From: Catenulispora acidiphila DSM 44928 | GTDB lineage: Bacteria > Actinomycetota > Actinomycetes > Streptomycetales > Catenulisporaceae | NCBI RefSeq assembly: GCF_000024025.1 | Contig: NC_013131.1 | Span: 3,472,001-3,536,000 of the forward strand | Length of the DNA: 64,000 nucleotides | Direction of reading: 5' to 3' | Part shown: one piece after another, positions 1-64,000 of the stretch | How the letters are laid out: every line of letters begins with the position of its first letter | Position numbering within the stretch: position 1 is the stretch's first letter | Translations under genes and position numbers: made by a program | The notes under the pieces: model-generated | The model's input: the letters and a program-made list of their open reading frames with translations, nothing else | Databases searched by the model: none | Told to the model about the DNA's origin: nothing

Positions 1-767
1 TGGTTCTTGGCGTAGACACCGGACCAGAAGTCCGCGACGGCCTTCCCGGCGGCGTCGTCGAAGGTCGCCTTGCCGTTCGCCACCAGCGGCTGCCCGCCGC
101 TCTGGGCGATGTAGAGCGGGTAGTAGTCGAACCAGTTCTGGTAGAACTCGTTGGTCGCCGCCGGTGCGATGGCGTACTGCGCGGCGCCGGAGCTGAGGAG
201 TTTCTGTGCCGCGGCCTCGAAATCGGCGTACGTGGACAGCACCGGATGGTCCGGATCCAGTCCGGCGGCCTTGAACATGTCCTTGTTGTAGAAGATCATG
301 ACCGGGTTGCTCTTCCACGGCAGCTGGTAGTACTTGCCATCAGTGCTCTTGTACTCGGCCGCGACAGTCGCACCGCTGCGTCCCTCGACGTAGGACACGC
401 CATCGGCGAAGTCGTTCAAGGGCACCAGTCCGCCCTGCTTCACCCAGCCCGATATCGCCGACGGCGAGCCGTTGAACACCAGGCACGGCGCGTTCCCGGC
501 GGCGATCGCGGCGGTGATGACCTCCTCGGAGCTGCTGCCCGCGGGGATCTCCTCGCCGGTGACCTGTTGGTCCGGGTGCGCCTTGTTCCACAGGGCGACG
601 GTGGCTTTGCCCCAGGAGACTTCCTGGGCGTTGTTGGAGTACCAGATCTTGATCGGCCCGCTGCTGAGCTTTCCGCCGCCGGAGCCTCCGGAGCTGCATC
701 CCGCCAGCGTGAGGGCCGTGCAGGCCAGCGCCGCGACGGCGGCGGTGAACGTGCGCAATCTCGCCAT
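1..767 (-). CDS. Sugar-type ABC transporter substrate-binding lipoprotein (C-terminus outside window)
   Basis: Extracellular solute-binding protein, family 1, which captures a sugar outside the membrane and hands it to an ABC importer. The first 25 residues form a lipoprotein signal ending in the lipobox LAGC-SS, so the mature protein is lipid-anchored. The following text (IKIWYSNNAQ, then a GKYYQLPWKSNPVMIFYNKDMF stretch broken by family-typical spacing) is characteristic of maltose/oligosaccharide binding proteins. About 255 residues are present; roughly 150 more would lie to the left of the window. ATG at 765-767 was chosen because it gives a perfect signal peptide. Permeases are not in view, so the substrate is unknown. 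The stand-alone MsiK-like ATPase at the other end of the window is the kind of protein that energises such importers in actinomycetes (inference). Confidence 0.9.
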   Translation of the reverse strand, partial: MARLRTFTAAVAALACTALTLAGCSSGGSGGGKLSSGPIKIWYSNNAQEVSWGKATVALWNKAHPDQQVTGEEIPAGSSSEEVITAAIAAGNAPCLVFNGSPSAISGWVKQGGLVPLNDFADGVSYVEGRSGATVAAEYKSTDGKYYQLPWKSNPVMIFYNKDMFKAAGLDPDHPVLSTYADFEAAAQKLLSSGAAQYAIAPAATNEFYQNWFDYYPLYIAQSGGQPLVANGKATFDDAAGKAVADFWSGVYAKN

Positions 768-928
768 GGCTGATCCTCCCGAATCCGGCGTAAGGGGTTC
801 CAAAGCCCCTTCCCCGGAGTATGGGAATCAAAGCTCGAAGTCGTGTCCAGTCGGGATTTGCGCACCCCGGCGCGGCGGCGAATTCACTCGCCGCCGCGCC
901 GCGTGTCCGGCTACTGTGGTGCTCGGCG

Positions 929-956
929 CCCGGTGCGTAGGCAGCGGATACTTCTT
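929..956. repeat. 28-bp sequence also found at 28266-28293
   Basis: The stretch starting CCCGGTGCG and ending GGATACTTC is 24/28 identical to positions 28266-28293 in the same orientation. Here it runs straight into the tRNA 3' half; at the other site it runs into a 23S rRNA-like sequence. Its role is unknown. Confidence 0.5.
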
Positions 957-959
957 GGA

Positions 960-1032
960 TCTGAAGGTTGCCGGTTCGAGTCCGGCCCTCCTCCTTCACC
1001 GGAGGCGGTAGCTCAATGGGCAGAGCATCAGA
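960..1032 (+). pseudogene. Two tRNA halves in swapped order (3' half before 5' half)
   Basis: Positions 960-994 read as a tRNA 3' half: anticodon-stem strand TCTGA, variable loop, a perfect T arm (GCCGG-TTCGAGT-CCGGC at 970-986), acceptor strand CCTCCTC and a discriminator base. Eight bases later, 1002-1032 read as a 5' half: acceptor GAGGCGG, T8-A9, D arm GCTC-AATGGGCA-GAGC, and anticodon-stem strand TCAGA. TCAGA pairs perfectly with TCTGA and the acceptor strands pair except at one position, so both pieces derive from the same tRNA type. No 5' half lies before 960 and no T arm follows 1032. It is either a relic of two tandem tRNAs or a circularly permuted gene. No anticodon can be assigned. 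Confidence 0.55.
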
Positions 1033-1092
1033 CCGGCTATGCCGGGGTCCCCGCAGCCGATTTGATCTCGGGCGCCTTATTCGTTCCCTGTT

Positions 1093-1665
1093 TTACTTCA
1101 CCACCTCGTAATCGACGAACACGATGTTCTCGCCGACGCTCCGGGTGCTGATGAGCCGCAGCGGCTTCACGCCGCCGGCCGTCCCGAACAGGCGCGCTCC
1201 CTCGCCGACCACGACCGGGATCACCATGAGCCGGATCTCGTCGACGAGGTCCTGCTCGATCAGCGCGTGGACGAGCTGGAAGCTCGCGTACACCAGCACC
1301 TCGCCGTCGATCTCCTGCTTGATCCGGGCGACCTCGGCGGGCAGGTCGGCGCTGACGACCGTCGCGTTGGACCAGGCGGCGCTCTCCAAGCTGCCGGAGA
1401 CGACGTACTTCGGCATCGCGTTCAGCTTCTCCGCCCACGCGCCGTCCCGCCCCAGCCAGCGCGAGGCGAACCACTCGTCGGTCGTGCGCCCCAGCAGCAA
1501 CGCCTCGCCGGCCAGCGCCTCCGCGGCGAACGCCGCCGCCCACGGCGCCCGGTCCTGTCCCACGACCTGGTCGAACCAGCCGCCGAGGGCGAAGCCCTCC
1601 TTGCCGTCCGGGTCCTGCACGACGCCGTCGAGCGAGGCGTTGGTGCTGACGATGATCTTTCCCAT
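1093..1665 (-). CDS. Dihydrofolate reductase family protein (RibD C-terminal domain)
   Basis: A 190-residue protein of the RibD_C/DHFR-like fold: N-terminal MGKIIVSTNASLDGVVQDPDG, the VLLGRTT-like strand seen here as LLLGRTTDEWF, and a C-terminal EIRLMVIPVVVGEGARLF stretch, all typical of NADPH-binding reductases of this family that are not true folate enzymes. Substrate unknown. ATG 1663-1665 is preceded by GAGGGG at good spacing. The gene is divergent from the ECF sigma gene at 1819, with a long palindrome between them; small reductases of this kind are common partners or targets of SnoaL-tailed ECF sigma factors, so control by that sigma is likely (inference). Confidence 0.85.
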   Translation of the reverse strand: MGKIIVSTNASLDGVVQDPDGKEGFALGGWFDQVVGQDRAPWAAAFAAEALAGEALLLGRTTDEWFASRWLGRDGAWAEKLNAMPKYVVSGSLESAAWSNATVVSADLPAEVARIKQEIDGEVLVYASFQLVHALIEQDLVDEIRLMVIPVVVGEGARLFGTAGGVKPLRLISTRSVGENIVFVDYEVVK

Positions 1666-1719
1666 GATCGTTCCCCTCATCACTGCGGTACCCGCCCGCA
1701 CTGCGGTATCTGTCGGCCA

Positions 1720-1791
1720 TGCAGACACCGCGGCGGGCGCCCGATTGGGCGCCCCCGGACCGCCCAATCCGTGCGCCGCGAGGTGTCTGCA
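1720..1791. promoter_or_regulatory. Palindromic element shared with the second ECF locus
   Basis: Outer arms TGCAGACACC (1720-1729) and GGTGTCTGCA (1782-1791) enclose an inner pair ATTGGGCG and CGCCCAAT (1744-1768) separated by nine bases. The same inner pair with the same nine-base gap, and related GAC-GCCGCGG outer arms, lies at 42304-42366 between another ECF sigma gene and its divergent neighbour. It sits in the only space available for both promoters, so it is probably an operator or a structured divergent promoter element. Confidence 0.65.
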
Positions 1792-1818
1792 CAGAAAATG
1801 GGAACGGAAGGTGTGCTC

Positions 1819-2847
1819 ATGAAGGTAGGCGGAATGAGTGGAATGGCCACCAAAGCGATGACCTTGACGCAACGTGCCAGATCCGGCGACGGCGCGGCGT
1901 TCGACGAGCTCGTCGCCCCCTACCGCCGTGAACTCCAGGTGCACTGCTACCGCATGCTGGGCTCGTTCCAGGACGCCGAGGACGCGCTCCAGGACACGCT
2001 TCTCAGCGCCTGGCAAGGACTGAGCGGCTTCGAGGAACGCTCCTCGGTCCGCACCTGGCTCTACCGCATCGCCACCAACCGCTGCCTGAACGCCCGCCGC
2101 TCGGCGAGCCGCCGCAGCGCCAAGGAATGGAACGTCCCGGGCGTCGAGCCGCCGGCGCCGACCAGGCTCGGCGAGGTGTTCTGGCTGGAGCCCTTCCCCG
2201 ACGCCCTGCTCGAGGGCGTTCTCGACGCCTCACCACCCGGTCCCGAGGCGCGCTACGAGCAGAGCGAGGCGATCTCGCTGGCCTTCGTGACCGCGCTACA
2301 GGTGCTGCCGCCGCGACAGGTGGCGGTGCTGCTCCTACGCGACGTTCTCGGATACCACGGCGCCGAGGTCGCGGAGATGCTCGACACGACAGCGGAATCG
2401 GTGAGCAGCGCCCTGAAGCGAGCCCGCGCCGGCCTCGAGCGCCAGCGCTCTGCCAGCGCCCCAACCTCCGGCTCCTCCGAAGAAAGCGCACTCGCCGCCA
2501 AGTTCGCCACCGCCTACGAAGCCGCCGACATCGAAACCCTGATCGCCCTCCTGACCGACGACGTCTTCACCTCGATGCCCCCCATGCCCTTCGAGTACCA
2601 AGGCCGCGACGCCACCATCACCTTCCTCACCAGCATCCTGGCCACCGGCCGCCGCCACCGCCTGATCCCCACCCGAGCCAACAACCAACCCGCCTTCGGC
2701 GCCTACCTCCGCGGCACCGGCGCCACCAGCCACGGCGTAGGCCTCTTCGTCCTCGAAACCACCACCACCGGCATCAGCGCCATGACCCGCTTCGAGAACG
2801 GCGTCCTGCCCTGGTTCGGCCTGCCGCGCTCGATCCCGGCGGCTTAG
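1819..2847 (+). CDS. ECF sigma factor with SnoaL-like C-terminal domain
   Basis: 342-residue sigma-70 family factor. Region 2 lies at about residues 15-85 (FDELVAPYRRELQVHCYRMLG, then QDAEDALQDTLLSAWQGL and RTWLYRIATNRCLN), region 4 at about 155-210 (LPPRQVAVLLLRDVLGYHGAEVAEML, then ESVSSALKRAR). Residues about 220-340 form an NTF2/SnoaL-like domain ending PWFGLPRS, the layout of the SigG-like/TIGR02960 group, where this domain stands in for a classical anti-sigma factor. ATG 1819 has GGAAGG eight bases upstream; the frame is open further upstream but has no better site. It shares its control region with the RibD-type gene and is homologous to the sigma factor at 42421. Confidence 0.9.
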   Translation: MKVGGMSGMATKAMTLTQRARSGDGAAFDELVAPYRRELQVHCYRMLGSFQDAEDALQDTLLSAWQGLSGFEERSSVRTWLYRIATNRCLNARRSASRRSAKEWNVPGVEPPAPTRLGEVFWLEPFPDALLEGVLDASPPGPEARYEQSEAISLAFVTALQVLPPRQVAVLLLRDVLGYHGAEVAEMLDTTAESVSSALKRARAGLERQRSASAPTSGSSEESALAAKFATAYEAADIETLIALLTDDVFTSMPPMPFEYQGRDATITFLTSILATGRRHRLIPTRANNQPAFGAYLRGTGATSHGVGLFVLETTTTGISAMTRFENGVLPWFGLPRSIPAA

Positions 2848-2919
2848 GGGGTGCGGTTGCGGTTGGTTGGTGGTTTCAGAAGCTCTTTACGGCGCCCCTG
2901 ACTGATGTGTGGGCGGTGT

Positions 2920-3917
2920 GGGCGGCTGGTGCGGTTTGTTTGTGGGTTTTCAGAAGCTTTTTACGTCTTCGAGCATGGTTTGATGGCCTCGCAGGGGGCG
3001 CAGTTCGGTGGAGCACCGCATTCCACGCTGGCGGCCGGCGGTGGTGGGGCGACACGACCGCGCGCAGGTCCGAGTCACTGCGCACGCGTTGGGGTTGGCG
3101 GGTGGCGGCCGCGTTTGAGGGGCACCAGAAGTCAGGTCAAGGGCAGGGCCTCCGGCGGCGCCTTCGCGGCGAGCGGCCTCGCTCCGGGGAGGGGGCGGTC
3201 GCGCTGTCCGGCGGCGGTCGTTGCTTGTGGTCGCCTTAGTCCCGGATTCCCCGTCGCGTCGGCGGGCTCTGCCAATCTTTTCGGCCTGGCGGTGTAAAGT
3301 CGGATCGCTTTTGCTGTGGTTGAGAAACGCTCGACTTGACACCGCCAGTCCGAAAAGATTGGCAGAGCCCGCCGACGCGACGGGGAATCCGGGACACAAC
3401 CCCGTATGGTGTGGAGGATCCACCGGCGTGGGTGGCAGGCTGCTGCTTCATCTACTCGCCGACACCTTCGGGAAAGGCAGTTGCGCCTTTCGCTCAAGTC
3501 GCACGAAACAGCACCCCGGCAATTGCGATCCGACTTGACTCCGCCAGGCCGAAATGATTCCGTCTACGGCGACGACAGCGATGAGGGATCCGGGGTAAAG
3601 GCGACCAACACTCAGACCGGCACCGAACAACCCAACCCGGCCCAACCCCCCGTTGCAGAGTGCCCCCGCCGGAGGCGCCTGCCCTTGACGTTGACTTCTG
3701 GTGCCCCTCAAACGCGGCCGCCACCCGCCAACCCCAACGCATGCGCAGTGACTCGGACCCGCGCGCGGTCGCGTCCCTCCACCACCGCCGGCCGCCAGCG
3801 TGGAATGCGGTGCTCCACCGAACTGCGCCCCCTGCGAGGCCATCAAACCATGCTCGAAGACGTAAAAAGCTTCTAAATACCCACAAACCAGCCGCACCAG
3901 CCCACACCCCGCCACCC
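2920..3917. repeat. Nested large inverted repeat (about 1 kb), no coding content
   Basis: The outer arms, about 2920-3163 and 3666-3917, are inverted copies of each other over roughly 245 bp with small differences (for example GCATGGTTTGATGGCCTCGC in one arm and its complement in the other). Inside lies a second, almost perfect inverted repeat, 3241-3303 against 3333-3395, and a third diverged copy of that unit at about 3525-3605. The open frames here are only reflections of the repeat. A shorter related copy occurs at 5430-5560. It behaves like a palindromic, transposase-less repeat family (MITE-like), but no terminal transposase signals could be assigned. Confidence 0.75.
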
Positions 3918-3920
3918 GTT

Positions 3921-4180
3921 ACCTTTTAGGAGTCCCCGCAAGGGGGACGATCTGGCCTCTGGGCCTGGTATGGCTCCTCCACCCTGTCGCCGCCGTTGGC
4001 GGTATGGCCTTGTGTGTGTTGCCGCCGGGCTTGGAGCACTGCTTGACCGCTGATAAGGGGCCTGGTCTGCTCCCGTGCCCGGTGCAAGACCGGGGGTGTA
4101 GGGAGTGGCCTGTGTAACGTGGTTGCTGGCGCGCGGTGCATGGGTTTAGGCCAGGTCGGCACGATGGATGGAGGGTCTTC
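3921..4180 (+). ncRNA. Candidate IS110 bridge RNA region
   Basis: The non-coding left end of the element shows consecutive hairpins: GTCCCC-GCAA-GGGGGAC at about 3932-3949, a GCCGCC/GGCGGT stem near 3990-4005, and a CCGGTGCAAGACCGGG stem near 4078-4095. In IS110-group elements this position encodes the bridge (seek) RNA that pairs with target and donor DNA. The assignment rests on position and visible stems only; guide loops were not matched to the flanks. Confidence 0.45.
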
Positions 4181-5380
4181 GTGTACGACACCAGCGGCAT
4201 CGGCGTCTTCCTCGGTTTGGACGTCGGCAAGGGCGAGCACCACGGGCACGGGCTGACCCCGGCCGGAAAGAAGGTGTTCGACAAGCAGTTGCCGAACAGC
4301 GAGCCGAGGCTGCGGCAGGTGTTCGACAAGCTCAAGGCCAAGTTCGGTACCGTGCTGGTGATCGTGGACCAGCCGGCGAACATCGGGGCGCTGCCGCTGA
4401 CCGTGGCGCGGGACTGCGGCTGCGAGGTCGCCTACCTGCCGGGTTTGGCGATGCGCCGGTTGGCCGACACCTACGAGGGCGAGGCCAAGACCGACGCCCG
4501 CGACGCGTTCGTCATCGCCGACGTCGCCCGCACCAACCCGCGCACCCTGCGGCAGATCACCGTCACCGACCAGACCGAGGCCGAGCTGGCCATGCTCGTC
4601 GGGTTCGACGACGACCTGGCTGGCGAATCCACCCGCACCTCCAACCGGCTGCGCGGCCTGCTCGCCCAGATCCACCCGTCCCTGGAGCGCGTCCTCGGCA
4701 AGCGGATCCGCCACCCGGCCGTCCTGGAACTGCTGAGCCGCTACGGCTCCCCGCAGCAGCTGCACCAGGCCGGAGGCGACCAGATCGCGGCGGTCCTGAA
4801 GCCGAAGGCGCCGCGGATGGCCGCCCGCCTGGCCGCTGAGATCACCACCGCGCTGGCCGAGCAGACCGTCGTCGTGCCCGGCACCACCGCAGCCGAGGTC
4901 ATCGTGCCCTCGCTGGCCCGGCAGCTGGCCGAGATCCTCACCCAACGCGACGCGCTGGAGGGCCGGCTGGCAGCCCTGCTGGAGGCCCACCCTCTTCACC
5001 GACTCCTGACCTCCATGCCCGGCGTCGGGGTCAGGATCGCCGCCACAGTGCTGATCACCATCGGCGACGGCCGCACCTTCCCCGACGCCGACCACCTGGC
5101 CTCCTACGCCGGACTGTCCCCGGCCACCAAATCCTCCGGCTCCTCGATCAAAGGCGAACACGCACCCAAGCGCGGAAACCGGCAGCTCAAACGGGCCATG
5201 TTCCTGTCCGCGTTCGCCGCCCTGCACGACCCCGCCTCCCGCGACTATTACGACCGGCACCGCAACAGCGGCAAAACCCACACCCAGGCCCTGCTACGCC
5301 TGGCCCGCCGCCGGATTACCGTCCTGTTCGCCATGCTCCGCGACGGCTGCCTCTACGAATCCCGCCCGGCATCAGCATGA
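4181..5380 (+). CDS. IS110-family transposase
   Basis: 399 residues. The N-terminal DEDD RuvC-like nuclease domain begins GVFLGLDVGKGEHHGH, followed by VIVDQPANIGALPL and KTDARDAFVIAD, with acidic residues at the positions expected of DEDD recombinases. The C-terminal Transposase_20 domain has LTSMPGVGVRIAATVL at about residues 270-290, where the family's catalytic Ser is found, then a Lys/Arg-rich end. GTG 4181 is preceded by GGAGGG six bases upstream. The reading frame is complete, so the element may still be active. Nothing in the sequence ties it functionally to the neighbouring genes. Confidence 0.93.
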   Translation: MYDTSGIGVFLGLDVGKGEHHGHGLTPAGKKVFDKQLPNSEPRLRQVFDKLKAKFGTVLVIVDQPANIGALPLTVARDCGCEVAYLPGLAMRRLADTYEGEAKTDARDAFVIADVARTNPRTLRQITVTDQTEAELAMLVGFDDDLAGESTRTSNRLRGLLAQIHPSLERVLGKRIRHPAVLELLSRYGSPQQLHQAGGDQIAAVLKPKAPRMAARLAAEITTALAEQTVVVPGTTAAEVIVPSLARQLAEILTQRDALEGRLAALLEAHPLHRLLTSMPGVGVRIAATVLITIGDGRTFPDADHLASYAGLSPATKSSGSSIKGEHAPKRGNRQLKRAMFLSAFAALHDPASRDYYDRHRNSGKTHTQALLRLARRRITVLFAMLRDGCLYESRPASA

Positions 5381-5416
5381 TCAAACCGCTTCCCCTCTTG
5401 ACGAAAAACATAGGGG

Positions 5417-5560
5417 CACACATAAGTCATGAGCGCCCTCTTTACGGCTTCGCGCGGGTGTTGATGGCCTCGCAAGGGGCGCAGTTCGGTGGGGGGTGGC
5501 TGGGGTGCGCTGGTGGCCGGCGGTAGTGCGTAAAAGTTTCTAAGGACCCGCCAGCTAACC
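5417..5560 (+). repeat. Short copy of the palindromic repeat family
   Basis: Contains TTTACGGCTTCG, TTGATGGCCTCGCA and GGGGCGCAGTTCGGTGG in the same order and strand as 2961-3011, and ends in TAAAAGTTTCTAA like the right arm near 3862-3876. It is the distal part of the repeat split by the IS110 element, or a separate short copy. The rest of 5381-5610 has no gene. Confidence 0.6.
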
Positions 5561-5610
5561 GCGCTAATTGCGCCTCAGCCATCCACTCACCAAGCCCGAG
5601 CCCACGAAAA

Positions 5611-5641
5611 GGCGGTGCCGACCGATCCGGTCAGCACCGCC
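5611..5641 (-). terminator. Intrinsic terminator of the PQQ-propeller gene
   Basis: Stem GGCGGTGC-C-GACC with GGTC-A-GCACCGCC around a five-base loop, followed on the minus strand by TTTT. It lies 17 bases past the stop codon at 5658. Confidence 0.8.
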
Positions 5642-5657
5642 CCTCGCACTGCGAGCC

Positions 5658-7397
5658 CTACCGCAGCGCGAAAGCCACCACATCCGCGCCCTTCTCAGGC
5701 GCGGCCGGCAGCACGATCAGCCGGTTGCCCGCGACGTAAGCCGCGGCTGTTGGACCGCTCCAGTCCTTGCTGAGCGGGTCGGTGAGGCCGGATGACGTGG
5801 CGGTGCCGTCCTTTGTCGCGAAGGCTACGAGGTGTGCGGGGGTGTCGGCGGTGCCGCTTTCGAAGACGGTCACCTTGTCGGCGGTCAGGGCGGCGATGGT
5901 GACCGGGCCGGCGGGGGTCGCGGGGGCGCGCCACAGGCCGCTGTCCGAGGTCAGGTCGACGGCGACGAGGGAGGTGTGCGTGTCCTTGTCCGCGGTGGGT
6001 GCCACCAGGGTTCTGTCCTGGACGTGGGCCACGGGGTGCTGCTGTCCTTGCGGGCCGGTGTTCAGGTCTATGGCGCCGAAGTCGCCGGTGCCGGGGACCG
6101 CTGACAGGAGCTTGCCGTTGGCGTCGAAGGAGTAGTAGCGCTCGCCGCCCTGGGAGGCGACGTGGACGATCGTCGGGTCCGCCGGCTGGACCAGGGTGAT
6201 CTGCGCGCCGTCCAGGCCTTCGCGCGGCAGGGGGGTGGTCCACAGCGTGCGGCCCGAGTGCGGGTCCTTCGCGGCCACCGCCATCCCGGCGCCGCAGTTC
6301 TCGACCACAGCCACCTCCGAGCTCTTCGCGCCGAGCTGATACAGCAGGCACGCCGGCTTCGCCTTGGCCAGGTCCTCGGTCCACAGCTGCTTGCCGTCGG
6401 CGGCGTTCCACGCCGTCACCGACGTGCCGACCTGCCCCGCCACCACCTCGCCGCCGAAGGACATCAGCGGCTGCGTCCCGGCTCCCGCGCCGGGAGCGGC
6501 CGAGAGCTGGGTGCTCCACACCTGGCGGCCGGTGTCGGTGTCGATCGCGGTGATCGTGGTGCAATTGCCGGACGGCCCGGACTGCACCAGACCGATCTTG
6601 CCGGCGGCCACCTGGCTCATCGCGCAGATCGACGCGCCCGGACCGCCCGGCGCTGGCGCGGCCCACAGCGACTTCCCACTCTCGGCGTCATACGCCTTCA
6701 GCGCGGTGGCGTCCCCACGCACGATCGCCTTGTCGTCCACCATCCAGCTGCCGACGACCGTCGCGGAATCCCCGCCGGCCGGCGCGGTCCACACCGCGGC
6801 GACGCCCTTGTCGACGGTCCGCGTGTCCTGACTCATGGGCACGGTCGGACCACCGGAGGTCGAGGACTGCTTCGAGTTCCCGCCCAACGTGATCACACCC
6901 ACGACGACCGCCCCGGCGACGAGCACCGCCGCGGCCGAGGCGCCGATGATCGCCGTGCGCCGGCTCTTCTTCGGCGGCGCGAGCGGCATCGGCGGAGCCG
7001 GCTGTGTCTCAGGCCGGTAAGAGAACTGCGGCGGCGGCGGGATGACGTACTGCTCGTACCCGCCGGCGCTGCCGCCCCACCCGGAAGGAACACCCTGCGA
7101 CGACCGCTGCTCGAAGGGCGGCGTCTGCGGCGTCTGCGGCCTCTGCTGCTGCGGAGGCCGAGGCTGCTGCTGCGGCTGCGCACGCGCCTGCCCGTGATCC
7201 CCACCATGGTGCAGCCCCGGAAACCTCGACCCCTGCCGCCGCTGCTGCTCCTGCCCCGGCATCTCCTCATCCGGCCGATACGGCGAATGCATCGGCGGCG
7301 GCGCCGGCCGCGGCGACGTCTCGTACGGCGGAGCGTCCTGCGGAGGCGGCGCAAACGGGCTCGGCCGGTTGTCCTCGTCACGCGGTGGTGTGCTCAT
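5658..7397 (-). CDS. Membrane-anchored PQQ-type beta-propeller protein
   Basis: 579 residues. The first 145 are proline/glutamine-rich and cytoplasmic (MSTPPRDEDNRPSPFAPPPQ), followed by a basic KKSRR stop-transfer flank, one transmembrane helix at about 147-172, and an extracytoplasmic PQQ-like propeller with repeated blades of the form AYDAESGKSLWAAP, AIDTDTGRQVWSTQ, AWNAADGKQLWTE and DPHSGRTLWTT. Actinomycete proteins of this layout are common and of unknown function; the propeller more likely acts as a sensor or scaffold than an enzyme, and no PQQ-enzyme catalytic residues were identified. No kinase domain is present although the architecture resembles the sensor half of PASTA/PQQ kinases. 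It is monocistronic, with its own terminator. Confidence 0.8.
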   Translation of the reverse strand: MSTPPRDEDNRPSPFAPPPQDAPPYETSPRPAPPPMHSPYRPDEEMPGQEQQRRQGSRFPGLHHGGDHGQARAQPQQQPRPPQQQRPQTPQTPPFEQRSSQGVPSGWGGSAGGYEQYVIPPPPQFSYRPETQPAPPMPLAPPKKSRRTAIIGASAAAVLVAGAVVVGVITLGGNSKQSSTSGGPTVPMSQDTRTVDKGVAAVWTAPAGGDSATVVGSWMVDDKAIVRGDATALKAYDAESGKSLWAAPAPGGPGASICAMSQVAAGKIGLVQSGPSGNCTTITAIDTDTGRQVWSTQLSAAPGAGAGTQPLMSFGGEVVAGQVGTSVTAWNAADGKQLWTEDLAKAKPACLLYQLGAKSSEVAVVENCGAGMAVAAKDPHSGRTLWTTPLPREGLDGAQITLVQPADPTIVHVASQGGERYYSFDANGKLLSAVPGTGDFGAIDLNTGPQGQQHPVAHVQDRTLVAPTADKDTHTSLVAVDLTSDSGLWRAPATPAGPVTIAALTADKVTVFESGTADTPAHLVAFATKDGTATSSGLTDPLSKDWSGPTAAAYVAGNRLIVLPAAPEKGADVVAFALR

Positions 7398-7534
7398 CTT
7401 GTCCAGTCCCTACTTGAGACGTTCCAGGTGAAGCGGGAACCGTCTCGCGCAAGCCGCCGACCAACCCGCGACAGAACAACGAGATCCCCCCGAGAGGATT
7501 TTATCGATCCCCCGCTCGTCTCCGAAACCCGACA

Positions 7535-7552
7535 CCCGCCTTATCAGGCGGG
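7535..7552 (-). terminator. Hairpin, probably the ancestral GH3 terminator
   Basis: CCCGCC-TTATCA-GGCGGG. It lies 18 bases past a TAA that ends the left copy of the 23-bp repeat, the spacing expected of a terminator for the gene that once ended there (see the GH3 gene at 24455). Confidence 0.45.
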
Positions 7553-7570
7553 ACGGCCGCCGCCGACCCT

Positions 7571-7593
7571 TACTTCAACCCACCCCGCAGCGC
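7571..7593. repeat. Left copy of 23-bp direct repeat (candidate attachment site)
   Basis: Starts TACTTCAACC and ends CCCGCAGCGC; identical over 23 bp and in the same orientation as 24456-24478, which is the 3' end of the GH3 gene. On the minus strand the left copy also reads ALRGGLK followed by a stop codon. Confidence 0.6.
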
Positions 7594-7711
7594 TTGTCGG
7601 CATCGGCGATGCGGCGGGTGTACGGCGCCAGAAGCTGGCAGCAGCGGACCAACGATCCTGGTGGCCAGCGGCATCCCGCCCGAGGCGCCAGTGAATGTGG
7701 CGCCGTGCCTG

Positions 7712-8890
7712 TCACATTTCCGCGTCGTTGAGAGCGAGGGAGCGCTCGGCCGCGTCGATGAGCTCCGCGTAGGTCATGACCTCGATCCGGTTCAGCACAG
7801 TGTTGTAGGTCCGAAGCGCTGCGGAGATCTCGTTGGCACGGAACGCTTCCTCGACGAAAGCGGGGTGACCGATGAGCACCGTGGCTGAAGCGCGGCGACA
7901 CTCGATCCCATGGTCTGCAAGTATCGCGGCCCGGTTCTCGTCCAGAGAGCGGAGGTAGTTGGCTGCCTGCATCACAGCGTCGTGGACGACAGAGCCGACT
8001 GCGCAGTGCGAGCGCGTGGACGTGACAAGCTTGCGCTGATTCGCCTTCTTCAACTCGACCACATGGAGGGAGCCGTCGCCTCGTATCAGCGGGATGTCGA
8101 GTTCATCGAACGTGGTGAGCCGGCGGCGGGTGAGTTCGTCGACATAGCGTCCACCGAAGATCCATGCCTGTTGCTTCAGTTCGGCGTGGATTTCCTTTTC
8201 GCTGCTCGCAGGGTCCTCTACCACGGCGCGTAGGCGGTCAAGCGCGCCCTTTCGCTTGTGCCATTGCACAGCTCGCGCCACAAGCTCGGCGCCTGGGACG
8301 TTTGCGAGTTGCTCGGCGATCTCCGGCGTCAGATCCGAGCTATCGGGCTGTTCGTTCAGAACGAGCCGAATGTCCCGGAACCACGCAAGGTGTTCGGCGC
8401 TATAGCGGGGAAGCTTGACCCGCGGGAGTCGGCCTTCGCCGATGGTCCAGGCTCCCATGGCTCCTGTCACGTGGACGAGCCACTGGTGCATTTCGTGGCC
8501 GCTGGCGTGGGGCTGGTCTTTAAGATACTCGTCGAGGATTTCCGCACACCGCACCAGCCCGACTTCGAGATTCAGCCGCATGTACTTCTCGTGAGAAGCC
8601 CTGGCCTCGGGATCCCATCTGGTTTCGAGGAGCGTCAGGTGGATCGTGCCTGCTGCGTACTCCGCACAACCGGCCAGACGCTCAGCCAATGCGTTGTCAT
8701 CCATGGCCGCAGCTGCTCGTGAGGCGGCCTCGATGTGGTTGACGAGTGGCCGCCCTCTTTGGTACTTCGACCTATCGCTGTTCGTGTATGCAAGGGCAGC
8801 GTCGATATGGTGACGGACCAGGTCCTCGCTGGTCATCTCGCGCGCCGCCGTGAGGAATCGGACGAGGGTGAAGCCGGAACGGAAGCCCAT
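7712..8890 (-). CDS. Shedu-like defence nuclease (DUF4263/SduA C-terminal domain)
   Basis: 392 residues. The C-terminal 190 match the Shedu SduA nuclease pattern: EIHAELKQQAWIFGG, then FDELDIPLIRGDG with the first acidic site, VVELKKAN giving the E-x-K pair of a PD-(D/E)XK fold, AVMQAANYLRSL with the conserved Gln, and ASATVLIGH near the end. The N-terminal 200 residues are helical and were not recognised; Shedu proteins carry variable N-terminal sensing domains. Known Shedu proteins defend against phage as single-gene nucleases. Codon use is less GC-rich than in flanking genes, suggesting transfer. Start is uncertain: ATG 8890 has no clear ribosome site, and ATG 8836 (MTSEDLV) is an alternative. 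Confidence 0.7.
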   Translation of the reverse strand: MGFRSGFTLVRFLTAAREMTSEDLVRHHIDAALAYTNSDRSKYQRGRPLVNHIEAASRAAAAMDDNALAERLAGCAEYAAGTIHLTLLETRWDPEARASHEKYMRLNLEVGLVRCAEILDEYLKDQPHASGHEMHQWLVHVTGAMGAWTIGEGRLPRVKLPRYSAEHLAWFRDIRLVLNEQPDSSDLTPEIAEQLANVPGAELVARAVQWHKRKGALDRLRAVVEDPASSEKEIHAELKQQAWIFGGRYVDELTRRRLTTFDELDIPLIRGDGSLHVVELKKANQRKLVTSTRSHCAVGSVVHDAVMQAANYLRSLDENRAAILADHGIECRRASATVLIGHPAFVEEAFRANEISAALRTYNTVLNRIEVMTYAELIDAAERSLALNDAEM

Positions 8891-8899
8891 CGAGCCAGA

Positions 8900-9139
8900 A
8901 TGGCACGGGCTATGCTATTGAAGGTGGGCTTTAGAGTAGGCGATCTTCGTCAGCTACTCAGCCAGATAAGCGGATGCCGTATTGGTGATCACGACTATGT
9001 CTCCTACTTCGAGAACGAACACGGCGAGCAGTTGATTTTCGTTCGTGAGCCGCGTGCGAAGCACGGCGTGCTTCTGCACTCCGACTTGGCCGTCTGGCTT
9101 AAGGCTTGCCTGATCGCGAGCAGTGCCGATGTGCAGTAA
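8900..9139 (+). CDS. Small hypothetical protein divergent from the Shedu-like gene
   Basis: 79 residues, beginning MARAMLLKVGFRVGDLRQLL and containing YFENEHGEQLIFVREP. Its start is only nine bases from that of the nuclease gene, on the other strand, so the two would share overlapping promoters. No family was recognised. Codon use is relaxed like that of its neighbour, which supports a common origin. The frame is open upstream to 8735 but that part lies opposite the nuclease gene. A short second start (MLLKVG) is possible. It might be a regulator or accessory of the nuclease (inference). Confidence 0.45.
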   Translation: MARAMLLKVGFRVGDLRQLLSQISGCRIGDHDYVSYFENEHGEQLIFVREPRAKHGVLLHSDLAVWLKACLIASSADVQ

Positions 9140-9625
9140 CCCCTACTGCAACCCGCCCGAGCGCGACATCGAACTTGCTGCGGCTCATCTTCACCCTGTT
9201 CATGCCGACCACGATCGCCCTGCGCAGGTCGCCCGAGTCCTGCGTCGGTCAACGCTGGCCGGTCCGACCTCGGCGAGCACCGTTTTTCGCCTGCACTTCA
9301 AGTGCGGAGGTCTCCGCTGCTCCGGCCAACTGCGTCGTGCTTCTCATAGCCGAGGTGGGCACTGATTTCCCCTCCTGAACTCACCGGTGAGCTGAAGCCC
9401 GGTGCACTCGGCCTGGCCTAACAGCTGGTCCAGCAACTGTGCGCGATCGCATATTCACTGCACCGTCGTACGCCCTGGCGCGGGTCTCAGTCGGGTCTGA
9501 TGAAACCGTGGTCGGTGATCAGCAGTGGAACGCAGGCGTTCGGCGCCTGCCATGGTGAGCGCCGGGAACATTGCCTCGGCGGCAGTGCTGACAAGTCGGT
9601 AGAGAGCTGCCTTTGGCCCGAATAC
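9140..9625. other. About 490 bp without a convincing gene
   Basis: Short overlapping frames in this stretch (for example 9106-9378 and 9500-9706) have no start sites or recognisable motifs. It looks like decayed DNA inside the island. Confidence 0.5.
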
Positions 9626-9661
9626 GCGAAGGGCGCTACCTGGGTGGTGAGCGCCCTTCGC
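9626..9661. terminator. Hairpin downstream of the giant secreted-protein gene
   Basis: Perfect 12-bp arms GCGAAGGGCGCT and AGCGCCCTTCGC around a 12-base loop, 42 bases past the stop at 9703 on the minus strand. No U tract follows. Confidence 0.6.
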
Positions 9662-9702
9662 TTGGTTAGGCCGCTTTCTGCGGCTGCTTGGTCAGTCGGC
9701 GG

Positions 9703-12700
9703 CTAGTCCTTGGTGAGGTTGATGTCGTCGCAGGCTGAGGTGCCTGCTGTGTCTCGGTAGCAGTAGATGTCGACGCTGGTTCCGGTGGCGTCGGTGGTGA
9801 ACTGGTCGGTGAGTTGGGTCCAGCCGGTGGCTGTGGTGTTGGCGTCGGTGACGCTGCCAGCGGTGTCGTACTGCTTGGCTCCCAGGTAGGTGGTGTTTCC
9901 GTCGGTGCGGACCCATCCGGTGAGGGTGTAGGCGGTGTTGGGCGTCAGGCCGGTGACGACCTGTTCGATGGACGCGTTGTCGCCGGTGGCGGCGTTGAGT
10001 TGTCCGGCGTAGGTGCCGGCGCGGGGGTTGGTGGTGGTGATGTCGGCGTTATAGGAGGCGGCCCAGCCGTCCAGGGTTCCTGTTTCGAAGTCGGGGTTGG
10101 CCACGGTTGCCGGGGTTTGCGTCAAGGCGAAGTCGTCGCAGGCGGAGGTGCCCGCAGTGGATCGGTAGCAGTAGATGTCGACGCTGGTGCTGTTCGTGCC
10201 GGTGGTGAATTGGCTGGTGAGTTGGGTCCAGCCGGTGTTGGTGGTGGTGGCGCCGGTGTCGTCGCCGGGGTCGGCGTCGTAGTCCTTGGTACCCAGGATG
10301 GTGGCGCCGCCGTCGGTGCGGATCCAGCCGGTGAGGGTGTAGGAGGTGTTGGGTGTCAGGCCGGTGACGACTTGTTCGATGGATCCGTTGCCGCCGGTGG
10401 GTGCGTTGATCTGTCCGGCGTAGGTGCCGCCGTGCGGGTTGGTGGTGGTGACCCCGGCGTTGTACGACTCGTTCCAACCGGCCAGGTTCCCGGTCTCGAA
10501 GTCGGGGTTGCCCACGGCGCCTGCCGCGGGGGTGGCCAGCAGGGTGAAGTCGTCGCAGGCGGAGGCGCCTGCGGTGGGCCGGTAGCAGTAGACGTCGACG
10601 CTGGTGTTGGTTGCTCCAGTCGTGAATTGGTTGCTGAGTTGGGTCCAGCCGGTGGCTGCGGTCGTGGCACCGGTGTCGTCATCGGCGGCGTCGTACTCCT
10701 TGGTGCCCAAGATGGTCGCACCGCCGTCGGTGCGGACCCAGCCGGTGAGCGTGTAGGAGGTGTTCGGCTTCAGCCCACTGACAACTTGCTCGACGGACCC
10801 GTTGCCCCCGGCAGGCGCGTTGATCTGCCCGGCGTAGGTACCGCTGTGAGGGCTATCGGTAGTGACCGCAGAGTTGTAGGACGCGCTCCAGCCAGACAGA
10901 TCCCCCCTCTCGAAGTCGCCGTTGGCGACCGGCGCACTGCTGAGGACGATGACCTGTTTGGTGGTTGACGCGCTGGCGCCGTTGTCGTCGGTAACCGTCA
11001 ACTTGACTGGGTATGTGCCTGGCGTCGAGTACGCGTGGGTCGCGACATTCGGGGTCGGCGATGTGGCGCTGGTGCCGTCGCCGAAATCGATGGCGTAGGC
11101 GGTGATCGAGGCTGCTCCGGGGTTCGTCGCGGAGTCGTCGATGGTGATCGGTTGCCCCACGCTGGACACAGGGGTCACGGTCTCGGACGCGACCGGGGCG
11201 GTGGACGTGGTGGGAACCAGCTGCAGGGTGTCGACGCCGATGTTGTACCGGTTGCCGGTGCTGGCTGCGTTCGTGCCGTTCAGCGTGAAGGTGAAGGTGT
11301 GCAAACCGCCGGCGGCCAGGTCGATTGTGCCGAAGTCGACGGGATTGACGGCGACGGCGGGGTTGTACGCATCGTACGTCCGAGCCAAGGTCTGCTGATT
11401 CGGTGCCCCAGCATCGACGGTGAGTGTCACCTTTCCGTAGTCGGTGGCTGAGGTCATGGTCGGGACGACGCGGTAGGTGCCCTTGTACGGGACGTACCAC
11501 GGCAGCGTCAAAACTGCGCTCGGAAGGGTGTTGTTGAACATCTCCTGGGCACCGCCGGACCAGCTCACACCGCAGCAATCCGCCTGGGGTCCGAGCCCGC
11601 CGGTTCCGGTCCGACTGATGTTGTAGAGCAGCTCGGCTTCGGCCCGCTGGGTGGACCCGGCTGCTTCGGGAACCAGCCAAGCCTGCTGAAGACCGTTGCC
11701 GCAATCCCACAGCCACGGGTCGGTGCCGGAGTTGGTGGTCGCCCCGTTGTCGAGACAACGTCCGGATGCCGGGTTGTACAGCTGAGACCAGCCCGTGATG
11801 CCCGGGCTCTGCCGCACTTCGAACCGTTGAAGGCTGCTGATGGCGCCGAGCTGGGGATCGGCGGGGTTCGTCACGGTCACGCAGTCGCTGATCTGCAACG
11901 GGGACGTGTTGGCGGTGCCGCCGTTGTTGGCCCAGGTCGAGCCGATGGTCAGGCACTTGTGCTGGTTCGCCGTCCAGCGGATGGATCCGTCGTCAGTGAA
12001 GGTCCAAGTCTGGTTGGCGTTGTTCAGACACCGGTATTGCTGGAGCGGTGAGCCGTTCGCGGCGTTGCCGCCGGGCAGGTCCAGGCACAGCGGGCCGCCG
12101 CCGTTGTTCGTGCCCTGGGTCCAGCCGATCTGGATCGGGCCGGTCGAGGTCGTCGGGTCGTGGCCGTCGAGGGTCGTGACCTGCTTGACGGGGGTCCACG
12201 CGTTGCGGGAGGCGCCGTCGGCCAAAGTGGCCGTCGCCGGTCCGTCGGAGGTGGTGATCGGACCGCCGGCAGAACCCGGCAGCAGGGTGAGCTTGCCGTT
12301 CTGACCGGTCCCCCAGAGAGCGGGGTAGGCACCCGGGCCGCCTTCAGTCAGGGTGCCGTGGCCGTCGGTGCTCACGGTCGGGCTGCCCGCCCCGATCAGC
12401 GTCAGGTAGCTGCTGGTCGGGTACGAACCCTGGGTGGTGGCGGTCCCTACCCGGCCGACGGCGTGGGCGGCGTTCAGGTTGCCCAGACTGGTCGGGTCTT
12501 CGACGCCGTTCGAGGTCTTGTTGTCGAACTGCCACAACGTCCCGGTGGTGCGGTCACGGGCCCACAGGTCGGGCAGGGTCCCGCCGGACGCGTCACCGGG
12601 GATGGTTCCCGGCGCTATCAGGTCGACGTTGGCCCAGTTCCAGCCGGGCAGTGCGGAATAGCCGCCGGTCAAGTTGGAGGAGCCGATCAGCTTGGGAGTG

Positions 12701-15700
12701 GTGACCTGGTCGCCACCAGCCGGTTGGAACAGCCACAAGTTGGTCCCGCCGTTGCCGTCGTCCTCAACGGTGATGAGGTTGGTGCGGCCGGCGAAGGTGC
12801 CCGCCTTCTGGCCGGTGACCGAGCCGAAGGCCAGGATTTGTTTGACCTTCGACCAGTCGGCGTTGTCATAGCTCGCGCACTTGTTCCTGCTGTCGACTGC
12901 GGGATCGCAGGTTGGCCGGGTGACGACGACCTGGTGGGAGCGGGAGAACTGATCGCTCGGCACAGCGGCGCCGAACACGGCGGAGTTCAAGTAGTAGTAC
13001 AGCGCGTGTGTCGTGAGAGAGTACGCATACAGATCGTCCACCGGGACGCCGCGCGCGGCTCCGCGGTGGCTGATCAGAGTGTTGCTCCAGTCATGGCCGT
13101 CGGGTGCGGCCGACGCCGGAGCGGCCTCGATGGCCGCCTGTTGAAGGCCGGCCGGCAGTGACGTGGGCGGAATCGCGGGGTCGGAGTTCCCGGGTTGGAC
13201 GACCAGGTGGGCGTTCCCGTTGGCGTCGGGTGTCACCAGGACCAGGTCGGGTACGCCGCGTCCAGTGACGTCGCCGAGTGTGGTCGTGGCCTTGGGGTTG
13301 CCTGGTAGGTAGAAGTCGTACTGCGACACGGATGAGTAGTTGCCTGCGACGTCTACTGCTCGGATCCACAGGGTGTTCTCACCGAAGGTGGTGCGGCCGA
13401 CGGGCAGAGTGAGGGTGCTGGTTCCGGAGGTGTATCCGACCCCGGTCACCGTGCCACCGCCGTTGTTCGCGTTGCCCACCATCGAGGCGGAGGTGTTCAG
13501 GGCCCAGTCGTAGTGGTCGATGGGGACTCCGCTGGTCTTGCCCGAGATGGTGAAGCTGCCGCCGGCGCCGGCGACGGAGACCGCAGGCTGCCCGATGATC
13601 GGAAAGGCCGTCGAGGAGATTTCGGGCTTGTCGGGCGACGTGAGGGCCGAGGTGAAGAAGCACTCGTCGTTCGAGTTGTTCAGACCCGGCTCGGAGTTGG
13701 AGGAGCGTGGGTGGCTGAGGTCTTCGATGGCGCCGAGGCCGGCGGTGTAGGTATCGCCGTCGTTCAGCATCAGGCTGGGGTCTTGGTGGAGCGCGGCGGT
13801 TTGCTGGCTGTATGTCGCGCTCTGGGTGGCGTGGTACCAACCGTCGGAGCCGGGATGGTCCTTGTCCGCGCTGTTCACCGCGGGTCCTATGATGCTCCCG
13901 GTTCCGTTCGCGAAATTGGTCATATCGTTGAGGAAGAACAGCGGTTGCAGAGGAATGCTGGGATCGATGTCCTCGATCTCGGTGTTGACCGTGATCGTGT
14001 TTCCGATGGACTTCCGAACGTAGCCGTGGGCGTTGCCGGTCGTGTCGCACGGACCGCCGGCCGTCGGGGTCGGAGTGATCGAGGTACCGACCACCCGTGG
14101 CGACTCCCAGAAGGTGATGCTCAACTGGGCGCTGCCGGGGTTCTGAGGGTCGTACTCGGGGGAGCCGTCCTCCCAGTCGTGGCGGAAGAAGGCCCACAGA
14201 CCGGTCTGGTCCCTCTCATCATGGAACTTCAGGCCGACGTCGACGGTGGCGCCGCCGTGCTCGTACACGTTCTGGACCTGGTTGCTGTCGTTGAACTGGA
14301 GCTTGTAGCCGATACCGCCCAGACCGGAACACTGCGTCGCACCGTGTGAGTCGACCGGGTACACCCCGTTGCCGCCGCTGATCACGGTGTCGTCCTGCCC
14401 GTTCCACGGCGAGGTGTAGCCGGCGTAGGCGTTGGCGCCCAAAGGGTTGCCGTTGGCATCATGCAGAGCTGTTTGCCATGTGACGCCGGGGAAGAACCGG
14501 TCGATGGCGACCACGTCCATCAAGTGCGGATTGCCAGAGCAGTATTGGCTGGTCACAGTGAACTGCGCGCTCATCGTCGAGGGATCGACGCCGGCCGGGA
14601 TGAGCGAAGTGTCGACGTTGTACTCGAACATCGAGCGGACGATGCCGGAGGCGCCGTACCATCCGGCGCGCATCACCTCTGTCTGAGATCCGCCCTCCGC
14701 GTCGAAGTAGCTGGTACCCGGATTACCCGAGTGGATCTCAGCCCAGTTCTGCAATGGCGCGTACGCGGTGGGGTCGATGTAGACCGGGAACTTGGTGTTC
14801 TTGCCTGTCAGAAGATCCTTGACGGGCTGCACCTTGATGGTCGACCCCGTCAGCGACTCGGGCATCGTGGCTGTCTGCGCTGCGCTGCCGGGACCGTCCG
14901 CGCTGCTCGCGGTGGGGCCGTCAGCGCTTTGTTGAGCCGGTGCCGCAGATCGGGCGAGGGCAGTCGTGGTGCTGGTGCTCGAATCCCACATCAACGCCGT
15001 GCCGGTGCCGAACACGGCCGTGCCGGCGGCGTCGGTGGCGACGATCGCGCCGTTGACGTTCGTGCCGAGTTTGAGGTCCGGGCTGGTCGTCGTGCCCAGG
15101 GCGATCGAGGACAGAGCTGGATTGGCGGCTGCCGCCGCGGTCTTGACGATGAGGACTTCGCGGATGCCTTCAGCGTCTGCCGTGACACGCAGGTCTGTGT
15201 CCGGATAGACGTTCGGGTACAGGGCGGAACTGCCGGACAGAACGGGTTTGGGGAGTGCGGCGGGCCAGGTCAGCGTGGCCCTGTGGCCGCCGTCGTCCAG
15301 CCGGGCCAGCGCGCCGGTGCCGCCGCCGGAGAACGTGATCCCCAGGACCGCGGCCTTGGCGTGCACCGAGCCGTCCGCGGCCCGGACCAGGGTCGTGTCG
15401 ATCGGCCCCCACGAACCGGTGACATCGGTACGGACGGCGTCTGTGTCCTGGGTGAGGTTGAAGGAGCCGTCCGGGTTGGCGTACATCGTGTCGTGCGCGG
15501 TGTTCGCGGCCTCGACGACGACCTGTTTCTTGGTCTGCTCCGCTTTGGCGTGGGCGACCGCCATCGCCTTGCGCAAGGCGGCCTGCGGGTCGGGAGCGGC
15601 CGGCGCCGGTTTGGCGGCAGCAGCGGCGCTCGGGCCCTGGACGGCGGCGGGAGCCGCCGCGGCGGGCTGGTCCGACCTCGCAGCAGCGGCGGCGCCAGCC

Positions 15701-15798
15701 GCCGCGATCGGAGCCGCGGTGATCGCGAGCGCCGGCGCCGCAACCAGGACAATTGCATTTCTCAGTCGTCGAATACGACTGTTTCGGTGCTCCCGCAC
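9703..15798 (-). CDS. Giant secreted multidomain carbohydrate-binding protein
   Basis: 2031 residues. GTG 15798 is preceded by GGAGGG and opens a signal peptide (basic RRLRN, then VLVAAPALAITAAPIAAAG). Order: Ala/Pro linker; an N-terminal region like that of actinomycete RHS partners (about 50-330); a DNRLRE-like part (about 340-560, SMFEYNVDTSLIP); FG-GAP/VCBS-type repeats (about 840-1175, GDVTGRGVPDLVLVTPD); ricin-type lectin with QQYRC and QTWTF motifs (about 1220-1380); a CBM6/35-like domain (about 1390-1535); PKD domain (YAIDFGDGTS, HAYSTPGTYPVKLTV; about 1540-1625); and three 130-residue CBM-like repeats, each starting NPDFETG/NGDFERG and ending YR-TAG-SACDD. No hydrolase or toxin motif was found. 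It probably binds cell-surface or polymer glycans. Divergent from the RHS gene, a recurrent pairing. Confidence 0.8.
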   Translation of the reverse strand: MREHRNSRIRRLRNAIVLVAAPALAITAAPIAAAGAAAAARSDQPAAAAPAAVQGPSAAAAAKPAPAAPDPQAALRKAMAVAHAKAEQTKKQVVVEAANTAHDTMYANPDGSFNLTQDTDAVRTDVTGSWGPIDTTLVRAADGSVHAKAAVLGITFSGGGTGALARLDDGGHRATLTWPAALPKPVLSGSSALYPNVYPDTDLRVTADAEGIREVLIVKTAAAAANPALSSIALGTTTSPDLKLGTNVNGAIVATDAAGTAVFGTGTALMWDSSTSTTTALARSAAPAQQSADGPTASSADGPGSAAQTATMPESLTGSTIKVQPVKDLLTGKNTKFPVYIDPTAYAPLQNWAEIHSGNPGTSYFDAEGGSQTEVMRAGWYGASGIVRSMFEYNVDTSLIPAGVDPSTMSAQFTVTSQYCSGNPHLMDVVAIDRFFPGVTWQTALHDANGNPLGANAYAGYTSPWNGQDDTVISGGNGVYPVDSHGATQCSGLGGIGYKLQFNDSNQVQNVYEHGGATVDVGLKFHDERDQTGLWAFFRHDWEDGSPEYDPQNPGSAQLSITFWESPRVVGTSITPTPTAGGPCDTTGNAHGYVRKSIGNTITVNTEIEDIDPSIPLQPLFFLNDMTNFANGTGSIIGPAVNSADKDHPGSDGWYHATQSATYSQQTAALHQDPSLMLNDGDTYTAGLGAIEDLSHPRSSNSEPGLNNSNDECFFTSALTSPDKPEISSTAFPIIGQPAVSVAGAGGSFTISGKTSGVPIDHYDWALNTSASMVGNANNGGGTVTGVGYTSGTSTLTLPVGRTTFGENTLWIRAVDVAGNYSSVSQYDFYLPGNPKATTTLGDVTGRGVPDLVLVTPDANGNAHLVVQPGNSDPAIPPTSLPAGLQQAAIEAAPASAAPDGHDWSNTLISHRGAARGVPVDDLYAYSLTTHALYYYLNSAVFGAAVPSDQFSRSHQVVVTRPTCDPAVDSRNKCASYDNADWSKVKQILAFGSVTGQKAGTFAGRTNLITVEDDGNGGTNLWLFQPAGGDQVTTPKLIGSSNLTGGYSALPGWNWANVDLIAPGTIPGDASGGTLPDLWARDRTTGTLWQFDNKTSNGVEDPTSLGNLNAAHAVGRVGTATTQGSYPTSSYLTLIGAGSPTVSTDGHGTLTEGGPGAYPALWGTGQNGKLTLLPGSAGGPITTSDGPATATLADGASRNAWTPVKQVTTLDGHDPTTSTGPIQIGWTQGTNNGGGPLCLDLPGGNAANGSPLQQYRCLNNANQTWTFTDDGSIRWTANQHKCLTIGSTWANNGGTANTSPLQISDCVTVTNPADPQLGAISSLQRFEVRQSPGITGWSQLYNPASGRCLDNGATTNSGTDPWLWDCGNGLQQAWLVPEAAGSTQRAEAELLYNISRTGTGGLGPQADCCGVSWSGGAQEMFNNTLPSAVLTLPWYVPYKGTYRVVPTMTSATDYGKVTLTVDAGAPNQQTLARTYDAYNPAVAVNPVDFGTIDLAAGGLHTFTFTLNGTNAASTGNRYNIGVDTLQLVPTTSTAPVASETVTPVSSVGQPITIDDSATNPGAASITAYAIDFGDGTSATSPTPNVATHAYSTPGTYPVKLTVTDDNGASASTTKQVIVLSSAPVANGDFERGDLSGWSASYNSAVTTDSPHSGTYAGQINAPAGGNGSVEQVVSGLKPNTSYTLTGWVRTDGGATILGTKEYDAADDDTGATTAATGWTQLSNQFTTGATNTSVDVYCYRPTAGASACDDFTLLATPAAGAVGNPDFETGNLAGWNESYNAGVTTTNPHGGTYAGQINAPTGGNGSIEQVVTGLTPNTSYTLTGWIRTDGGATILGTKDYDADPGDDTGATTTNTGWTQLTSQFTTGTNSTSVDIYCYRSTAGTSACDDFALTQTPATVANPDFETGTLDGWAASYNADITTTNPRAGTYAGQLNAATGDNASIEQVVTGLTPNTAYTLTGWVRTDGNTTYLGAKQYDTAGSVTDANTTATGWTQLTDQFTTDATGTSVDIYCYRDTAGTSACDDINLTKD

Positions 15799-16187
15799 GA
15801 ATCCCTCCCCGGTGTTCGCCCAAACGGCAGACGGAGTCAGAAAGTAGCGTGGTGGCGGCGGCGGCACAAGATTGCGACTCAATGGCAAAGGGTGGATATT
15901 CGCGACCGTATGGTTTGTCGGCCGTGTCCTGACTCGACCACCTTGGCCTGCGGTTTACCGGCCCGCCGCGAGGGGGATCACTTTCGGTCGTCCCGTTCGG
16001 GTAAGGCCTCCCGACCCCGGTTCGGCAATTACGGAAAGTGACAGCGGGGATCGGCTATTGCGCCAGATCTCAGTGATCGAGTACCGTTCCGTGCGTTTCT
16101 GAGTTATCGGCATCGGTGGTGCTCGTCGTCGCGGAATTCCGACACCGGATTTCGTGTCCGCTGGGCTGCTTGACAGGGGTGGGGGCA
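15799..16187. promoter_or_regulatory. Shared upstream region of the two giant genes
   Basis: 389 bp between two divergent starts, with no gene. An inverted pair TCACTTTC (near 15979) and GGAAAGTGA (near 16032) spans about 60 bp and could bind a common regulator; no consensus promoter could be assigned. Confidence 0.4.
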
Positions 16188-19100
16188 GTGGCAACACAGC
16201 AGAGGTCTGTGACGAAGGCTCGCGTGATGCGTCGCAGACGCCTCATGGCGGCCGCCGTCGTGACGGCGTTGACGATCGGCGTCGTGTCGGGGCTGCCGCA
16301 CAGCGCGGATCAGGCTCAGGCCGCGGGCAAAACCAAGACCGCCAAGTACAACGGCAAGTCGGTGGTGACCGACACCCCGATCAAGACCGGTCCCTGGCAC
16401 GGCAAGAACCCTCCGGCTCCGCCGCCTGCCAAGGGCTCGATCCCTTCTCAGACGACCTTCCCCGCCGCGGCTCAGGCGGATCTCACGTTGACGGCTCCGA
16501 CCGCCTCGGGAGCCCGCACCTCGGCATCTGCGGATACTGTTTCGAACGTGCCCTATGCGAGCGCTGCGGGCGTTCCTGTCGCCGTTGCCGCAGACCCGGC
16601 CGACAGTCAGAACCTTGCCTCGTCGGACCAGCTTCCGTCCCGGGTCAAGGCGGGAACCGCGGCGAGCATCCCGACCACGGTGCACGTGACCGTCACCGAT
16701 CATGCGACCGCTGTGGCCGCAGGTGTCTCCGGCGAGATCGTCTCCGTTTCCCGGACAGACGGGAAGACGGGCGCAGCCGACGCCGCCGTCGCCTTGGACT
16801 ACAGCTCCTTCGGTCAGGCTTACGGCGGCGACTATGCGTCCCGGCTGGATCTCGTTGCTCTGCCGCCGTGCGCGCTGACCACGCCGAAGGTCGCCGCATG
16901 CCAGAAGGAGACCCCGCTCCGCTTCGCCAATGACGCCACCCACCAGCGGTTGACCGCATCGGTGACGATCCCCGGTGGAACCCATCCCAGCGTGAGCACG
17001 AAGTCCGACGGGAAGTCGGCAGCGCCCGGCGGCACGCTGGTCCTCGCGGCCACCGCCACCGGGAGCGGATCTGCCGGGTCCTACAACGCCACCTCGCTGT
17101 CGGCGTCGAACTCGTGGTCCGAGTCGAGCAACACCGGGAACTTCACCTACAGCTACCCGATCTCTGTGCCGCCGGCCATCGGCGGTGCCGCGCCGACTGT
17201 GGCCTTGTCCTACGACTCGGGAGCGGTGGACGGCCACTCGACCGTGGAGAACGGGCAGTCGTCCTGGATCGGCGACGGCTGGGACTACAGCCCCGGTTAC
17301 GTCGAACGCTCCTACGTGCCCTGTTCGAAGGCCAAGCCGACCTCGTGGTCGACCTCGACCGACAACTGCTTCGCGCTGGACGCGAACGGCAATCCCGTGC
17401 CGGCCCTGACCCTGTCGTACGGCTCGCACGGCGGACAACTGGTCCACGACGATGGCGACACCACGAACACCCACTTCAAGCTGCAGCAGGACGACGGCAC
17501 CCAGATCGACCTGCTACCGAACACCGCGACGACAACCGCCACGTCGGAGATGTTCCGGATGCGGATGCCCGACGGCACCACCGCTTATTTCGGTGCCGAT
17601 ACTGTGCCCGCGGAGCTGAACAACGGCGTGGCGGTGAAGCCGTTCGGGGCCACCAACTCGACCTGGTTCGAGCCGGTCTTCAACAACCCGGCCGCCAATA
17701 GCGTGTGCAAGGACCCGACGAAGGCGACCGCGGCGAACTGCGAAACTGCCTGGCGCTGGAACCTCGACTTCGTCGTCGACCCGCACGGCAATGTTCAACA
17801 GGTCTTCTACAACGCCGATCTCAACGCGTACGGGCGTGGCACCGCGCAGACCGCCGCGACGTACGTCCGGGGTGGTACGCCGAAGGAGATCGACTACGGA
17901 TGGCAGCTTTCCGACGCCATCGCGGGCCGGCAACCCGGTGCCAAGGTCTATTTCGGCAGTGTGCAGCGTTGCGTCGACCCCGCGTTGGACGGCGGGTACG
18001 GAGCTTCCTCCGGGGGCAGCGCGGGATGCCAGAGCGCACCGATCACCAGCGCGAATCTGCCCGGATTCCAGGACACGCCGTATGACCTGTACTGCCCGAC
18101 CACCAATGCCACCTGCATCGAAGCGGCGCAGAACTCCCCGACGTTCTGGTCGACGATGCGGCTGGCCACCATCGTCACCGAGGTCCGGGAGAACAACGCT
18201 TGGCACTCGGTCGACCAGTACAACCTGTTCGACCAGTTCAACCTGGCCGGTGACCAGAACAACTCGTTCAACCGGCCGCCTTTGTGGCTGGCGGCGATCC
18301 GTCATTGCGCCGCGGGCAACGTCGACACCCACCAGATCTGTCTGCCGGCCTCCGGCGCCGGATCGCTGTCCGTGCCGGACGTGACCTTCGCAGGCTCGGG
18401 TGCGCAGATGGCGAACCGCGTGCCGGGCGTTACCGGCAGCGGTGGGACGAACCTGGGCTTGACCCCGATCGACCGTGCCCGCCTGGTCACCATCACCGAT
18501 GAGCTCGGTGCCCAGACCACGATCACCTACGACGTGCCCTCGGCCTTCGCGCTCGGCTGTACTGCTCCGCCGAGCGGGCCTGCCGACTGGCACAACACCA
18601 AGCTCTGTTACCCGGAGTACTGGACCCCGCCGGGCGAGCCTTCTCCGATCACCGACTGGTTCCACAAATATGTCGTCACCGGGATCACGACCAAGGACGA
18701 CTCGGGCACCGGTGCGTCTCTGGCCACGTCGTACACCTACGACACCACGACGGGCGCGGCGTGGCACTCCAATGACTCGGAGTTGGTGACCGATCCCAAG
18801 GCCCGTACTTACGACCAGTACCGCGGTTTCGCCTCCGTCACCACGACGCAAGGCGACGGCAGCGACACACCGGCCGGCCAGACGACGACCACGTATTTGC
18901 GCGGTATGGACTGGGACCCGGATATCAAGGCCGTGGCCGCGGGCGTTGACTGTCCGAACACCGCAGCGGGTATCACGCAGGCCGAGTGCCCACGCGTGAG
19001 CGTCAGGGACTCCCAGGGCGGATCGACGACCGACGACGTGATCTTCAACGGCGAAGCGCTGGAGACTCAGACCTTCACAGCGGCCAACGGCAGCGTGTGG

Positions 19101-22100
19101 AACGACACCGTTTCCCGTCCCTATCTCTCAGCGCCTGTGGCGGCGCACGCGCGAGTGAGTCCGCTTCCGGCATTGCGTGCGCGTCAGATCGGTACCGCGG
19201 CCGCGCTCACGACGACACCGACGGCCGCGTACGGGACGGTGCCCAAGGGCACCCGCACTGTGGAAACCGACAACCTCTACGATCCCAACCTCGCCCACGG
19301 TGGCCGGACGATCGCCTCATGGGCCAAGAGCCCGGTGTACAGCCAGACTCCCGCGCAGCCGGACACGACACCGTCGCTGTGTACGGTACCCAGCTATGCC
19401 ACGGATTCGGCGAAACCCTGGATAACGGGCTACACCGATCAGATCATGACGTTCAGAGCTGCCACCCCGTGTTGGGATTCCTCCAACAACGTCGCTTCGA
19501 CGACGGCGGCGACCGCTGTGTCTGGCACTCAGAGCTTCTACGACAATGACGCAGGCGCGAACCCCACCACGGTGTCGACGGGCGATATCACTGTGGCGAA
19601 GGTCTTGGATTCCTTCAGCGGTTCGACTCCTGTGTTCGTGACCAAGTCCAGCAGCGGCTATGACGGCTACGGCCGAGTCATCCTGAGCCGCGATGCGCTG
19701 AACCGAGCGGCCAAGACCGACTATTACTCGGCCGCAGCTGGGGAACTGCCGAACAAGACCGTGGGGACCAATCCCATGGGTTGGACAAGTACCACGCTGA
19801 TCGACCCCACACGGTCTGTGCCCACGGACACGACCGACGCCAACGGCAAGACGGTGCACGAGACGTACGACAGCTTGGGGCGCTTGACCGCGGAATGGAA
19901 CATCGACAATCCGTACACGCCTACCAACACGCCGCCAGCGAACTCCGTCTTCAAATACACCGTCAACACCGCGACGCCGTCCGTCACCGAGACCGACAAG
20001 TTGCGCTCTGACGGTACCTACACGGCGGGTTTCACCCTGGAGGACTCCCTCGGCCGCACCATCCAGACACAGTCGAGCCCGGTCAACGACGTCTCGGGGC
20101 GGGTCGTCACAGCGACCACGTACGACTCGCTCGGGCACGCGGCCAGCGTCACAGGTCCGGAATACGACTCGGCGAACGCTCCCTCGGGAAAGCCTTGGGC
20201 GGCAGTGTCGGGTTCCCATCCGTTGCGAGCCACCACCACGCTCTATGACGGCATGAGCCGACCGACAGTGGTAACGACGTACTCGGCAGCCAACGCCGTC
20301 ACGCATTCGGTCACGTCCTATCCCGGCGCCGACCGGACCGACGTCACACCGCCGATCGCGGGCGCGGTGCCGATAACCGGGCCGGACAACCAGCCGACGT
20401 CTGGAACCAAGGCGTCCACGCTCACCGATGCGCGCGGGAACACCACAGCGCTGTACACGTACAAGGGCCTGGACCCGGCCGCCTTCCCGTTTGGTACCGC
20501 CTCGGCCGCCGACGTCACGAGCTACTCCTATGACGCAGCTGGGAACCAGACCCAGGTCAAGGACGCGCTCGGCAATACCTGGACCTACACCTTCAACCTG
20601 CAAGGCCAGAAGACGACCGCCGATGACCCCGACACCGGGGTCACGACCTACGGCACGCCGGCCAACGGTGCGAACCCCTACGCCAGCGGCTACGACGCGG
20701 TAGGCAATCTTGTCCAGGTCCAGGACGGTCGCGGAAAGGCGTTGCACTACTCCTACGACGCGCTGAACCGTAAGACAGCCGAGTACTCGGGAACTTCGAC
20801 CTCGGGGACGCAACTTGCACAGTGGGATTTCGACAGTCTGGCAAAGGGTCAGCCCACCGACAGCAAGCGGTTCACCACGGGTGCCGGTCAGCCGTACGTC
20901 AACGCGGTCGCGGGGTACGACGCGGGCTACCGCCCCACAGGGCAGTCGGTCACCATTCCGTCCGGGGACGGCAATAACACCTTGGCGGGTACATACACCA
21001 CGGGCCTCACGTACACCCCGATCACCGGCCAGCTGTACCAGACGACCCTGCCGACCCTGCCGACCGGCGACGACCTGCAGCCTGACGTCGTCACGAACGG
21101 ATACAACGACAACGGATTGCTGACCAGTACCGGCGACTACTTCGCCGACCTGCTCACGGACTCCTCGTACACGGAGTACGGCGAAGTCCAGCGCCGGCTG
21201 CTCGGCGACTATCCGAACCAGGTCGCCGCCGACACCGTCTACGACCAGGCGACGCGCCGCGTCGGCAACTACACAGTCAGCGCTCTGGCCTGGAACCGGC
21301 CGATCGACACCACCGCCTACACGTACAACACGGCGGGGCAGATCACCTCGGAGACCGACCTCCAGGGCAACGCGACCAGCTACAACAGCTCCACGGGCTT
21401 GGTCTCGGCCAGCGCTGCCCAGGATGTTCAGTGCTACGCGTACGACTACGCGGGCCGGCTGTCTGCGGCATGGACTGACAACAAGATCGCCAACGGCACC
21501 GTCTTCGGCACAGTGAACGGCGTCCAGGACACCTTCGCCGCGCAGCCGCCGGATGGCGCGTTCGGCAGCTGCGTCGATCCCCAGCCCTCCACGAGCAACC
21601 GCGCGGCGGCCAGCGCCCAACTCACAGGCGCGGGCGCTTCCCCGGCGGCGTACTGGCAGACCTACAGCATCGACGCGGTCGGTGACCGCAAATCGGAGAC
21701 CGACTACAGCCTCGGTACCGACCCCAGCCAGGACACCACCAATACCTACACCTACCCCGCAGCGGGTACCCGCGCTCCCGGCAGCGGACCCCACACTCTG
21801 AGCCAGGTGACCCACACAACGGGCACCAGTCCCAGCATCAGCGACACCTACACGTATGACAACAGCGGCAACCTGAAGACGCATGCAATCAGCAACCAGC
21901 CGACCAAGAACCAGTCCCTGGCCTTCGACGCCGAAGGCCACCTGTCCACGGACACGGACACCGCAGGCGACAGCGCCTCCTACACCTACGACGCCGACGG
22001 CACCCAGCTGATCCGCCGTGACGCCACCGGCGCGACGCTGTACCTGAGCGGCACCGAGCTGCACATGGACACCAGCGGCGTCGTGACGGGCCAGCGGTAC

Positions 22101-23855
22101 TTCAGCTACCCTGGCGCCCCGACCATCGTGGAATCCGGCGGCAGCGCACCGGTCATCAGCTACGAGGCCGGCAACCAGCAGGGCACTGCGACCACCGCCA
22201 TCGCCGCCGGCACCGGCACCCCCGGATCGCCCGCGACACCGGACAAGAGCGTCATCGCCCGGCGCGCCTACACACCGTTCAACACCCCTCGCGGTACGGC
22301 GAACACCACCAACAGCTGGGGTCTGAGCTTCCCGGACGACCACACCTTCCTCGGCGCCAGCACGGATGCCTCCACCGGCCTCGTCGACATCGGAGCACGC
22401 AAGTACGACCCGTCGACCGGCCGCTTCATCTCCGCGGACCCCCTTCTCCAGGAGGACTCGCCACAGACCATCGGCGGCTACGCCTACGCCGGAAACGACC
22501 CGGTCGACGGAAGCGACCCCACCGGGCTGCAAATGAAGGCAGCCATCTACGGCGACGGAGGCACCACCCCGGTCGTCAACGGCCAGCAGATGCTCTCGAT
22601 CTCACCACACGTCTCCGTGAGCGCGAACAGCAAGAGCTTCCTCCATCTGTACGAGGCCTACGCCAAAGGCATGGAGTGGACGTACAGCCACGGAAGCTAC
22701 AAGGACGCGAGATCCCAGGAAGCGGCCGCATGGAACGCCGGCTGCTCCCGCATCAACGATTGCACGTTCAACGGCCTGACCACGGCCATCGGAAACCTCG
22801 ACGACACGACCCCGACCAACCGCAAGGCCACTCCGATCCAAGGCATCGACGTCGTCGGCATAGGCCCGGAGGAGCACGTGCTCGAAATGTCCGGCGACGG
22901 CACCGTGAGCGACTACACGTCACTGACGCACGGCGAACTGGGCTCTGGTGCGCTCGAGCTGGGGGTCCGGGCCGGCGGCCTCGCCATGAATCTGGCCTCC
23001 GCGATGACTCAGCAGTTCTGCCACTCGTTCGCCGCCGATACCGAAGTGCTGATGGCCGACGGCACCGACAAGGCCATTCAGGACGTCGCCGTGGGCGACG
23101 AGATCAAGAACGCCCAGCCCGACGGCCCGAACGAAAAGCACCGCGTCGACGAAATCCACAAGACACTGACCGACACGGACTTCACCGACCTGACCGTCAG
23201 CACCCCCACTGGTCCCCGAACCATCACCGGCACCCAGAACCACCCGTACTGGGACGCGACGACCGGGAAGTTCACAATCGCCTCCCAACTCAAGCCAGGC
23301 GATCACCTTCAGACCGATGATGCTGGCGCCGTCACGGTGCTTACGGTCCGCGACTACGTCTCATCGATGGTGACGTATGACCTCACCATCGACGGGCTGC
23401 ACACGTACTATGTGGTCGCAGGCGACACGCCGGTGCTGGTGCACAACTGCGGAGGCTGGCTTGACGGCCATGAGTCGAATTGTGTCTGTGACGGAACCGG
23501 CGGGGACCCAGTGTACCCGGACGGTCCAAGTTCTGCCGATGTTGATGAGGCATACGCGCAGCGCTCGGATGAACAAGATGAAAAGGAGCCAACTGCTGCA
23601 GAGGTGGCACAGAGCATCGCGAACGGTCACGCCGGGGGAAAGCACGCGGGTGACTTCCCTGGAATGACAGTCGACGATCTTGCGAGTCATACTGAATCGG
23701 TCCTCGACAACGCGGCTATGACGAAGCCGTTGAGTAAGGGCAGAATTGCCTTCTCGGACGGTATCTCGGTCGTCTTGTACGATCCGAACACCGACGATAA
23801 GGGAACAATATTTACGCCGGATGACTTCGACGAATATTGGAAGGGTTTGAGTTAG
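16188..23855 (+). CDS. RHS-repeat polymorphic toxin with Hint domain and C-terminal tip
   Basis: 2555 residues. GTG 16188 follows GGGGTGGGGG and opens a signal peptide (RRRRLMAAAVVTALTIG). A long N-terminal region precedes YD/RHS repeats at about 1155-2020 (many G-x-Y-TYDxxG forms such as YSYDAAGNQTQVKDALGN). The RHS core, about 2025-2115, ends KYDPSTGRFISADPL and GGYAYAGNDPVDGSDPTG. A Hint/pretoxin domain runs from CHSFAADTEVLMADG to TPVLVHNC (about 2278-2421), with NHPYWD inside. The last 134 residues are an unassigned tip with GHAGGKHAGDFPGM, GRIAFSDG and GTIFTPDDFDEYW; this His/Lys/Arg/Thr pattern is compatible with a metal-independent RNase-type toxin (inference). The tip DNA is visibly lower in GC than the shell. 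The next gene overlaps the stop codon and is the likely immunity gene. Confidence 0.88.
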   Translation: MATQQRSVTKARVMRRRRLMAAAVVTALTIGVVSGLPHSADQAQAAGKTKTAKYNGKSVVTDTPIKTGPWHGKNPPAPPPAKGSIPSQTTFPAAAQADLTLTAPTASGARTSASADTVSNVPYASAAGVPVAVAADPADSQNLASSDQLPSRVKAGTAASIPTTVHVTVTDHATAVAAGVSGEIVSVSRTDGKTGAADAAVALDYSSFGQAYGGDYASRLDLVALPPCALTTPKVAACQKETPLRFANDATHQRLTASVTIPGGTHPSVSTKSDGKSAAPGGTLVLAATATGSGSAGSYNATSLSASNSWSESSNTGNFTYSYPISVPPAIGGAAPTVALSYDSGAVDGHSTVENGQSSWIGDGWDYSPGYVERSYVPCSKAKPTSWSTSTDNCFALDANGNPVPALTLSYGSHGGQLVHDDGDTTNTHFKLQQDDGTQIDLLPNTATTTATSEMFRMRMPDGTTAYFGADTVPAELNNGVAVKPFGATNSTWFEPVFNNPAANSVCKDPTKATAANCETAWRWNLDFVVDPHGNVQQVFYNADLNAYGRGTAQTAATYVRGGTPKEIDYGWQLSDAIAGRQPGAKVYFGSVQRCVDPALDGGYGASSGGSAGCQSAPITSANLPGFQDTPYDLYCPTTNATCIEAAQNSPTFWSTMRLATIVTEVRENNAWHSVDQYNLFDQFNLAGDQNNSFNRPPLWLAAIRHCAAGNVDTHQICLPASGAGSLSVPDVTFAGSGAQMANRVPGVTGSGGTNLGLTPIDRARLVTITDELGAQTTITYDVPSAFALGCTAPPSGPADWHNTKLCYPEYWTPPGEPSPITDWFHKYVVTGITTKDDSGTGASLATSYTYDTTTGAAWHSNDSELVTDPKARTYDQYRGFASVTTTQGDGSDTPAGQTTTTYLRGMDWDPDIKAVAAGVDCPNTAAGITQAECPRVSVRDSQGGSTTDDVIFNGEALETQTFTAANGSVWNDTVSRPYLSAPVAAHARVSPLPALRARQIGTAAALTTTPTAAYGTVPKGTRTVETDNLYDPNLAHGGRTIASWAKSPVYSQTPAQPDTTPSLCTVPSYATDSAKPWITGYTDQIMTFRAATPCWDSSNNVASTTAATAVSGTQSFYDNDAGANPTTVSTGDITVAKVLDSFSGSTPVFVTKSSSGYDGYGRVILSRDALNRAAKTDYYSAAAGELPNKTVGTNPMGWTSTTLIDPTRSVPTDTTDANGKTVHETYDSLGRLTAEWNIDNPYTPTNTPPANSVFKYTVNTATPSVTETDKLRSDGTYTAGFTLEDSLGRTIQTQSSPVNDVSGRVVTATTYDSLGHAASVTGPEYDSANAPSGKPWAAVSGSHPLRATTTLYDGMSRPTVVTTYSAANAVTHSVTSYPGADRTDVTPPIAGAVPITGPDNQPTSGTKASTLTDARGNTTALYTYKGLDPAAFPFGTASAADVTSYSYDAAGNQTQVKDALGNTWTYTFNLQGQKTTADDPDTGVTTYGTPANGANPYASGYDAVGNLVQVQDGRGKALHYSYDALNRKTAEYSGTSTSGTQLAQWDFDSLAKGQPTDSKRFTTGAGQPYVNAVAGYDAGYRPTGQSVTIPSGDGNNTLAGTYTTGLTYTPITGQLYQTTLPTLPTGDDLQPDVVTNGYNDNGLLTSTGDYFADLLTDSSYTEYGEVQRRLLGDYPNQVAADTVYDQATRRVGNYTVSALAWNRPIDTTAYTYNTAGQITSETDLQGNATSYNSSTGLVSASAAQDVQCYAYDYAGRLSAAWTDNKIANGTVFGTVNGVQDTFAAQPPDGAFGSCVDPQPSTSNRAAASAQLTGAGASPAAYWQTYSIDAVGDRKSETDYSLGTDPSQDTTNTYTYPAAGTRAPGSGPHTLSQVTHTTGTSPSISDTYTYDNSGNLKTHAISNQPTKNQSLAFDAEGHLSTDTDTAGDSASYTYDADGTQLIRRDATGATLYLSGTELHMDTSGVVTGQRYFSYPGAPTIVESGGSAPVISYEAGNQQGTATTAIAAGTGTPGSPATPDKSVIARRAYTPFNTPRGTANTTNSWGLSFPDDHTFLGASTDASTGLVDIGARKYDPSTGRFISADPLLQEDSPQTIGGYAYAGNDPVDGSDPTGLQMKAAIYGDGGTTPVVNGQQMLSISPHVSVSANSKSFLHLYEAYAKGMEWTYSHGSYKDARSQEAAAWNAGCSRINDCTFNGLTTAIGNLDDTTPTNRKATPIQGIDVVGIGPEEHVLEMSGDGTVSDYTSLTHGELGSGALELGVRAGGLAMNLASAMTQQFCHSFAADTEVLMADGTDKAIQDVAVGDEIKNAQPDGPNEKHRVDEIHKTLTDTDFTDLTVSTPTGPRTITGTQNHPYWDATTGKFTIASQLKPGDHLQTDDAGAVTVLTVRDYVSSMVTYDLTIDGLHTYYVVAGDTPVLVHNCGGWLDGHESNCVCDGTGGDPVYPDGPSSADVDEAYAQRSDEQDEKEPTAAEVAQSIANGHAGGKHAGDFPGMTVDDLASHTESVLDNAAMTKPLSKGRIAFSDGISVVLYDPNTDDKGTIFTPDDFDEYWKGLS

Positions 23856-24229
23856 TGGCAGTCAGAGAAGTGCGACCGCTTGATCTGATCGCGACGGCAG
23901 AGGTCGAATTGCTCGACCGTGGCCTGCTGGAATGGAGTGGCCCGGCCCGATGCACTGACGAGTTTGCCGTTGCCATGGGATTTCAAAGTTATCGCAACCT
24001 CATCGAAGAAGGTCGTCGGCTTCGGCGGAATCTGAACGACAATACAGTGATTGACGCGGATGACTGGACACGTATACTACTGGCTGTGGAGATTGCTTTT
24101 GTCAGCGACCTCGCTGGTTCCGGTGTTGAATGGTCGACCACTACCGGCTATGCGGATGAATATACGATTGCGATACTGAGGTCGATCCAGCGTAAAGTTG
24201 CTGTCATTGTTAGGGCGACCGATGCCTAG
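23855..24229 (+). CDS. Probable immunity protein for the RHS toxin tip
   Basis: 124 residues, beginning MAVREVRPLDLIATAEVELL. The GTG start shares its first base with the TAG stop of the RHS gene (TAGTG), with GGAAGGG about nine bases upstream, so translation is coupled. It is a small acidic cytoplasmic protein without signal or membrane segment; no family was recognised. Low GC and relaxed codon use match the toxin tip and differ from the RHS shell, as expected for an exchangeable toxin-immunity cassette. Position immediately after an RHS tip is the standard place for immunity genes; the function is inferred from context only. Confidence 0.65.
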   Translation: MAVREVRPLDLIATAEVELLDRGLLEWSGPARCTDEFAVAMGFQSYRNLIEEGRRLRRNLNDNTVIDADDWTRILLAVEIAFVSDLAGSGVEWSTTTGYADEYTIAILRSIQRKVAVIVRATDA

Positions 24230-24454
24230 TCGGCTCTGCGGTTGTCGGCTGCAACGGCGCGCCGTCGAGTTCTCGGTTAGCCGGTGATACTGATCAACAA
24301 GAAACGAGAGTCGGTCCGGGCTTGGCCGGCCAGAGTGTCAGATGTTGAGAGGGTTGGCTTAAATCCGGTCACTGTATGTTCGCGCGGAGTGTCTTCCCTC
24401 ACTTTGTAAAACCGTCGGCCTCGCGCAGATTGGTGCGTCCGGTACAGCTTCTTC

Positions 24455-25771
24455 CTACTTCAACCCACCCCGCAGCGCGTCGACCCGCCCCACCGCCGCG
24501 TCGAACCCGCTCCGGCTCAGCTTCCCGTTGTTCACGGCGGCCACGAGTGCTGCTGCCGCGGCGTCGCCCTGCGCCGGGTCGCCGGAGGAGCACAGCAGGA
24601 GGTCCATGCCTGCCTCCGCTGCCGACAGGGCGCGGTTGCCCGCGGTGCCGTACGCCTGCAGCGCGCCGGCTTCCAGCGCGTCGGTGATGGTCACGCCCTT
24701 GAAGCCGACGCGGTCGCGTAGTTCCTGCTGGACGATTGTGGAGGACATGCCTGCCGGGCGGTTGGCGTCTAGGGCCGGGTAGATCGCCCAGGACATCATC
24801 ACCAGTTTCAGGCCGTTCTGCACTGCTGCGGCGTAGGGCAGTTCGTCGATGCTGCGCAGGTTGCTCAGGGACACGGTGAGGGTCACCGGGTGCTCGTCGG
24901 TGTTGGCGCCGTTGGGTGCGGAGCCGAGGCCGGGGAAGTGCTTGGCGGTGGCGGCTACGCCGGTGTTCTGCTGGGCCACGATGAAGTTCGAGCCCAGCTG
25001 CGAGACTGTGTTCGGGTTCTGGCTGAAGGAGCGCTGGGCGGCGTCGAGGAAGTTGCCTGGGGTGCGGTAGACGTCCAGGACCGGCGCGAGGTTCAGGTTC
25101 ATGCCGACGCCCGCCATGTTCTGTCCGGCTGCGGTGCCTTGGGCGGTTGCCGCGCCGGGGGGGTTCGAGCTCTGGCCGACCTGCTTCGCCGAGTCGTACG
25201 GCGGTCCGGGCAGGCGCTTGACGATGCCGCCCTCCTGGTCGGTCATCAGCAGCAGCGGCAGGTGGACCGGGCTGGCCGCCTGCGCCTGGCGCAGCTCGGT
25301 GATGACGCCGGCGATCTGCGACTGGCTGGAGATGTTGCCGCCGAAGAAGATGACGCCGCCGACGTCGCCCTGCCGGATCAGGGTCAGCAGATGCTGCGGC
25401 GGGGTCAGGCCCTGGTAGGAGTAGATGACCCGCTGCCCGGCCTCCTGCTGCAGCGTCAGGTTCCCGGGCGCCGCGGGCGAGCTGGACGGAGTCGTCGGCG
25501 GCTTCGGGGTCGTCGAGCTCGACGACGAAGACGGCGCCGAGGACGACGAGGAGCTCGACGACGAAGTAGTCGTCGGTGTCGAGGACGAAGACGTCGTCGT
25601 CGGTGTCGACGAAGTCGTCGTGGACGACGAGCTCGAACTCCCCTGCGCCGCCGGCTTCGACGCGCCGCTGGAGCACGCCCCGCTCAGCAACCCCACCGCC
25701 GCGACCAGCGTCACCGCCGCCACGCCGCCGGTCTTCTTGCCCCGTCCGCTCCGCATCCCAGCATCAGCCAT
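24455..25771 (-). CDS. Glycoside hydrolase family 3 lipoprotein (beta-N-acetylhexosaminidase type)
   Basis: 438 residues. Lipoprotein signal with a GACSS lipobox near residue 32, then a 60-residue Ser/Thr linker (long SSSTTTSS runs), then a GH3 catalytic domain: QRVIYSYQGLTPPQHLL, DVGGVIFFGGNI, LLLMTDQEGGIVKRLPG, GVAATAKHFPGLG (the KHFPGHG motif of NagZ-like enzymes, His present) and VTITDALEAGAL carrying the nucleophile Asp. It would remove terminal N-acetylglucosamine from wall fragments or chitin oligomers outside the cell. ATG 25771 was chosen; GTG 25780 and ATG 25756 are possible. Its 3' end coincides with the 23-bp repeat bounding the island. Confidence 0.88.
   Translation of the reverse strand: MADAGMRSGRGKKTGGVAAVTLVAAVGLLSGACSSGASKPAAQGSSSSSSTTTSSTPTTTSSSSTPTTTSSSSSSSSSAPSSSSSSTTPKPPTTPSSSPAAPGNLTLQQEAGQRVIYSYQGLTPPQHLLTLIRQGDVGGVIFFGGNISSQSQIAGVITELRQAQAASPVHLPLLLMTDQEGGIVKRLPGPPYDSAKQVGQSSNPPGAATAQGTAAGQNMAGVGMNLNLAPVLDVYRTPGNFLDAAQRSFSQNPNTVSQLGSNFIVAQQNTGVAATAKHFPGLGSAPNGANTDEHPVTLTVSLSNLRSIDELPYAAAVQNGLKLVMMSWAIYPALDANRPAGMSSTIVQQELRDRVGFKGVTITDALEAGALQAYGTAGNRALSAAEAGMDLLLCSSGDPAQGDAAAAALVAAVNNGKLSRSGFDAAVGRVDALRGGLK
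24456..24478. repeat. Right copy of 23-bp direct repeat, at the 3' end of the GH3 gene
   Basis: Identical to 7571-7593. It encodes the last seven residues (ALRGGLK) and part of the stop codon of the GH3 gene. The 225 bp between the immunity gene and this repeat hold no gene, and no hairpin follows the GH3 stop here. Confidence 0.6.
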
Positions 25772-25907
25772 GGTCTCCACCCTGGCGAATGCCGGCGCCA
25801 GATGCCAGCCGGATGGGCCGTTTCGGTGCGTCGCCCGGGCTCGCCGTTCGGGCTACCGGGGATGACAACCACCGCTCACGAGCCCATCCGTCCGGCTCGC
25901 GGGCGCC

Positions 25908-26909
25908 CTACGAAGCCTGCAACGCAGACCGCGCGTCCACCGCCGGCGCCGGCACCAACTCCACCGCCCGGATCCGCTCGGCCCGCTTCGGCGAGGCCGG
26001 AGCCAGGATCACCTCGTCGGCGACCGTGCGCTCGGCCAGCCGCTCGATGTAGTCCACGGCCTGCTTCGGCGTCCCGACCGCGGTGACCCGCATCATGCCC
26101 TTCACGTGATCCCCACCCGGTGTGGCGAGCACCTGGTCCAGCTCATCGTCGCTGAGCTCGGTGTTCCCGCGCACCAGGAACCGCTGCGCCCGCCACCGCA
26201 GCGCCGCCTGGTACTGCACGTCCGCCTCTTCCTCGGTGTCCGCCGCGATCAGGTTCGCCGCCACGATCAGGTACGGCTCCGGATGCCCCGGGCTCGGCCG
26301 GAACTCCGCGCGGTACAGCTCGGTGGCCGCCGCCAGCGCGTCCGGCGCGAAGTGCGAGGCGAACGCGTACGGCAGCCCCAGCGCCGCCGCCAGCTGCGCG
26401 CCGAACAGCGAGGAGCCCAGGATGTACAGCGGCACGTTCGACCCGTCGCCCGGCGTCGCCCGCACCCCGGGGATGCGGCTCTGCCCGGACAGGAAACCCT
26501 GCAGCTCCAGCACGTCCTGCGGGAAGGTGTCCGCCGACTCCGCGTGGCGCCGCAACGCCCGCATCGTCGCCTGGTCCGAGCCCGGCGCGCGCCCCAGCCC
26601 CAGGTCGATGCGGTCCGGGTGCAGCGCCGCGAGCGTCCCGAACTGCTCGGCGATGACCAGCGGCGAGTGGTTCGGCAGCATCACGCCGCCGGCGCCGAGG
26701 CGGATGCGCTCGGTGTTCGCCGCGACGTGCGCGATCAGCACGCTCGTGGCCGCGGAGGCGATCGCCGGCATGTTGTGGTGCTCGGCGTACCAGACGCGCT
26801 CGTACCCGCCGCGCTCGGCGGCCCGCGCCAGCGGCACGGCTCCGTGCAGCGCCTCGCCGGGATGCTCGCCGGGGGCGACCGCGGCGACGTCGAGCAGGGA
26901 GTACTTCAT
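25908..26909 (-). CDS. LLM-class flavin-dependent oxidoreductase
   Basis: 333 residues of the bacterial luciferase-like family, begun by [15 protein letters not shown] with GAGGA just upstream. Typical segments are [45 protein letters not shown], and the family signature [13 protein letters not shown]. This is the MsnO8-like group of FMN-dependent monooxygenases with unknown substrates. It is followed on the same strand by the GH3 gene 137 bases away, apparently a separate unit. Confidence 0.9.
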
Positions 26910-27086
26910 GGATCCTCGTCTCCGGCGAGCGCGTTCGGCTGGCGTGCGCCGCCCCGTGCGATCTGTGTCTGCGGATGTGCGACATCTGCTTGCATGCGAC
27001 CTCGGACAACGCGCACGCAGCAGGTGGCATTCCCAGCTGCTGCCTGTTACGCGGTCTCACACGGCCGCAGCCGGTCGTAGATTCCC

Positions 27087-28127
27087 CTACACCGTCGCCA
27101 GATCCGGATGGAACTTCCTCGTCACCTCCGGATGCGCCCGCAGATACCCCTTCAGCTCGTTGCGTCCGAACTCCGCGTACAGCGGGTTCGACGGATCGTC
27201 GTCGGCGCCGGGCGCGTGGTGCGCGTGCGGGAACTCCAGCGGCTCGATGTGCGCGTCCAGCCGCGGGTTGAAGAAGAACGGCACCGAGAACCGCTCCCGC
27301 GCCCTCGGGGGGCTGACCACCCGGTGGCTCGTCGCCTTCAGATACCCGTCGGTCGCCACCTCCAGCAGCTCGCCGAGGTTCACCACGAACGCCCCCGGCA
27401 TCGGCGGCACGTCCAGGAACGTCCCGTCCGCCCGCGCCACCTGCAGCCCGCCGACCGAGTCCTGCAGCAACAGCGTGATGAAGCCGTAGTCCTTGTGCAT
27501 CCCGACGCCCTGACCCGCGCCGTCCGGAGCGGTACCGGGATAGCGCACCAGCTTCAGCCGCAGATGCGGATGCCCGGCGAAGGCGGCGTCGTAGAAATCC
27601 GGGCGCGCGCCGATCGAGGCCAGCAGCTCGTGCAGCAGCCGCCGGGAGATCGCGCTGAGCTTGTCGATCCAGCCCAGCGTCGCCGCCCGCAACTGGGGCA
27701 GCCTCGCCGGCCACTGGTTGGGCCCTTGCAGCCACCAGTACGCCGGCTCCCCGGCGCCCGGCACGTGCGGCGGCAGCTCCAGCCCGATGTCCATCTGGTC
27801 CCGCCAGTCCCGCGCGCCGGCGGTCTGCTCGTCGCCGGTGCCGGTGTAGCCGCGGAAGTGCGGGGAGTTGAGGTTGCTGACCGCCAGGCGGTCGGCGTGC
27901 GGCAGGGCGAAGAAGGAGCGCATCGCGTCGTTGAGCGCGGCGGTCTCACTCTCGGTGATGCCGTGCCCGACCAGCTGGAAGAAGCCGACCTCGGTGGCCG
28001 CCGTGCGCAGCGCCTCGTGCAGCGCGGCCCGCTCCGCCTCCGACCCGTCGGCCTTCGACAGGTCGACGACCGGCAGACCGGGATCGACCGGAAGACCGGG
28101 ATCGGTGCCGAGCTCGTGCGTCACCAT
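27087..28127 (-). CDS. 2-oxoglutarate/Fe(II) oxygenase, isopenicillin N synthase family
   Basis: 346 residues. The N-terminal DIOX_N part begins LPVVDLSKADG and includes GFFQLVGHGI. The Fe(II)-2OG domain shows the facial triad H-x-D in MHKDYGFITLLLQD, the distal His in TSHRVVSP, and the R-x-S 2-oxoglutarate motif in RERFSVPFFFNP. Such enzymes hydroxylate or desaturate small molecules; the substrate cannot be read from the sequence. ATG 28127 is preferred because upstream residues do not resemble the family. The gene stands alone. Confidence 0.9.
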   Translation of the reverse strand: MVTHELGTDPGLPVDPGLPVVDLSKADGSEAERAALHEALRTAATEVGFFQLVGHGITESETAALNDAMRSFFALPHADRLAVSNLNSPHFRGYTGTGDEQTAGARDWRDQMDIGLELPPHVPGAGEPAYWWLQGPNQWPARLPQLRAATLGWIDKLSAISRRLLHELLASIGARPDFYDAAFAGHPHLRLKLVRYPGTAPDGAGQGVGMHKDYGFITLLLQDSVGGLQVARADGTFLDVPPMPGAFVVNLGELLEVATDGYLKATSHRVVSPPRARERFSVPFFFNPRLDAHIEPLEFPHAHHAPGADDDPSNPLYAEFGRNELKGYLRAHPEVTRKFHPDLATV

Positions 28128-28446
28128 TCCACGGTAATACGCCCCGCTCGGACCGGCCGTTCGGCGAATCCGCTGGTCAGGTGATGCCGGGTGGCGCAGG
28201 CATCCCGCGCCGGGGAATCCGGTCGACACCGGCCGCGCCGATCCGGCATGCTTTCCCCAGCGCCTCCCGGTGCGCAGGAAACGGATACTTCGTAACTATA
28301 ACGTCCCTAAGGTAGGGCAGTATCAGGGTACTTCGGTCCCTGGTCAGGCCTGAGAGCTCCGGCTCGTGCTAACCAGGCGAAAGCCCAGGAGCGGAATCCG
28401 TCGCCGACCGTTCGCTCGCCGAACACGATCTCGGGTGGCGCGTTTT
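28128..28446. other. Intergenic with a 23S rRNA-like stretch and hairpins
   Basis: Positions 28266-28293 repeat the 28-mer seen at 929. Positions 28291-28313 read CGTAACTATAACG then TAAGGTAG, matching the highly conserved helix 69-71 region of 23S rRNA (the I-CeuI target) with a few differences. Two hairpins follow: CCCTA-AGG-TAGGG at 28304-28316 and CAGGG/CCCTG at 28324-28342 with a C-TTCG-G loop. No gene was seen. The hairpins could serve as terminator for the UvrA-like gene. Confidence 0.5.
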
Positions 28447-30852
<2,406 letters not shown>

Positions 30853-30878
30853 GCGTGCTTCTCCTCAGTGCCTGGGCG

Positions 30879-31289
30879 TCACTTCTGCTGCTGGATGCGG
30901 ATCAAGTTCCCGGCCGGGTCCCGGAACGCGCAGTCCCGCACCCCGTAGGGCTGGTCCGTCGGCTCCTGCACGACCTCCGCGTCGTGCGCCTGCAGCCGGT
31001 CGAACGTCCCGTCCACATCGGTGGTGGCGAGAAGGATCACAGCGTACGTGCCCTTGGCCATCATCTCGGCCACGGTCTGCCGCTCCGCCTCGGTCACTCC
31101 CGGATCGGCGCTCGGCGGGTACAGCACCACCGAGGTCCCCGGCTGTCCGGCCGGCCCGACGGTGACCCACCGCATCCCGTTGAATCCGACGTCCTTGCGT
31201 ACCTCGAAGCCGAGCACGTCCCGGTAGAAGGCCACCGACTCGTCGGCGTCGGCGTGCGGCAGGAAACTGGCGTGAATGCTGAGGTCCAT
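30879..31289 (-). CDS. VOC-family (glyoxalase/bleomycin resistance fold) protein
   Basis: 136 residues with two beta-alpha-beta-beta-beta halves: SIHASFLPHADADESVAFYRDVLGFEV and TTDVDGTFDRLQAHDAEVV, ending DCAFRDPAGNLIRIQQ with the usual metal-site Glu position lost. Members detoxify or bind small molecules. Start chosen at ATG 31289, eight bases after AGGG; ATG 31295 and GTG 31298 are possible. It begins ten bases after the AraC-type gene and precedes the UvrA-like gene, so the three are one operon. Confidence 0.85.
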   Translation of the reverse strand: MDLSIHASFLPHADADESVAFYRDVLGFEVRKDVGFNGMRWVTVGPAGQPGTSVVLYPPSADPGVTEAERQTVAEMMAKGTYAVILLATTDVDGTFDRLQAHDAEVVQEPTDQPYGVRDCAFRDPAGNLIRIQQQK

Positions 31290-31299
31290 GCCCATCACC

Positions 31300-31743
31300 C
31301 TAGGTGAGCGCCCCGAGCCGGGCTTCTCGAATCCTGATCGGTCGCGTCACCCGCGCGGACACGCACGAAGGCAGCCCCGCACCGGCGAAGGCGGACACCC
31401 GCTTGTACTCGCTCGGCGGCATCCCGACCAACTCGGCGAAGCGCGTACTGAACGTCCCCAACGAGGAGCACCCGACCGCGAAGCACACCTCGGTGACCGT
31501 CAGATCGCCTCGCCGCAGCATCGCCATGGCCCGCTCGATCCGCCGCGTCATGAGATAGGAGTACGGCGACTCCCCATAGGCGGCCTTGAACTCCCGGCTC
31601 AGATGCCCCGCCGACATGTGCTCCCCGCGCGCCAACGCCTCGACGTCGAGCGGCTGCGCGTACTCGCGGTCGACGCGGTCGCGCACCCGGCGCAGGCGGG
31701 CGAGGTCGGCGAGGCGCTCGGCGGGGGTGGGCGGTGCGGTCAT
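31300..31743 (-). CDS. AraC-family transcriptional regulator
   Basis: 147 residues, essentially only the AraC DNA-binding domain: two helix-turn-helix units, the first around LDVEALARGEHMSAGHLSREFK and the second around LTVTEVCFAVGCSSLGTFSTRF, ending MPPSEYKR. No effector domain, so it may act with another sensor. ATG 31743 gives the minimal domain; upstream residues do not fit. First gene of the operon with the VOC and UvrA-like genes, and divergent from another VOC gene at 31910, so it probably controls both directions through the shared promoter (inference). Confidence 0.88.
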   Translation of the reverse strand: MTAPPTPAERLADLARLRRVRDRVDREYAQPLDVEALARGEHMSAGHLSREFKAAYGESPYSYLMTRRIERAMAMLRRGDLTVTEVCFAVGCSSLGTFSTRFAELVGMPPSEYKRVSAFAGAGLPSCVSARVTRPIRIREARLGALT

Positions 31744-31840
31744 GGGTTCGATCGTAGGGGAGGGGAGTGACAAGTGCCGTTTCACCTGGACGGACGGCTT
31801 TTCCCTCGCGCGCCCCGCACACCCCTGTAGCTTCCGATAC

Positions 31841-31878
31841 GGAACCACCAGAACCAACGGAACCAACGTAACCAACCG
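31841..31878. promoter_or_regulatory. Four short direct repeats in the AraC/VOC divergent promoter
   Basis: GGAACCACC, AGAACCAACG, GAACCAACG and TAACCAACCG follow one another at 9-10-base spacing, roughly one helical turn. Direct half-sites at that spacing suit a monomeric-domain AraC regulator. Confidence 0.45.
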
Positions 31879-31909
31879 CGACCCGCCGCCCAGCCCGGAA
31901 GGACTTCCC

Positions 31910-32239
31910 ATGACCACAGCGATCCGCAGCCAGGTGATCCCGGTCTCCGACCTCGACGCCGCCAAGGCGGTCTACACCGCGCTGTACGGCGACCCGCACA
32001 CCGACACGCCCTACTACGTCGGCTACGACGCCGGCGGCTTCGAGGTCTCGCTCACGCCGGGCGACGTCTCCGGCGGGCCGGTGGCGTACACCGACGTCGA
32101 GGACCTCGACGGCGCGCGCGAGAAGCTGCTCGCCGCCGGCGCCACCGAGCGCGACGCGCCGCGGCAGGTGGCGCCGGGGGCGCGGGTCTGCGTGCTGCTG
32201 GACAAGGACGGGAACGCGATCGGGCTGCGCGGCGAGTGA
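31910..32239 (+). CDS. VOC-family protein
   Basis: 109 residues, starting MTTAIRSQVIPVSDLDAAKA with GGAAGG upstream. One vicinal-oxygen-chelate half-repeat pattern with VCVLLDKDGNAIGLRG near the end. Likely a small-molecule binding or lyase-like protein; the substrate is unknown. It faces the AraC regulator and probably belongs to its regulon. Confidence 0.85.
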   Translation: MTTAIRSQVIPVSDLDAAKAVYTALYGDPHTDTPYYVGYDAGGFEVSLTPGDVSGGPVAYTDVEDLDGAREKLLAAGATERDAPRQVAPGARVCVLLDKDGNAIGLRGE

Positions 32240-32267
32240 GATCGGCGGAGCCCTTCGGCGGCGAGCG

Positions 32268-32297
32268 TCGGGGCGCGGTGCGAGTGCCGCGCCCCGA
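32268..32297. terminator. Bidirectional terminator hairpin
   Basis: Perfect arms TCGGGGCGCGG and CCGCGCCCCGA with an eight-base loop, between two convergent genes (VOC gene and the secreted-protein gene). Confidence 0.7.
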
Positions 32298-32324
32298 CAG
32301 CGCGGCGCGAGGGCCGCGGCGTCG

Positions 32325-32837
32325 TCAGTACGCGATGTTCGCGAACGCGACCGTCAGCGTGTAGCTCCGCGCCGTCGGGCTCGTCGGCAGCGGCACGAAG
32401 GTCATCGTGGCCGTGCCGCCGCACGGCACCCACCACGTCGTGGGGATCTTGGCCGGGGCGAAGTAGGACGTGAACACGATGTTCTGCGCCGCCGTCGACG
32501 CCGGGCTGAAGCCGGCGACGATCTCGCGTCCGGCACTGCCGGTGAAGCCGCCCGGCGCCGTCACCGGCGGCACGATGCTGCGCACCTCGGCGGTCTGCCC
32601 GGAGACCGGGTGTCCCACGGAGGTCGAGCTGACCGGTCCCGGGCACACGACGGTGATGACCGCGTCCGCGGCCTTGCCGTTGACCAGGCCGATGAAGGAC
32701 GTGTTCGGCGTGATGGGCAGCGGGTCCTGGATCGGGTCCTGGGCGGCGGCACCCGCGGTGACCGCGGGCACGAGCGCCGCGCCGAGCGCGACCGTGGCGG
32801 CGACGGCGAGCCGTCGCACGGTGGGGGAGCTGAGCAT
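32325..32837 (-). CDS. Small secreted protein of unknown function
   Basis: 170 residues with a classical signal peptide (VRRLAVAATVALGAALVPAVTAGAAA, cut near residue 32). The mature part is Ser/Thr/Pro-rich and beta-type, with a single Cys pair (VVCPG and VPCGG) and a run AKIPTTWWVPCGGTATMTF. No family was recognised. ATG 32837 is preceded by AGGAGG at ideal spacing. Monocistronic, with a terminator hairpin downstream. Confidence 0.75.
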   Translation of the reverse strand: MLSSPTVRRLAVAATVALGAALVPAVTAGAAAQDPIQDPLPITPNTSFIGLVNGKAADAVITVVCPGPVSSTSVGHPVSGQTAEVRSIVPPVTAPGGFTGSAGREIVAGFSPASTAAQNIVFTSYFAPAKIPTTWWVPCGGTATMTFVPLPTSPTARSYTLTVAFANIAY

Positions 32838-33039
32838 GGGAGGCCTCCTGAATCAGAGCGCTGAAAACACGGGGCGGTTCGGCGGTTCGACGAGAAAGCA
32901 GGGTGGAAACTAGAACCGCGCCTTCGGTGTCGTCAACGGATTCCTGGCTGGTCGGCACGGGTCTGACGGAGTTCAGCCAGCGGGGTGATCCAGTGCTCTC
33001 ACACGCCGTAGACGCGCCACCCCTGCCTAGGCTTCCGCC

Positions 33040-33876
33040 ATGCACATCGGATTCGCGCCCCACCGCCTGTGGCCCACCGACCCCGCCGATCTCGCCGGGG
33101 TCCTGGACACCGCCCGCCTGATCGAGAGCCTCGGCTTCGAGCACGTCATCGCCGGCACACACCTGCTCGCCGGCGACCTCGGCCTGTCCCCGGACCCCAT
33201 GGTGCTGTTGTCCGCGGTCGCCGGCGCCACCTCCCGCGTCCGCGTGGCCACCAGCATCCTGATCGCCCCGCTGTACGAGCCGCTCGTCGTCGCGCACCAG
33301 GCGGCGACCCTGGACGCGCTCAGCGGCGGACGCCTCGTCCTGGGCGTCGGCACAGGGTGGGACCGCGCTGAGTTCGACGCCGTCGGCGTGCCCTTCACCG
33401 AGCGCGGCAAGCGCACCGACGCCGGCCTGGCCACCATGCGTGCCCTGTGGCGCGGCGAATCAGAGGTCTCGCTCGGCATGCCGCCCCGCACCCCGGACGG
33501 TCCGCCGGTCTGGATCGGCGGCACCAGCGACGCCGCCCTTCGCAGGGCCCTGCGGTTCGGCGACGCCTGGCACGGCTCCGGCGACCCCGACGCCGTCACC
33601 GCCGCCCGCGCGCGGATCGCGCAGCTCGCCGAGGGCACCGACCGCGACCCGGACTCCCTCGGGCTGACCGTCGTCTCGATGCTGCTGCCGCCCGGCTTCG
33701 AGCTGTCCGGCAAGTCCCCGGGCGCGCTGCTCGGCGGGGACCAGCCGAGCCGGGAGAGCATCGTGGACGAACTCGGCCGGCTGGAGGAGGCCGGGGTGAG
33801 CTCGTGCTCGCTGTGGGCGCCGGTGGACGCCGCCGCGCTGCCGGACGTGCTGGGGTGGGCCGCTGAGCTCATCTGA
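33040..33876 (+). CDS. F420-type LLM-class oxidoreductase
   Basis: 278 residues, luciferase-like fold, starting MHIGFAPHRLWPTDPADLAG. Segments VRVATSILIAPLYEPLVVAHQAATLD and GRLVLGVGTGWDRAEFDAVGVPFTERG are typical of the Rv2161c/TIGR03619-like F420-dependent group. It probably reduces or oxidises an unknown small molecule with F420. No obvious ribosome site near ATG 33040, so translation may be leaderless. It stands alone ahead of the TetR-efflux locus. Confidence 0.87.
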   Translation: MHIGFAPHRLWPTDPADLAGVLDTARLIESLGFEHVIAGTHLLAGDLGLSPDPMVLLSAVAGATSRVRVATSILIAPLYEPLVVAHQAATLDALSGGRLVLGVGTGWDRAEFDAVGVPFTERGKRTDAGLATMRALWRGESEVSLGMPPRTPDGPPVWIGGTSDAALRRALRFGDAWHGSGDPDAVTAARARIAQLAEGTDRDPDSLGLTVVSMLLPPGFELSGKSPGALLGGDQPSRESIVDELGRLEEAGVSSCSLWAPVDAAALPDVLGWAAELI

Positions 33877-33971
33877 CCGGGCAGAGCCGGCTCGGGACTG
33901 CCAAGACCTGGATGCGTCTGACCAGGTCATTCCCGGGTGACGAAGGTCACCCTCCGCACGGCCCTGCTGGT

Positions 33972-34029
33972 GTACGAAACAGTTTCGTTTCGCGCGCGAA
34001 GCGTGCTACTGTACGAAACAGTTTCGTAC
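33972..34029. promoter_or_regulatory. Tandem TetR operators
   Basis: GTACGAAAC-A-GTTTCGTAC at 34011-34029 is a perfect palindrome around one central base; a second copy at 33972-33990 differs only in its last two bases. Centres are 39 bp apart. They lie 60-118 bases before the TetR start and overlap a likely -10 (TACTGT), the pattern expected of autorepression. Confidence 0.75.
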
Positions 34030-34088
34030 ACCATGCCGTACGGCGAGCCTCGCGAGCGCGCCGTACCCCCCCGCCGAAAGGAGCGGCC

Positions 34089-34670
34089 ATGGAAGCCGGG
34101 CCCAAGCTCGATCCCGAGCGGGAGCAGGCCATCCTCGGTGCCACGCTGGACCTGCTGGCCGAGCACGGCTACGAGGCGCTGCGGCTGGACGCCGTCGCCT
34201 CCCGCGCCAAGGCCAGCAAGGCGACCCTGTACCGGCACTGGCCCGGCAAAGCCGAGCTGGTCGTGGACGCCGTCCGCTGTTATGAGCAGGCCGACCTCAC
34301 CGACGAGGTGGACACCGGCAGTCTGCGCGGCGACGTGCTCGCCACGCTGACCGCCATGCGCGACCTGATGTCCGGCGAGCTGGGCCAGCTGATGGCCGGC
34401 CTGGTCGCCGCGGTGCAGAAGGACCCCGAGCTGGCGCGCGTCGTGCGGGCCTCGATGCTCGAGGACAAGCAGGAGGTCACGCGGCGCATGCTGGACCGGG
34501 CGATCGCCCGGGGCGAGCTGCCCGCCGACACCGATCCGACCGTGTTCCCCGAGGTCGCCCCGGCGGTGATGTTCATGCGGATCTTCCTCAACGCCGAGCA
34601 CATCGACGAGGCGTTCCTGGTTCACTTGACCGACGACATCCTCATCCCATTGATGGTCCGCGGCCACTAG
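34089..34670 (+). CDS. TetR-family repressor of the adjacent efflux pump
   Basis: 193 residues. The N-terminal helix-turn-helix is clear: ILGATLDLLAEHGYEALRLD, then AKASKATLYRHWPGKAELV. The remainder is an all-helical ligand domain of the TetR_C_11/16-like kind. ATG 34089 follows AAAGGAG. Two palindromes upstream are its probable operators, and the DHA2 pump starts 110 bases downstream on the same strand, so it most likely represses both genes until a toxic ligand binds. Confidence 0.92.
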   Translation: MEAGPKLDPEREQAILGATLDLLAEHGYEALRLDAVASRAKASKATLYRHWPGKAELVVDAVRCYEQADLTDEVDTGSLRGDVLATLTAMRDLMSGELGQLMAGLVAAVQKDPELARVVRASMLEDKQEVTRRMLDRAIARGELPADTDPTVFPEVAPAVMFMRIFLNAEHIDEAFLVHLTDDILIPLMVRGH

Positions 34671-34780
34671 GCGGAGCGGACCAGCCCCACAGAACCCCAG
34701 GCTCGCGCGACTCGAGGGGGCCGCGCGTCGATCGAGTGCTGCCGAAAACCGGCCAGCCCGTCGAAAGCGAGAAGAAGCGC

Positions 34781-36295
34781 ATGTCAACCACCACAGAAAG
34801 CTTGCAGCCGGCCGGTACCGGCGCGGGCGCCGAGACCGGGACCCCGGCGCTGAACCCGCGCCGCTGGGCCGCCCTGGTCCTGATCGCCGTCGCCCAGCTG
34901 ATGATCGTGCTCGACGGCACGATCGTGAACATCGCGCTGCCGACGATGCAGCGCAACCTGCACATATCCGATGTGAACAAGCAGTGGGTCATCACCGCCT
35001 ACGCGCTGGCCTTCGGCTCGATGCTGCTGCTCGGCGGCCGCGTGGCCGACTACACCGGCCGCAAGCGGGCCTTCGTCATCGGCCTGCTCGGCTTCGCCGC
35101 GGCCTCCGCCCTGGGCGGCGCCGCGACCAACGAGGCGATGCTCTTCGGCGCCCGCGCCGTGCAGGGCGTGTTCGGCGCGCTGATGGCGCCGGCCGCGCTG
35201 TCGCTGCTGACCGTCACCTTCACCGAGGAGAAGGAGCGCGCCCGGGCGTTCGGCGTCTACGGCGCCATCGCCGGCGGCGGCACCGCCATCGGTCTGATCA
35301 TGGGCGGTGTGCTCACCGAGTACGCCTCCTGGCGCTGGACGCTGCTGGTGAACGTGCCGATCGCGGTCGTCGCCGCCTTCTTCGCCTCCCGCGTGCTGAC
35401 CGAGAGCAAGGCCGCCGGCAACACCAAGTACGACATCCCCGGCGCCCTGACCTCCACCGCCGGACTGGCCGCGCTGGTCTACGGCTTCAACAAGGCCAAC
35501 ACCGACGGCTGGGGCTCGGCGACCACCCTGAGCCTGCTCGCCGCGGGCCTGGCGCTGCTGGTCGCGTTCCTGGTCATCGAGCTGCGCACCTCGCACCCGC
35601 TGCTGCCGATGCGCGTCATCCTGGACCGCAACCGGGGCGGCTCGTTCCTCAGCTCCCTGCTGATGGGCGTGGGCATGTTCGGGGTCTTCATCTTCCTGAC
35701 CTACTACCTGCAGCAGATCCTGGGCTACTCGGCGCTGAAGTCGGGCTTCGCCTTCCTGCCCTTCACCTTCGGCGTGATCGCCGGCGCCGGCGTGGCCACC
35801 CGCTTCCTGCCGCGCATCGGCCCGCGCGTCCTGATGGCCGTCGGCTTCGGCCTGGCGACGCTCGGCATGGTGCTGTTCACCGGCATCGGGGTGGACACCT
35901 CCTACCTCACCCACGTCGTCCCGGCCGAGCTGGTGATGTCCTTCGGCATCGGGCTGTTCTTCGTCCCGCTGTCCTCGACCTCGCTGATCGGCGTCGCCGA
36001 CCACGACGCCGGCGTGGCCTCGGCGCTGGTGAACACCACGCAGCAGATCGGCGGCGCCCTGGGCACCGCGATGCTGGTGACGTTCGCGACCACCGCCACG
36101 ACGAACTACCTCGGCTCCCACGCCGCCCACGCCACGAACCAGTCCCTGCTCATCGCGCAGGCCTCGGTCCACGGCTACGTGACCGCCTTCATCTGGAGCG
36201 CCGCCATCCTCGGCGCCGCCACGCTGGTGGTCGCCACCCTGGTCAAGGCCCGCAAGGACGACCTGCCCACCGGCGGCGCCGTCCACATGGGCTGA
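34781..36295 (+). CDS. DHA2-family (EmrB/QacA) multidrug efflux MFS transporter
   Basis: 504 residues with about 14 hydrophobic helices. Motif C-like and DHA2 marks are visible: LMIVLDGTIVNIALPTMQ in helix 1, LLLGGRVADYTGRKRAF between helices 2 and 3, and RAVQGVFGALMAPAALSLL. It would export drugs by proton antiport. The start ATG 34781 removes 15 weakly conserved residues. It is co-oriented with the TetR gene just upstream and ends at a strong terminator. Confidence 0.93.
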   Translation: MSTTTESLQPAGTGAGAETGTPALNPRRWAALVLIAVAQLMIVLDGTIVNIALPTMQRNLHISDVNKQWVITAYALAFGSMLLLGGRVADYTGRKRAFVIGLLGFAAASALGGAATNEAMLFGARAVQGVFGALMAPAALSLLTVTFTEEKERARAFGVYGAIAGGGTAIGLIMGGVLTEYASWRWTLLVNVPIAVVAAFFASRVLTESKAAGNTKYDIPGALTSTAGLAALVYGFNKANTDGWGSATTLSLLAAGLALLVAFLVIELRTSHPLLPMRVILDRNRGGSFLSSLLMGVGMFGVFIFLTYYLQQILGYSALKSGFAFLPFTFGVIAGAGVATRFLPRIGPRVLMAVGFGLATLGMVLFTGIGVDTSYLTHVVPAELVMSFGIGLFFVPLSSTSLIGVADHDAGVASALVNTTQQIGGALGTAMLVTFATTATTNYLGSHAAHATNQSLLIAQASVHGYVTAFIWSAAILGAATLVVATLVKARKDDLPTGGAVHMG

Positions 36296-36319
36296 CCGGC
36301 GCGGGCGTCCGCGACTGCT

Positions 36320-36365
36320 GACGGCCGGGGTTCGGCGGGAATCTTCCCGCCGAACCCCGGCCGTC
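36320..36365 (+). terminator. Strong hairpin after the efflux operon
   Basis: A 20-bp perfect stem (GACGGCCGGG... with its exact complement ending CCCGGCCGTC) and a six-base loop, 25 bases after the transporter stop. It can also stop the convergent small gene. Confidence 0.85.
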
Positions 36366-36397
36366 ATTCGTGCGCCGCAGCGGCTGCCGTCACGCTG

Positions 36398-36619
36398 TCA
36401 GACCGGCGCCGGGTCCTCGTCCTCCATCCGCACGAACTCGAACACCGCGGCCTGGCCCGTGCCGATGGTGATGTGCTCCTCGGCGTAGCGCCAGAGCCCC
36501 ACCCCGCCCTCGCACGGCACCTTCATCTCCGGAACCGCCTCGGTCGTGGTCACGACGCGGTTGTCCGTACGCACCCCGAGGGGTTCGGGGCCGCCCTGCA
36601 GGTAGACGACGTACACCAT
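36398..36619 (-). CDS. Small hypothetical protein
   Basis: 73 residues, MVYVVYLQGGPEPLGVRTD at the start and AVFEFVRMEDEDPAPV at the end. Compact, acidic, mostly beta in character; no family recognised. GTG 36628 with GGAGG seven bases upstream is an attractive alternative start adding three residues. Convergent with the efflux gene. Confidence 0.55.
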   Translation of the reverse strand: MVYVVYLQGGPEPLGVRTDNRVVTTTEAVPEMKVPCEGGVGLWRYAEEHITIGTGQAAVFEFVRMEDEDPAPV

Positions 36620-36833
36620 CGCGATCACCGCCTCGCCTCCAGCAGACCACGCCGGGCCGGGCTGTGCACCTCGGTCCGCCACCTGTACGCCAGGCGTTCG
36701 CCCCCCGGCCGCGCCACGGCCGGGTCGGCGGCGCGATCTTCGGCGGTTTCGCAGGTCGGGAACCATAGACTTGATATCAGACCTCGTATTCATCGGTGCC
36801 GCTGACGCCGTGTCCCGAGAAAGCAGGTGGACC

Positions 36834-37829
36834 TTGCGCATCCTCCGACACCCCGGCCGGGTCCGGGGCGCCACGGCCGCGCTGCTCGGCCTCGGTCTGG
36901 TCCTGGCCGCTACTTCGACGGCGACCGCGACGACGGCCACCCCCGCCCACGCCGCCGCCTCCCGCCACGCCGACGGCGGCACGCACCGCTCCCCGCACAC
37001 CGCCGGTCTGAACCACGCCAAGGCTCCCGCCTCGACGATCATGTGCGCGAAGGTCGCCGCCAAGGCGGGCTTCTCCTTCAACCGCACGGTCGCCACCTCG
37101 CTGGGCCAGGAGCCGCAGATCGTCGTCGCGATCGCGGTGGCCATGGCGGAGTCCAGCTGCAGCCCGAGCGCGGTGAACGTCAACTCCGGCGGTTCGCGCG
37201 ACCGAGGCCTGTGGCAGATGAACAGCTACTACCACTCCGAAGTCTCCGATTCCTGCGCCTTCCAGATCCAGTGCAACGCCAACTCGGCCTGGAACATCTC
37301 CAACCACGGCACCGACTGGAAGCCCTGGACCACCTTCGCGTCCGGCGCATGGAAGACCTACCTCGCCGCCGCGCGATCGGCGGTCTCCGGCGGCTTCACG
37401 TTCCAGCTCATCGACTCCGCCGCCGGCACGTGCCTGGACGCCGACAGTGCAAACCACGCCAACGGCGCGCCGGTCCGGCAGTGGGCTTGCGACGCGAGCG
37501 ACCACTACCAGCAGTGGACGGTCGTCTCCAGCGTCGGAGCGCTGCCGATCCTGCGCAACCTCGGCACGGGGACCTGCCTGGACTGGGATGGAACCAAGGT
37601 CGGCAACGCCCAGCCGATCGTCCAGTGGGCCTGCGACGCCGCCGACGCCAGCCAGCAGTTCTCGTTCCTCGGTAGCGGCCGGATGAACGTCGACGGCCAG
37701 GCGCAGGCGCTGATGCAGAACAGCCACGCCGGGACGTGCCTGGCGGTGCAGGGGACGAACCACGCCAGCGGTGCGCCGGTCTGGCAGGGGACGTGCAGCG
37801 CGAGCGACGGGTACCAGATGTGGGATTGA
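36834..37829 (+). CDS. Secreted lysozyme-like protein with ricin-type lectin domain
   Basis: About 331 residues. Signal peptide GATAALLGLGLVLAATSTATA; then a transglycosylase-like domain at roughly 65-190 with VAIAVAMAESSCSPSAVN (catalytic Glu candidate), DRGLWQMNSYYHSEV and DWKPWTTFASGAWKTYL; then a ricin B trefoil at roughly 195-331 with three QxW units (YQQWTV, SQQFSF, YQMWD) and repeated GTCLD. It would cleave peptidoglycan or another glycan while the lectin holds it on its substrate. TTG 36834 behind AGGTGG was chosen; in-frame GTG 36810 is possible. Confidence 0.8.
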   Translation: MRILRHPGRVRGATAALLGLGLVLAATSTATATTATPAHAAASRHADGGTHRSPHTAGLNHAKAPASTIMCAKVAAKAGFSFNRTVATSLGQEPQIVVAIAVAMAESSCSPSAVNVNSGGSRDRGLWQMNSYYHSEVSDSCAFQIQCNANSAWNISNHGTDWKPWTTFASGAWKTYLAAARSAVSGGFTFQLIDSAAGTCLDADSANHANGAPVRQWACDASDHYQQWTVVSSVGALPILRNLGTGTCLDWDGTKVGNAQPIVQWACDAADASQQFSFLGSGRMNVDGQAQALMQNSHAGTCLAVQGTNHASGAPVWQGTCSASDGYQMWD

Positions 37830-37892
37830 GCTGAGGGGCGCTGCTCGGGGACCGGTTCCATCGGCCGGACCGGTTCCCGGCCGGACCGGTCC

Positions 37893-38618
37893 TTACTTCC
37901 GGCGGCGAGGCTTGGCGGGCTTCTGACTCCTCGCGGATCGCGCGGGTGCCCTCGATGGCGTTTTGGGCTTCGCGGCAGCCTTCGTCTTCGCCGCCGGCTC
38001 CGGCGCGCCGCGTCCCCGCGTGCTGTTCACCGTCCGCCCCCGCACGATCCCGATGAACTCCTCGACCAGATCGGTCGTCTGCCCCTCCAGCCAGGACAGC
38101 ACGACCTGCGACTGCGGCACGTCGTTCACCGGCCGGAAGACGAGGTCCTTGCGGTGGTGCAGCCGCGCCAGCGACTGTGGTACCAGCAGCAGCCCGACCC
38201 CGGCGGCGACCAGCTCGATCGCGTCGGCGGTGGTCTCCGGGCGGGAGATCGCGGGCAGACCCGGAAGCTTGTCCCATTCCAGGCAGTCGTCCAGCGGGTG
38301 CTGCACGATGTAGGGGTCCAGCTCCTCGAGCGCGACCTCCTCGACCGCCGTCAGCTCGTGGTCCTTGGGGACGACGACCACGGTGGTCTCGGCGTAGAGC
38401 GGGATGGCGCTGAGCTTGTCCCGGTCCACCGGCAGCCGCACCAGCCCGGCGTCGGCCTCGCCGTCGATCAGCGTCGCGGCGGCTTCGGCGGCGGTCACGG
38501 AGACCAGGTCCAGCGGGACGCCCGGCAGCCGCTCACCCCACGTGTGCACCCACTTCGCCGGCGTCACACCGGGGACGTAAGCGAGCCGGAACCGGGGGGA
38601 ATCCTGCGTGCCTGTCAC
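37893..38618 (-). CDS. LysR substrate-binding domain protein without HTH
   Basis: 241 residues from GTG 38618. Residues about 8-200 are a LysR-type effector-binding domain (FRLAYVPGVTPAKWVHTW, ADAGLVRLPVDRDKLSAIPLY, LVAAGVGLLLVPQSLARL). There is no helix-turn-helix; instead a Lys/Ala/Pro-rich tail (KTKAAAKPKTPSRAPARS) ends the protein. In actinomycetes this protein is regularly found divergent from the DUF5997 gene, as here (58-bp gap), suggesting a joint role. The basic tail may bind nucleic acid (inference). Confidence 0.85.
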   Translation of the reverse strand: MTGTQDSPRFRLAYVPGVTPAKWVHTWGERLPGVPLDLVSVTAAEAAATLIDGEADAGLVRLPVDRDKLSAIPLYAETTVVVVPKDHELTAVEEVALEELDPYIVQHPLDDCLEWDKLPGLPAISRPETTADAIELVAAGVGLLLVPQSLARLHHRKDLVFRPVNDVPQSQVVLSWLEGQTTDLVEEFIGIVRGRTVNSTRGRGAPEPAAKTKAAAKPKTPSRAPARSARSQKPAKPRRRK

Positions 38619-38675
38619 CCGGTCAGGGTACCTGCCGAGATCGGCACCCCCGCGCGCCTCGATAGGCTTGGGCCC

Positions 38676-39185
38676 ATGACGTCGCAGAAGTCCACCCAGA
38701 CGATGAAGCCCGCGACAGCGGCGAAGAAGCTGGGCGTATACCTTGAGGCCACCCCCGAAGCGTTCCAGGAGGGGGTCGTCTCCCGCGACGAGCTCGACGC
38801 GCTCCAGGCCGACCCGCCGGAGTGGCTGCGCGACCTGCGCCGCGACGGACCGCACCCGCGCCCCGTGGTCGCGGCCAAGCTCGGCATCTCCATCTCGGGC
38901 CTGTCCCGCGGCGGCGTCGAGGAGCCGCTGACCACCGCGCAGATCGACGCCCTCAAGGCCGACCAGCCGGAGTGGCTGCGCAGCGAGCGCGCGATCCAGG
39001 CCGAGGTCCGCCGCGAGACGGTGCGGGTCAAGGAGAAGGCCGCCGCCGAGGAGAAGAAGGCCGCGAACAAGGCGGCGGCGCCCCCGCAGCGCCCCTCCGC
39101 CCGCTCCGGCACGCACGACCCGCGGGGCGCGAAGGGCAAGGGCACGCGCGGTACGCGGGGCGGCACGACGCGCCGCGGGCGCTGA
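38676..39185 (+). CDS. DUF5997 family protein
   Basis: 169 residues. MTSQKSTQTMKPATAAKKLGVYL begins the conserved part; two copies of an L-x-ADxPEWLR motif (ALQADPPEWLR and ALKADQPEWLR) frame a segment like a small helical repeat. The C-terminus is Lys/Arg/Gly-rich (GKGTRGTRGGTTRRGR) and probably binds nucleic acid. Function unknown. Divergent from the LysR-effector protein, a conserved neighbourhood. Confidence 0.88.
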   Translation: MTSQKSTQTMKPATAAKKLGVYLEATPEAFQEGVVSRDELDALQADPPEWLRDLRRDGPHPRPVVAAKLGISISGLSRGGVEEPLTTAQIDALKADQPEWLRSERAIQAEVRRETVRVKEKAAAEEKKAANKAAAPPQRPSARSGTHDPRGAKGKGTRGTRGGTTRRGR

Positions 39186-39307
39186 ACCCGCGGCCGCGAT
39201 CGCGAGCGGCGGCTCGCCCTCATCGCAAGCCTCTGACTCAATGTTCTCCCAGCGATGACCCAGCGCTAACCCAGCGCTGACTACTCACCACTGACGCATC
39301 ACCCCAA

Positions 39308-39340
39308 GCCGCCCGGCGCTCCCCAGGGAGCCCGGGCGGC
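39308..39340 (+). terminator. Intrinsic terminator
   Basis: Arms GCCGCCCGG and CCGGGCGGC with a 15-base loop, followed by TTTCGTG. It ends the DUF5997 transcript; the rest of 39186-39471 is the upstream region of the amidase gene. Confidence 0.7.
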
Positions 39341-39471
39341 TTTCGTGTGCCCGTGCCCTCTGGACAAGCCGAACTCCCGAGAGTAGAAAACAATCCACAT
39401 CTCTCCGCGACTCTCCGCAAGGGATCATGTGGTTTCAACCGGCGACCCCCCCCACGCCCGAGAGGACCCCG

Positions 39472-40599
39472 ATGCCCCACCTGGATCGCCCCTTCACCCG
39501 CCGCACCGCGCTGCGCGCCGGCCTCGGCGCCACCGCCGCGGCCGGCCTCGGCATCCTGCCCCAGCTCGCCGCGCCGTCCTCGGCGTCCGCCGCCGACGGC
39601 TCCGTCGACCTGTCGTTCATCATCGACTGCGCCGGCTGGGACGCCCGCCCCTCGTCCTCCCCGGTCCTGATGCTGGCCGGCACGACCCGCAAGATCATCG
39701 TCCACCACACGGAGTTCCCGAACGTCACGGACTACTCCCGCGCCCAGGCCGTCCACCTGGCCCAAGAGATCCAGAACCTGCACATGGACAAGAACGGCTG
39801 GATCGACACCGGTCAACACTTCACGGTCAGCCGCGGCGGCTATGTCCTGGAAGGCCGCCACCGCAGCCTGGAAGCCCTGACCGCCGGCACGAAGCAGGTC
39901 CAGGGCGCGCACTGCATAGGCGAGAACTCCCAGGGCATCGGCATCGAGAACGAGGGCACGTACTACACCGAGACCCCGCCGCCGGTGCAGTTCCAGTCGC
40001 TGACCAAGCTGTGCGTCGACATCTGCCGCCAGTACGGAATCGGCGCGCACGACATCTTCGGGCACTGGGACTACAACGAGACCGACTGCCCCGGCGTCGC
40101 CTTCTACCGCGAGTTCCCCACCCTGCGCCGCGCCGTCGCGCACGGCATCGGTCAGCACACCTTCCCGGACCGCACCTGGCCGGACATCTACGACTCCAAC
40201 GCCGGTCCGGTGGTGCGCGTCGTGCAGTGGCTGCTGTTGAATCAGGGCTACACGGTGCCCACCAGCGGCGTGTTCGACGCGACGACCGTCGCCGCGGTCC
40301 AGGATCTGCAGGGTGCGATCGGCGCCATCGTGGCCTCCGACGGCACCGTCACCGACCCCACCTGGGAGGCCCTCGGCGTCCCGATCCGGCAGGGCGACAG
40401 CGGCAACGCGGTCCAGGCGCTGCAGTACATCCTGATCAACAAGGGCGCGGCGCTGACCCAGAGCGGCGACTTCGACCACGACACCCACAAGGCGGTGCAG
40501 GACATGCAGCGCCTGCACGGCCTGGAGCCCACCGGCAAGGTCGACACCGAGACGTGGTGTGCGACGGCCGGCGGCATCGTCGCGCACGAGTTCGGGTAG
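39472..40599 (+). CDS. Tat-exported amidase/PGRP with two peptidoglycan-binding domains
   Basis: 375 residues. Twin-arginine signal TRRTALRAGLGATAAAGLG. The amidase_2/PGRP domain (about 45-215) shows zinc ligands in KIIVHHTEF and in GHWDYNETDCPG, and the HCIGENSQGIGIENEGTYY core. Two PG_binding_1 repeats follow (about 235-365; LNQGYTVPTSGVFDATTVAAV and GAALTQSGDFDHDTHKAV). It would cut the MurNAc-L-Ala amide bond of the wall. ATG 39472 has AGAGGA six bases upstream. Monocistronic. Confidence 0.9.
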   Translation: MPHLDRPFTRRTALRAGLGATAAAGLGILPQLAAPSSASAADGSVDLSFIIDCAGWDARPSSSPVLMLAGTTRKIIVHHTEFPNVTDYSRAQAVHLAQEIQNLHMDKNGWIDTGQHFTVSRGGYVLEGRHRSLEALTAGTKQVQGAHCIGENSQGIGIENEGTYYTETPPPVQFQSLTKLCVDICRQYGIGAHDIFGHWDYNETDCPGVAFYREFPTLRRAVAHGIGQHTFPDRTWPDIYDSNAGPVVRVVQWLLLNQGYTVPTSGVFDATTVAAVQDLQGAIGAIVASDGTVTDPTWEALGVPIRQGDSGNAVQALQYILINKGAALTQSGDFDHDTHKAVQDMQRLHGLEPTGKVDTETWCATAGGIVAHEFG

Positions 40600-40661
40600 G
40601 CGGGCGGTTCGGGTGACCGTTCCGACGGGGGTTCAGGCGAGGGTTCAGGCGAGGCCGATGG

Positions 40662-41774
40662 TCAGCTCGGACTGACTTCCTCGTCATCCCACAGCGCGGG
40701 TTGGATTTCGGCCGCCGGCGCTGTGGGCTTTGCCGTGTTCCGGAAGCTGCCGCCCTGGCCGCCGCCCCCACCGTCACCTGACGCCTTCGGACGGACCAAC
40801 CCATACGCCTTCGCGTATTCGCGCACTGCCGAGGTGATCCGGTCCTGATACCACGAAGGCGCATAGGAACCGTTGCGGTAGAGCGCGCGGTAGCGGGGGA
40901 CCAGGCGCGGATAGGTCGCTTGCAGCCACTCGTAGTACCACTCGCGCGCACCGCTGCGTAAGTGCAGCACGATCGGCGTCACCGAGCGCGCCCCGGCGTC
41001 GGCGATCGCCGCGACCGTCCGCCGCAGCTGCTCCGGCGAATCGGTGAGGAACGGCAGGATCGGCGCCATCAGCACCGAGCAGCCGAGCCCGGCGTCGGCG
41101 AGCGTGCGGACGGCGTCCAGGCGCCGCGCCGGACTCGGCGTCCCCGGCTCCACGGTCCGCCACACGCTCTCGTCGATCGACCCGATGGACATCGCCAGAC
41201 TCACCGGCACATCCCGCGCGGCAGCTTCGAGCAACGGAAGATCGCGCAACATCAGCGTGCCCTTGGTCAGAATCGAGAACGGAGTCCCGGACTCAGCCAG
41301 CGCCCCGATGATCCCCGGCATCAACCGGTAGCGCCCCTCGGCCCGCTGATAGCAGTCGACATTGGTCCCCATCGCCACCGACTCATGCCGCCACGACGGC
41401 CGCGCCAACTCCCGCCGCACCACCTCCGGCGCGTTCACCTTGACCACGATCCGCGTGTCGAAATCCAGCCCGGCATCAAAGTCCAGGTACGTATGCGTCT
41501 GCCGCGCGAAGCAATACACGCACCGATGCCCGCACCCCCGATACGGATTGATCGTCCACCCGAACATCGGCGACGCCCCCGGCACCTTGTTCAGCACCGA
41601 CTTGGCCCGCACCTCATAGAACGTCGCACCCCGAAACCCCGGCGTGTCAAACGTCCGCACGACGGTATCCGACGCCGCAAAGAGCCCCGCCTGCACCACC
41701 CCGGAGCCAGCCTCAGCCCCCTCCGCATCCCCCGCATCGGTGTTTCCGCTGATCAGCTGCCCGGACCATCTCAT
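40662..41774 (-). CDS. Rv2578c-family radical SAM protein
   Basis: 370 residues. The [4Fe-4S]/SAM motif C-x3-C-x2-C lies in NPYRGCGHRCVYCFAR at about residue 80; the flanking VLNKVPGASPMFGWTINPY and VAMGTNVDCYQRAEGRYRLMPG are typical of the SplB-like Rv2578c group. The reaction is not established; a repair or modification role has been supposed. The tail is Gly-rich and variable. ATG 41774 (MRWSGQ) chosen over GTG 41783. Confidence 0.9.
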   Translation of the reverse strand: MRWSGQLISGNTDAGDAEGAEAGSGVVQAGLFAASDTVVRTFDTPGFRGATFYEVRAKSVLNKVPGASPMFGWTINPYRGCGHRCVYCFARQTHTYLDFDAGLDFDTRIVVKVNAPEVVRRELARPSWRHESVAMGTNVDCYQRAEGRYRLMPGIIGALAESGTPFSILTKGTLMLRDLPLLEAAARDVPVSLAMSIGSIDESVWRTVEPGTPSPARRLDAVRTLADAGLGCSVLMAPILPFLTDSPEQLRRTVAAIADAGARSVTPIVLHLRSGAREWYYEWLQATYPRLVPRYRALYRNGSYAPSWYQDRITSAVREYAKAYGLVRPKASGDGGGGGQGGSFRNTAKPTAPAAEIQPALWDDEEVSPS

Positions 41775-41832
41775 GCAGGCCACTATAGAACATAGGTTCG
41801 AAAGATCGAAGTGCCCGCGCGGCAGCCCTCAA

Positions 41833-41877
41833 TCCCGGGACGACGCAGCACGCCGTCCCGGGACTCCGGCGTGCTGC
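41833..41877 (-). terminator. Two overlapping, mutually exclusive hairpins
   Basis: TCCCGGGACG (41833-41842) pairs with CGTCCCGGGA (41854-41863), while GCAGCACGCCG (41845-41855) pairs with CGGCGTGCTGC (41867-41877). Downstream of the YCII gene on the minus strand; a terminator, possibly with alternative folding. A 9-bp tandem GTCAGAGAG repeat lies at 41901-41931. Confidence 0.5.
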
Positions 41878-41943
41878 CTCACGCCAGGTCGTAGGTCATC
41901 GAGGTCAGAGAGGTCAGAGAGGTCAGAGAGGCCATGGCAGCGC

Positions 41944-42243
41944 TCACGACCCTGCGACCGCCATCACCGGGCCGACCTCGACGCCGCCGCCGACGCGCAG
42001 CACCGGGCAGTCCTTGGCCAGCGCCAGCGCGGCGTCCAGGTCCTCGGCGGCCACGATCGAGTAGGCGACGAAGCGGGAGCCGGCGCCGCCGATCTCGCCG
42101 AGGACGGCGTGCTCGGTCACCGCGTGGCCGATGTTCACCAGTGCCGGGCCGAGCTCGCCGAACCACGCCTGCCACTCGGCGGGCGTCTCGGCGTTGGGCG
42201 CGTAGTCGGCGGGCACGCGAAAGGAGAAAACGTAGTCGGTCAT
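41944..42243 (-). CDS. YCII/DGPF-related small protein
   Basis: 99 residues, MTDYVFSFRVPADYAPNAET at the start, ferredoxin-like YCII fold with NIGHAVTEHAVLGEIGG and LDAALALAKDCPVLRVGGGVEVGPV. YCII proteins are hallmark partners of certain ECF sigma factors, and this gene is divergent from one (42421). AGGA lies eight bases before ATG 42243. Probably a target of that sigma; biochemical role unknown. Confidence 0.88.
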   Translation of the reverse strand: MTDYVFSFRVPADYAPNAETPAEWQAWFGELGPALVNIGHAVTEHAVLGEIGGAGSRFVAYSIVAAEDLDAALALAKDCPVLRVGGGVEVGPVMAVAGS

Positions 42244-42303
42244 GATCAGGTCCTGTTCTGAATGCGGGGCGCGCCCTGGATCGGGATCGCCTCCAACCGG
42301 GTA

Positions 42304-42366
42304 GACGCCGCGGCTCGCGCCGATTGGGCGCCGCGGCACCGCCCAATTCGCGGACCCCGCGGCGTC
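42304..42366. promoter_or_regulatory. Palindromic element shared with the first ECF locus
   Basis: Outer arms GACGCCGCGG and CCGCGGCGTC; inner arms ATTGGGCG and CGCCCAAT with a nine-base gap, as at 1744-1768. It lies between the divergent YCII and sigma genes. Confidence 0.65.
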
Positions 42367-42420
42367 GGTATCCATGAGCGAGCCGAACGTGCCTCGCGGA
42401 AGGAAGAAAGGCGAGGATGC

Positions 42421-43533
42421 ATGCCGATGGAGACGGACACCGAGACGGGCACCGTGACGCACACCGAGTCAGACGCCGTGACCGACCCGGCGGACTTGAT
42501 CGCCCGCGCCCGGGCCGGCGACCACCACGCGTTCCGCGACCTGGTCCAGGGCCACTCCCACGAGTTGCAAGTGCACTGCTACCGCATCCTGGGATCCCTG
42601 CAGGACGCCGAGGACGCACTCCAGGAGACCCTCGTGTCCGCCTGGCGTAATCTCGGCGCGTTCGGCGAGCGGTCCTCGCTGCGGACCTGGCTGTATCAGA
42701 TCGCGACCAACCGCTGCCTGAGCATGCTGCGCGCCGACAGCCGGCGCCCCCGCACCGCGCATCCGCACCCTGAGGCCGCCCTACCCGAGCCCACCGGCGC
42801 CGGCGACGCCCCGCCCTGGCTGGAGCCCTACCCCGACGTGCTGCTCGACCATCTCGTCGACCGGCGCCCCGGACCGGAGGCCCGCTATGAGACCACCGAG
42901 GCCATCTCCCTGGCCTTCATCACAGCCCTGCAGCTACTGCCTCCGCGCCAGCGCGCCGCGCTCGTACTCCGCGACGTCCTGGGCTACCGCGCCGCCGAGG
43001 TCGCGCAGATGCTGGACTCCACGCAGGAATCGGTGAGCAGCGCCCTGAAACGCGCTCGCGCGACGGTCGACAACCACCTCAACCACCTCGCCGAATCCGG
43101 CGGCAGCAGCAGCGGCGCCACCATCACCGCCAGCCCCGGCGCCCGCAGACCCGCCGCCGAACACCGCCTCGTCGCCCGCTTCACCGACGCCATGGAACGC
43201 GCCGACCTGGACGCCCTGATCGACCTGCTCGTCACCGACGTGAAGCTCTCCATGCCCCCCGCCCTGATCGAGTTCCGCGGCATCGAGACGGCGCACCGCA
43301 TCTTCGTCGCCACCGTCTTCCGCCCCGGTCGCAGCTACCGGGTGGTCCCCACGCACGCCAACGGCCAGCCCGCCTTCGGCCTGTACCTGGCCGATGGGCA
43401 CGCCGGCGTCCACCGCGCGCACTGCTTCCTGGTCCTCACCACCGCCGGCGACCAGATCACCGCCATCACCAGCTTCACCACCGACGTCATGGCGCGCTTC
43501 GGAATGCCCCGAACCTTCCCCGAGCCAGATTGA
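42421..43533 (+). CDS. ECF sigma factor with SnoaL-like C-terminal domain
   Basis: 370 residues. Region 2: FRDLVQGHSHELQVHCYRILG, QDAEDALQETLVSAWRNL, RTWLYQIATNRCLSML. Linker PWLEPYPDVLLD; region 4: LPPRQRAALVLRDVLGYRAAEVAQML. The C-terminal 130 residues are an NTF2/SnoaL-like domain ending MARFGMPRTFPEPD. Same family and layout as the sigma factor at 1819; the two are clear paralogs. Start ATG 42421 after AGGCGAGG. Divergent from the YCII gene, convergent with the sortase gene (10-bp gap). Confidence 0.92.
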   Translation: MPMETDTETGTVTHTESDAVTDPADLIARARAGDHHAFRDLVQGHSHELQVHCYRILGSLQDAEDALQETLVSAWRNLGAFGERSSLRTWLYQIATNRCLSMLRADSRRPRTAHPHPEAALPEPTGAGDAPPWLEPYPDVLLDHLVDRRPGPEARYETTEAISLAFITALQLLPPRQRAALVLRDVLGYRAAEVAQMLDSTQESVSSALKRARATVDNHLNHLAESGGSSSGATITASPGARRPAAEHRLVARFTDAMERADLDALIDLLVTDVKLSMPPALIEFRGIETAHRIFVATVFRPGRSYRVVPTHANGQPAFGLYLADGHAGVHRAHCFLVLTTAGDQITAITSFTTDVMARFGMPRTFPEPD

Positions 43534-43543
43534 AATCAGAGCC

Positions 43544-44281
43544 CTACTGCCCGGTCCCGGTGGCCTTCCCCTGCGCCGCCGTCAGATGCGCGAACACCAC
43601 CACGTTCCCCATGTACGCGTAGTGCTTCTTGTCGAACCCCGCGCCGCAGGTGATGACGCGCAACTCGGCGCGCGCGGCGTCGCCGTACACCTTGTCGCTG
43701 GGGAACGCCCGGGAGTCGTAAGCCTCGACGGCGTCGACCGTGAACACCGCGGTCATGCCGTCGGAGCGGTCGACGTCCACCTCCGCGCCCTTCTTCAGCG
43801 CGCCCAGGTTGTAGAACACCGCCGGGCCCCGCTTGTTGTCGACGTGTCCTGCGATGACCGCCGTGCCGACCTCGCCGGGCGACGCGCCGTCGCCGTACCA
43901 GCCCGCGAGGTTGCGGCTCTGCTCCGGCGGAGCGCCCAGGCGGCCGCTGGAGTCCAGGGCCAGGCGCGTCAGCGGCGCGTTGACGTTGATCGCCGGGATG
44001 CGGACCCGGGTCGGGGTGGCCGGTCCGAGCATCGGCGGCATGTCGACCGGCTGGAGCTTGCTGACGTCGAAGGCCGGTCCGGCTGCCGTGGCCGCCGCGG
44101 CCGGAGCCGGGTTCGCCGCGTTGCCGAACCCCTGCGAGGCCGCCGGCTGCGGCGGCGGGGTCGGCGTGCGCAGGCTGTCGGCGACCAGCACGACGCCGAC
44201 ACACAGTCCGAGCGAGACCAGCGAGGCCGTCACCACGCCGCGCGCCGAGATCCCGAGCCGGGTGTCGTCCGCGTCCTTCAT
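43544..44281 (-). CDS. Class F sortase
   Basis: 245 residues. One N-terminal membrane helix (VVTASLVSLGLCVGVVLVADSL), a Pro/Ala linker, then a class F sortase domain from RVRIPAINVNAPL. Catalytic His in TAVIAGHVDN, Cys in LRVITCGAGFD; the usual Arg is expected near the C-terminal KKHYAYMGNVVVFAHL, where it is not obvious. It attaches proteins to the wall. AAGGA lies seven bases before ATG 44281. Downstream of a small exported protein with a sortase-like C-terminus, presumably its substrate. Confidence 0.88.
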   Translation of the reverse strand: MKDADDTRLGISARGVVTASLVSLGLCVGVVLVADSLRTPTPPPQPAASQGFGNAANPAPAAAATAAGPAFDVSKLQPVDMPPMLGPATPTRVRIPAINVNAPLTRLALDSSGRLGAPPEQSRNLAGWYGDGASPGEVGTAVIAGHVDNKRGPAVFYNLGALKKGAEVDVDRSDGMTAVFTVDAVEAYDSRAFPSDKVYGDAARAELRVITCGAGFDKKHYAYMGNVVVFAHLTAAQGKATGTGQ

Positions 44282-44347
44282 GGACCATCCTTCGCAGAGG
44301 TCTGGCAGGGGGTTCTCACCACCGGGGAAAAGCAAAACCCTGGTCCC

Positions 44348-44380
44348 AGCGCGCCCCGAGACAAGGGCACGGGGCGCGCT
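44348..44380 (-). terminator. Hairpin between surface-protein and sortase genes
   Basis: AGCGCGCCCCG and CGGGGCGCGCT with an 11-base loop, extended outward by CTGGTC/GACCAG. It lies inside the presumed operon and may lower sortase expression relative to the surface protein. Confidence 0.5.
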
Positions 44381-44441
44381 CGACCAGGAGGAGTGCCGCG
44401 AGCGGCACAGTCGCCGACGCCCGGCAGCGCCGGGCGCAGCC

Positions 44442-44906
44442 TCAGCTCTCGCTGCCGGAGCGACGGCGGCGCAGCGCCAGCGCGCCGGCGCCGGCCGCGC
44501 CCAGGATCCCCACGCCGCCGGCCATCTCGCCGCCGCTGACGCCCTGGCTGGTGCTGCCCACACCGGTGTGCATCGCGCCGCGCGGGTGCATGTGCATGCG
44601 GCGGTGGTGGTCCTCCATGCCCTTGCAGCTCTGCACGGCGTTCCACACCGCGGTCTTCGCCGCCGCCATCAGGTCGGTGACGTTCTTCTCCTCGGCGGTG
44701 CCGGGGTGGCCGCCGTCGGCGATCTGCTTCTTCAGGTCCGCGGCGGCGGCGTCGTAGGCGTGGCGCGCCTTCTCCGCGGTGGCGATCGCGGAGTGGCAGG
44801 TGTTCTTGGCCTGCGGCGCGGTCGCGGCGTGTGCCACCGGCGCGGAGAGCACGAAGCCCGCGGTCAGCACGGCGGCGGCGGTCACGGTGGTCTTGATCGA
44901 GCGCAT
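44442..44906 (-). CDS. Small exported, membrane-anchored surface protein
   Basis: 154 residues: signal peptide (TTVTAAAVLTAGFVLSAPVAHA), a helical middle with one Cys pair (NTCHSA, VQSCKG), a His/Met-rich stretch (EDHHRRMHMHPRGAMHTG) that could bind metal, and a C-terminus of hydrophobic helix plus RRRR tail as in sorted proteins. No LPXTG-type motif is visible, so sorting by the neighbouring class F sortase is only probable. AAGGG eight bases before the ATG. Confidence 0.8.
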   Translation of the reverse strand: MRSIKTTVTAAAVLTAGFVLSAPVAHAATAPQAKNTCHSAIATAEKARHAYDAAAADLKKQIADGGHPGTAEEKNVTDLMAAAKTAVWNAVQSCKGMEDHHRRMHMHPRGAMHTGVGSTSQGVSGGEMAGGVGILGAAGAGALALRRRRSGSES

Positions 44907-45258
44907 CTGTCAGCCCTTTCGGCCACGGGCGGCGGCGCCTGGTGCGCCGCTGCGGGATCCCCGTGTCACGAAAGGGGCAATAGCCGCAAGCGGTGCAGAT
45001 GATGCGCGAAGTCTGATGATCGAACTCGTGGACACCCACCTCCAGGGCCCGGAAAACCCCAGGTCAGCAAGGGGTTTCAGGTGATCTTAAGGTTCGCTGA
45101 TTCCGAGAGCCGAACGGGTGAGGGCTCTGCGTCGGCACCATCAGAGTTCTGTCGACAGGGAGAAGCAGGGAATTGCCGAGGAGCGCCACGCCTTCGAACC
45201 AGAGTCGCGCCGATCGCCCGAAGACCGGCGCGGATGATCATCGAGAAAGGGGTGGGCC
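44907..45258. other. 352-bp intergenic between divergent genes
   Basis: Holds the promoters of the surface-protein gene and of the oxidoreductase operon. Frames crossing it lack starts and motifs. Nothing else was recognised. Confidence 0.5.
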
Positions 45259-46257
45259 ATGGCCACGACGGTCGTCTTCCACGAGTACGGCGGTCCCGAA
45301 GTCCTGCGGCTGGTCGACGTGCCGGTCGGCGAACCGGGCCCGGGGGAGATCCGCGTCCGCGTCCAGGCGATCGGGCTGAACCGCGCCGAGTCACTGTTCC
45401 GCGCCGGGATCTACATCGAGCAGGCGCGCAGCTTTCCCGCGCGGCTCGGCGGCGAGTGCGCCGGCGTCGTCGAGGCCGTCGGACCCGGCGTGACCGGCTT
45501 CGCGCCGGGCGAGGAGATCAGCACCGTGCCGCAGTTCTCCTACAACGACTACGCCGTCTACGCCGAGCAGGCGATCGTGCCGGTCTCAGCCGTCGTACAC
45601 CGCCCGCACGGGCTCGACGCCGTCGGCGCCGCCGCGGTCTGGATGCCCTACCTCACCGCCTACAGCGCCCTGGCCGACACCGTCGGCGCGCGCCCCGGCG
45701 ACACCGTCGCCCTGAACGCCGCCTCCAGCAGCGCCGGCCTGGCCCTCATCGACGTCGCCAACCACCTCGGCCTGCGCCCGATCGCCCTGACCCGGACCGC
45801 CGAGAAGAAGGACGCGCTGCTCAAGCACGGCGCCGCCGAGGTCGTCGTCACCGACCACGAGAACCAGCTGGACCGGCTCCTGCGCGCCACCGGCGGCCGC
45901 GGCGTGGAGCTGGTGATGGACGCGGTCGCCGGTCCCGGCGTCACGGACCTGGCACGCGCCGTCGCCCCCGGCGGCACGCTGCTCGTCTACGGCGGGCTCA
46001 GCGGACAGCCGACGCCCTACCCGGGCCTGACCCTCGGGCTGCCCGCGCTGAACATGCGCAGCTTCACCGTCCTGGAGACCACGCGCGATCCCGAACGCCT
46101 GCGGCGCGCCGTGGCGTTCGTGGCCGCCGGGGTGCGCTCCGGCGCGTTCCGCCCGGTCGTCGACCGCACCCTGGACCTGGCCGACATCGCCGAGGCCCAT
46201 TGGTACCTGGAGTCCAACGCACAGGTCGGGAAGATCGTGGTCACCGTCGGCGGATAA
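45259..46257 (+). CDS. Quinone oxidoreductase-type MDR dehydrogenase
   Basis: 332 residues of the medium-chain dehydrogenase superfamily without catalytic-zinc ligands: GroES-like part with GPGEIRVRVQAIGLNRAESLFRAG and GGECAGVVEAVGPGV, then a Rossmann domain (NAASSSAGLALIDVANHLG) for NAD(P)H. Substrate unknown, probably a quinone or enal. AAAGGGG precedes ATG 45259. The aminotransferase gene begins 10 bases after its stop, so they form an operon. Confidence 0.9.
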   Translation: MATTVVFHEYGGPEVLRLVDVPVGEPGPGEIRVRVQAIGLNRAESLFRAGIYIEQARSFPARLGGECAGVVEAVGPGVTGFAPGEEISTVPQFSYNDYAVYAEQAIVPVSAVVHRPHGLDAVGAAAVWMPYLTAYSALADTVGARPGDTVALNAASSSAGLALIDVANHLGLRPIALTRTAEKKDALLKHGAAEVVVTDHENQLDRLLRATGGRGVELVMDAVAGPGVTDLARAVAPGGTLLVYGGLSGQPTPYPGLTLGLPALNMRSFTVLETTRDPERLRRAVAFVAAGVRSGAFRPVVDRTLDLADIAEAHWYLESNAQVGKIVVTVGG

Positions 46258-46267
46258 TCTCAGAGGC

Positions 46268-47464
46268 ATGATCGATATGACCAAGGTCCTGACGGACACC
46301 CCGGGGGCGGCGAAGCGGGTCTTCCTGAACAGCGCCGGCAGCTCGCTCATGCCCACGCCGGTCCTGGAGGAGGTGCTCGGCCACCTGCGCCGCGAGACCG
46401 AGATCGGCGGCTACGAGGCCGCCGACGAACGCGAGGCCGACCTCGAGGCCGGCTACGGCGTGTTCGCCGAACTGCTCGGCTGCCGCCCCGACCAGGTCGC
46501 CTTCACCGACAGCGCGACCCGCTCCTGGCTGGCCGCCCTGGACGCGGTCCCGCTGGGCGCCGGCGACCGCGTCCTGGTCGGCGAGGTCGAATACGGCGGC
46601 AACGCCATCGCGCTGCTGATGCGCGCCCAGGCCGTCGGCGCCTCGGTCGAGGTCGTGCCCAGCGATGCCGACGGCACGTTCGCCGCCGACGCCCTGGCCG
46701 CGATGCTCGACGAGCGCGTGAAGCTGGTCTCGGTCGTGCAGGTCCCGACCAACGGCGGCGTGGTCGCCGACGTGCGCCGCATCAGCGACGCCGTGCACGC
46801 CGCCACCGGCGCCCTGGTCCTGCTCGACGCCTGCCAGGCGGTCGGCCAGCTGGCCGTGGACGCCGAGGCCCTGGACGCCGACATCCTCACCGGCACCGGC
46901 CGCAAGTGGCTGCGCGCCCCCCGAGGCACCGGCTTCCTGGTCGTGCGCGACCGCGCGAAGGCGATCCTGCGGCCCGCACTCGCCGACCTGCAAGGCGGCA
47001 CCTGGACCGGCGCCGACCGCTACCTCCTGCGCGACGACGCGCGGGTGTACGAGCTCTGGGAGTGCGACAACGCCGGCCGCCTCGGCCTGACCGCCGCCGC
47101 ACGCTACCTGCTGGACCTCGGCCTCGACGCGGTGGAGCAGGAAGTCACCCGCCGCGCCGAGTACCTGCGCACGGCCCTGGCCGCGATCCCCGGCGTCACA
47201 GTCCGCGACCTGGGCGCGCGCAAAAGCGGCCTGGTCACCTTCGACGTCGCGGGGCTCGCCGCCGGCGAGGTCCAGGCGGCGCTCGCGCGCCAGGACATCG
47301 CGGTCAGCATCACCCGCCGGTCCTCGACCTTCCACGACATGGCGCGCCGCGGACTGACCGAGCTGGTGCGCGCCTCGCCGCACTACTTCGTGACCGAGCC
47401 GCAGCTCGACGCGGCCGCCGAGGCGGTCGCCGAGCTGGCCCGGGCGGCGGGCGCGCGGTCCTGA
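46268..47464 (+). CDS. Class V aminotransferase-fold PLP enzyme
   Basis: 398 residues. Fold-type I motifs: VFLNSAGSSLMP at the start, LVLLDACQAVGQLAVD with the PLP-ring Asp, and GTGRKWLRAPRGTGFLVV with the Schiff-base Lys. Related to cysteine desulfurase/EgtE-like enzymes; whether it is a lyase or transaminase cannot be told. Second gene of the operon with the MDR dehydrogenase. Confidence 0.9.
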   Translation: MIDMTKVLTDTPGAAKRVFLNSAGSSLMPTPVLEEVLGHLRRETEIGGYEAADEREADLEAGYGVFAELLGCRPDQVAFTDSATRSWLAALDAVPLGAGDRVLVGEVEYGGNAIALLMRAQAVGASVEVVPSDADGTFAADALAAMLDERVKLVSVVQVPTNGGVVADVRRISDAVHAATGALVLLDACQAVGQLAVDAEALDADILTGTGRKWLRAPRGTGFLVVRDRAKAILRPALADLQGGTWTGADRYLLRDDARVYELWECDNAGRLGLTAAARYLLDLGLDAVEQEVTRRAEYLRTALAAIPGVTVRDLGARKSGLVTFDVAGLAAGEVQAALARQDIAVSITRRSSTFHDMARRGLTELVRASPHYFVTEPQLDAAAEAVAELARAAGARS

Positions 47465-47471
47465 GCCCAGG

Positions 47472-47507
47472 GTTCTGAGCTTGCCGTGATCGCGGCAAGC
47501 TCAGAAC
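47472..47507. terminator. Bidirectional terminator
   Basis: 15-bp perfect stem GTTCTGAGCTTGCCG / CGGCAAGCTCAGAAC with a six-base loop between convergent genes. Confidence 0.8.
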
Positions 47508-47519
47508 ACCCGGTCCGGA

Positions 47520-48620
47520 TCAGGAAACCATCACGTCCGTCGTCCACTGCTTCTCGTCGGGACCGAGCAGGGTGACCATCTTCAGCAGACCCTTCAGCCC
47601 GCCGACCTCGGCGAGTCCCCGGGAGCCGCTCCCGCCTTGCACGCAGACGTCCAATCCCCCCGATGTCGCGCACTCGGTGCCCTTGGCGACCGGTGCCGTC
47701 TTCTCCGACAGCGTGCCGTGCAGACCGACCTCGAGCGAGGTGGGGTTCGGGCCGCTGTAGTCGAAGATCAGCAGGACGCTCCACGTTCCCGGTGCTCCCA
47801 GCCCGGCCATGCTGGGGCGCCACAGAAACCCCGTTTCGGGCTTGAAGCCGTCGGGAAGTCCCGTGATGCGCAGGGGCAACGGGATCTGTGCCGGAGCGTC
47901 CGTCACCTCCGTCGCCATGTGGACGAGGTCCTGCTGCCATTGCGCTGACGCCGGGACGGAGGTCGGCGCGGCGTGGCCGGGCGGGGACACGGTCACAGTC
48001 CCAGGCGCGCCGCTGATCTTGGTGAAGCTGTACACGCCGCCCCAGTTGACGCTCCACGCCATCTCGGCCCAGCGGCCGTCCTTGGCCGGGAACCGCAGCT
48101 GGAAATCACCCATGAGCCCGCCGCCCTCGGATTGGGTGACCCAGTACGCCTTGCGCCCGTCGTCCAGGTGCACCGGGATCGAGCGCTCATTGCCGTTCAG
48201 TGTGCTGAGACCGTCGTCGGAAAGCAGCATGAGATCGACGCGCGGAGCTCCGTCCGGGGTCTTGTTCCCCTCGGCGACCGCCTCGGTGCCGACGCCGCCG
48301 GCCGTGGAGATGTAGCTCACGTTCGGCAGCGACGCGGGCAGCCACCCGAAGTCGACCCTCTTGGCCAGCGGATCGGCGCCGATGCCGGCGGCGGGCCTGG
48401 CCGGCAGCGGCGCCCCCGGCGCGAACGCCGCCACGATGCCGAAGACCGCCGCCACCGCGAGCGTCCCGGTGCCGCCGACCGCCGTGGTCCGCCGGGCCAA
48501 AACCCGGCGGCGTCCGGCGGCGGCGGTCCGCACTGGGTCGAACGGGCTCGCCGGCGCCGGTCCCTCGGTCAGGTCCGCCAGCCGCGAGCGCAGGCCGCTG
48601 AAGTCGTTCTCGGTGCTCAC
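47520..48620 (-). CDS. Membrane protein paired with SigE-type sigma factor (CU044_5270-like)
   Basis: 366 residues: cytoplasmic N-terminus (about 45), one membrane helix (GTGTLAVAAVFGIVAAFAPGA), and a large extracytoplasmic beta-rich domain with one Cys pair (TECAT, DVCVQ). Proteins of this layout commonly follow SigE-family sigma genes in actinomycetes and are candidates for anti-sigma or sensing partners. GTG 48620 overlaps the sigma stop in GTGA, so translation is coupled. Confidence 0.8.
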   Translation of the reverse strand: MSTENDFSGLRSRLADLTEGPAPASPFDPVRTAAAGRRRVLARRTTAVGGTGTLAVAAVFGIVAAFAPGAPLPARPAAGIGADPLAKRVDFGWLPASLPNVSYISTAGGVGTEAVAEGNKTPDGAPRVDLMLLSDDGLSTLNGNERSIPVHLDDGRKAYWVTQSEGGGLMGDFQLRFPAKDGRWAEMAWSVNWGGVYSFTKISGAPGTVTVSPPGHAAPTSVPASAQWQQDLVHMATEVTDAPAQIPLPLRITGLPDGFKPETGFLWRPSMAGLGAPGTWSVLLIFDYSGPNPTSLEVGLHGTLSEKTAPVAKGTECATSGGLDVCVQGGSGSRGLAEVGGLKGLLKMVTLLGPDEKQWTTDVMVS

Positions 48621-49154
48621 AGTCCATGCCCTTCCGTGGTGTCGGCACCCGCTGATTCCAACCTGACCCGCAGCGATCGCAGGCCTCTGAAGGTCTGGCT
48701 CTTGACGTTGCCGGCCGAGCAGCCGAGGATCTCAGCGGTCTGATCCACCGACAGGTCGCAGTAGTAGCGCAGCACCACCGCCGCGCTGCCTCGGCGGCAG
48801 CGCGGCGAGCGCGGTGCGCAGGTCCAGCGCCGCGTCCAGGTCCAGCGCGGTGGGGGAGCGGGCGTCGGCCAGCACCTCCGGGTCCGGCTCGCGGCCGTGG
48901 CTGACGACGCGCTGCCACCAGGGTCCGCGCTGCTCGGCCAGGAACATGTTGATCAGCGTCCGCCGCGCGTAGCCGTCGACGTTCTCCACGTGCCCGGCCC
49001 GGTGCCACCCGGTGTAGAGCTTGAGCATGCTGGCCTGCACCAGATCGTCGGCCCGATGCCAGTCCCCGCACAGCAGGTACGCCACCTTGCGCAGCCATGG
49101 AGCCCGTGCCCTGGCGAATTCAGTGAACTCGGCGTCGCGCGCCAGTTCTCCCAC
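48617..49154 (-). pseudogene. SigE-family ECF sigma factor with a two-base frameshift
   Basis: From ATG 49154 the frame reads a normal sigma region 2 (FARARAPWLRKVAYLLCGDWHRADDLVQ, LYTGWHR, YARRTLINMFLAEQRG) up to ALAALPPRQR near 48790, then breaks into GGGAALLLRP. Two bases (GC) appear missing in the CGCGG run; in the shifted frame region 4 continues as VVLRYYCDLSVDQTAEIL, GCSAGNVKSQTFRGL and ends at 48617, overlapping the next start. So the gene is either a recent pseudogene or the assembly has a GC-slip error. The rest of the reading is intact. Confidence 0.85.
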
Positions 49155-49307
49155 AGCCGTCCACCCCTTCTGATGGCAGCGCCGGAGGACGCTGCCGGTT
49201 CACTAATGCGCGGGACGCGGTGCGGGGTTGCATGATGGCGAGGCGCTCTTCACAGCAGTCTTCGCAGCAGTCTTCATAGTCCTCGCGGCGGTTGTACGCT
49301 GACGTCT

Positions 49308-49607
49308 GTGACACACCGAGGAGCGACCGCCGCGAGCCTGCTCGCCGCCGTCGTCACGCTCCTGGCGGTGGTCGGTGGGCAGAACACCGCGGTGCTCGTC
49401 GCATCGGCGACCGCCTTGGCGCTGCTCGCTGCCACATTGCGCCGCAGCGCCTTCGCGGTGCTGATGGCGGGGACCACCGTGGCCGCGCAGACTGCCGCCG
49501 CCGCGCGTTCCCTGTTGCGCGACACCGCGTATCTGCCGCAACGCGATCCCGACGCGGCCGGCAGGCCTCATCCTCGAGCGCCCGGATCGAACCCCGCGAC
49601 CGTCTGA
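49308..49607 (+). CDS. DUF6412-type small membrane protein
   Basis: 99 residues with two hydrophobic segments (TAASLLAAVVTLLAVVGG and AVLVASATALALLAATL) and a basic, Pro-rich tail (LPQRDPDAAGRPHPRAPG). Members regularly precede a YidC-like gene in actinomycetes, as here (135-bp gap). GTG 49308 lacks a ribosome site; a TACGCT hexamer a few bases upstream fits leaderless transcription. Function unknown. Confidence 0.75.
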   Translation: MTHRGATAASLLAAVVTLLAVVGGQNTAVLVASATALALLAATLRRSAFAVLMAGTTVAAQTAAAARSLLRDTAYLPQRDPDAAGRPHPRAPGSNPATV

Positions 49608-49742
49608 CCGGCTGTCGGTTCACCGCTGCTGACGCCCTGCGTCGAGGCTTCTAGACTTCTCCGCCGCTGACCCGCCGCCGACTCCGACGGTCCATCTCGC
49701 CGATCTCACCCGTCCGCAGATGCCCCGAAGGGTTCCTCCGCC

Positions 49743-50474
49743 ATGCCGTTCTCCTCCCTGCTCACCCCTGCCATCGTCGCGGCGTACCACGCCGTCACCG
49801 GGCTGTCCGTCCTGCTCGTCCCCGTGCTCGGCGGGCTCGGACCCGCCGTCGCGATCGTCATGTTCACCGCCGCCGTCCGGCTGTGCCTGCATCCGCTGAA
49901 CCGCGCGCAGATGAACAGCCAGCTGGCTTCCCAGGAGCAGCGCACCGCACTGGCGCCGGCCGTCCAGAAGCTCCAGCGCAAGTACAAGAAGGACCCGGCG
50001 CGCGCTCAGCGCGAGACTCTCGAGCTGTACCGGGCCAACGGCGTGAAGCTGGCGCCCGGCATCGGCTTGGGACTGGTGCAGATCCCCGTGTTCTTCGTGG
50101 TGTACCGGCTCTTCGTCTCGCCGACCATCGGCGGGCACCACAACGGGCTGCTCAGCGACCAGCTGTTCGGCGTCGGGCTCGGCTCGCACTTCCGCGACGC
50201 CTTCAGCGGGTCCTCGGCGCTGCTCGGCCACGTCGCGGTGTTCGCGGTGCTGATCGCGGCGCTCGCCGTCCTCGCGACGTGGTCCTCGCGGCGGATGCGG
50301 GCCGGCGCTGCCGCGACCGCGAAACTCATGGCCCTGATGCCGTACCTCACGGTCCTCAGTGCCGTCGTGTTGCCACTGGCCAGCGGCCTCTACGCCGCGA
50401 CCACGACGCTGTGGACGCTCGTGGAACGCCGCCGCATGACCGTCCCGGCTGCCCCGGCTGCCCCGGCGGCTTAG
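49743..50474 (+). CDS. YidC/Oxa1-family membrane protein insertase (accessory paralog)
   Basis: 243 residues with about five helices. The core is typical: VAIVMFTAAVRLCLHPLNRAQMNSQ with the conserved Arg in helix 1, then LAPAVQKLQRKYKKDP and ETLELYRANGVKLAPGIG. Shorter than the housekeeping copy, it probably inserts particular membrane proteins. Preceded by the DUF6412 gene. Confidence 0.9.
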   Translation: MPFSSLLTPAIVAAYHAVTGLSVLLVPVLGGLGPAVAIVMFTAAVRLCLHPLNRAQMNSQLASQEQRTALAPAVQKLQRKYKKDPARAQRETLELYRANGVKLAPGIGLGLVQIPVFFVVYRLFVSPTIGGHHNGLLSDQLFGVGLGSHFRDAFSGSSALLGHVAVFAVLIAALAVLATWSSRRMRAGAAATAKLMALMPYLTVLSAVVLPLASGLYAATTTLWTLVERRRMTVPAAPAAPAA

Positions 50475-50487
50475 GCGGCTCAGTCCA

Positions 50488-50985
50488 TCAGTCCTGAATG
50501 ACCCACTGCGAGCCGTCGATCAGCTCGCGGACCACGTCCAGCTGACCGGCGTGCGTGGCGGTCTCGGTGATGTGGTGCAGCACGATCTGCCGCACCGACT
50601 CCAGCCGCCACGTACCGAACACGTACTCCGGCCACCACGTCGGCGCGGCGTCCAGGTCGCACTCGCCCAGCACGGCATCGGCGAGTGCGGCCTCGGCGCG
50701 GTAGCGCGCGAAGACCTCCTCGGACGGCAGGTCCGCGTCGCGCTTCCAGCCGTTCGGCTCCCGGCGCTCCACGGCGGCGATGACCTCCTCGTCCTGCGCG
50801 ATGACGCCCCGGAACCAGAACTGCTCGTCGTCATAGGTCAGGTGGCTCACCAACGCCAGGCAGTTCCAGCCGGAGGGCAGGATCGGGCGCCGCAGCGTCT
50901 CCTCGTCCAGACCCTCCAGGGCGCCGAGGACATGGCCGCGCTGCTGTTGCAGGTACCGGAGGAGGTTCGCGCGCTCGTCGGTCAT
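50488..50985 (-). CDS. DinB/DUF664-family protein
   Basis: 165 residues, four-helix DinB fold: LLRYLQQQRGHVLGALEGLDEETL, GWNCLALVSHLTYDDEQFWFRG and IVLHHITETATHAGQLDVVRELIDG, which supply three His metal ligands. Related enzymes use mycothiol or bacillithiol; the substrate is unknown. ATG 50985 chosen because earlier residues do not match. It is divergent from the zinc importer. Confidence 0.88.
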   Translation of the reverse strand: MTDERANLLRYLQQQRGHVLGALEGLDEETLRRPILPSGWNCLALVSHLTYDDEQFWFRGVIAQDEEVIAAVERREPNGWKRDADLPSEEVFARYRAEAALADAVLGECDLDAAPTWWPEYVFGTWRLESVRQIVLHHITETATHAGQLDVVRELIDGSQWVIQD

Positions 50986-51066
50986 GCGGCGAACTCTAGA
51001 ACAGCCCGGTGACACCCCCGACGCACCCCCGACGCAGTCCGGCGGCGGCACAGCGTCCTTGCCAAA

Positions 51067-51117
51067 TGGAAACGATTTTCATATGCTCGAAGCGTCAGGA
51101 GTTGAAAACGGTTTTCA
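51067..51117 (+). promoter_or_regulatory. Two Zur-type boxes
   Basis: TGGAAACGATTTTCA (51067-51081) and TGAAAACGGTTTTCA (51103-51117) fit the TGAAAATNATTTTCA-like consensus of actinomycete Zur. They lie 20-70 bases before the importer start, so the operon should be repressed when zinc is sufficient. Confidence 0.75.
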
Positions 51118-51136
51118 TCATCGGCAGGGGGTTCCC

Positions 51137-52099
51137 GTGATCGGGAGCAGGGGCAGGAGCAGGAAGCACGTGGCCGGTGGGATCGCGGCGCTCGCGGTGG
51201 GGGCGGCGCTGACCGCGGGCTGTTCGACCAAGCCGGCGACCGCTCCGGTCGGGGCGAGCGCCCCGGGCGGAGCGACCACGAAGATCGCAGTCGTCGCCGC
51301 GGAGAACTTCTGGGGCTCGATCGCCTTGCAACTCGGCGGGACGCACGTCACCGCGGCGTCGATCATCTCCAACCCGGACACCGACCCGCACTCCTACGAG
51401 GCGACCCCCAACGACGCCAAGCTCATCGCCCGCGCGCGGCTGTTCATCCAGAACGGCATCGGCTACGACACCTCCTGGGCGCCCAAACTGGTCTCCGCCA
51501 ACCCCGCCTCCGGCCGCGACGTCCTGACCGTCGGCGACGTCGTCGGCCTCAAGGACGGCGACAACCCGCACCAGTGGTACTCCCACGACAGCGTCGACAA
51601 GGTCATCGACGCGATCACCGCCGAGTACAAGAAACTCGACCCCGCCGACGCCGCCTACTTCGACACCCAGAAGCAGACCTTCGAGACCACCACGCTGGCG
51701 CCCTACAACCAGCTGGAGTCCGACATCAAGGCGACGTACGCCGGGACCCCCATCGGCGCCTCCGAATCGATCGTCTCCCCGCTGGCCGACACCCTCGGGC
51801 TGAAGATGGCGACGCCGTACTCCTTCCTGAAGGACATCTCCGAGGGCAACGATCCCTCGGTCGCTGACAAGACCGCGATCGACAGCCAGATCAAGGGCAA
51901 GCAGATCAAGGTCTACGTCTACAACTCCCAGAACTCCACTCCTGACATCGCCGCGCAGGTCGCCGAGGCCAAGGCCGCCGGCATCCCGGTGACGACCGTG
52001 ACCGAGACGCTGGCACCGGCAGGAGCCACCTTCCAGGACTGGATGGTCGCCGAGCTTCAAGGGCTGAAGTCGGCGCTGGCACAGGCGACAGGGCACTGA
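51137..52099 (+). CDS. znuA: Zinc-type ABC transporter substrate-binding lipoprotein
   Basis: 320 residues, cluster A-I (ZnuA/TroA) family. Lipobox LTAGCS at about residue 31. Metal ligands are visible as DPHSYEAT, NPHQWYSHD and the Asp/Glu region near SEGNDPS; the domain-linking helix is KVIDAITAEYKKLDPADAAYFD. No His-rich loop. GTG 51137 with AGGGGG upstream was chosen because it gives a correct signal; upstream in-frame sequence holds the Zur boxes. First gene of the importer operon. Confidence 0.88.
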   Translation: MIGSRGRSRKHVAGGIAALAVGAALTAGCSTKPATAPVGASAPGGATTKIAVVAAENFWGSIALQLGGTHVTAASIISNPDTDPHSYEATPNDAKLIARARLFIQNGIGYDTSWAPKLVSANPASGRDVLTVGDVVGLKDGDNPHQWYSHDSVDKVIDAITAEYKKLDPADAAYFDTQKQTFETTTLAPYNQLESDIKATYAGTPIGASESIVSPLADTLGLKMATPYSFLKDISEGNDPSVADKTAIDSQIKGKQIKVYVYNSQNSTPDIAAQVAEAKAAGIPVTTVTETLAPAGATFQDWMVAELQGLKSALAQATGH

Positions 52100-52191
52100 T
52101 GAGCAAGCTGCGAGGCTTCGGCGGCGGCCTCCAGGAAAAGACGCGGGCAATGAACGGCGTCGGCGTCGGTGGCGTTGGCAGCCGTGGCTGA
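52099..52191 (+). CDS. Possible 30-residue peptide (weak)
   Basis: ATG overlaps the importer-protein stop (TGATG) and the frame ends 17 bases before the ATPase start. The product is Gly-rich (GVGVGGVGSRG at the end) and has no recognised relatives. It may only reflect translational coupling. Confidence 0.2.
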   Translation: MSKLRGFGGGLQEKTRAMNGVGVGGVGSRG

Positions 52192-52208
52192 ACAGGACGG
52201 TGGAAGTG

Positions 52209-53261
52209 ATGGCAGTGGACACGGATTCTGAGGCGGCGGTCGGGGCAGTCGCTGCGGTCGCGGCGGGTGCGGCAGTCGCTGCGGGCGCACATCCCGCAGG
52301 CGCCGCAACGCTCGACAGCACGGACCGCCGGTGCAATGCGGGCAACGACCCGGTGGCGGTCGTGGAGCTCATCGGCGCCTCAGCCGCGGTGGCGGGGCGC
52401 ACCCTGTGGGGCGGCGTCAACCTGACTGTCGAGTGCGGCGAGTTCGTGGCCGTCCTAGGTCCGAACGGCGTCGGAAAGTCCACGCTCATCAAGGTTCTGC
52501 TCGGCGTCCTGCCCGCCGCCGCCGGCGAGGTGCGCGTCCTGGGCCGGCGTCCCGGAGCCGCCGGCGCGCAGATCGGCTACCTGCCGCAACGCCGCTCCTT
52601 CGACGCCTCCTTGCGCATCCGCGGCGTCGACGTCGTCCGCCTCGGCCTGGACGGCGACCGCTGGGGCATCCCGCTTCCCGGAACCCGCCGCTTCAACGCC
52701 CGCCGCCGCGCCGAACAGGACCGCGTCGAGGAGGTCATCGACCTGGTCGGCGCCTCCGCCTACGCGCACCGGGCGATCGGCGAGTGCTCCGGCGGCGAAC
52801 AGCAGCGCCTGCTCATCGCGCAGGCTCTGGTCCGCCGTCCCCGGCTGCTGGTCCTGGACGAGCCGCTGGACTCCCTGGACCTGCCGAATCAGGCCTCTGT
52901 CGCGGCGCTCATCGGGCGGATCTCGCGTTCGGAGGACGTCGCCGTGGTGATGGTCGCGCACGACGTGAACCCGATCCTGCCCTACCTCGACCGGGTCGTG
53001 TACCTGGCCGACGGCGGCGCGGCCTCCGGCACTCCGGAGGAGGTCATCACCACCGAGACGCTGTCGAACCTGTTCGGCACGCCGGTCGAGGTGCTGCGCG
53101 CCTCCGACGGCCGGCTCGTCGTGGTCGGCGGTCCCGAGGCTCCGGTTCTACACTCCGACCGACACACCGCTGCCGCTGTCGCTGCCCCTCCCGCTCCCAT
53201 TGCCGCTCAGCGCCTCGCCGGCCGCCGCCCGAACGGCTCGGAGGCCGATCGTGCCCACTGA
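52209..53261 (+). CDS. znuC: Zinc-type ABC transporter ATP-binding protein
   Basis: 350 residues. Walker A GPNGVGKSTLIK near residue 93, Q-loop GYLPQRRSFD, signature CSGGEQQRLLIAQAL, Walker B LLVLDEPLDSLD, and His switch VAHDVNP. There is an unusual Ala/Gly-rich N-terminal extension of about 55 residues and a 50-residue Ala/Pro-rich tail, both low-complexity. ATG 52209 after GGTGGA. The gene overlaps the next by 11 bases. Confidence 0.88.
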   Translation: MAVDTDSEAAVGAVAAVAAGAAVAAGAHPAGAATLDSTDRRCNAGNDPVAVVELIGASAAVAGRTLWGGVNLTVECGEFVAVLGPNGVGKSTLIKVLLGVLPAAAGEVRVLGRRPGAAGAQIGYLPQRRSFDASLRIRGVDVVRLGLDGDRWGIPLPGTRRFNARRRAEQDRVEEVIDLVGASAYAHRAIGECSGGEQQRLLIAQALVRRPRLLVLDEPLDSLDLPNQASVAALIGRISRSEDVAVVMVAHDVNPILPYLDRVVYLADGGAASGTPEEVITTETLSNLFGTPVEVLRASDGRLVVVGGPEAPVLHSDRHTAAAVAAPPAPIAAQRLAGRRPNGSEADRAH

Positions 53262-54165
53262 CTCCGGACTGTCCTGGAACCCCGTCACCGACATCGACCA
53301 GATGTGGCAGCTGGACTCGATGGTCAGCGCCTACCGCGCCGGCACGATCGTCGCCGTCCTGGCGGCCGTCGTCGGCTGGTTCATGGTGCTGCGGCGGCAG
53401 ACGTTCGCCGGGCACACGGTCGCCCTGGCCGGGTTCCCCGGCGCTGCGGCGGCTGTCTTTCTCGGTGTCAGCGCGTCGTGGGGTTACTTCGGGTTCTGCA
53501 TCGGCGCCGGCGCGGTCATCGCGGCGTTGGCGCGCAACGGCAAGGGCGGTATGGCCGAGGAGTCCGCGCTCACCGGGATCGTGCAGTCCTTCACGCTGGC
53601 GTGCGGGATGCTGTTTGTCGCGCTGTACAAGGGATTCCTCAACGGTGTGAATTCCCTGCTGTTCGGCAGCTTCCTCGGCGTCACCTCCGGGGACATCGCA
53701 GTGCTGGCGGCGGTCGCCGCCGTGGTGCTGATCGTCATGGCCCTGATCGGACGGCCGCTGCTGTTCGCCTCGGTCGATCCGTCGGTCGCCGACGCCCGGG
53801 GTGTTCCGTCGCGGATGTTGGGCGTGCTGTTCCTGGTCGTGTTGGGCGCCACGACCGCCGAGGTATCGCAGATCACTGGTTCGTTGCTGGTGTTCGCGCT
53901 GTTGGTGATGCCCGCCGCGACGGCGCAGCGCGTCACCGCACGCCCCGCGCTGAGCCTGGTCCTGTCGGTGCTGTTCGCGCTGGCGGTGACGTGGTTCGGG
54001 CTCGGGGCGGCGTACTTCTCGCCGTATCCGATCGGGTTCTGGATCACCACGTTCGCGTTCGGTTGCTACCTGCTGGCGAACGTCTACGGATTCTTTGCGC
54101 GGCGGCGCGGAACTGGCCGCCGCCGCGTTGCGGAAGTAGCGATGACAGTCTTGGGGGCGTCATGA
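53251..54165 (+). CDS. znuB: Zinc-type ABC transporter permease (first)
   Basis: 304 residues, eight or nine helices of the ABC-3 permease family: RQTFAGHTVALAGFPGAAAAVFLG near the start, GSFLGVTSGDIAVLAAVA and DPSVADARGVPSRMLGVLFLVVLG further on. GTG 53251 has GGAGG at good spacing and lies inside the ATPase gene end. It overlaps the next permease gene by ATGA. Confidence 0.88.
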   Translation: MPTDSGLSWNPVTDIDQMWQLDSMVSAYRAGTIVAVLAAVVGWFMVLRRQTFAGHTVALAGFPGAAAAVFLGVSASWGYFGFCIGAGAVIAALARNGKGGMAEESALTGIVQSFTLACGMLFVALYKGFLNGVNSLLFGSFLGVTSGDIAVLAAVAAVVLIVMALIGRPLLFASVDPSVADARGVPSRMLGVLFLVVLGATTAEVSQITGSLLVFALLVMPAATAQRVTARPALSLVLSVLFALAVTWFGLGAAYFSPYPIGFWITTFAFGCYLLANVYGFFARRRGTGRRRVAEVAMTVLGAS

Positions 54166-55121
54166 TCAGCATGTTCAGCCACCCGTTCATGGTCTACGCG
54201 CTGCTCGGCGGGACCGGCATCGCGGCGGCCTGCGGGGCGGTCGGGTTCTTCCTGGTGCTGCGCGCGCAGGTGTTCACCGGGGACGCGCTGTCGCATGTGG
54301 CGTTCACCGGAGCGCTGGCCGCGCTGGCGTTCGGCGTCGATCTGCGCATCGGCCTGTTCACCGCGACGATCGCCGTGGCGCTGCTGCTCGGCGCGCTGGG
54401 GCGGCGCGGACGGGCCGACGACGTGGTGATCGGCAACGTCTTCGCCTGGATTCTCGGGCTCGGCGTCTTCTTCCTCACGATGTACACGACCAACCGCTCG
54501 GGCTCCGGTTCCGGCAACGGCTCGGCGACGATCAACGTGCTGTTCGGCTCGATCCTCGGTCTGTCCTCATCGCAGGCGCAGACCGCGTTGTGGATCGGGC
54601 TCGGTGTGGTCGCGGTCCTGCTGTTCATCGCCCGACCGCTGCTGTTCGCGACGTTGGACGAGGCTGTGGCCGCCGCGCGCGGCGTGCCTGTCAGGGTTCT
54701 GGCATTCGTGTTCCTGGCTCTGGTCGGCGCGGCGACTGCGGAGGCGACGCAGGCGGTCGGTGCGTTGCTGCTGCTGGGGCTGGTCGCGGCGCCTGCCGGT
54801 ACCGCGCTGGTGCTGACCGACCGGCCGTTCCGCGGGCTGGGCGTGGCGATCGTGCTGGCGGTGGGGGAGATGTGGGTCGGGTTGACGCTGGCCTATCTCG
54901 TGCCGCGGATGCCGCCGAGCTTCTCCATCACGGCGGTCGGGACTTTCGCGTACGCCGCCGCCATGATCTACCGGTCGGTCAACCGACGCCGCGCGGCGGT
55001 TCCAGCCTCAGCTGCCTCGACCGCCAGCCCCGTTTTCCCATCCCCTTCGCGTGTACGTCTGCGCCCCAGCACCGCCAGCACCACCACGCACAACACCGCC
55101 GCACCCCACGCGAAGTACTGA
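54162..55121 (+). CDS. Zinc-type ABC transporter permease (second)
   Basis: 319 residues, same ABC-3 family: RAQVFTGDALSHVAFTGALAALAFG, LFGSILGLSSSQAQTALWIG, LDEAVAAARGVPVRVLAFVFLALVG. Together with the first permease it would form a heterodimeric channel. The last 45 residues are hydrophilic and atypical (Ser/Thr/Pro-rich) and lie opposite the 3' end of the MFS gene, a 154-bp tail-to-tail overlap. Confidence 0.88.
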   Translation: MISMFSHPFMVYALLGGTGIAAACGAVGFFLVLRAQVFTGDALSHVAFTGALAALAFGVDLRIGLFTATIAVALLLGALGRRGRADDVVIGNVFAWILGLGVFFLTMYTTNRSGSGSGNGSATINVLFGSILGLSSSQAQTALWIGLGVVAVLLFIARPLLFATLDEAVAAARGVPVRVLAFVFLALVGAATAEATQAVGALLLLGLVAAPAGTALVLTDRPFRGLGVAIVLAVGEMWVGLTLAYLVPRMPPSFSITAVGTFAYAAAMIYRSVNRRRAAVPASAASTASPVFPSPSRVRLRPSTASTTTHNTAAPHAKY

Positions 55122-56266
55122 ACCGCCGCCAGCAAACCCACCTGCGTCGCGACGAAGCCCACTCCCACCACCGGCACGCCGACGCCCAAATAGAGGATCA
55201 CGAAGAAGCTCGACAGCACATCGGCTCGCCGATCCGCCGGCGCCACCGCGTTGATCGCCGTCAGCCCGCCGAGGAACGTCAGTCCCTGCCCCGCTCCGGC
55301 TACGACTGTCGCGCCGAGCAACAGCGCCAGCGACGACACGTTCCCTGCTATCGCCAGCGACACCAGCCCCACCGCCAGTAGCGGAAGCCCTGCGATCTCC
55401 AGCCCGCGCGCCGATTTCCCGTACCCGACTACCTGCGCGATCGCCGAGCACGCCAGCATCAGCGCCACCGCCGCGCCGCCGAGGAGCAGGTTCTTGCTCC
55501 CGGACAGCGTCGCGACGTAGGTCGGAATCAGCGTCAGGAACAGTCCCACCACCGCGAACGCTGCGAAGCACGCCGTCCCGCTCGTCGCGAACTCCGAACG
55601 CAGGGCGGCCGGGATCTCCGGACGGCGCGGGCGCCACCGCGTGCGGGCACGGTTCGCCGGCAGCGTCAGCACCAGTGCCACCGCCGGGACCAGCAGCCCG
55701 ATCTCCAGCGCGAACGGCAGCACGCGCGGCGCCGGCGCGTACTGCGCGAGGAAACCCGCCAGCAGCGGCCCGAGTCCGAGTCCTCCGGCCGTGGCCACCG
55801 TCGAGACCAACGCCGCCTTGCGCCGGTCGCCGTGCGGTTCGAGCTCGGTCAGCGTCGCCGTCAGCGGTCCGGTCGCCGCCCCGATCGCGACGCCCTGCAA
55901 GATGCGCCCCGCGAACAGCCACCCGGTTCCGGACGCGAACGCGAACACCAGCGCCCCACCCGCCGCCACGAACAGCGCAGGCAGCAGCATGACGCGATAC
56001 CCGATCGCGTCGGCAGCCGGCCCGACCACCAACAGCGAGGGAATCAGGACCGCGACATAGGCGGTGAAGATCAGCGTCAGCGTCAGCGGCGAGAACCCGA
56101 ACCGCGCCTCGTAGCCCTTGTACAGGGGTGTCGGCAGATTCGTCCCGGTCAGCAGGATCAGGAAGGTGTAGGCCGTCCCCCAGAACCGGAACCGTTTACC
56201 CGCCGCCGTCAGCCCTCCCGAAGCCGACGGCCCAGCATGCGCAGCAGTAAGACGATCGAGCGCCAT
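54968..56266 (-). CDS. MFS efflux transporter
   Basis: 432 residues, about 12 helices: YTFLILLTGTNLPTPLYKGYEARFG in helix 1, GRILQGVAIGAATGPLTATL between helices 4 and 5. A drug or metabolite exporter of the MFS_1 kind. ATG 56266 follows GGAGG; longer frames upstream cross the operators. Divergent from an ArsR-like regulator with two shared palindromes. Confidence 0.88.
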   Translation of the reverse strand: MALDRLTAAHAGPSASGGLTAAGKRFRFWGTAYTFLILLTGTNLPTPLYKGYEARFGFSPLTLTLIFTAYVAVLIPSLLVVGPAADAIGYRVMLLPALFVAAGGALVFAFASGTGWLFAGRILQGVAIGAATGPLTATLTELEPHGDRRKAALVSTVATAGGLGLGPLLAGFLAQYAPAPRVLPFALEIGLLVPAVALVLTLPANRARTRWRPRRPEIPAALRSEFATSGTACFAAFAVVGLFLTLIPTYVATLSGSKNLLLGGAAVALMLACSAIAQVVGYGKSARGLEIAGLPLLAVGLVSLAIAGNVSSLALLLGATVVAGAGQGLTFLGGLTAINAVAPADRRADVLSSFFVILYLGVGVPVVGVGFVATQVGLLAAVQYFAWGAAVLCVVVLAVLGRRRTREGDGKTGLAVEAAEAGTAARRRLTDR

Positions 56267-56285
56267 GAGTCCTCCCGAGAGCATC

Positions 56286-56332
56286 ATGTTCGGATCTGCC
56301 GAACATAGCAGATGTTCGAGAATCCCGAACAT
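56286..56332. promoter_or_regulatory. Two operators between efflux and regulator genes
   Basis: ATGTTCGG-ATCTG-CCGAACAT (56286-56306) and ATGTTCG-AGAATCC-CGAACAT (56312-56332), 26 bp centre to centre. Both sit in the divergent promoter region, so one repressor can control both genes. Confidence 0.75.
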
Positions 56333-56351
56333 GATGCCCTACACTGATCCC

Positions 56352-56696
56352 ATGGCCAGCCGCACCGCCACCGACCTCACCCACCCGCCCCGCGCCGCCA
56401 TGACGTTCACCGCGGTCCTCGCCGCCCTCAGCGACCCCATGCGCCTGGCCATCGTCGCCCGCCTCGCCGACATCGACCCCGACGCCGAACTCCCCTGCGG
56501 CGCCATCCAGCTGCCGGTCAGCAAATCCACCCAAAGCGGCCACTTCCGCACCCTCCGCGAAGCCGGCGTCATCCATCAACGCGACGCGGGCACCCGCCGC
56601 CTCAACCGCCTCCGCCGCACCGACCTCGACGCCCTCTTCCCCGGCCTCCTGGACCTGGCCATCCCTCAGGGCCGCGACGTCCTCGCCACCTTCTGA
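56352..56696 (+). CDS. ArsR-type winged-helix regulator
   Basis: 114 residues. The HTH is clear in LAALSDPMRLAIVARLAD and SKSTQSGHFRTLREAGVIHQRD, with wing RRLNRLRRTDLDALFPGLL. No metal-binding Cys are present (only one Cys), so a small-molecule or redox cue is likelier than metal. ATG 56352 (MASRTA) was chosen; ATG 56334 would overlap the operator. It probably represses itself and the MFS gene. Confidence 0.87.
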   Translation: MASRTATDLTHPPRAAMTFTAVLAALSDPMRLAIVARLADIDPDAELPCGAIQLPVSKSTQSGHFRTLREAGVIHQRDAGTRRLNRLRRTDLDALFPGLLDLAIPQGRDVLATF

Positions 56697-56902
56697 GCCT
56701 CAGCGCACGGCTCCCACTCGGTGCCGCCACACGCGACAAAACCCCAGCCCACCGCGCCCGATCCGAACAGAAGTTGCACAGTGGCGCCGACCGAGGCAAG
56801 CTGGCCGCCACAGCGGTACCGCCTGCCCGATTCCTCAACACGGCGCGCCGCGTTTCCCGCTCAACTCGGCCCGGAACCCGTGCCGACGCTAGTTTGGTGC
56901 CC

Positions 56903-57730
56903 ATGGACGCGATCGACGTTGCGGAGCTGGCTTTGAGTCTTCCGGACATTGACCCCTCCCAGCCAAGTCCGGCCCGCATCTACGACTTCTGGCTCGGTGG
57001 CAGCCAGAACTTCGAGGCGGACCGCGAAGCCGGCCGCCGTGCCGCCGACGCCATGCCCACGCTGGTCGGCGCGATCCGGGCCAACCGCGCCTTCCTCGGC
57101 CGCGTGGTCCGCCACCTGGCTGGCACGGTCGGCGTCAGCCAGTTCCTGGACCTGGGTTCCGGCGTGCCGACCGCGGGCAACGTCCACGAGGTCGCGATGG
57201 AGGTCAACCCCGAGGCGCGCGTCGTCTACGTGGACGTCGACCAGGTCGCCATCGCGCACGCCCGCATGCTCCTGTCGCAGACCCCCAACGCCGTGGCGAT
57301 CCTGGCGGACCTGCGCCGTCCCGACAGCGTCCTGGCGCACCCGCTTCTGGCGCAGACCCTGGACCTGTCCAAGCCGGTCGCCATCTTGATGAACGCGGTC
57401 CTGCACTTCGTCCCCGACGAGGACGACCCGGCCGGCATCGTCGCCGCCTACGTCGACGCCTCCGCCCCGGGCAGCTACCTGGCCTTGTCGCACGCCGCCC
57501 CGGACCTGGCCCACCCCGGCGAACAGCAGCAGATGCTGGACGACTACCAGCGCTCCACGCGCGTACCGTTCATCAACCGCGAGCCCGAAGTGATCGAGGG
57601 CTGGCTGTCCGGCCTGGAGATCCAGCCGCCCGGGATGGTCACCGTCGACCAGTGGCAGCCCGAGCCGAACACCGTCGAGACGCCGATCCTGCGCACCTAC
57701 GGCGTCCTGGCGCGCAAGCCGACGTCCTAG
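56903..57730 (+). CDS. SAM-dependent methyltransferase (PF04672 type)
   Basis: 275 residues. The family motif SPARIYDFWLGGSQNFEADREAG precedes the SAM site FLDLGSGVPTAGNVHE, then VVYVDVDQVAIAHAR and VAILMNAVLHFVPDEDDP. Common and expanded in filamentous actinomycetes; substrates are unknown. TAGTTT stands seven bases before ATG 56903 and no ribosome site is visible, suggesting a leaderless mRNA. Confidence 0.9.
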   Translation: MDAIDVAELALSLPDIDPSQPSPARIYDFWLGGSQNFEADREAGRRAADAMPTLVGAIRANRAFLGRVVRHLAGTVGVSQFLDLGSGVPTAGNVHEVAMEVNPEARVVYVDVDQVAIAHARMLLSQTPNAVAILADLRRPDSVLAHPLLAQTLDLSKPVAILMNAVLHFVPDEDDPAGIVAAYVDASAPGSYLALSHAAPDLAHPGEQQQMLDDYQRSTRVPFINREPEVIEGWLSGLEIQPPGMVTVDQWQPEPNTVETPILRTYGVLARKPTS

Positions 57731-57743
57731 ACGCGACTCCTCC

Positions 57744-59510
57744 TCAGCGCGCGGGCGCGTTCCCCGCCAGCAGCACAGCCAACAAAAGCAGCACCGACGC
57801 GCCCGCCAACTCCACCATCACATTCCGCCGCAACGCGCCTTCGCCCCCGCCGCGCCACGTCGCCACCATCCCGCGCGACCGCCTGGCGACCCCGATCACG
57901 CACAACAGGATCGCAACCTTGGCGAGCAGGAGCCGGCCGTAGGTCGTATCGAGCAGCCCGCTCACACTCCCCACCTCCCGCCACCCCTGATACACCCCGG
58001 TCACCACCAGCATCGCGACCGCCCCGAGCGCCAACCGCGAGAACCGCCCCACCGCCGCACCCACAACCTGACCCCCACCAGCCAACAGCACCGCCACCAC
58101 GAACAACCCCCCAACCCACACCGCCATCGCCGTGACATGCACCGTCACCGCAACCATCGCCACCCCCGCCCCACCCCCGGTAGCCGCATGCCCGGTAGCC
58201 CCCCACGTAGCCGCCACCGCAACAGTGAAAGCCAACGGCAACCAAGCCCCCCGCGCCCGCCGCAACACCGCATCCCCCACCACAGCCCCCACGGCCAGCA
58301 CCAAAAGCCGCGCCATGAAAGCATGCCCCTCCCGCGTCCCCACCGTGACCGACAACAAAGACCGATCCAGCAAATGCCCAACCGACAACCCCCGCGCAGC
58401 AGGCGCATAAGCAGCCACCTGAATCAGCGTCCCGACAACCAGCAGCGACCACCCGAGCGCCGCCGGCCAGGTCGGGACCGAGGCGGGCGCAGCTGATGCT
58501 TCGGCTCGATCGCTCGCGAGAACAGCGGTAGTGCCAGCTGCCTCGGCTTGATCCCCTGCGAGTACACCGGTTGTGCCAGCTGCTTCGGCTTGATCGCCTG
58601 CGAGTACACCGGTCGCGCCTGCTGGTTCGGTTCGATCGCTCGCGAGAACACCGGTTGTGCCAGCTGGTTCGGTTCGATTGCTTGCGAGTACACCGGTTGT
58701 GCCAGCTGCTTCGGTTCGATCGCTCGCGAGAACACCGGTCGCGCTAGCTGCCTCGGCTTGATCCCCACCGCCGGCTTCTGCCCTGATCTCGGCGCCTGAG
58801 CTCCCGGCTTCTGTCCGGAGCCCGGCGTTTGAGTCGCCGACAACCAGGCCGCCTGCTGCCTCGGCGTGTTCCGACCTGGCGCCAGCCCCAGCATCCGCGT
58901 CCATGCTGACCGCAGCACCCATCAGCATGCTGCTACTGCTACTGCCGTCCCCGCCCGGCACCTGCTCCCGCCGCCGATACGTGTGCAGCGCCGCGACTCC
59001 GCCGACCATCGCCAGTCCCGCGAAGCCGATCCACTGGCCGGCGTCGTAGACCGCGCTGGTGAGCCGGTTGTGTCCGAGTCCTGCCACGCTGGCCGGGGTG
59101 CTCGCCGCGCCGACTGCGAACATCACGGTGCCGGAGCTGGCGTGTCCGTCGTCGGCTGCCGTGACCTGCCATACCACCACGAACGTGCCGTGCCGTGCGT
59201 CGGGCGCGAGGTTCACCGCCATGCTGTCGGCGCCGGATGTGCCAGGGCGCAGTGCCCCGGCGTCCAGGCGGCGGCCGTCCGGGCCGATCACCTTCACGGC
59301 ACTCAGCCGCAGCACGATCTCCTCCGAGAACCGCAGCGTCACCTGCGTCGGCTCGCCGCGCACGACAGCACCCTGCGATGGCGTCGCCGACACCAGCTCC
59401 GCATGCGCCGAAGCCGGTCCCGCCAGCACCACCACCGCGGCGAAGACCGCCGCGCACACCGTCAGAAACCGTCGCCCCATCCACGACGCCGGTGCCAGCC
59501 TCAGTGACAT
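57744..59510 (-). CDS. Fused CopC-CopD copper protein with a tandem-repeat linker
   Basis: 588 residues. Signal peptide cut before HAELVSATPSQGAVV, giving the N-terminal His copper ligand of CopC; the second His is in TAADDGHASSGTVMFAVG. A helix (WIGFAGLAMVGGVAALHTY) leads into a hydrophilic linker of about 150 residues that includes six 14-residue repeats (TGVLASDRTEPAG type). Then comes the CopD membrane domain, seven helices with HVTAMAVWVGGLFVVAVLL. It would bind and import or route copper. Its start overlaps the upstream gene by 10 bases. Confidence 0.88.
   Translation of the reverse strand: MSLRLAPASWMGRRFLTVCAAVFAAVVVLAGPASAHAELVSATPSQGAVVRGEPTQVTLRFSEEIVLRLSAVKVIGPDGRRLDAGALRPGTSGADSMAVNLAPDARHGTFVVVWQVTAADDGHASSGTVMFAVGAASTPASVAGLGHNRLTSAVYDAGQWIGFAGLAMVGGVAALHTYRRREQVPGGDGSSSSSMLMGAAVSMDADAGAGARSEHAEAAGGLVVGDSNAGLRTEAGSSGAEIRAEAGGGDQAEAASATGVLASDRTEAAGTTGVLASNRTEPAGTTGVLASDRTEPAGATGVLAGDQAEAAGTTGVLAGDQAEAAGTTAVLASDRAEASAAPASVPTWPAALGWSLLVVGTLIQVAAYAPAARGLSVGHLLDRSLLSVTVGTREGHAFMARLLVLAVGAVVGDAVLRRARGAWLPLAFTVAVAATWGATGHAATGGGAGVAMVAVTVHVTAMAVWVGGLFVVAVLLAGGGQVVGAAVGRFSRLALGAVAMLVVTGVYQGWREVGSVSGLLDTTYGRLLLAKVAILLCVIGVARRSRGMVATWRGGGEGALRRNVMVELAGASVLLLLAVLLAGNAPAR
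58518..58769. repeat. Six tandem 42-bp repeats in the CopC-CopD linker
   Basis: Units begin GAG-(A/T)ACACCGGT and end GATCGC(T/C)(C/T)GC; consecutive copies differ at a few positions. Each codes for 14 residues, so copy-number change keeps the frame. Confidence 0.85.
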
Positions 59511-60025
59511 TCCCCTGCCGCCTTCCGCTCGGCCACCACTGTCACGACGCCGCCCCGGTACGCCGCCAGCGTCTGCGCATTAGGCTGGAACTTCCACGCC
59601 CCGCCCTCGTAAACCACCGTGCCGCTGCCTGTCGTCGAACCCTGATGCCATTCGATCCGCACGGTCGTCGCGTCCAGATCCGTTGCGAGGTCAACGATGT
59701 ACGGCTCGCCCAAAGCCGGCCGGCACTCCGTGTTCAGCTGCACAAAGTCGGCCTCACTCAGCGCAGCCTTCCCCGCCGCCGACCACAGCCCCCACGCCTG
59801 CCCCCACCCGCCGCCGGACAACAGCCCGAACTCCTGCGTGGCCACCGACCGCGCCCGCACCATCGACGGTCCGGAAACCGCCGAGGCCGACGCAGACCCG
59901 TGCGACGTAGACCCCCGCGACCAATTGGCCAACGCCGCATTGACCGCGACCACCACAACCACCGCCGCCAGCAGCACCCACCATCCGAGAGCCCGGCCGC
60001 GCAAACCCAGGAGTGCAGCGCGCAT
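59501..60025 (-). CDS. Membrane-anchored hypothetical protein coupled to the copper gene
   Basis: 174 residues: one N-terminal helix (GWWVLLAAVVVVVAVNAAL) and an extracytoplasmic domain with LNTECRPALGEPYIVDLATDLDA and a C-terminal Cys (AAGECH), likely one disulfide. No family recognised. ATG 60025 has GGAGGG upstream. Its stop overlaps the CopC-CopD start by 10 bases, so the two are translated together and probably act together. Confidence 0.65.
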   Translation of the reverse strand: MRAALLGLRGRALGWWVLLAAVVVVVAVNAALANWSRGSTSHGSASASAVSGPSMVRARSVATQEFGLLSGGGWGQAWGLWSAAGKAALSEADFVQLNTECRPALGEPYIVDLATDLDATTVRIEWHQGSTTGSGTVVYEGGAWKFQPNAQTLAAYRGGVVTVVAERKAAGECH

Positions 60026-60118
60026 CAGTTCAGTCCCTCCCATCGGTGACGGGGCGGCAGCCCACAACCCGCTGCCGCCGCCCCGCCATTTAGCCGAGAC
60101 CCAGACCCGACCCCGACC

Positions 60119-60832
60119 TCAGTTCGTCAGCCGGTCCGTCCCGTAGTGCAGCACCATGCTCTGGTTCCCACTCAGGTTCAGGTCCGCCGTGAACCGCAGC
60201 GAATCCCGGATCTGCTGGGTCGTGATCGCCGTACTCGGCACCCCGCCCCAGGTGTACGTGAACTTCTGCCCCGGCCCGACCTGGCGCTGGTTCAGCGGCA
60301 CGTCGTGGAAGCCCAGCCGCGCGACGTAGAACGACGTCCCGTCCCCGCGCGGCACTTCCAGGTAGTCCTGCTGCGGGTGCCCGTAGGCCACCGAGGCCGT
60401 GTACGCGTGGTTGTCAGAGCTCGACGGCGCGCGCCAGATCAGCACGGCGCAGTCCGTCGCGAGCGTCTCGGAAGAGGTGTTGGTGAACGTGAACGTCCAG
60501 TTCCCGTACCACTGGTCGCCGCTGTATGACACCGCCTCCGACAGCCCGACGTTGCTGCTGAACTGCGTGGTCAGCGGCTCGGCCAGGATCGGGTTCGCGC
60601 CGCTGAGCGGGTGGTCGACGCCGTTGGCGCAGCGCTCCAGCGGCGAGCTGTACTGCGAGGGCTGGCCGGTCGGCACCGCCTGGCTGTAGGTGGCGGGCCC
60701 GGCCGACACCGCGGAGGTCGCGGTGGTGTCGGCCGCGGCGCTGCCGCCGGTTCCCAGGGCGGCGATCCCGGCCGCGACCGCGGCTGTGGCCAGACCCGCG
60801 GCCAGGCCGCGTTTGGTGGAGATGCGTTGCAT
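60119..60832 (-). CDS. Secreted protein of unknown function
   Basis: 237 residues with signal peptide (RGLAAGLATAAVAAGIAALGTGGSAAA). The mature part is beta-rich with two Cys (LERCANG, ATDCAVL) and segments NWTFTFTNTSSETLATDC, FYVARLGFHDVPLNQRQ and KFTYTWGG. It resembles a secreted beta-sandwich; no family was recognised. AAAGGA lies six bases before ATG 60832. First gene on the minus strand above the copper genes, after an 93-bp gap. Confidence 0.7.
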   Translation of the reverse strand: MQRISTKRGLAAGLATAAVAAGIAALGTGGSAAADTTATSAVSAGPATYSQAVPTGQPSQYSSPLERCANGVDHPLSGANPILAEPLTTQFSSNVGLSEAVSYSGDQWYGNWTFTFTNTSSETLATDCAVLIWRAPSSSDNHAYTASVAYGHPQQDYLEVPRGDGTSFYVARLGFHDVPLNQRQVGPGQKFTYTWGGVPSTAITTQQIRDSLRFTADLNLSGNQSMVLHYGTDRLTN

Positions 60833-61344
60833 GCGGGAGTCCTTTCTCCAATGAAGAGCTCCGGCGACGAGCCGAGGGAGCTCATCAGGACGGTCCCGGC
60901 CGGCATGCCGGGAACCGGGGTGGTGCCGGTGGCAAGGCGCGGGTGCCCCGTGAGGAACGCCGGGACGTCCGCGTCGACAGCCGCCCCACGTCCCACGACG
61001 GCGCCGTGTGCTGAGGGAGTCCGGCGCTGCCGTTGCCCGCACGTCACGTGGAAAGGCGAGTGATGAAGATCCGCATATACGGCGTTTGTGATGCGGATAA
61101 CCCTTCGTCATGGATGGTCTACTGCCGCACGGAGACCGCGTCAAGGGTTTTCGGCGCCTTGGTCTAGTCCATTAGGTCTAGACCCATGTCAGACCGGTGC
61201 GGGAAAGGGGCACGCCAAGGGAGGTGCAAGGGGATCAGTTGATCGGCACACCGCCGATACCTCAACAGCAGCGACCCCCTCCGAGGGGAGGCTCGGCACA
61301 GCTTTCGCCTTTCGCGAAGGCCGAAGAATCTGATAGGAGTCACT
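60833..61344. other. 512-bp intergenic region with regulatory repeats
   Basis: No gene was seen. It contains the promoters of two divergent genes, the DasR-like repeats at 61159-61184, a small palindrome GATCAGTTGATC (61234-61245) and a CCTTTCGCGAAGG palindrome (61308-61320) just before the reductase gene. Confidence 0.5.
61159..61184. promoter_or_regulatory. DasR/chitinase-promoter-like direct repeats
   Basis: TTGGTCTAGTCC (61159-61170) and TAGGTCTAGACC (61173-61184) match the TGGTCTAGACCA core of DasR operators and of the 12-bp direct repeats in Streptomyces chitinase promoters, 14 bp apart. Confidence 0.6.
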
Positions 61345-62304
61345 GTGACTTCCGCTTCGCACTCGCACTCCGCCTCAGACTCCGCCCCAACCTCCACCCC
61401 AGACTCCACCGCGAACGCTGCCGCCTCCGGAACCTGGCAGCTCGGCGACCGCACGATCCACCGCCTCGGCTTCGGCGCCATGCGCCTGACCGGCACCGGC
61501 GCCTTCCACAACGGCACGCCCCGCGACCGCGCCACCTCCGTCGCCGTCGTCCGGCGCGCCGTCGAACTCGGCGTGAACCACATCGACACCGCGGCCTTCT
61601 ACTTCTCCGCGCTCCGCTCCGCCAACGAGATCGTCAACGCCGCCCTCGCCCCCTTCGGCGCCGACGAAGTCCTCGTCGCCACCAAGGTGGGCCCGCGCCG
61701 CGACCGCGCCGGCGGCTGGGAGGACCCGGCACGCCCCGAGGACCTGCGCGGCGACGTCGAGCAGAACCTGCGCGAACTCGGCCGCGACCACCTGGACCTG
61801 GTCTACCTGCGCAACATGGGCTGGGACTCCCTCGCCGACCACTTCGGCGCCCTGGCCGAGCTGCGCGAGGAAGGCCTGATCCGGAACCTGGGCGTCTCCT
61901 CGATCTCGACCGAGCAGCTGCACGAGACGCGCGCCATCGCCCCGGTCGTGTCCGTCCAGAACAAGTTCGGCCTCGACGACACCGACTCCCTGGACCTGCT
62001 CCGCACCTGCGGCGAACTCGGCATCGCCTTCGTCCCCTTCTTCGCCATCGCCGGCTCCCGCGCCGGCTCCGCCGAAGCCACCTCCGGCCAGGCGCCCGAA
62101 CCCGAGGAAGACCGCGCAGCCGCGATCGCCGAAGCCCACGGCGTCAGCCCGCAGCAGATCCGCCTAGCCTGGACGCTGTCTCAGGGCCCGCATGTCCTCG
62201 CCATCCCCGGAACCGGCGACCTCGCGCACCTGGAGGCGAACATCACCGCCGGCGCGATCCGCCTCACCGACGACGAGCTGGAGCTACTGGCCAAGACCGC
62301 CTGA
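61345..62304 (+). CDS. Aldo/keto reductase
   Basis: 319 residues, TIM-barrel AKR family. HRLGFGAMRLTGTGAF begins the barrel; catalytic Asp in HIDTAAFYFS, Tyr in the same segment, Lys in LVATKVGPRRD. The usual His is not evident (LVYLRNMGW). C-terminal cofactor site SQGPHVLAIPGTGDLAHLEAN for NADPH. A 28-residue Ser/Thr-rich leader is probably unstructured. GTG 61345 behind TAGGAG. Possibly under the DasR-like repeats upstream. Confidence 0.9.
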   Translation: MTSASHSHSASDSAPTSTPDSTANAAASGTWQLGDRTIHRLGFGAMRLTGTGAFHNGTPRDRATSVAVVRRAVELGVNHIDTAAFYFSALRSANEIVNAALAPFGADEVLVATKVGPRRDRAGGWEDPARPEDLRGDVEQNLRELGRDHLDLVYLRNMGWDSLADHFGALAELREEGLIRNLGVSSISTEQLHETRAIAPVVSVQNKFGLDDTDSLDLLRTCGELGIAFVPFFAIAGSRAGSAEATSGQAPEPEEDRAAAIAEAHGVSPQQIRLAWTLSQGPHVLAIPGTGDLAHLEANITAGAIRLTDDELELLAKTA

Positions 62305-62359
62305 CAGCCGTGACGGCACGGCGGCGGGGGAGTGCCCAAACGCGCGCCCTCGCCGCCGA

Positions 62360-62413
62360 CGACGCGATCCGCCTCCGATAACGCGATCCGCCGCCGACCA
62401 CGCGATCCGCGAT
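62360..62413. repeat. Three short direct repeats
   Basis: ACGCGATCCGCC occurs at about 62360, 62379 and (as ACGCGATCCGC) 62398, period 19. It lies between convergent genes; no role is evident. Confidence 0.5.
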
Positions 62414-62439
62414 CCCCGCCCCCCGCGCCCACCCACGGC

Positions 62440-62471
62440 GAAAGCCGGGCGGTCGGGCCCGCCCGGCTTTC
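62440..62471. terminator. Bidirectional terminator
   Basis: Perfect arms GAAAGCCGGGCGG and CCGCCCGGCTTTC with a six-base loop, between the convergent reductase and ATPase genes. Confidence 0.85.
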
Positions 62472-62489
62472 TCGTTCCGCGTCAGCGGA

Positions 62490-63584
<1,095 letters not shown>

Positions 63585-63845
63585 GGCAACCGTACCCTTC
63601 TGACCGGCAGGAACGTGCCGGACGATCCAAGTCTGAGGGCCGACCGCGCGCCCGAGGGAAAGGCACGGGCCGTTGTTGTCTTGAAGGTACTCCGAGAATT
63701 TACGATGGGAAGTACCGGAACCGCAGAGATTGCCGCACCGCAGGTGGCAGCGGGTGAATCGTTATCCTAAAACCTGCTCGCATCACCACTTCGGCCACGT
63801 CCGGCGCCGTCGCGCGCCGTACCGCGCCATCCCGCCGGCGGCTGA

Positions 63846-64000
63846 CTAATCCGGCTCCCAGTCCCGCAACAGCTCGAAGAGGTGCGGGTCGCCGTCGACG
63901 GTCAGATCCGTGATCTGAAGCCGGCTATACAGAACCATGACCAACTCCGACGCGGTGCCACGAACAGCTGTGGTGCCCGCCGTCATCGTGGCGGAAGCCG
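63846..64000 (-). CDS. Maleylpyruvate isomerase-family mycothiol-dependent enzyme (C-terminus only)
   Basis: Only the last 50 residues are in the window, ending TASELVMVLYSRLQITDL and VDGDPHLFELLRDWEPD before a TAG. The pattern TA-x-LV-x-LYSR...DLTVDGD...L is the usual C-terminal signature of this family (TIGR03083 and MDMPI_C proteins). The rest lies to the right. It is too short to have been flagged as a long open frame. Region 63585-63845 is the promoter region of the ATPase gene and holds no other gene. Confidence 0.7.
   Translation of the reverse strand, partial: ASATMTAGTTAVRGTASELVMVLYSRLQITDLTVDGDPHLFELLRDWEPD

Follow-up and report, generated by a model that had tools for sequence, protein, structure and literature searches.

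WapA of Bacillus subtilis is a YD/RHS-type protein that, unlike the protein described here, is not known to have a Hint domain. Among described systems it appears to be the closest functional model of that protein. The likeness, as far as the WapA passages of PMC5566331 extend, lies in a signal sequence, a C-terminal RNase toxin and an immunity gene; the same passages describe contact-dependent inhibition by WapA, and the part of PMC9990079 that deals with it lists it as a tRNase. Ntox35 (PF15534) is given in the relevant part of Zhang et al. (2012; PMC3482391), the only open-access literature found on this domain, as a predicted BECR toxin with a conserved H, a KH pair and an S/T of the C-terminal strand, carried by MafB (MafBN) and RHS proteins. 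Other comparable toxins differ in their carriers: the CDI toxin of E. coli O32:H37 (PDB 8EY4) and the VENN-type CDI tips of Pantoea belong to CDI-type carriers, and the tRNase domain of colicin D belongs to a bacteriocin.

The soil bacterium Catenulispora acidiphila carries, in the window analyzed here (the whole stretch of 64,000 nt), a gene for an RHS/YD-repeat protein and, directly behind it, a gene for a 124-aa protein. We regard it as probable that the two form a polymorphic toxin-immunity locus, in which an exported RHS shell would bear an RNase tip that is released by a Hint domain and directed most likely at tRNA, the 124-aa protein would confer immunity, and tip and immunity gene would be exchanged together as a cassette. 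The architecture, the intact Hint motifs, the tip family, the linkage of the pair and the exchange of the cassette are demonstrated by comparison of sequences. The system is known in kind, and the family of its toxin and antidote is absent from the protein-family catalogues that we searched. For a toxin domain that is unnamed in the libraries used, the analysis supplies a predicted fold and a probable active site, together with a partner. It places one domain in both Gram-positive RHS proteins and Gram-negative CDI systems, and it offers a compact pair for following what happens to an immunity protein once its toxin moves to a different carrier.

Architecture of the RHS Protein

The initial annotation, made from the letters of the window, had described a shell, a core ending in DPTG, a Hint domain running from CHSF to VHNC and a 134-residue tip. 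All of these were located in one open frame, with matches to Pfam and NCBIfam models (Table 1). The Pfam matches include RHS_repeat (E 6.8e-11) and PT-HINT (E 5.6e-8), both above cut-off, and the NCBIfam matches are Rhs_assc_core (3.1e-16), YD_repeat (YD_repeat_2x; 3.9e-15) and intein_Cterm (1.4e-4). YD/RHS repeats and an RHS-associated core are both present, as in RHS/YD polymorphic toxins, and the Hint domain combines a PT-HINT (PF07591) match above cut-off with a leading Cys and a VHN end. No haemagglutinin model is among the four Pfam matches of the protein; the carrier is of the RHS/YD kind and not a two-partner-secreted CdiA. DPTG begins at 22515, CHSF at 23019 and VHNC at 23439, and the three tip motifs that had been picked out by the first reading, GHAGGKH, GRIAF and GTIFTPD, were found at 23625, 23739 and 23802.

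Table 1. Features of the probable toxin-immunity locus in the Catenulispora acidiphila window
Feature	Position	Strand	Remarks
RHS/YD-repeat protein, 2555 aa	16188..23855	+	Frame open 16116-23855; start GTG at 16188
Signal-peptide-like N-terminus (RRRR, hydrophobic stretch, QAQA)	16188..16325	+	Read by eye from the sequence
RHS-associated core, ends in DPTG	22314..22529	+	TIGR03696, residues 2043-2114, E 3.1e-16
Hint domain, CHSF to VHNC	23019..23450	+	PT-HINT, residues 2290-2420, and intein_Cterm
Tip, 134 aa, residues 2422-2555	23451-23852	+	C-terminal of Hint
Tip linker	23451..23591	+	Low pLDDT; first part common to a different tip in other genus genomes
Toxin core, predicted BECR/colicin D-like: helices, four strands, helix	23592..23852	+	
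GHAGGKH: H60, K64, H65 (tip numbering), predicted active-site helices	23625..23645	+	
GTIFTPD: T119, F121, P123, at the fourth strand	23802..23822	+	
Putative cognate immunity protein, 124 aa, helical, helix order repeated in the model	23855..24229	+	

In the mechanism that we propose, the RHS protein would be exported, probably by way of its signal peptide, with the YD/RHS shell enclosing the C-terminal toxin. The Hint domain, its motifs being intact, would cut the chain after VHN and free the tip, which may then enter a competing cell. By analogy with WapA of B. subtilis, it is plausible that a protein with such a signal peptide needs no type VI or VII system.

Divergent to the RHS gene lies a gene of 2061 aa (window 9703-15888, minus strand), whose product looks secreted and has, by eye, three similar C-terminal repeats.

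The Overlapping Gene and Its Linkage to the Tip

The RHS gene and the next gene had been reported to overlap at the stop, and this is confirmed: TAG (23853-23855) and GTG (23855-23857) share a G (TAGTG), a one-base overlap at 23855, and GGAAGG lies upstream. The lower GC that had been ascribed to the tip DNA is likewise real: the tip core stands at 0.544 and the neighbor at 0.546, against 0.661 in the shell (third-position GC 0.632, 0.54 and 0.849, respectively). Only 3 of the 1268 sliding 630-nt windows of the 64 kb have a GC equal to or below that of 23600-24229, and all 3 overlap this interval. We take the neighbor to be a real gene because a search at E <= 1e-3 retrieved 33 homologues, the query counted.

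The tip and the 124-aa protein recur together. Streptomyces sp. NRRL WC-3626 (L002/L021) encodes another RHS-Hint protein, whose identity to that of the window is 42% over the core part and 37% over the Hint-tip part; this protein ends in a tip of the same family (48%) and has a homologue of the 124-aa protein directly behind it. In a survey of the order, the tip core was found in 2 of 197 genomes (two more matches cover the linker only) and the partner in 11, one of them weak; tip and partner are adjacent in both genomes that have the tip. The other nine genomes show no toxin core within about 1.5 kb of the partner homologue, a point in favor of regarding the neighbor as an independent gene that lies next to the toxin by chance. 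We consider this very improbable in view of the overlap of stop and start, the low GC common to both genes and the preservation of the pair on another RHS-Hint protein in Streptomyces; moreover, toxin-free immunity genes are common in polymorphic toxin systems. As an immunity protein, the product translated from the overlapping GTG would bind the tip and shield the producer and its kin, a role to which the linkage points.

At four of the nine toxin-free loci (L010-L013), the gene beside the partner homologue is one that by eye we take to be mannosyltransferase-like, which speaks against immunity as the sole role of the family there. The homologues at these four loci give the impression of an established second function.

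Predicted Fold and Active Site of the Tip

The model of the tip comprises a helix and a four-stranded sheet, with the presumed catalytic residues on the helix and the last strand, as in the BECR fold of RNases. As a prediction only, we assign the tip to a BECR/colicin D-like fold. The tip had been called unassigned, which holds for Pfam and NCBIfam, since a profile search found no family for it in either (Colicin_D, PF11429, included, with no match above cut-off), and does not hold for the fold, since the tip can be placed as BECR/colicin D-like. This fold and the conservation of the H..KH ... R ... T residues both support the RNase-like activity suggested in the initial annotation.

Which RNA would be cut is a matter of the closest fold relatives. 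The fold comparison ranks the CDI toxin 8ey4 and colicin D at the top, above RelE, and characterized BECR CdiA-CT toxins are tRNases with one rRNase exception, according to the portion of a review that covers them (PMC9086364); no statement of the RNA cut by 8EY4 was found in the open-access literature. These relatives argue against an RNase of other specificity in the same toxin-immunity pair, such as a ribosome-dependent mRNase like RelE, an rRNase or a general EndoU/RNase A-like enzyme, which we judge unlikely even though the BECR fold takes in RelE, EndoU and barnase, BrnT and RelE chains are also present among the fold matches, and the two conserved histidines recall the two-histidine RNase mechanisms treated in part of PMC3482391. 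The tip would cleave RNA as colicin D does and with no need for metal, using K64 and H65 on the helix side together with R98 and T119 on the sheet.

Relatives of the Tip

A tblastn search of plasmids with the tip returned 14 weak matches (E 3e-3 to 7e-3, 28-31% identity), 13 from Phaeobacter and 1 from Parasedimentitalea, the latter labeled "mAFB alternative." Through these, further relatives were reached in Pantoea, Rahnella (with VENN pre-toxin) and Agrobacterium (with DUF637), and others were later found in Rippkaea (on an RHS protein) and Aeromicrobium. The toxin core is related in sequence to CdiA-type C-termini, and neither Pfam nor NCBIfam has a family that brings the relatives together. 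From 2003 candidates, a profile (A6) collected 158 proteins at E <= 0.01; the alignment used for conservation (A7) has 76 rows, made up of 74 of the 120 listed matches among these 158, the window tip and the Streptomyces tip. Residues I56, H60, K64, H65, R98, G118, F121, P123 and Y129 are invariant (76/76), and G59, F69, T106, V107, D116, T119 (75/76), A120 and L133 are conserved in at least 90% of the rows. An HMM of the A7 core gives E 1e-12 or better at the Rippkaea, Aeromicrobium and L020 loci, all three outside A7. These copies are imperfect: that of Rippkaea keeps H60 and lacks K64, H65 and R98, L020 ends before the last strand and the Aeromicrobium copy is broken.

None of the libraries searched has a name for the toxin domain, whose residue pattern is that given for Ntox35 in the corresponding part of PMC3482391. 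The tip might accordingly be a divergent Ntox35 member, predicted BECR with the same H, KH and S/T, and hence not new even as a family. We think this rather unlikely: the pattern is present in A7 (H60, K64 and H65 in all 76 rows, T119 in 75; not in the Rippkaea copy), and the "mAFB alternative" label also speaks for it, but the Pfam model of Ntox35 matches none of the 76 members at a limit of E 10, where HMMER filters drop most matches above about 0.1. A search of 197 or 346 genomes with Ntox35 gave no match and is uninformative because the controls were silent as well.

On three Rhodobacterales plasmids (L016:3920-4564, L017:3908-4542 and L018:3908-4542), the toxin domain is free-standing, with 130-131 aa and a signal-peptide-like start. 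A small gene lies downstream of the toxin, and two genes of similar length (approximately 223 and 232-234 aa) precede it in all three.

Exchange of Tips within the Genus

Within the genus, 8 of 10 genomes have matches to the RHS core and Hint domain of the window protein, at 36 places in total. Twelve of these places were taken as loci, and nine tips, the window tip included, could be read by the VHN rule. All nine are mutually different; the window tip and that of L038 have only a 38-column linker in common. An open frame of more than 80 residues lies behind eight of the nine (these are frames only, gene status not being implied), with none at L035. By eye, we take other tips to be GIY-YIG-like (L037), HNH-like (L042) and deaminase-type (L033, L035). 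In the genome from which the window comes, a second Hint toxin is present, with a different tip.

Single tips do recur, as indicated by the L038/L003 tip, which is near-identical in another genome (G011, locus L004) and by eye resembles that of protein P0035 of Catenulispora subtropica. When RHS-sized proteins were searched with the window tip, only the window protein itself and P0035 were retrieved. The latter shares the linker with the window tip (93% over 20% of the tip) and not the core, as is also the case for L003 and L004; when the two tips are forced into a global alignment, 45 of the 108 aligned columns are identical, linker counted. A 60-nt remnant of the window Hint C-terminus (L044, G000:C1:8304003-8304065, minus strand; 92% identical at the DNA level) is fused to another short tail and may be an orphan cassette or have been left behind by tip exchange.

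Comparison between loci shows the tip and its putative immunity gene to be an exchangeable cassette. The proposal that the window holds an exchangeable-tip toxin with a coupled immunity gene draws support from the relatives of the tip, the recurrence of the pair on another RHS-Hint protein and the nine different tips. That the tip is instead a structural end of the RHS shell with no toxic activity is scarcely credible: we found no point in support of it, the relatives of the tip are CDI-type C-termini and free-standing, secreted-looking proteins, and tips differ between proteins that are otherwise alike.

Partner Proteins in Other Lineages

Small proteins of 57-68 aa, mutually alignable, follow the toxins of Pantoea, Phaeobacter and Parasedimentitalea and the remnant in Rahnella. 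Those of Pantoea and Rahnella differ from the 124-aa protein in being single units of 66-68 aa, with no significant sequence match to it. In Rippkaea orientalis, the toxin domain without the KH pair and R98 (L025) precedes a 298-aa protein (L025:2835-3728) that starts with two tandem units and has a further part behind them (unit HMM 5e-47, Rippkaea being included in the model). The Aeromicrobium remnant has one unit (E 2.4e-4, outside the model). The Agrobacterium toxin (L023) has a different partner, which gives no match (E 0.5).

In the model of the 124-aa protein (pLDDT 87.3), a one-residue bridge followed by a set of three helices occurs twice in succession: a bridge at 6 with helices at 14-28, 35-40 and 46-61, and a bridge at 66 with helices at 68-86, 93-97 and 101-123. 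The order of helices in each half is that suggested by eye for the single units. Comparison by hhalign gave a probability of 1.3% against four units and, against ten, 1.4% (full length), 2.9% (N half) and 0.9% (C half); the halves against each other gave 0.2% and 0.6%. Among 300 column shuffles, 7 (full), 2 (N half) and 22 (C half) reached the hhalign score. Smith-Waterman Z means over five small partners were 0.3-1.8, with reversed controls at -0.4 to 1.2, and the best E of the unit HMM among 34 proteins was 0.05, with 2.1 for the window protein. These sequence tests are not significant, and duplication of a small immunity unit is not established as the origin of the 124-aa partner; the model does no more than suggest two fused units.

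A wider reading, possible though doubtful, is that tip and partners belong to an uncatalogued BECR toxin-immunity superfamily spread across Actinomycetota, Pseudomonadota and Cyanobacteriota. It would use three carriers (RHS proteins with or without Hint, CDI haemagglutinins and free-standing secreted proteins), and its immunity proteins would have grown from one helical unit (57-68 aa, Proteobacteria) to tandem units, two of them clear in Rippkaea and two degenerate in the 124-aa actinobacterial protein. Single-unit genes with no recognizable toxin also occur at four loci (L028, L029, L030 and L031) on plasmids of Yersinia massiliensis, Agrobacterium and Rhizobium, and two of the four (L029 and L031) are unannotated genes.
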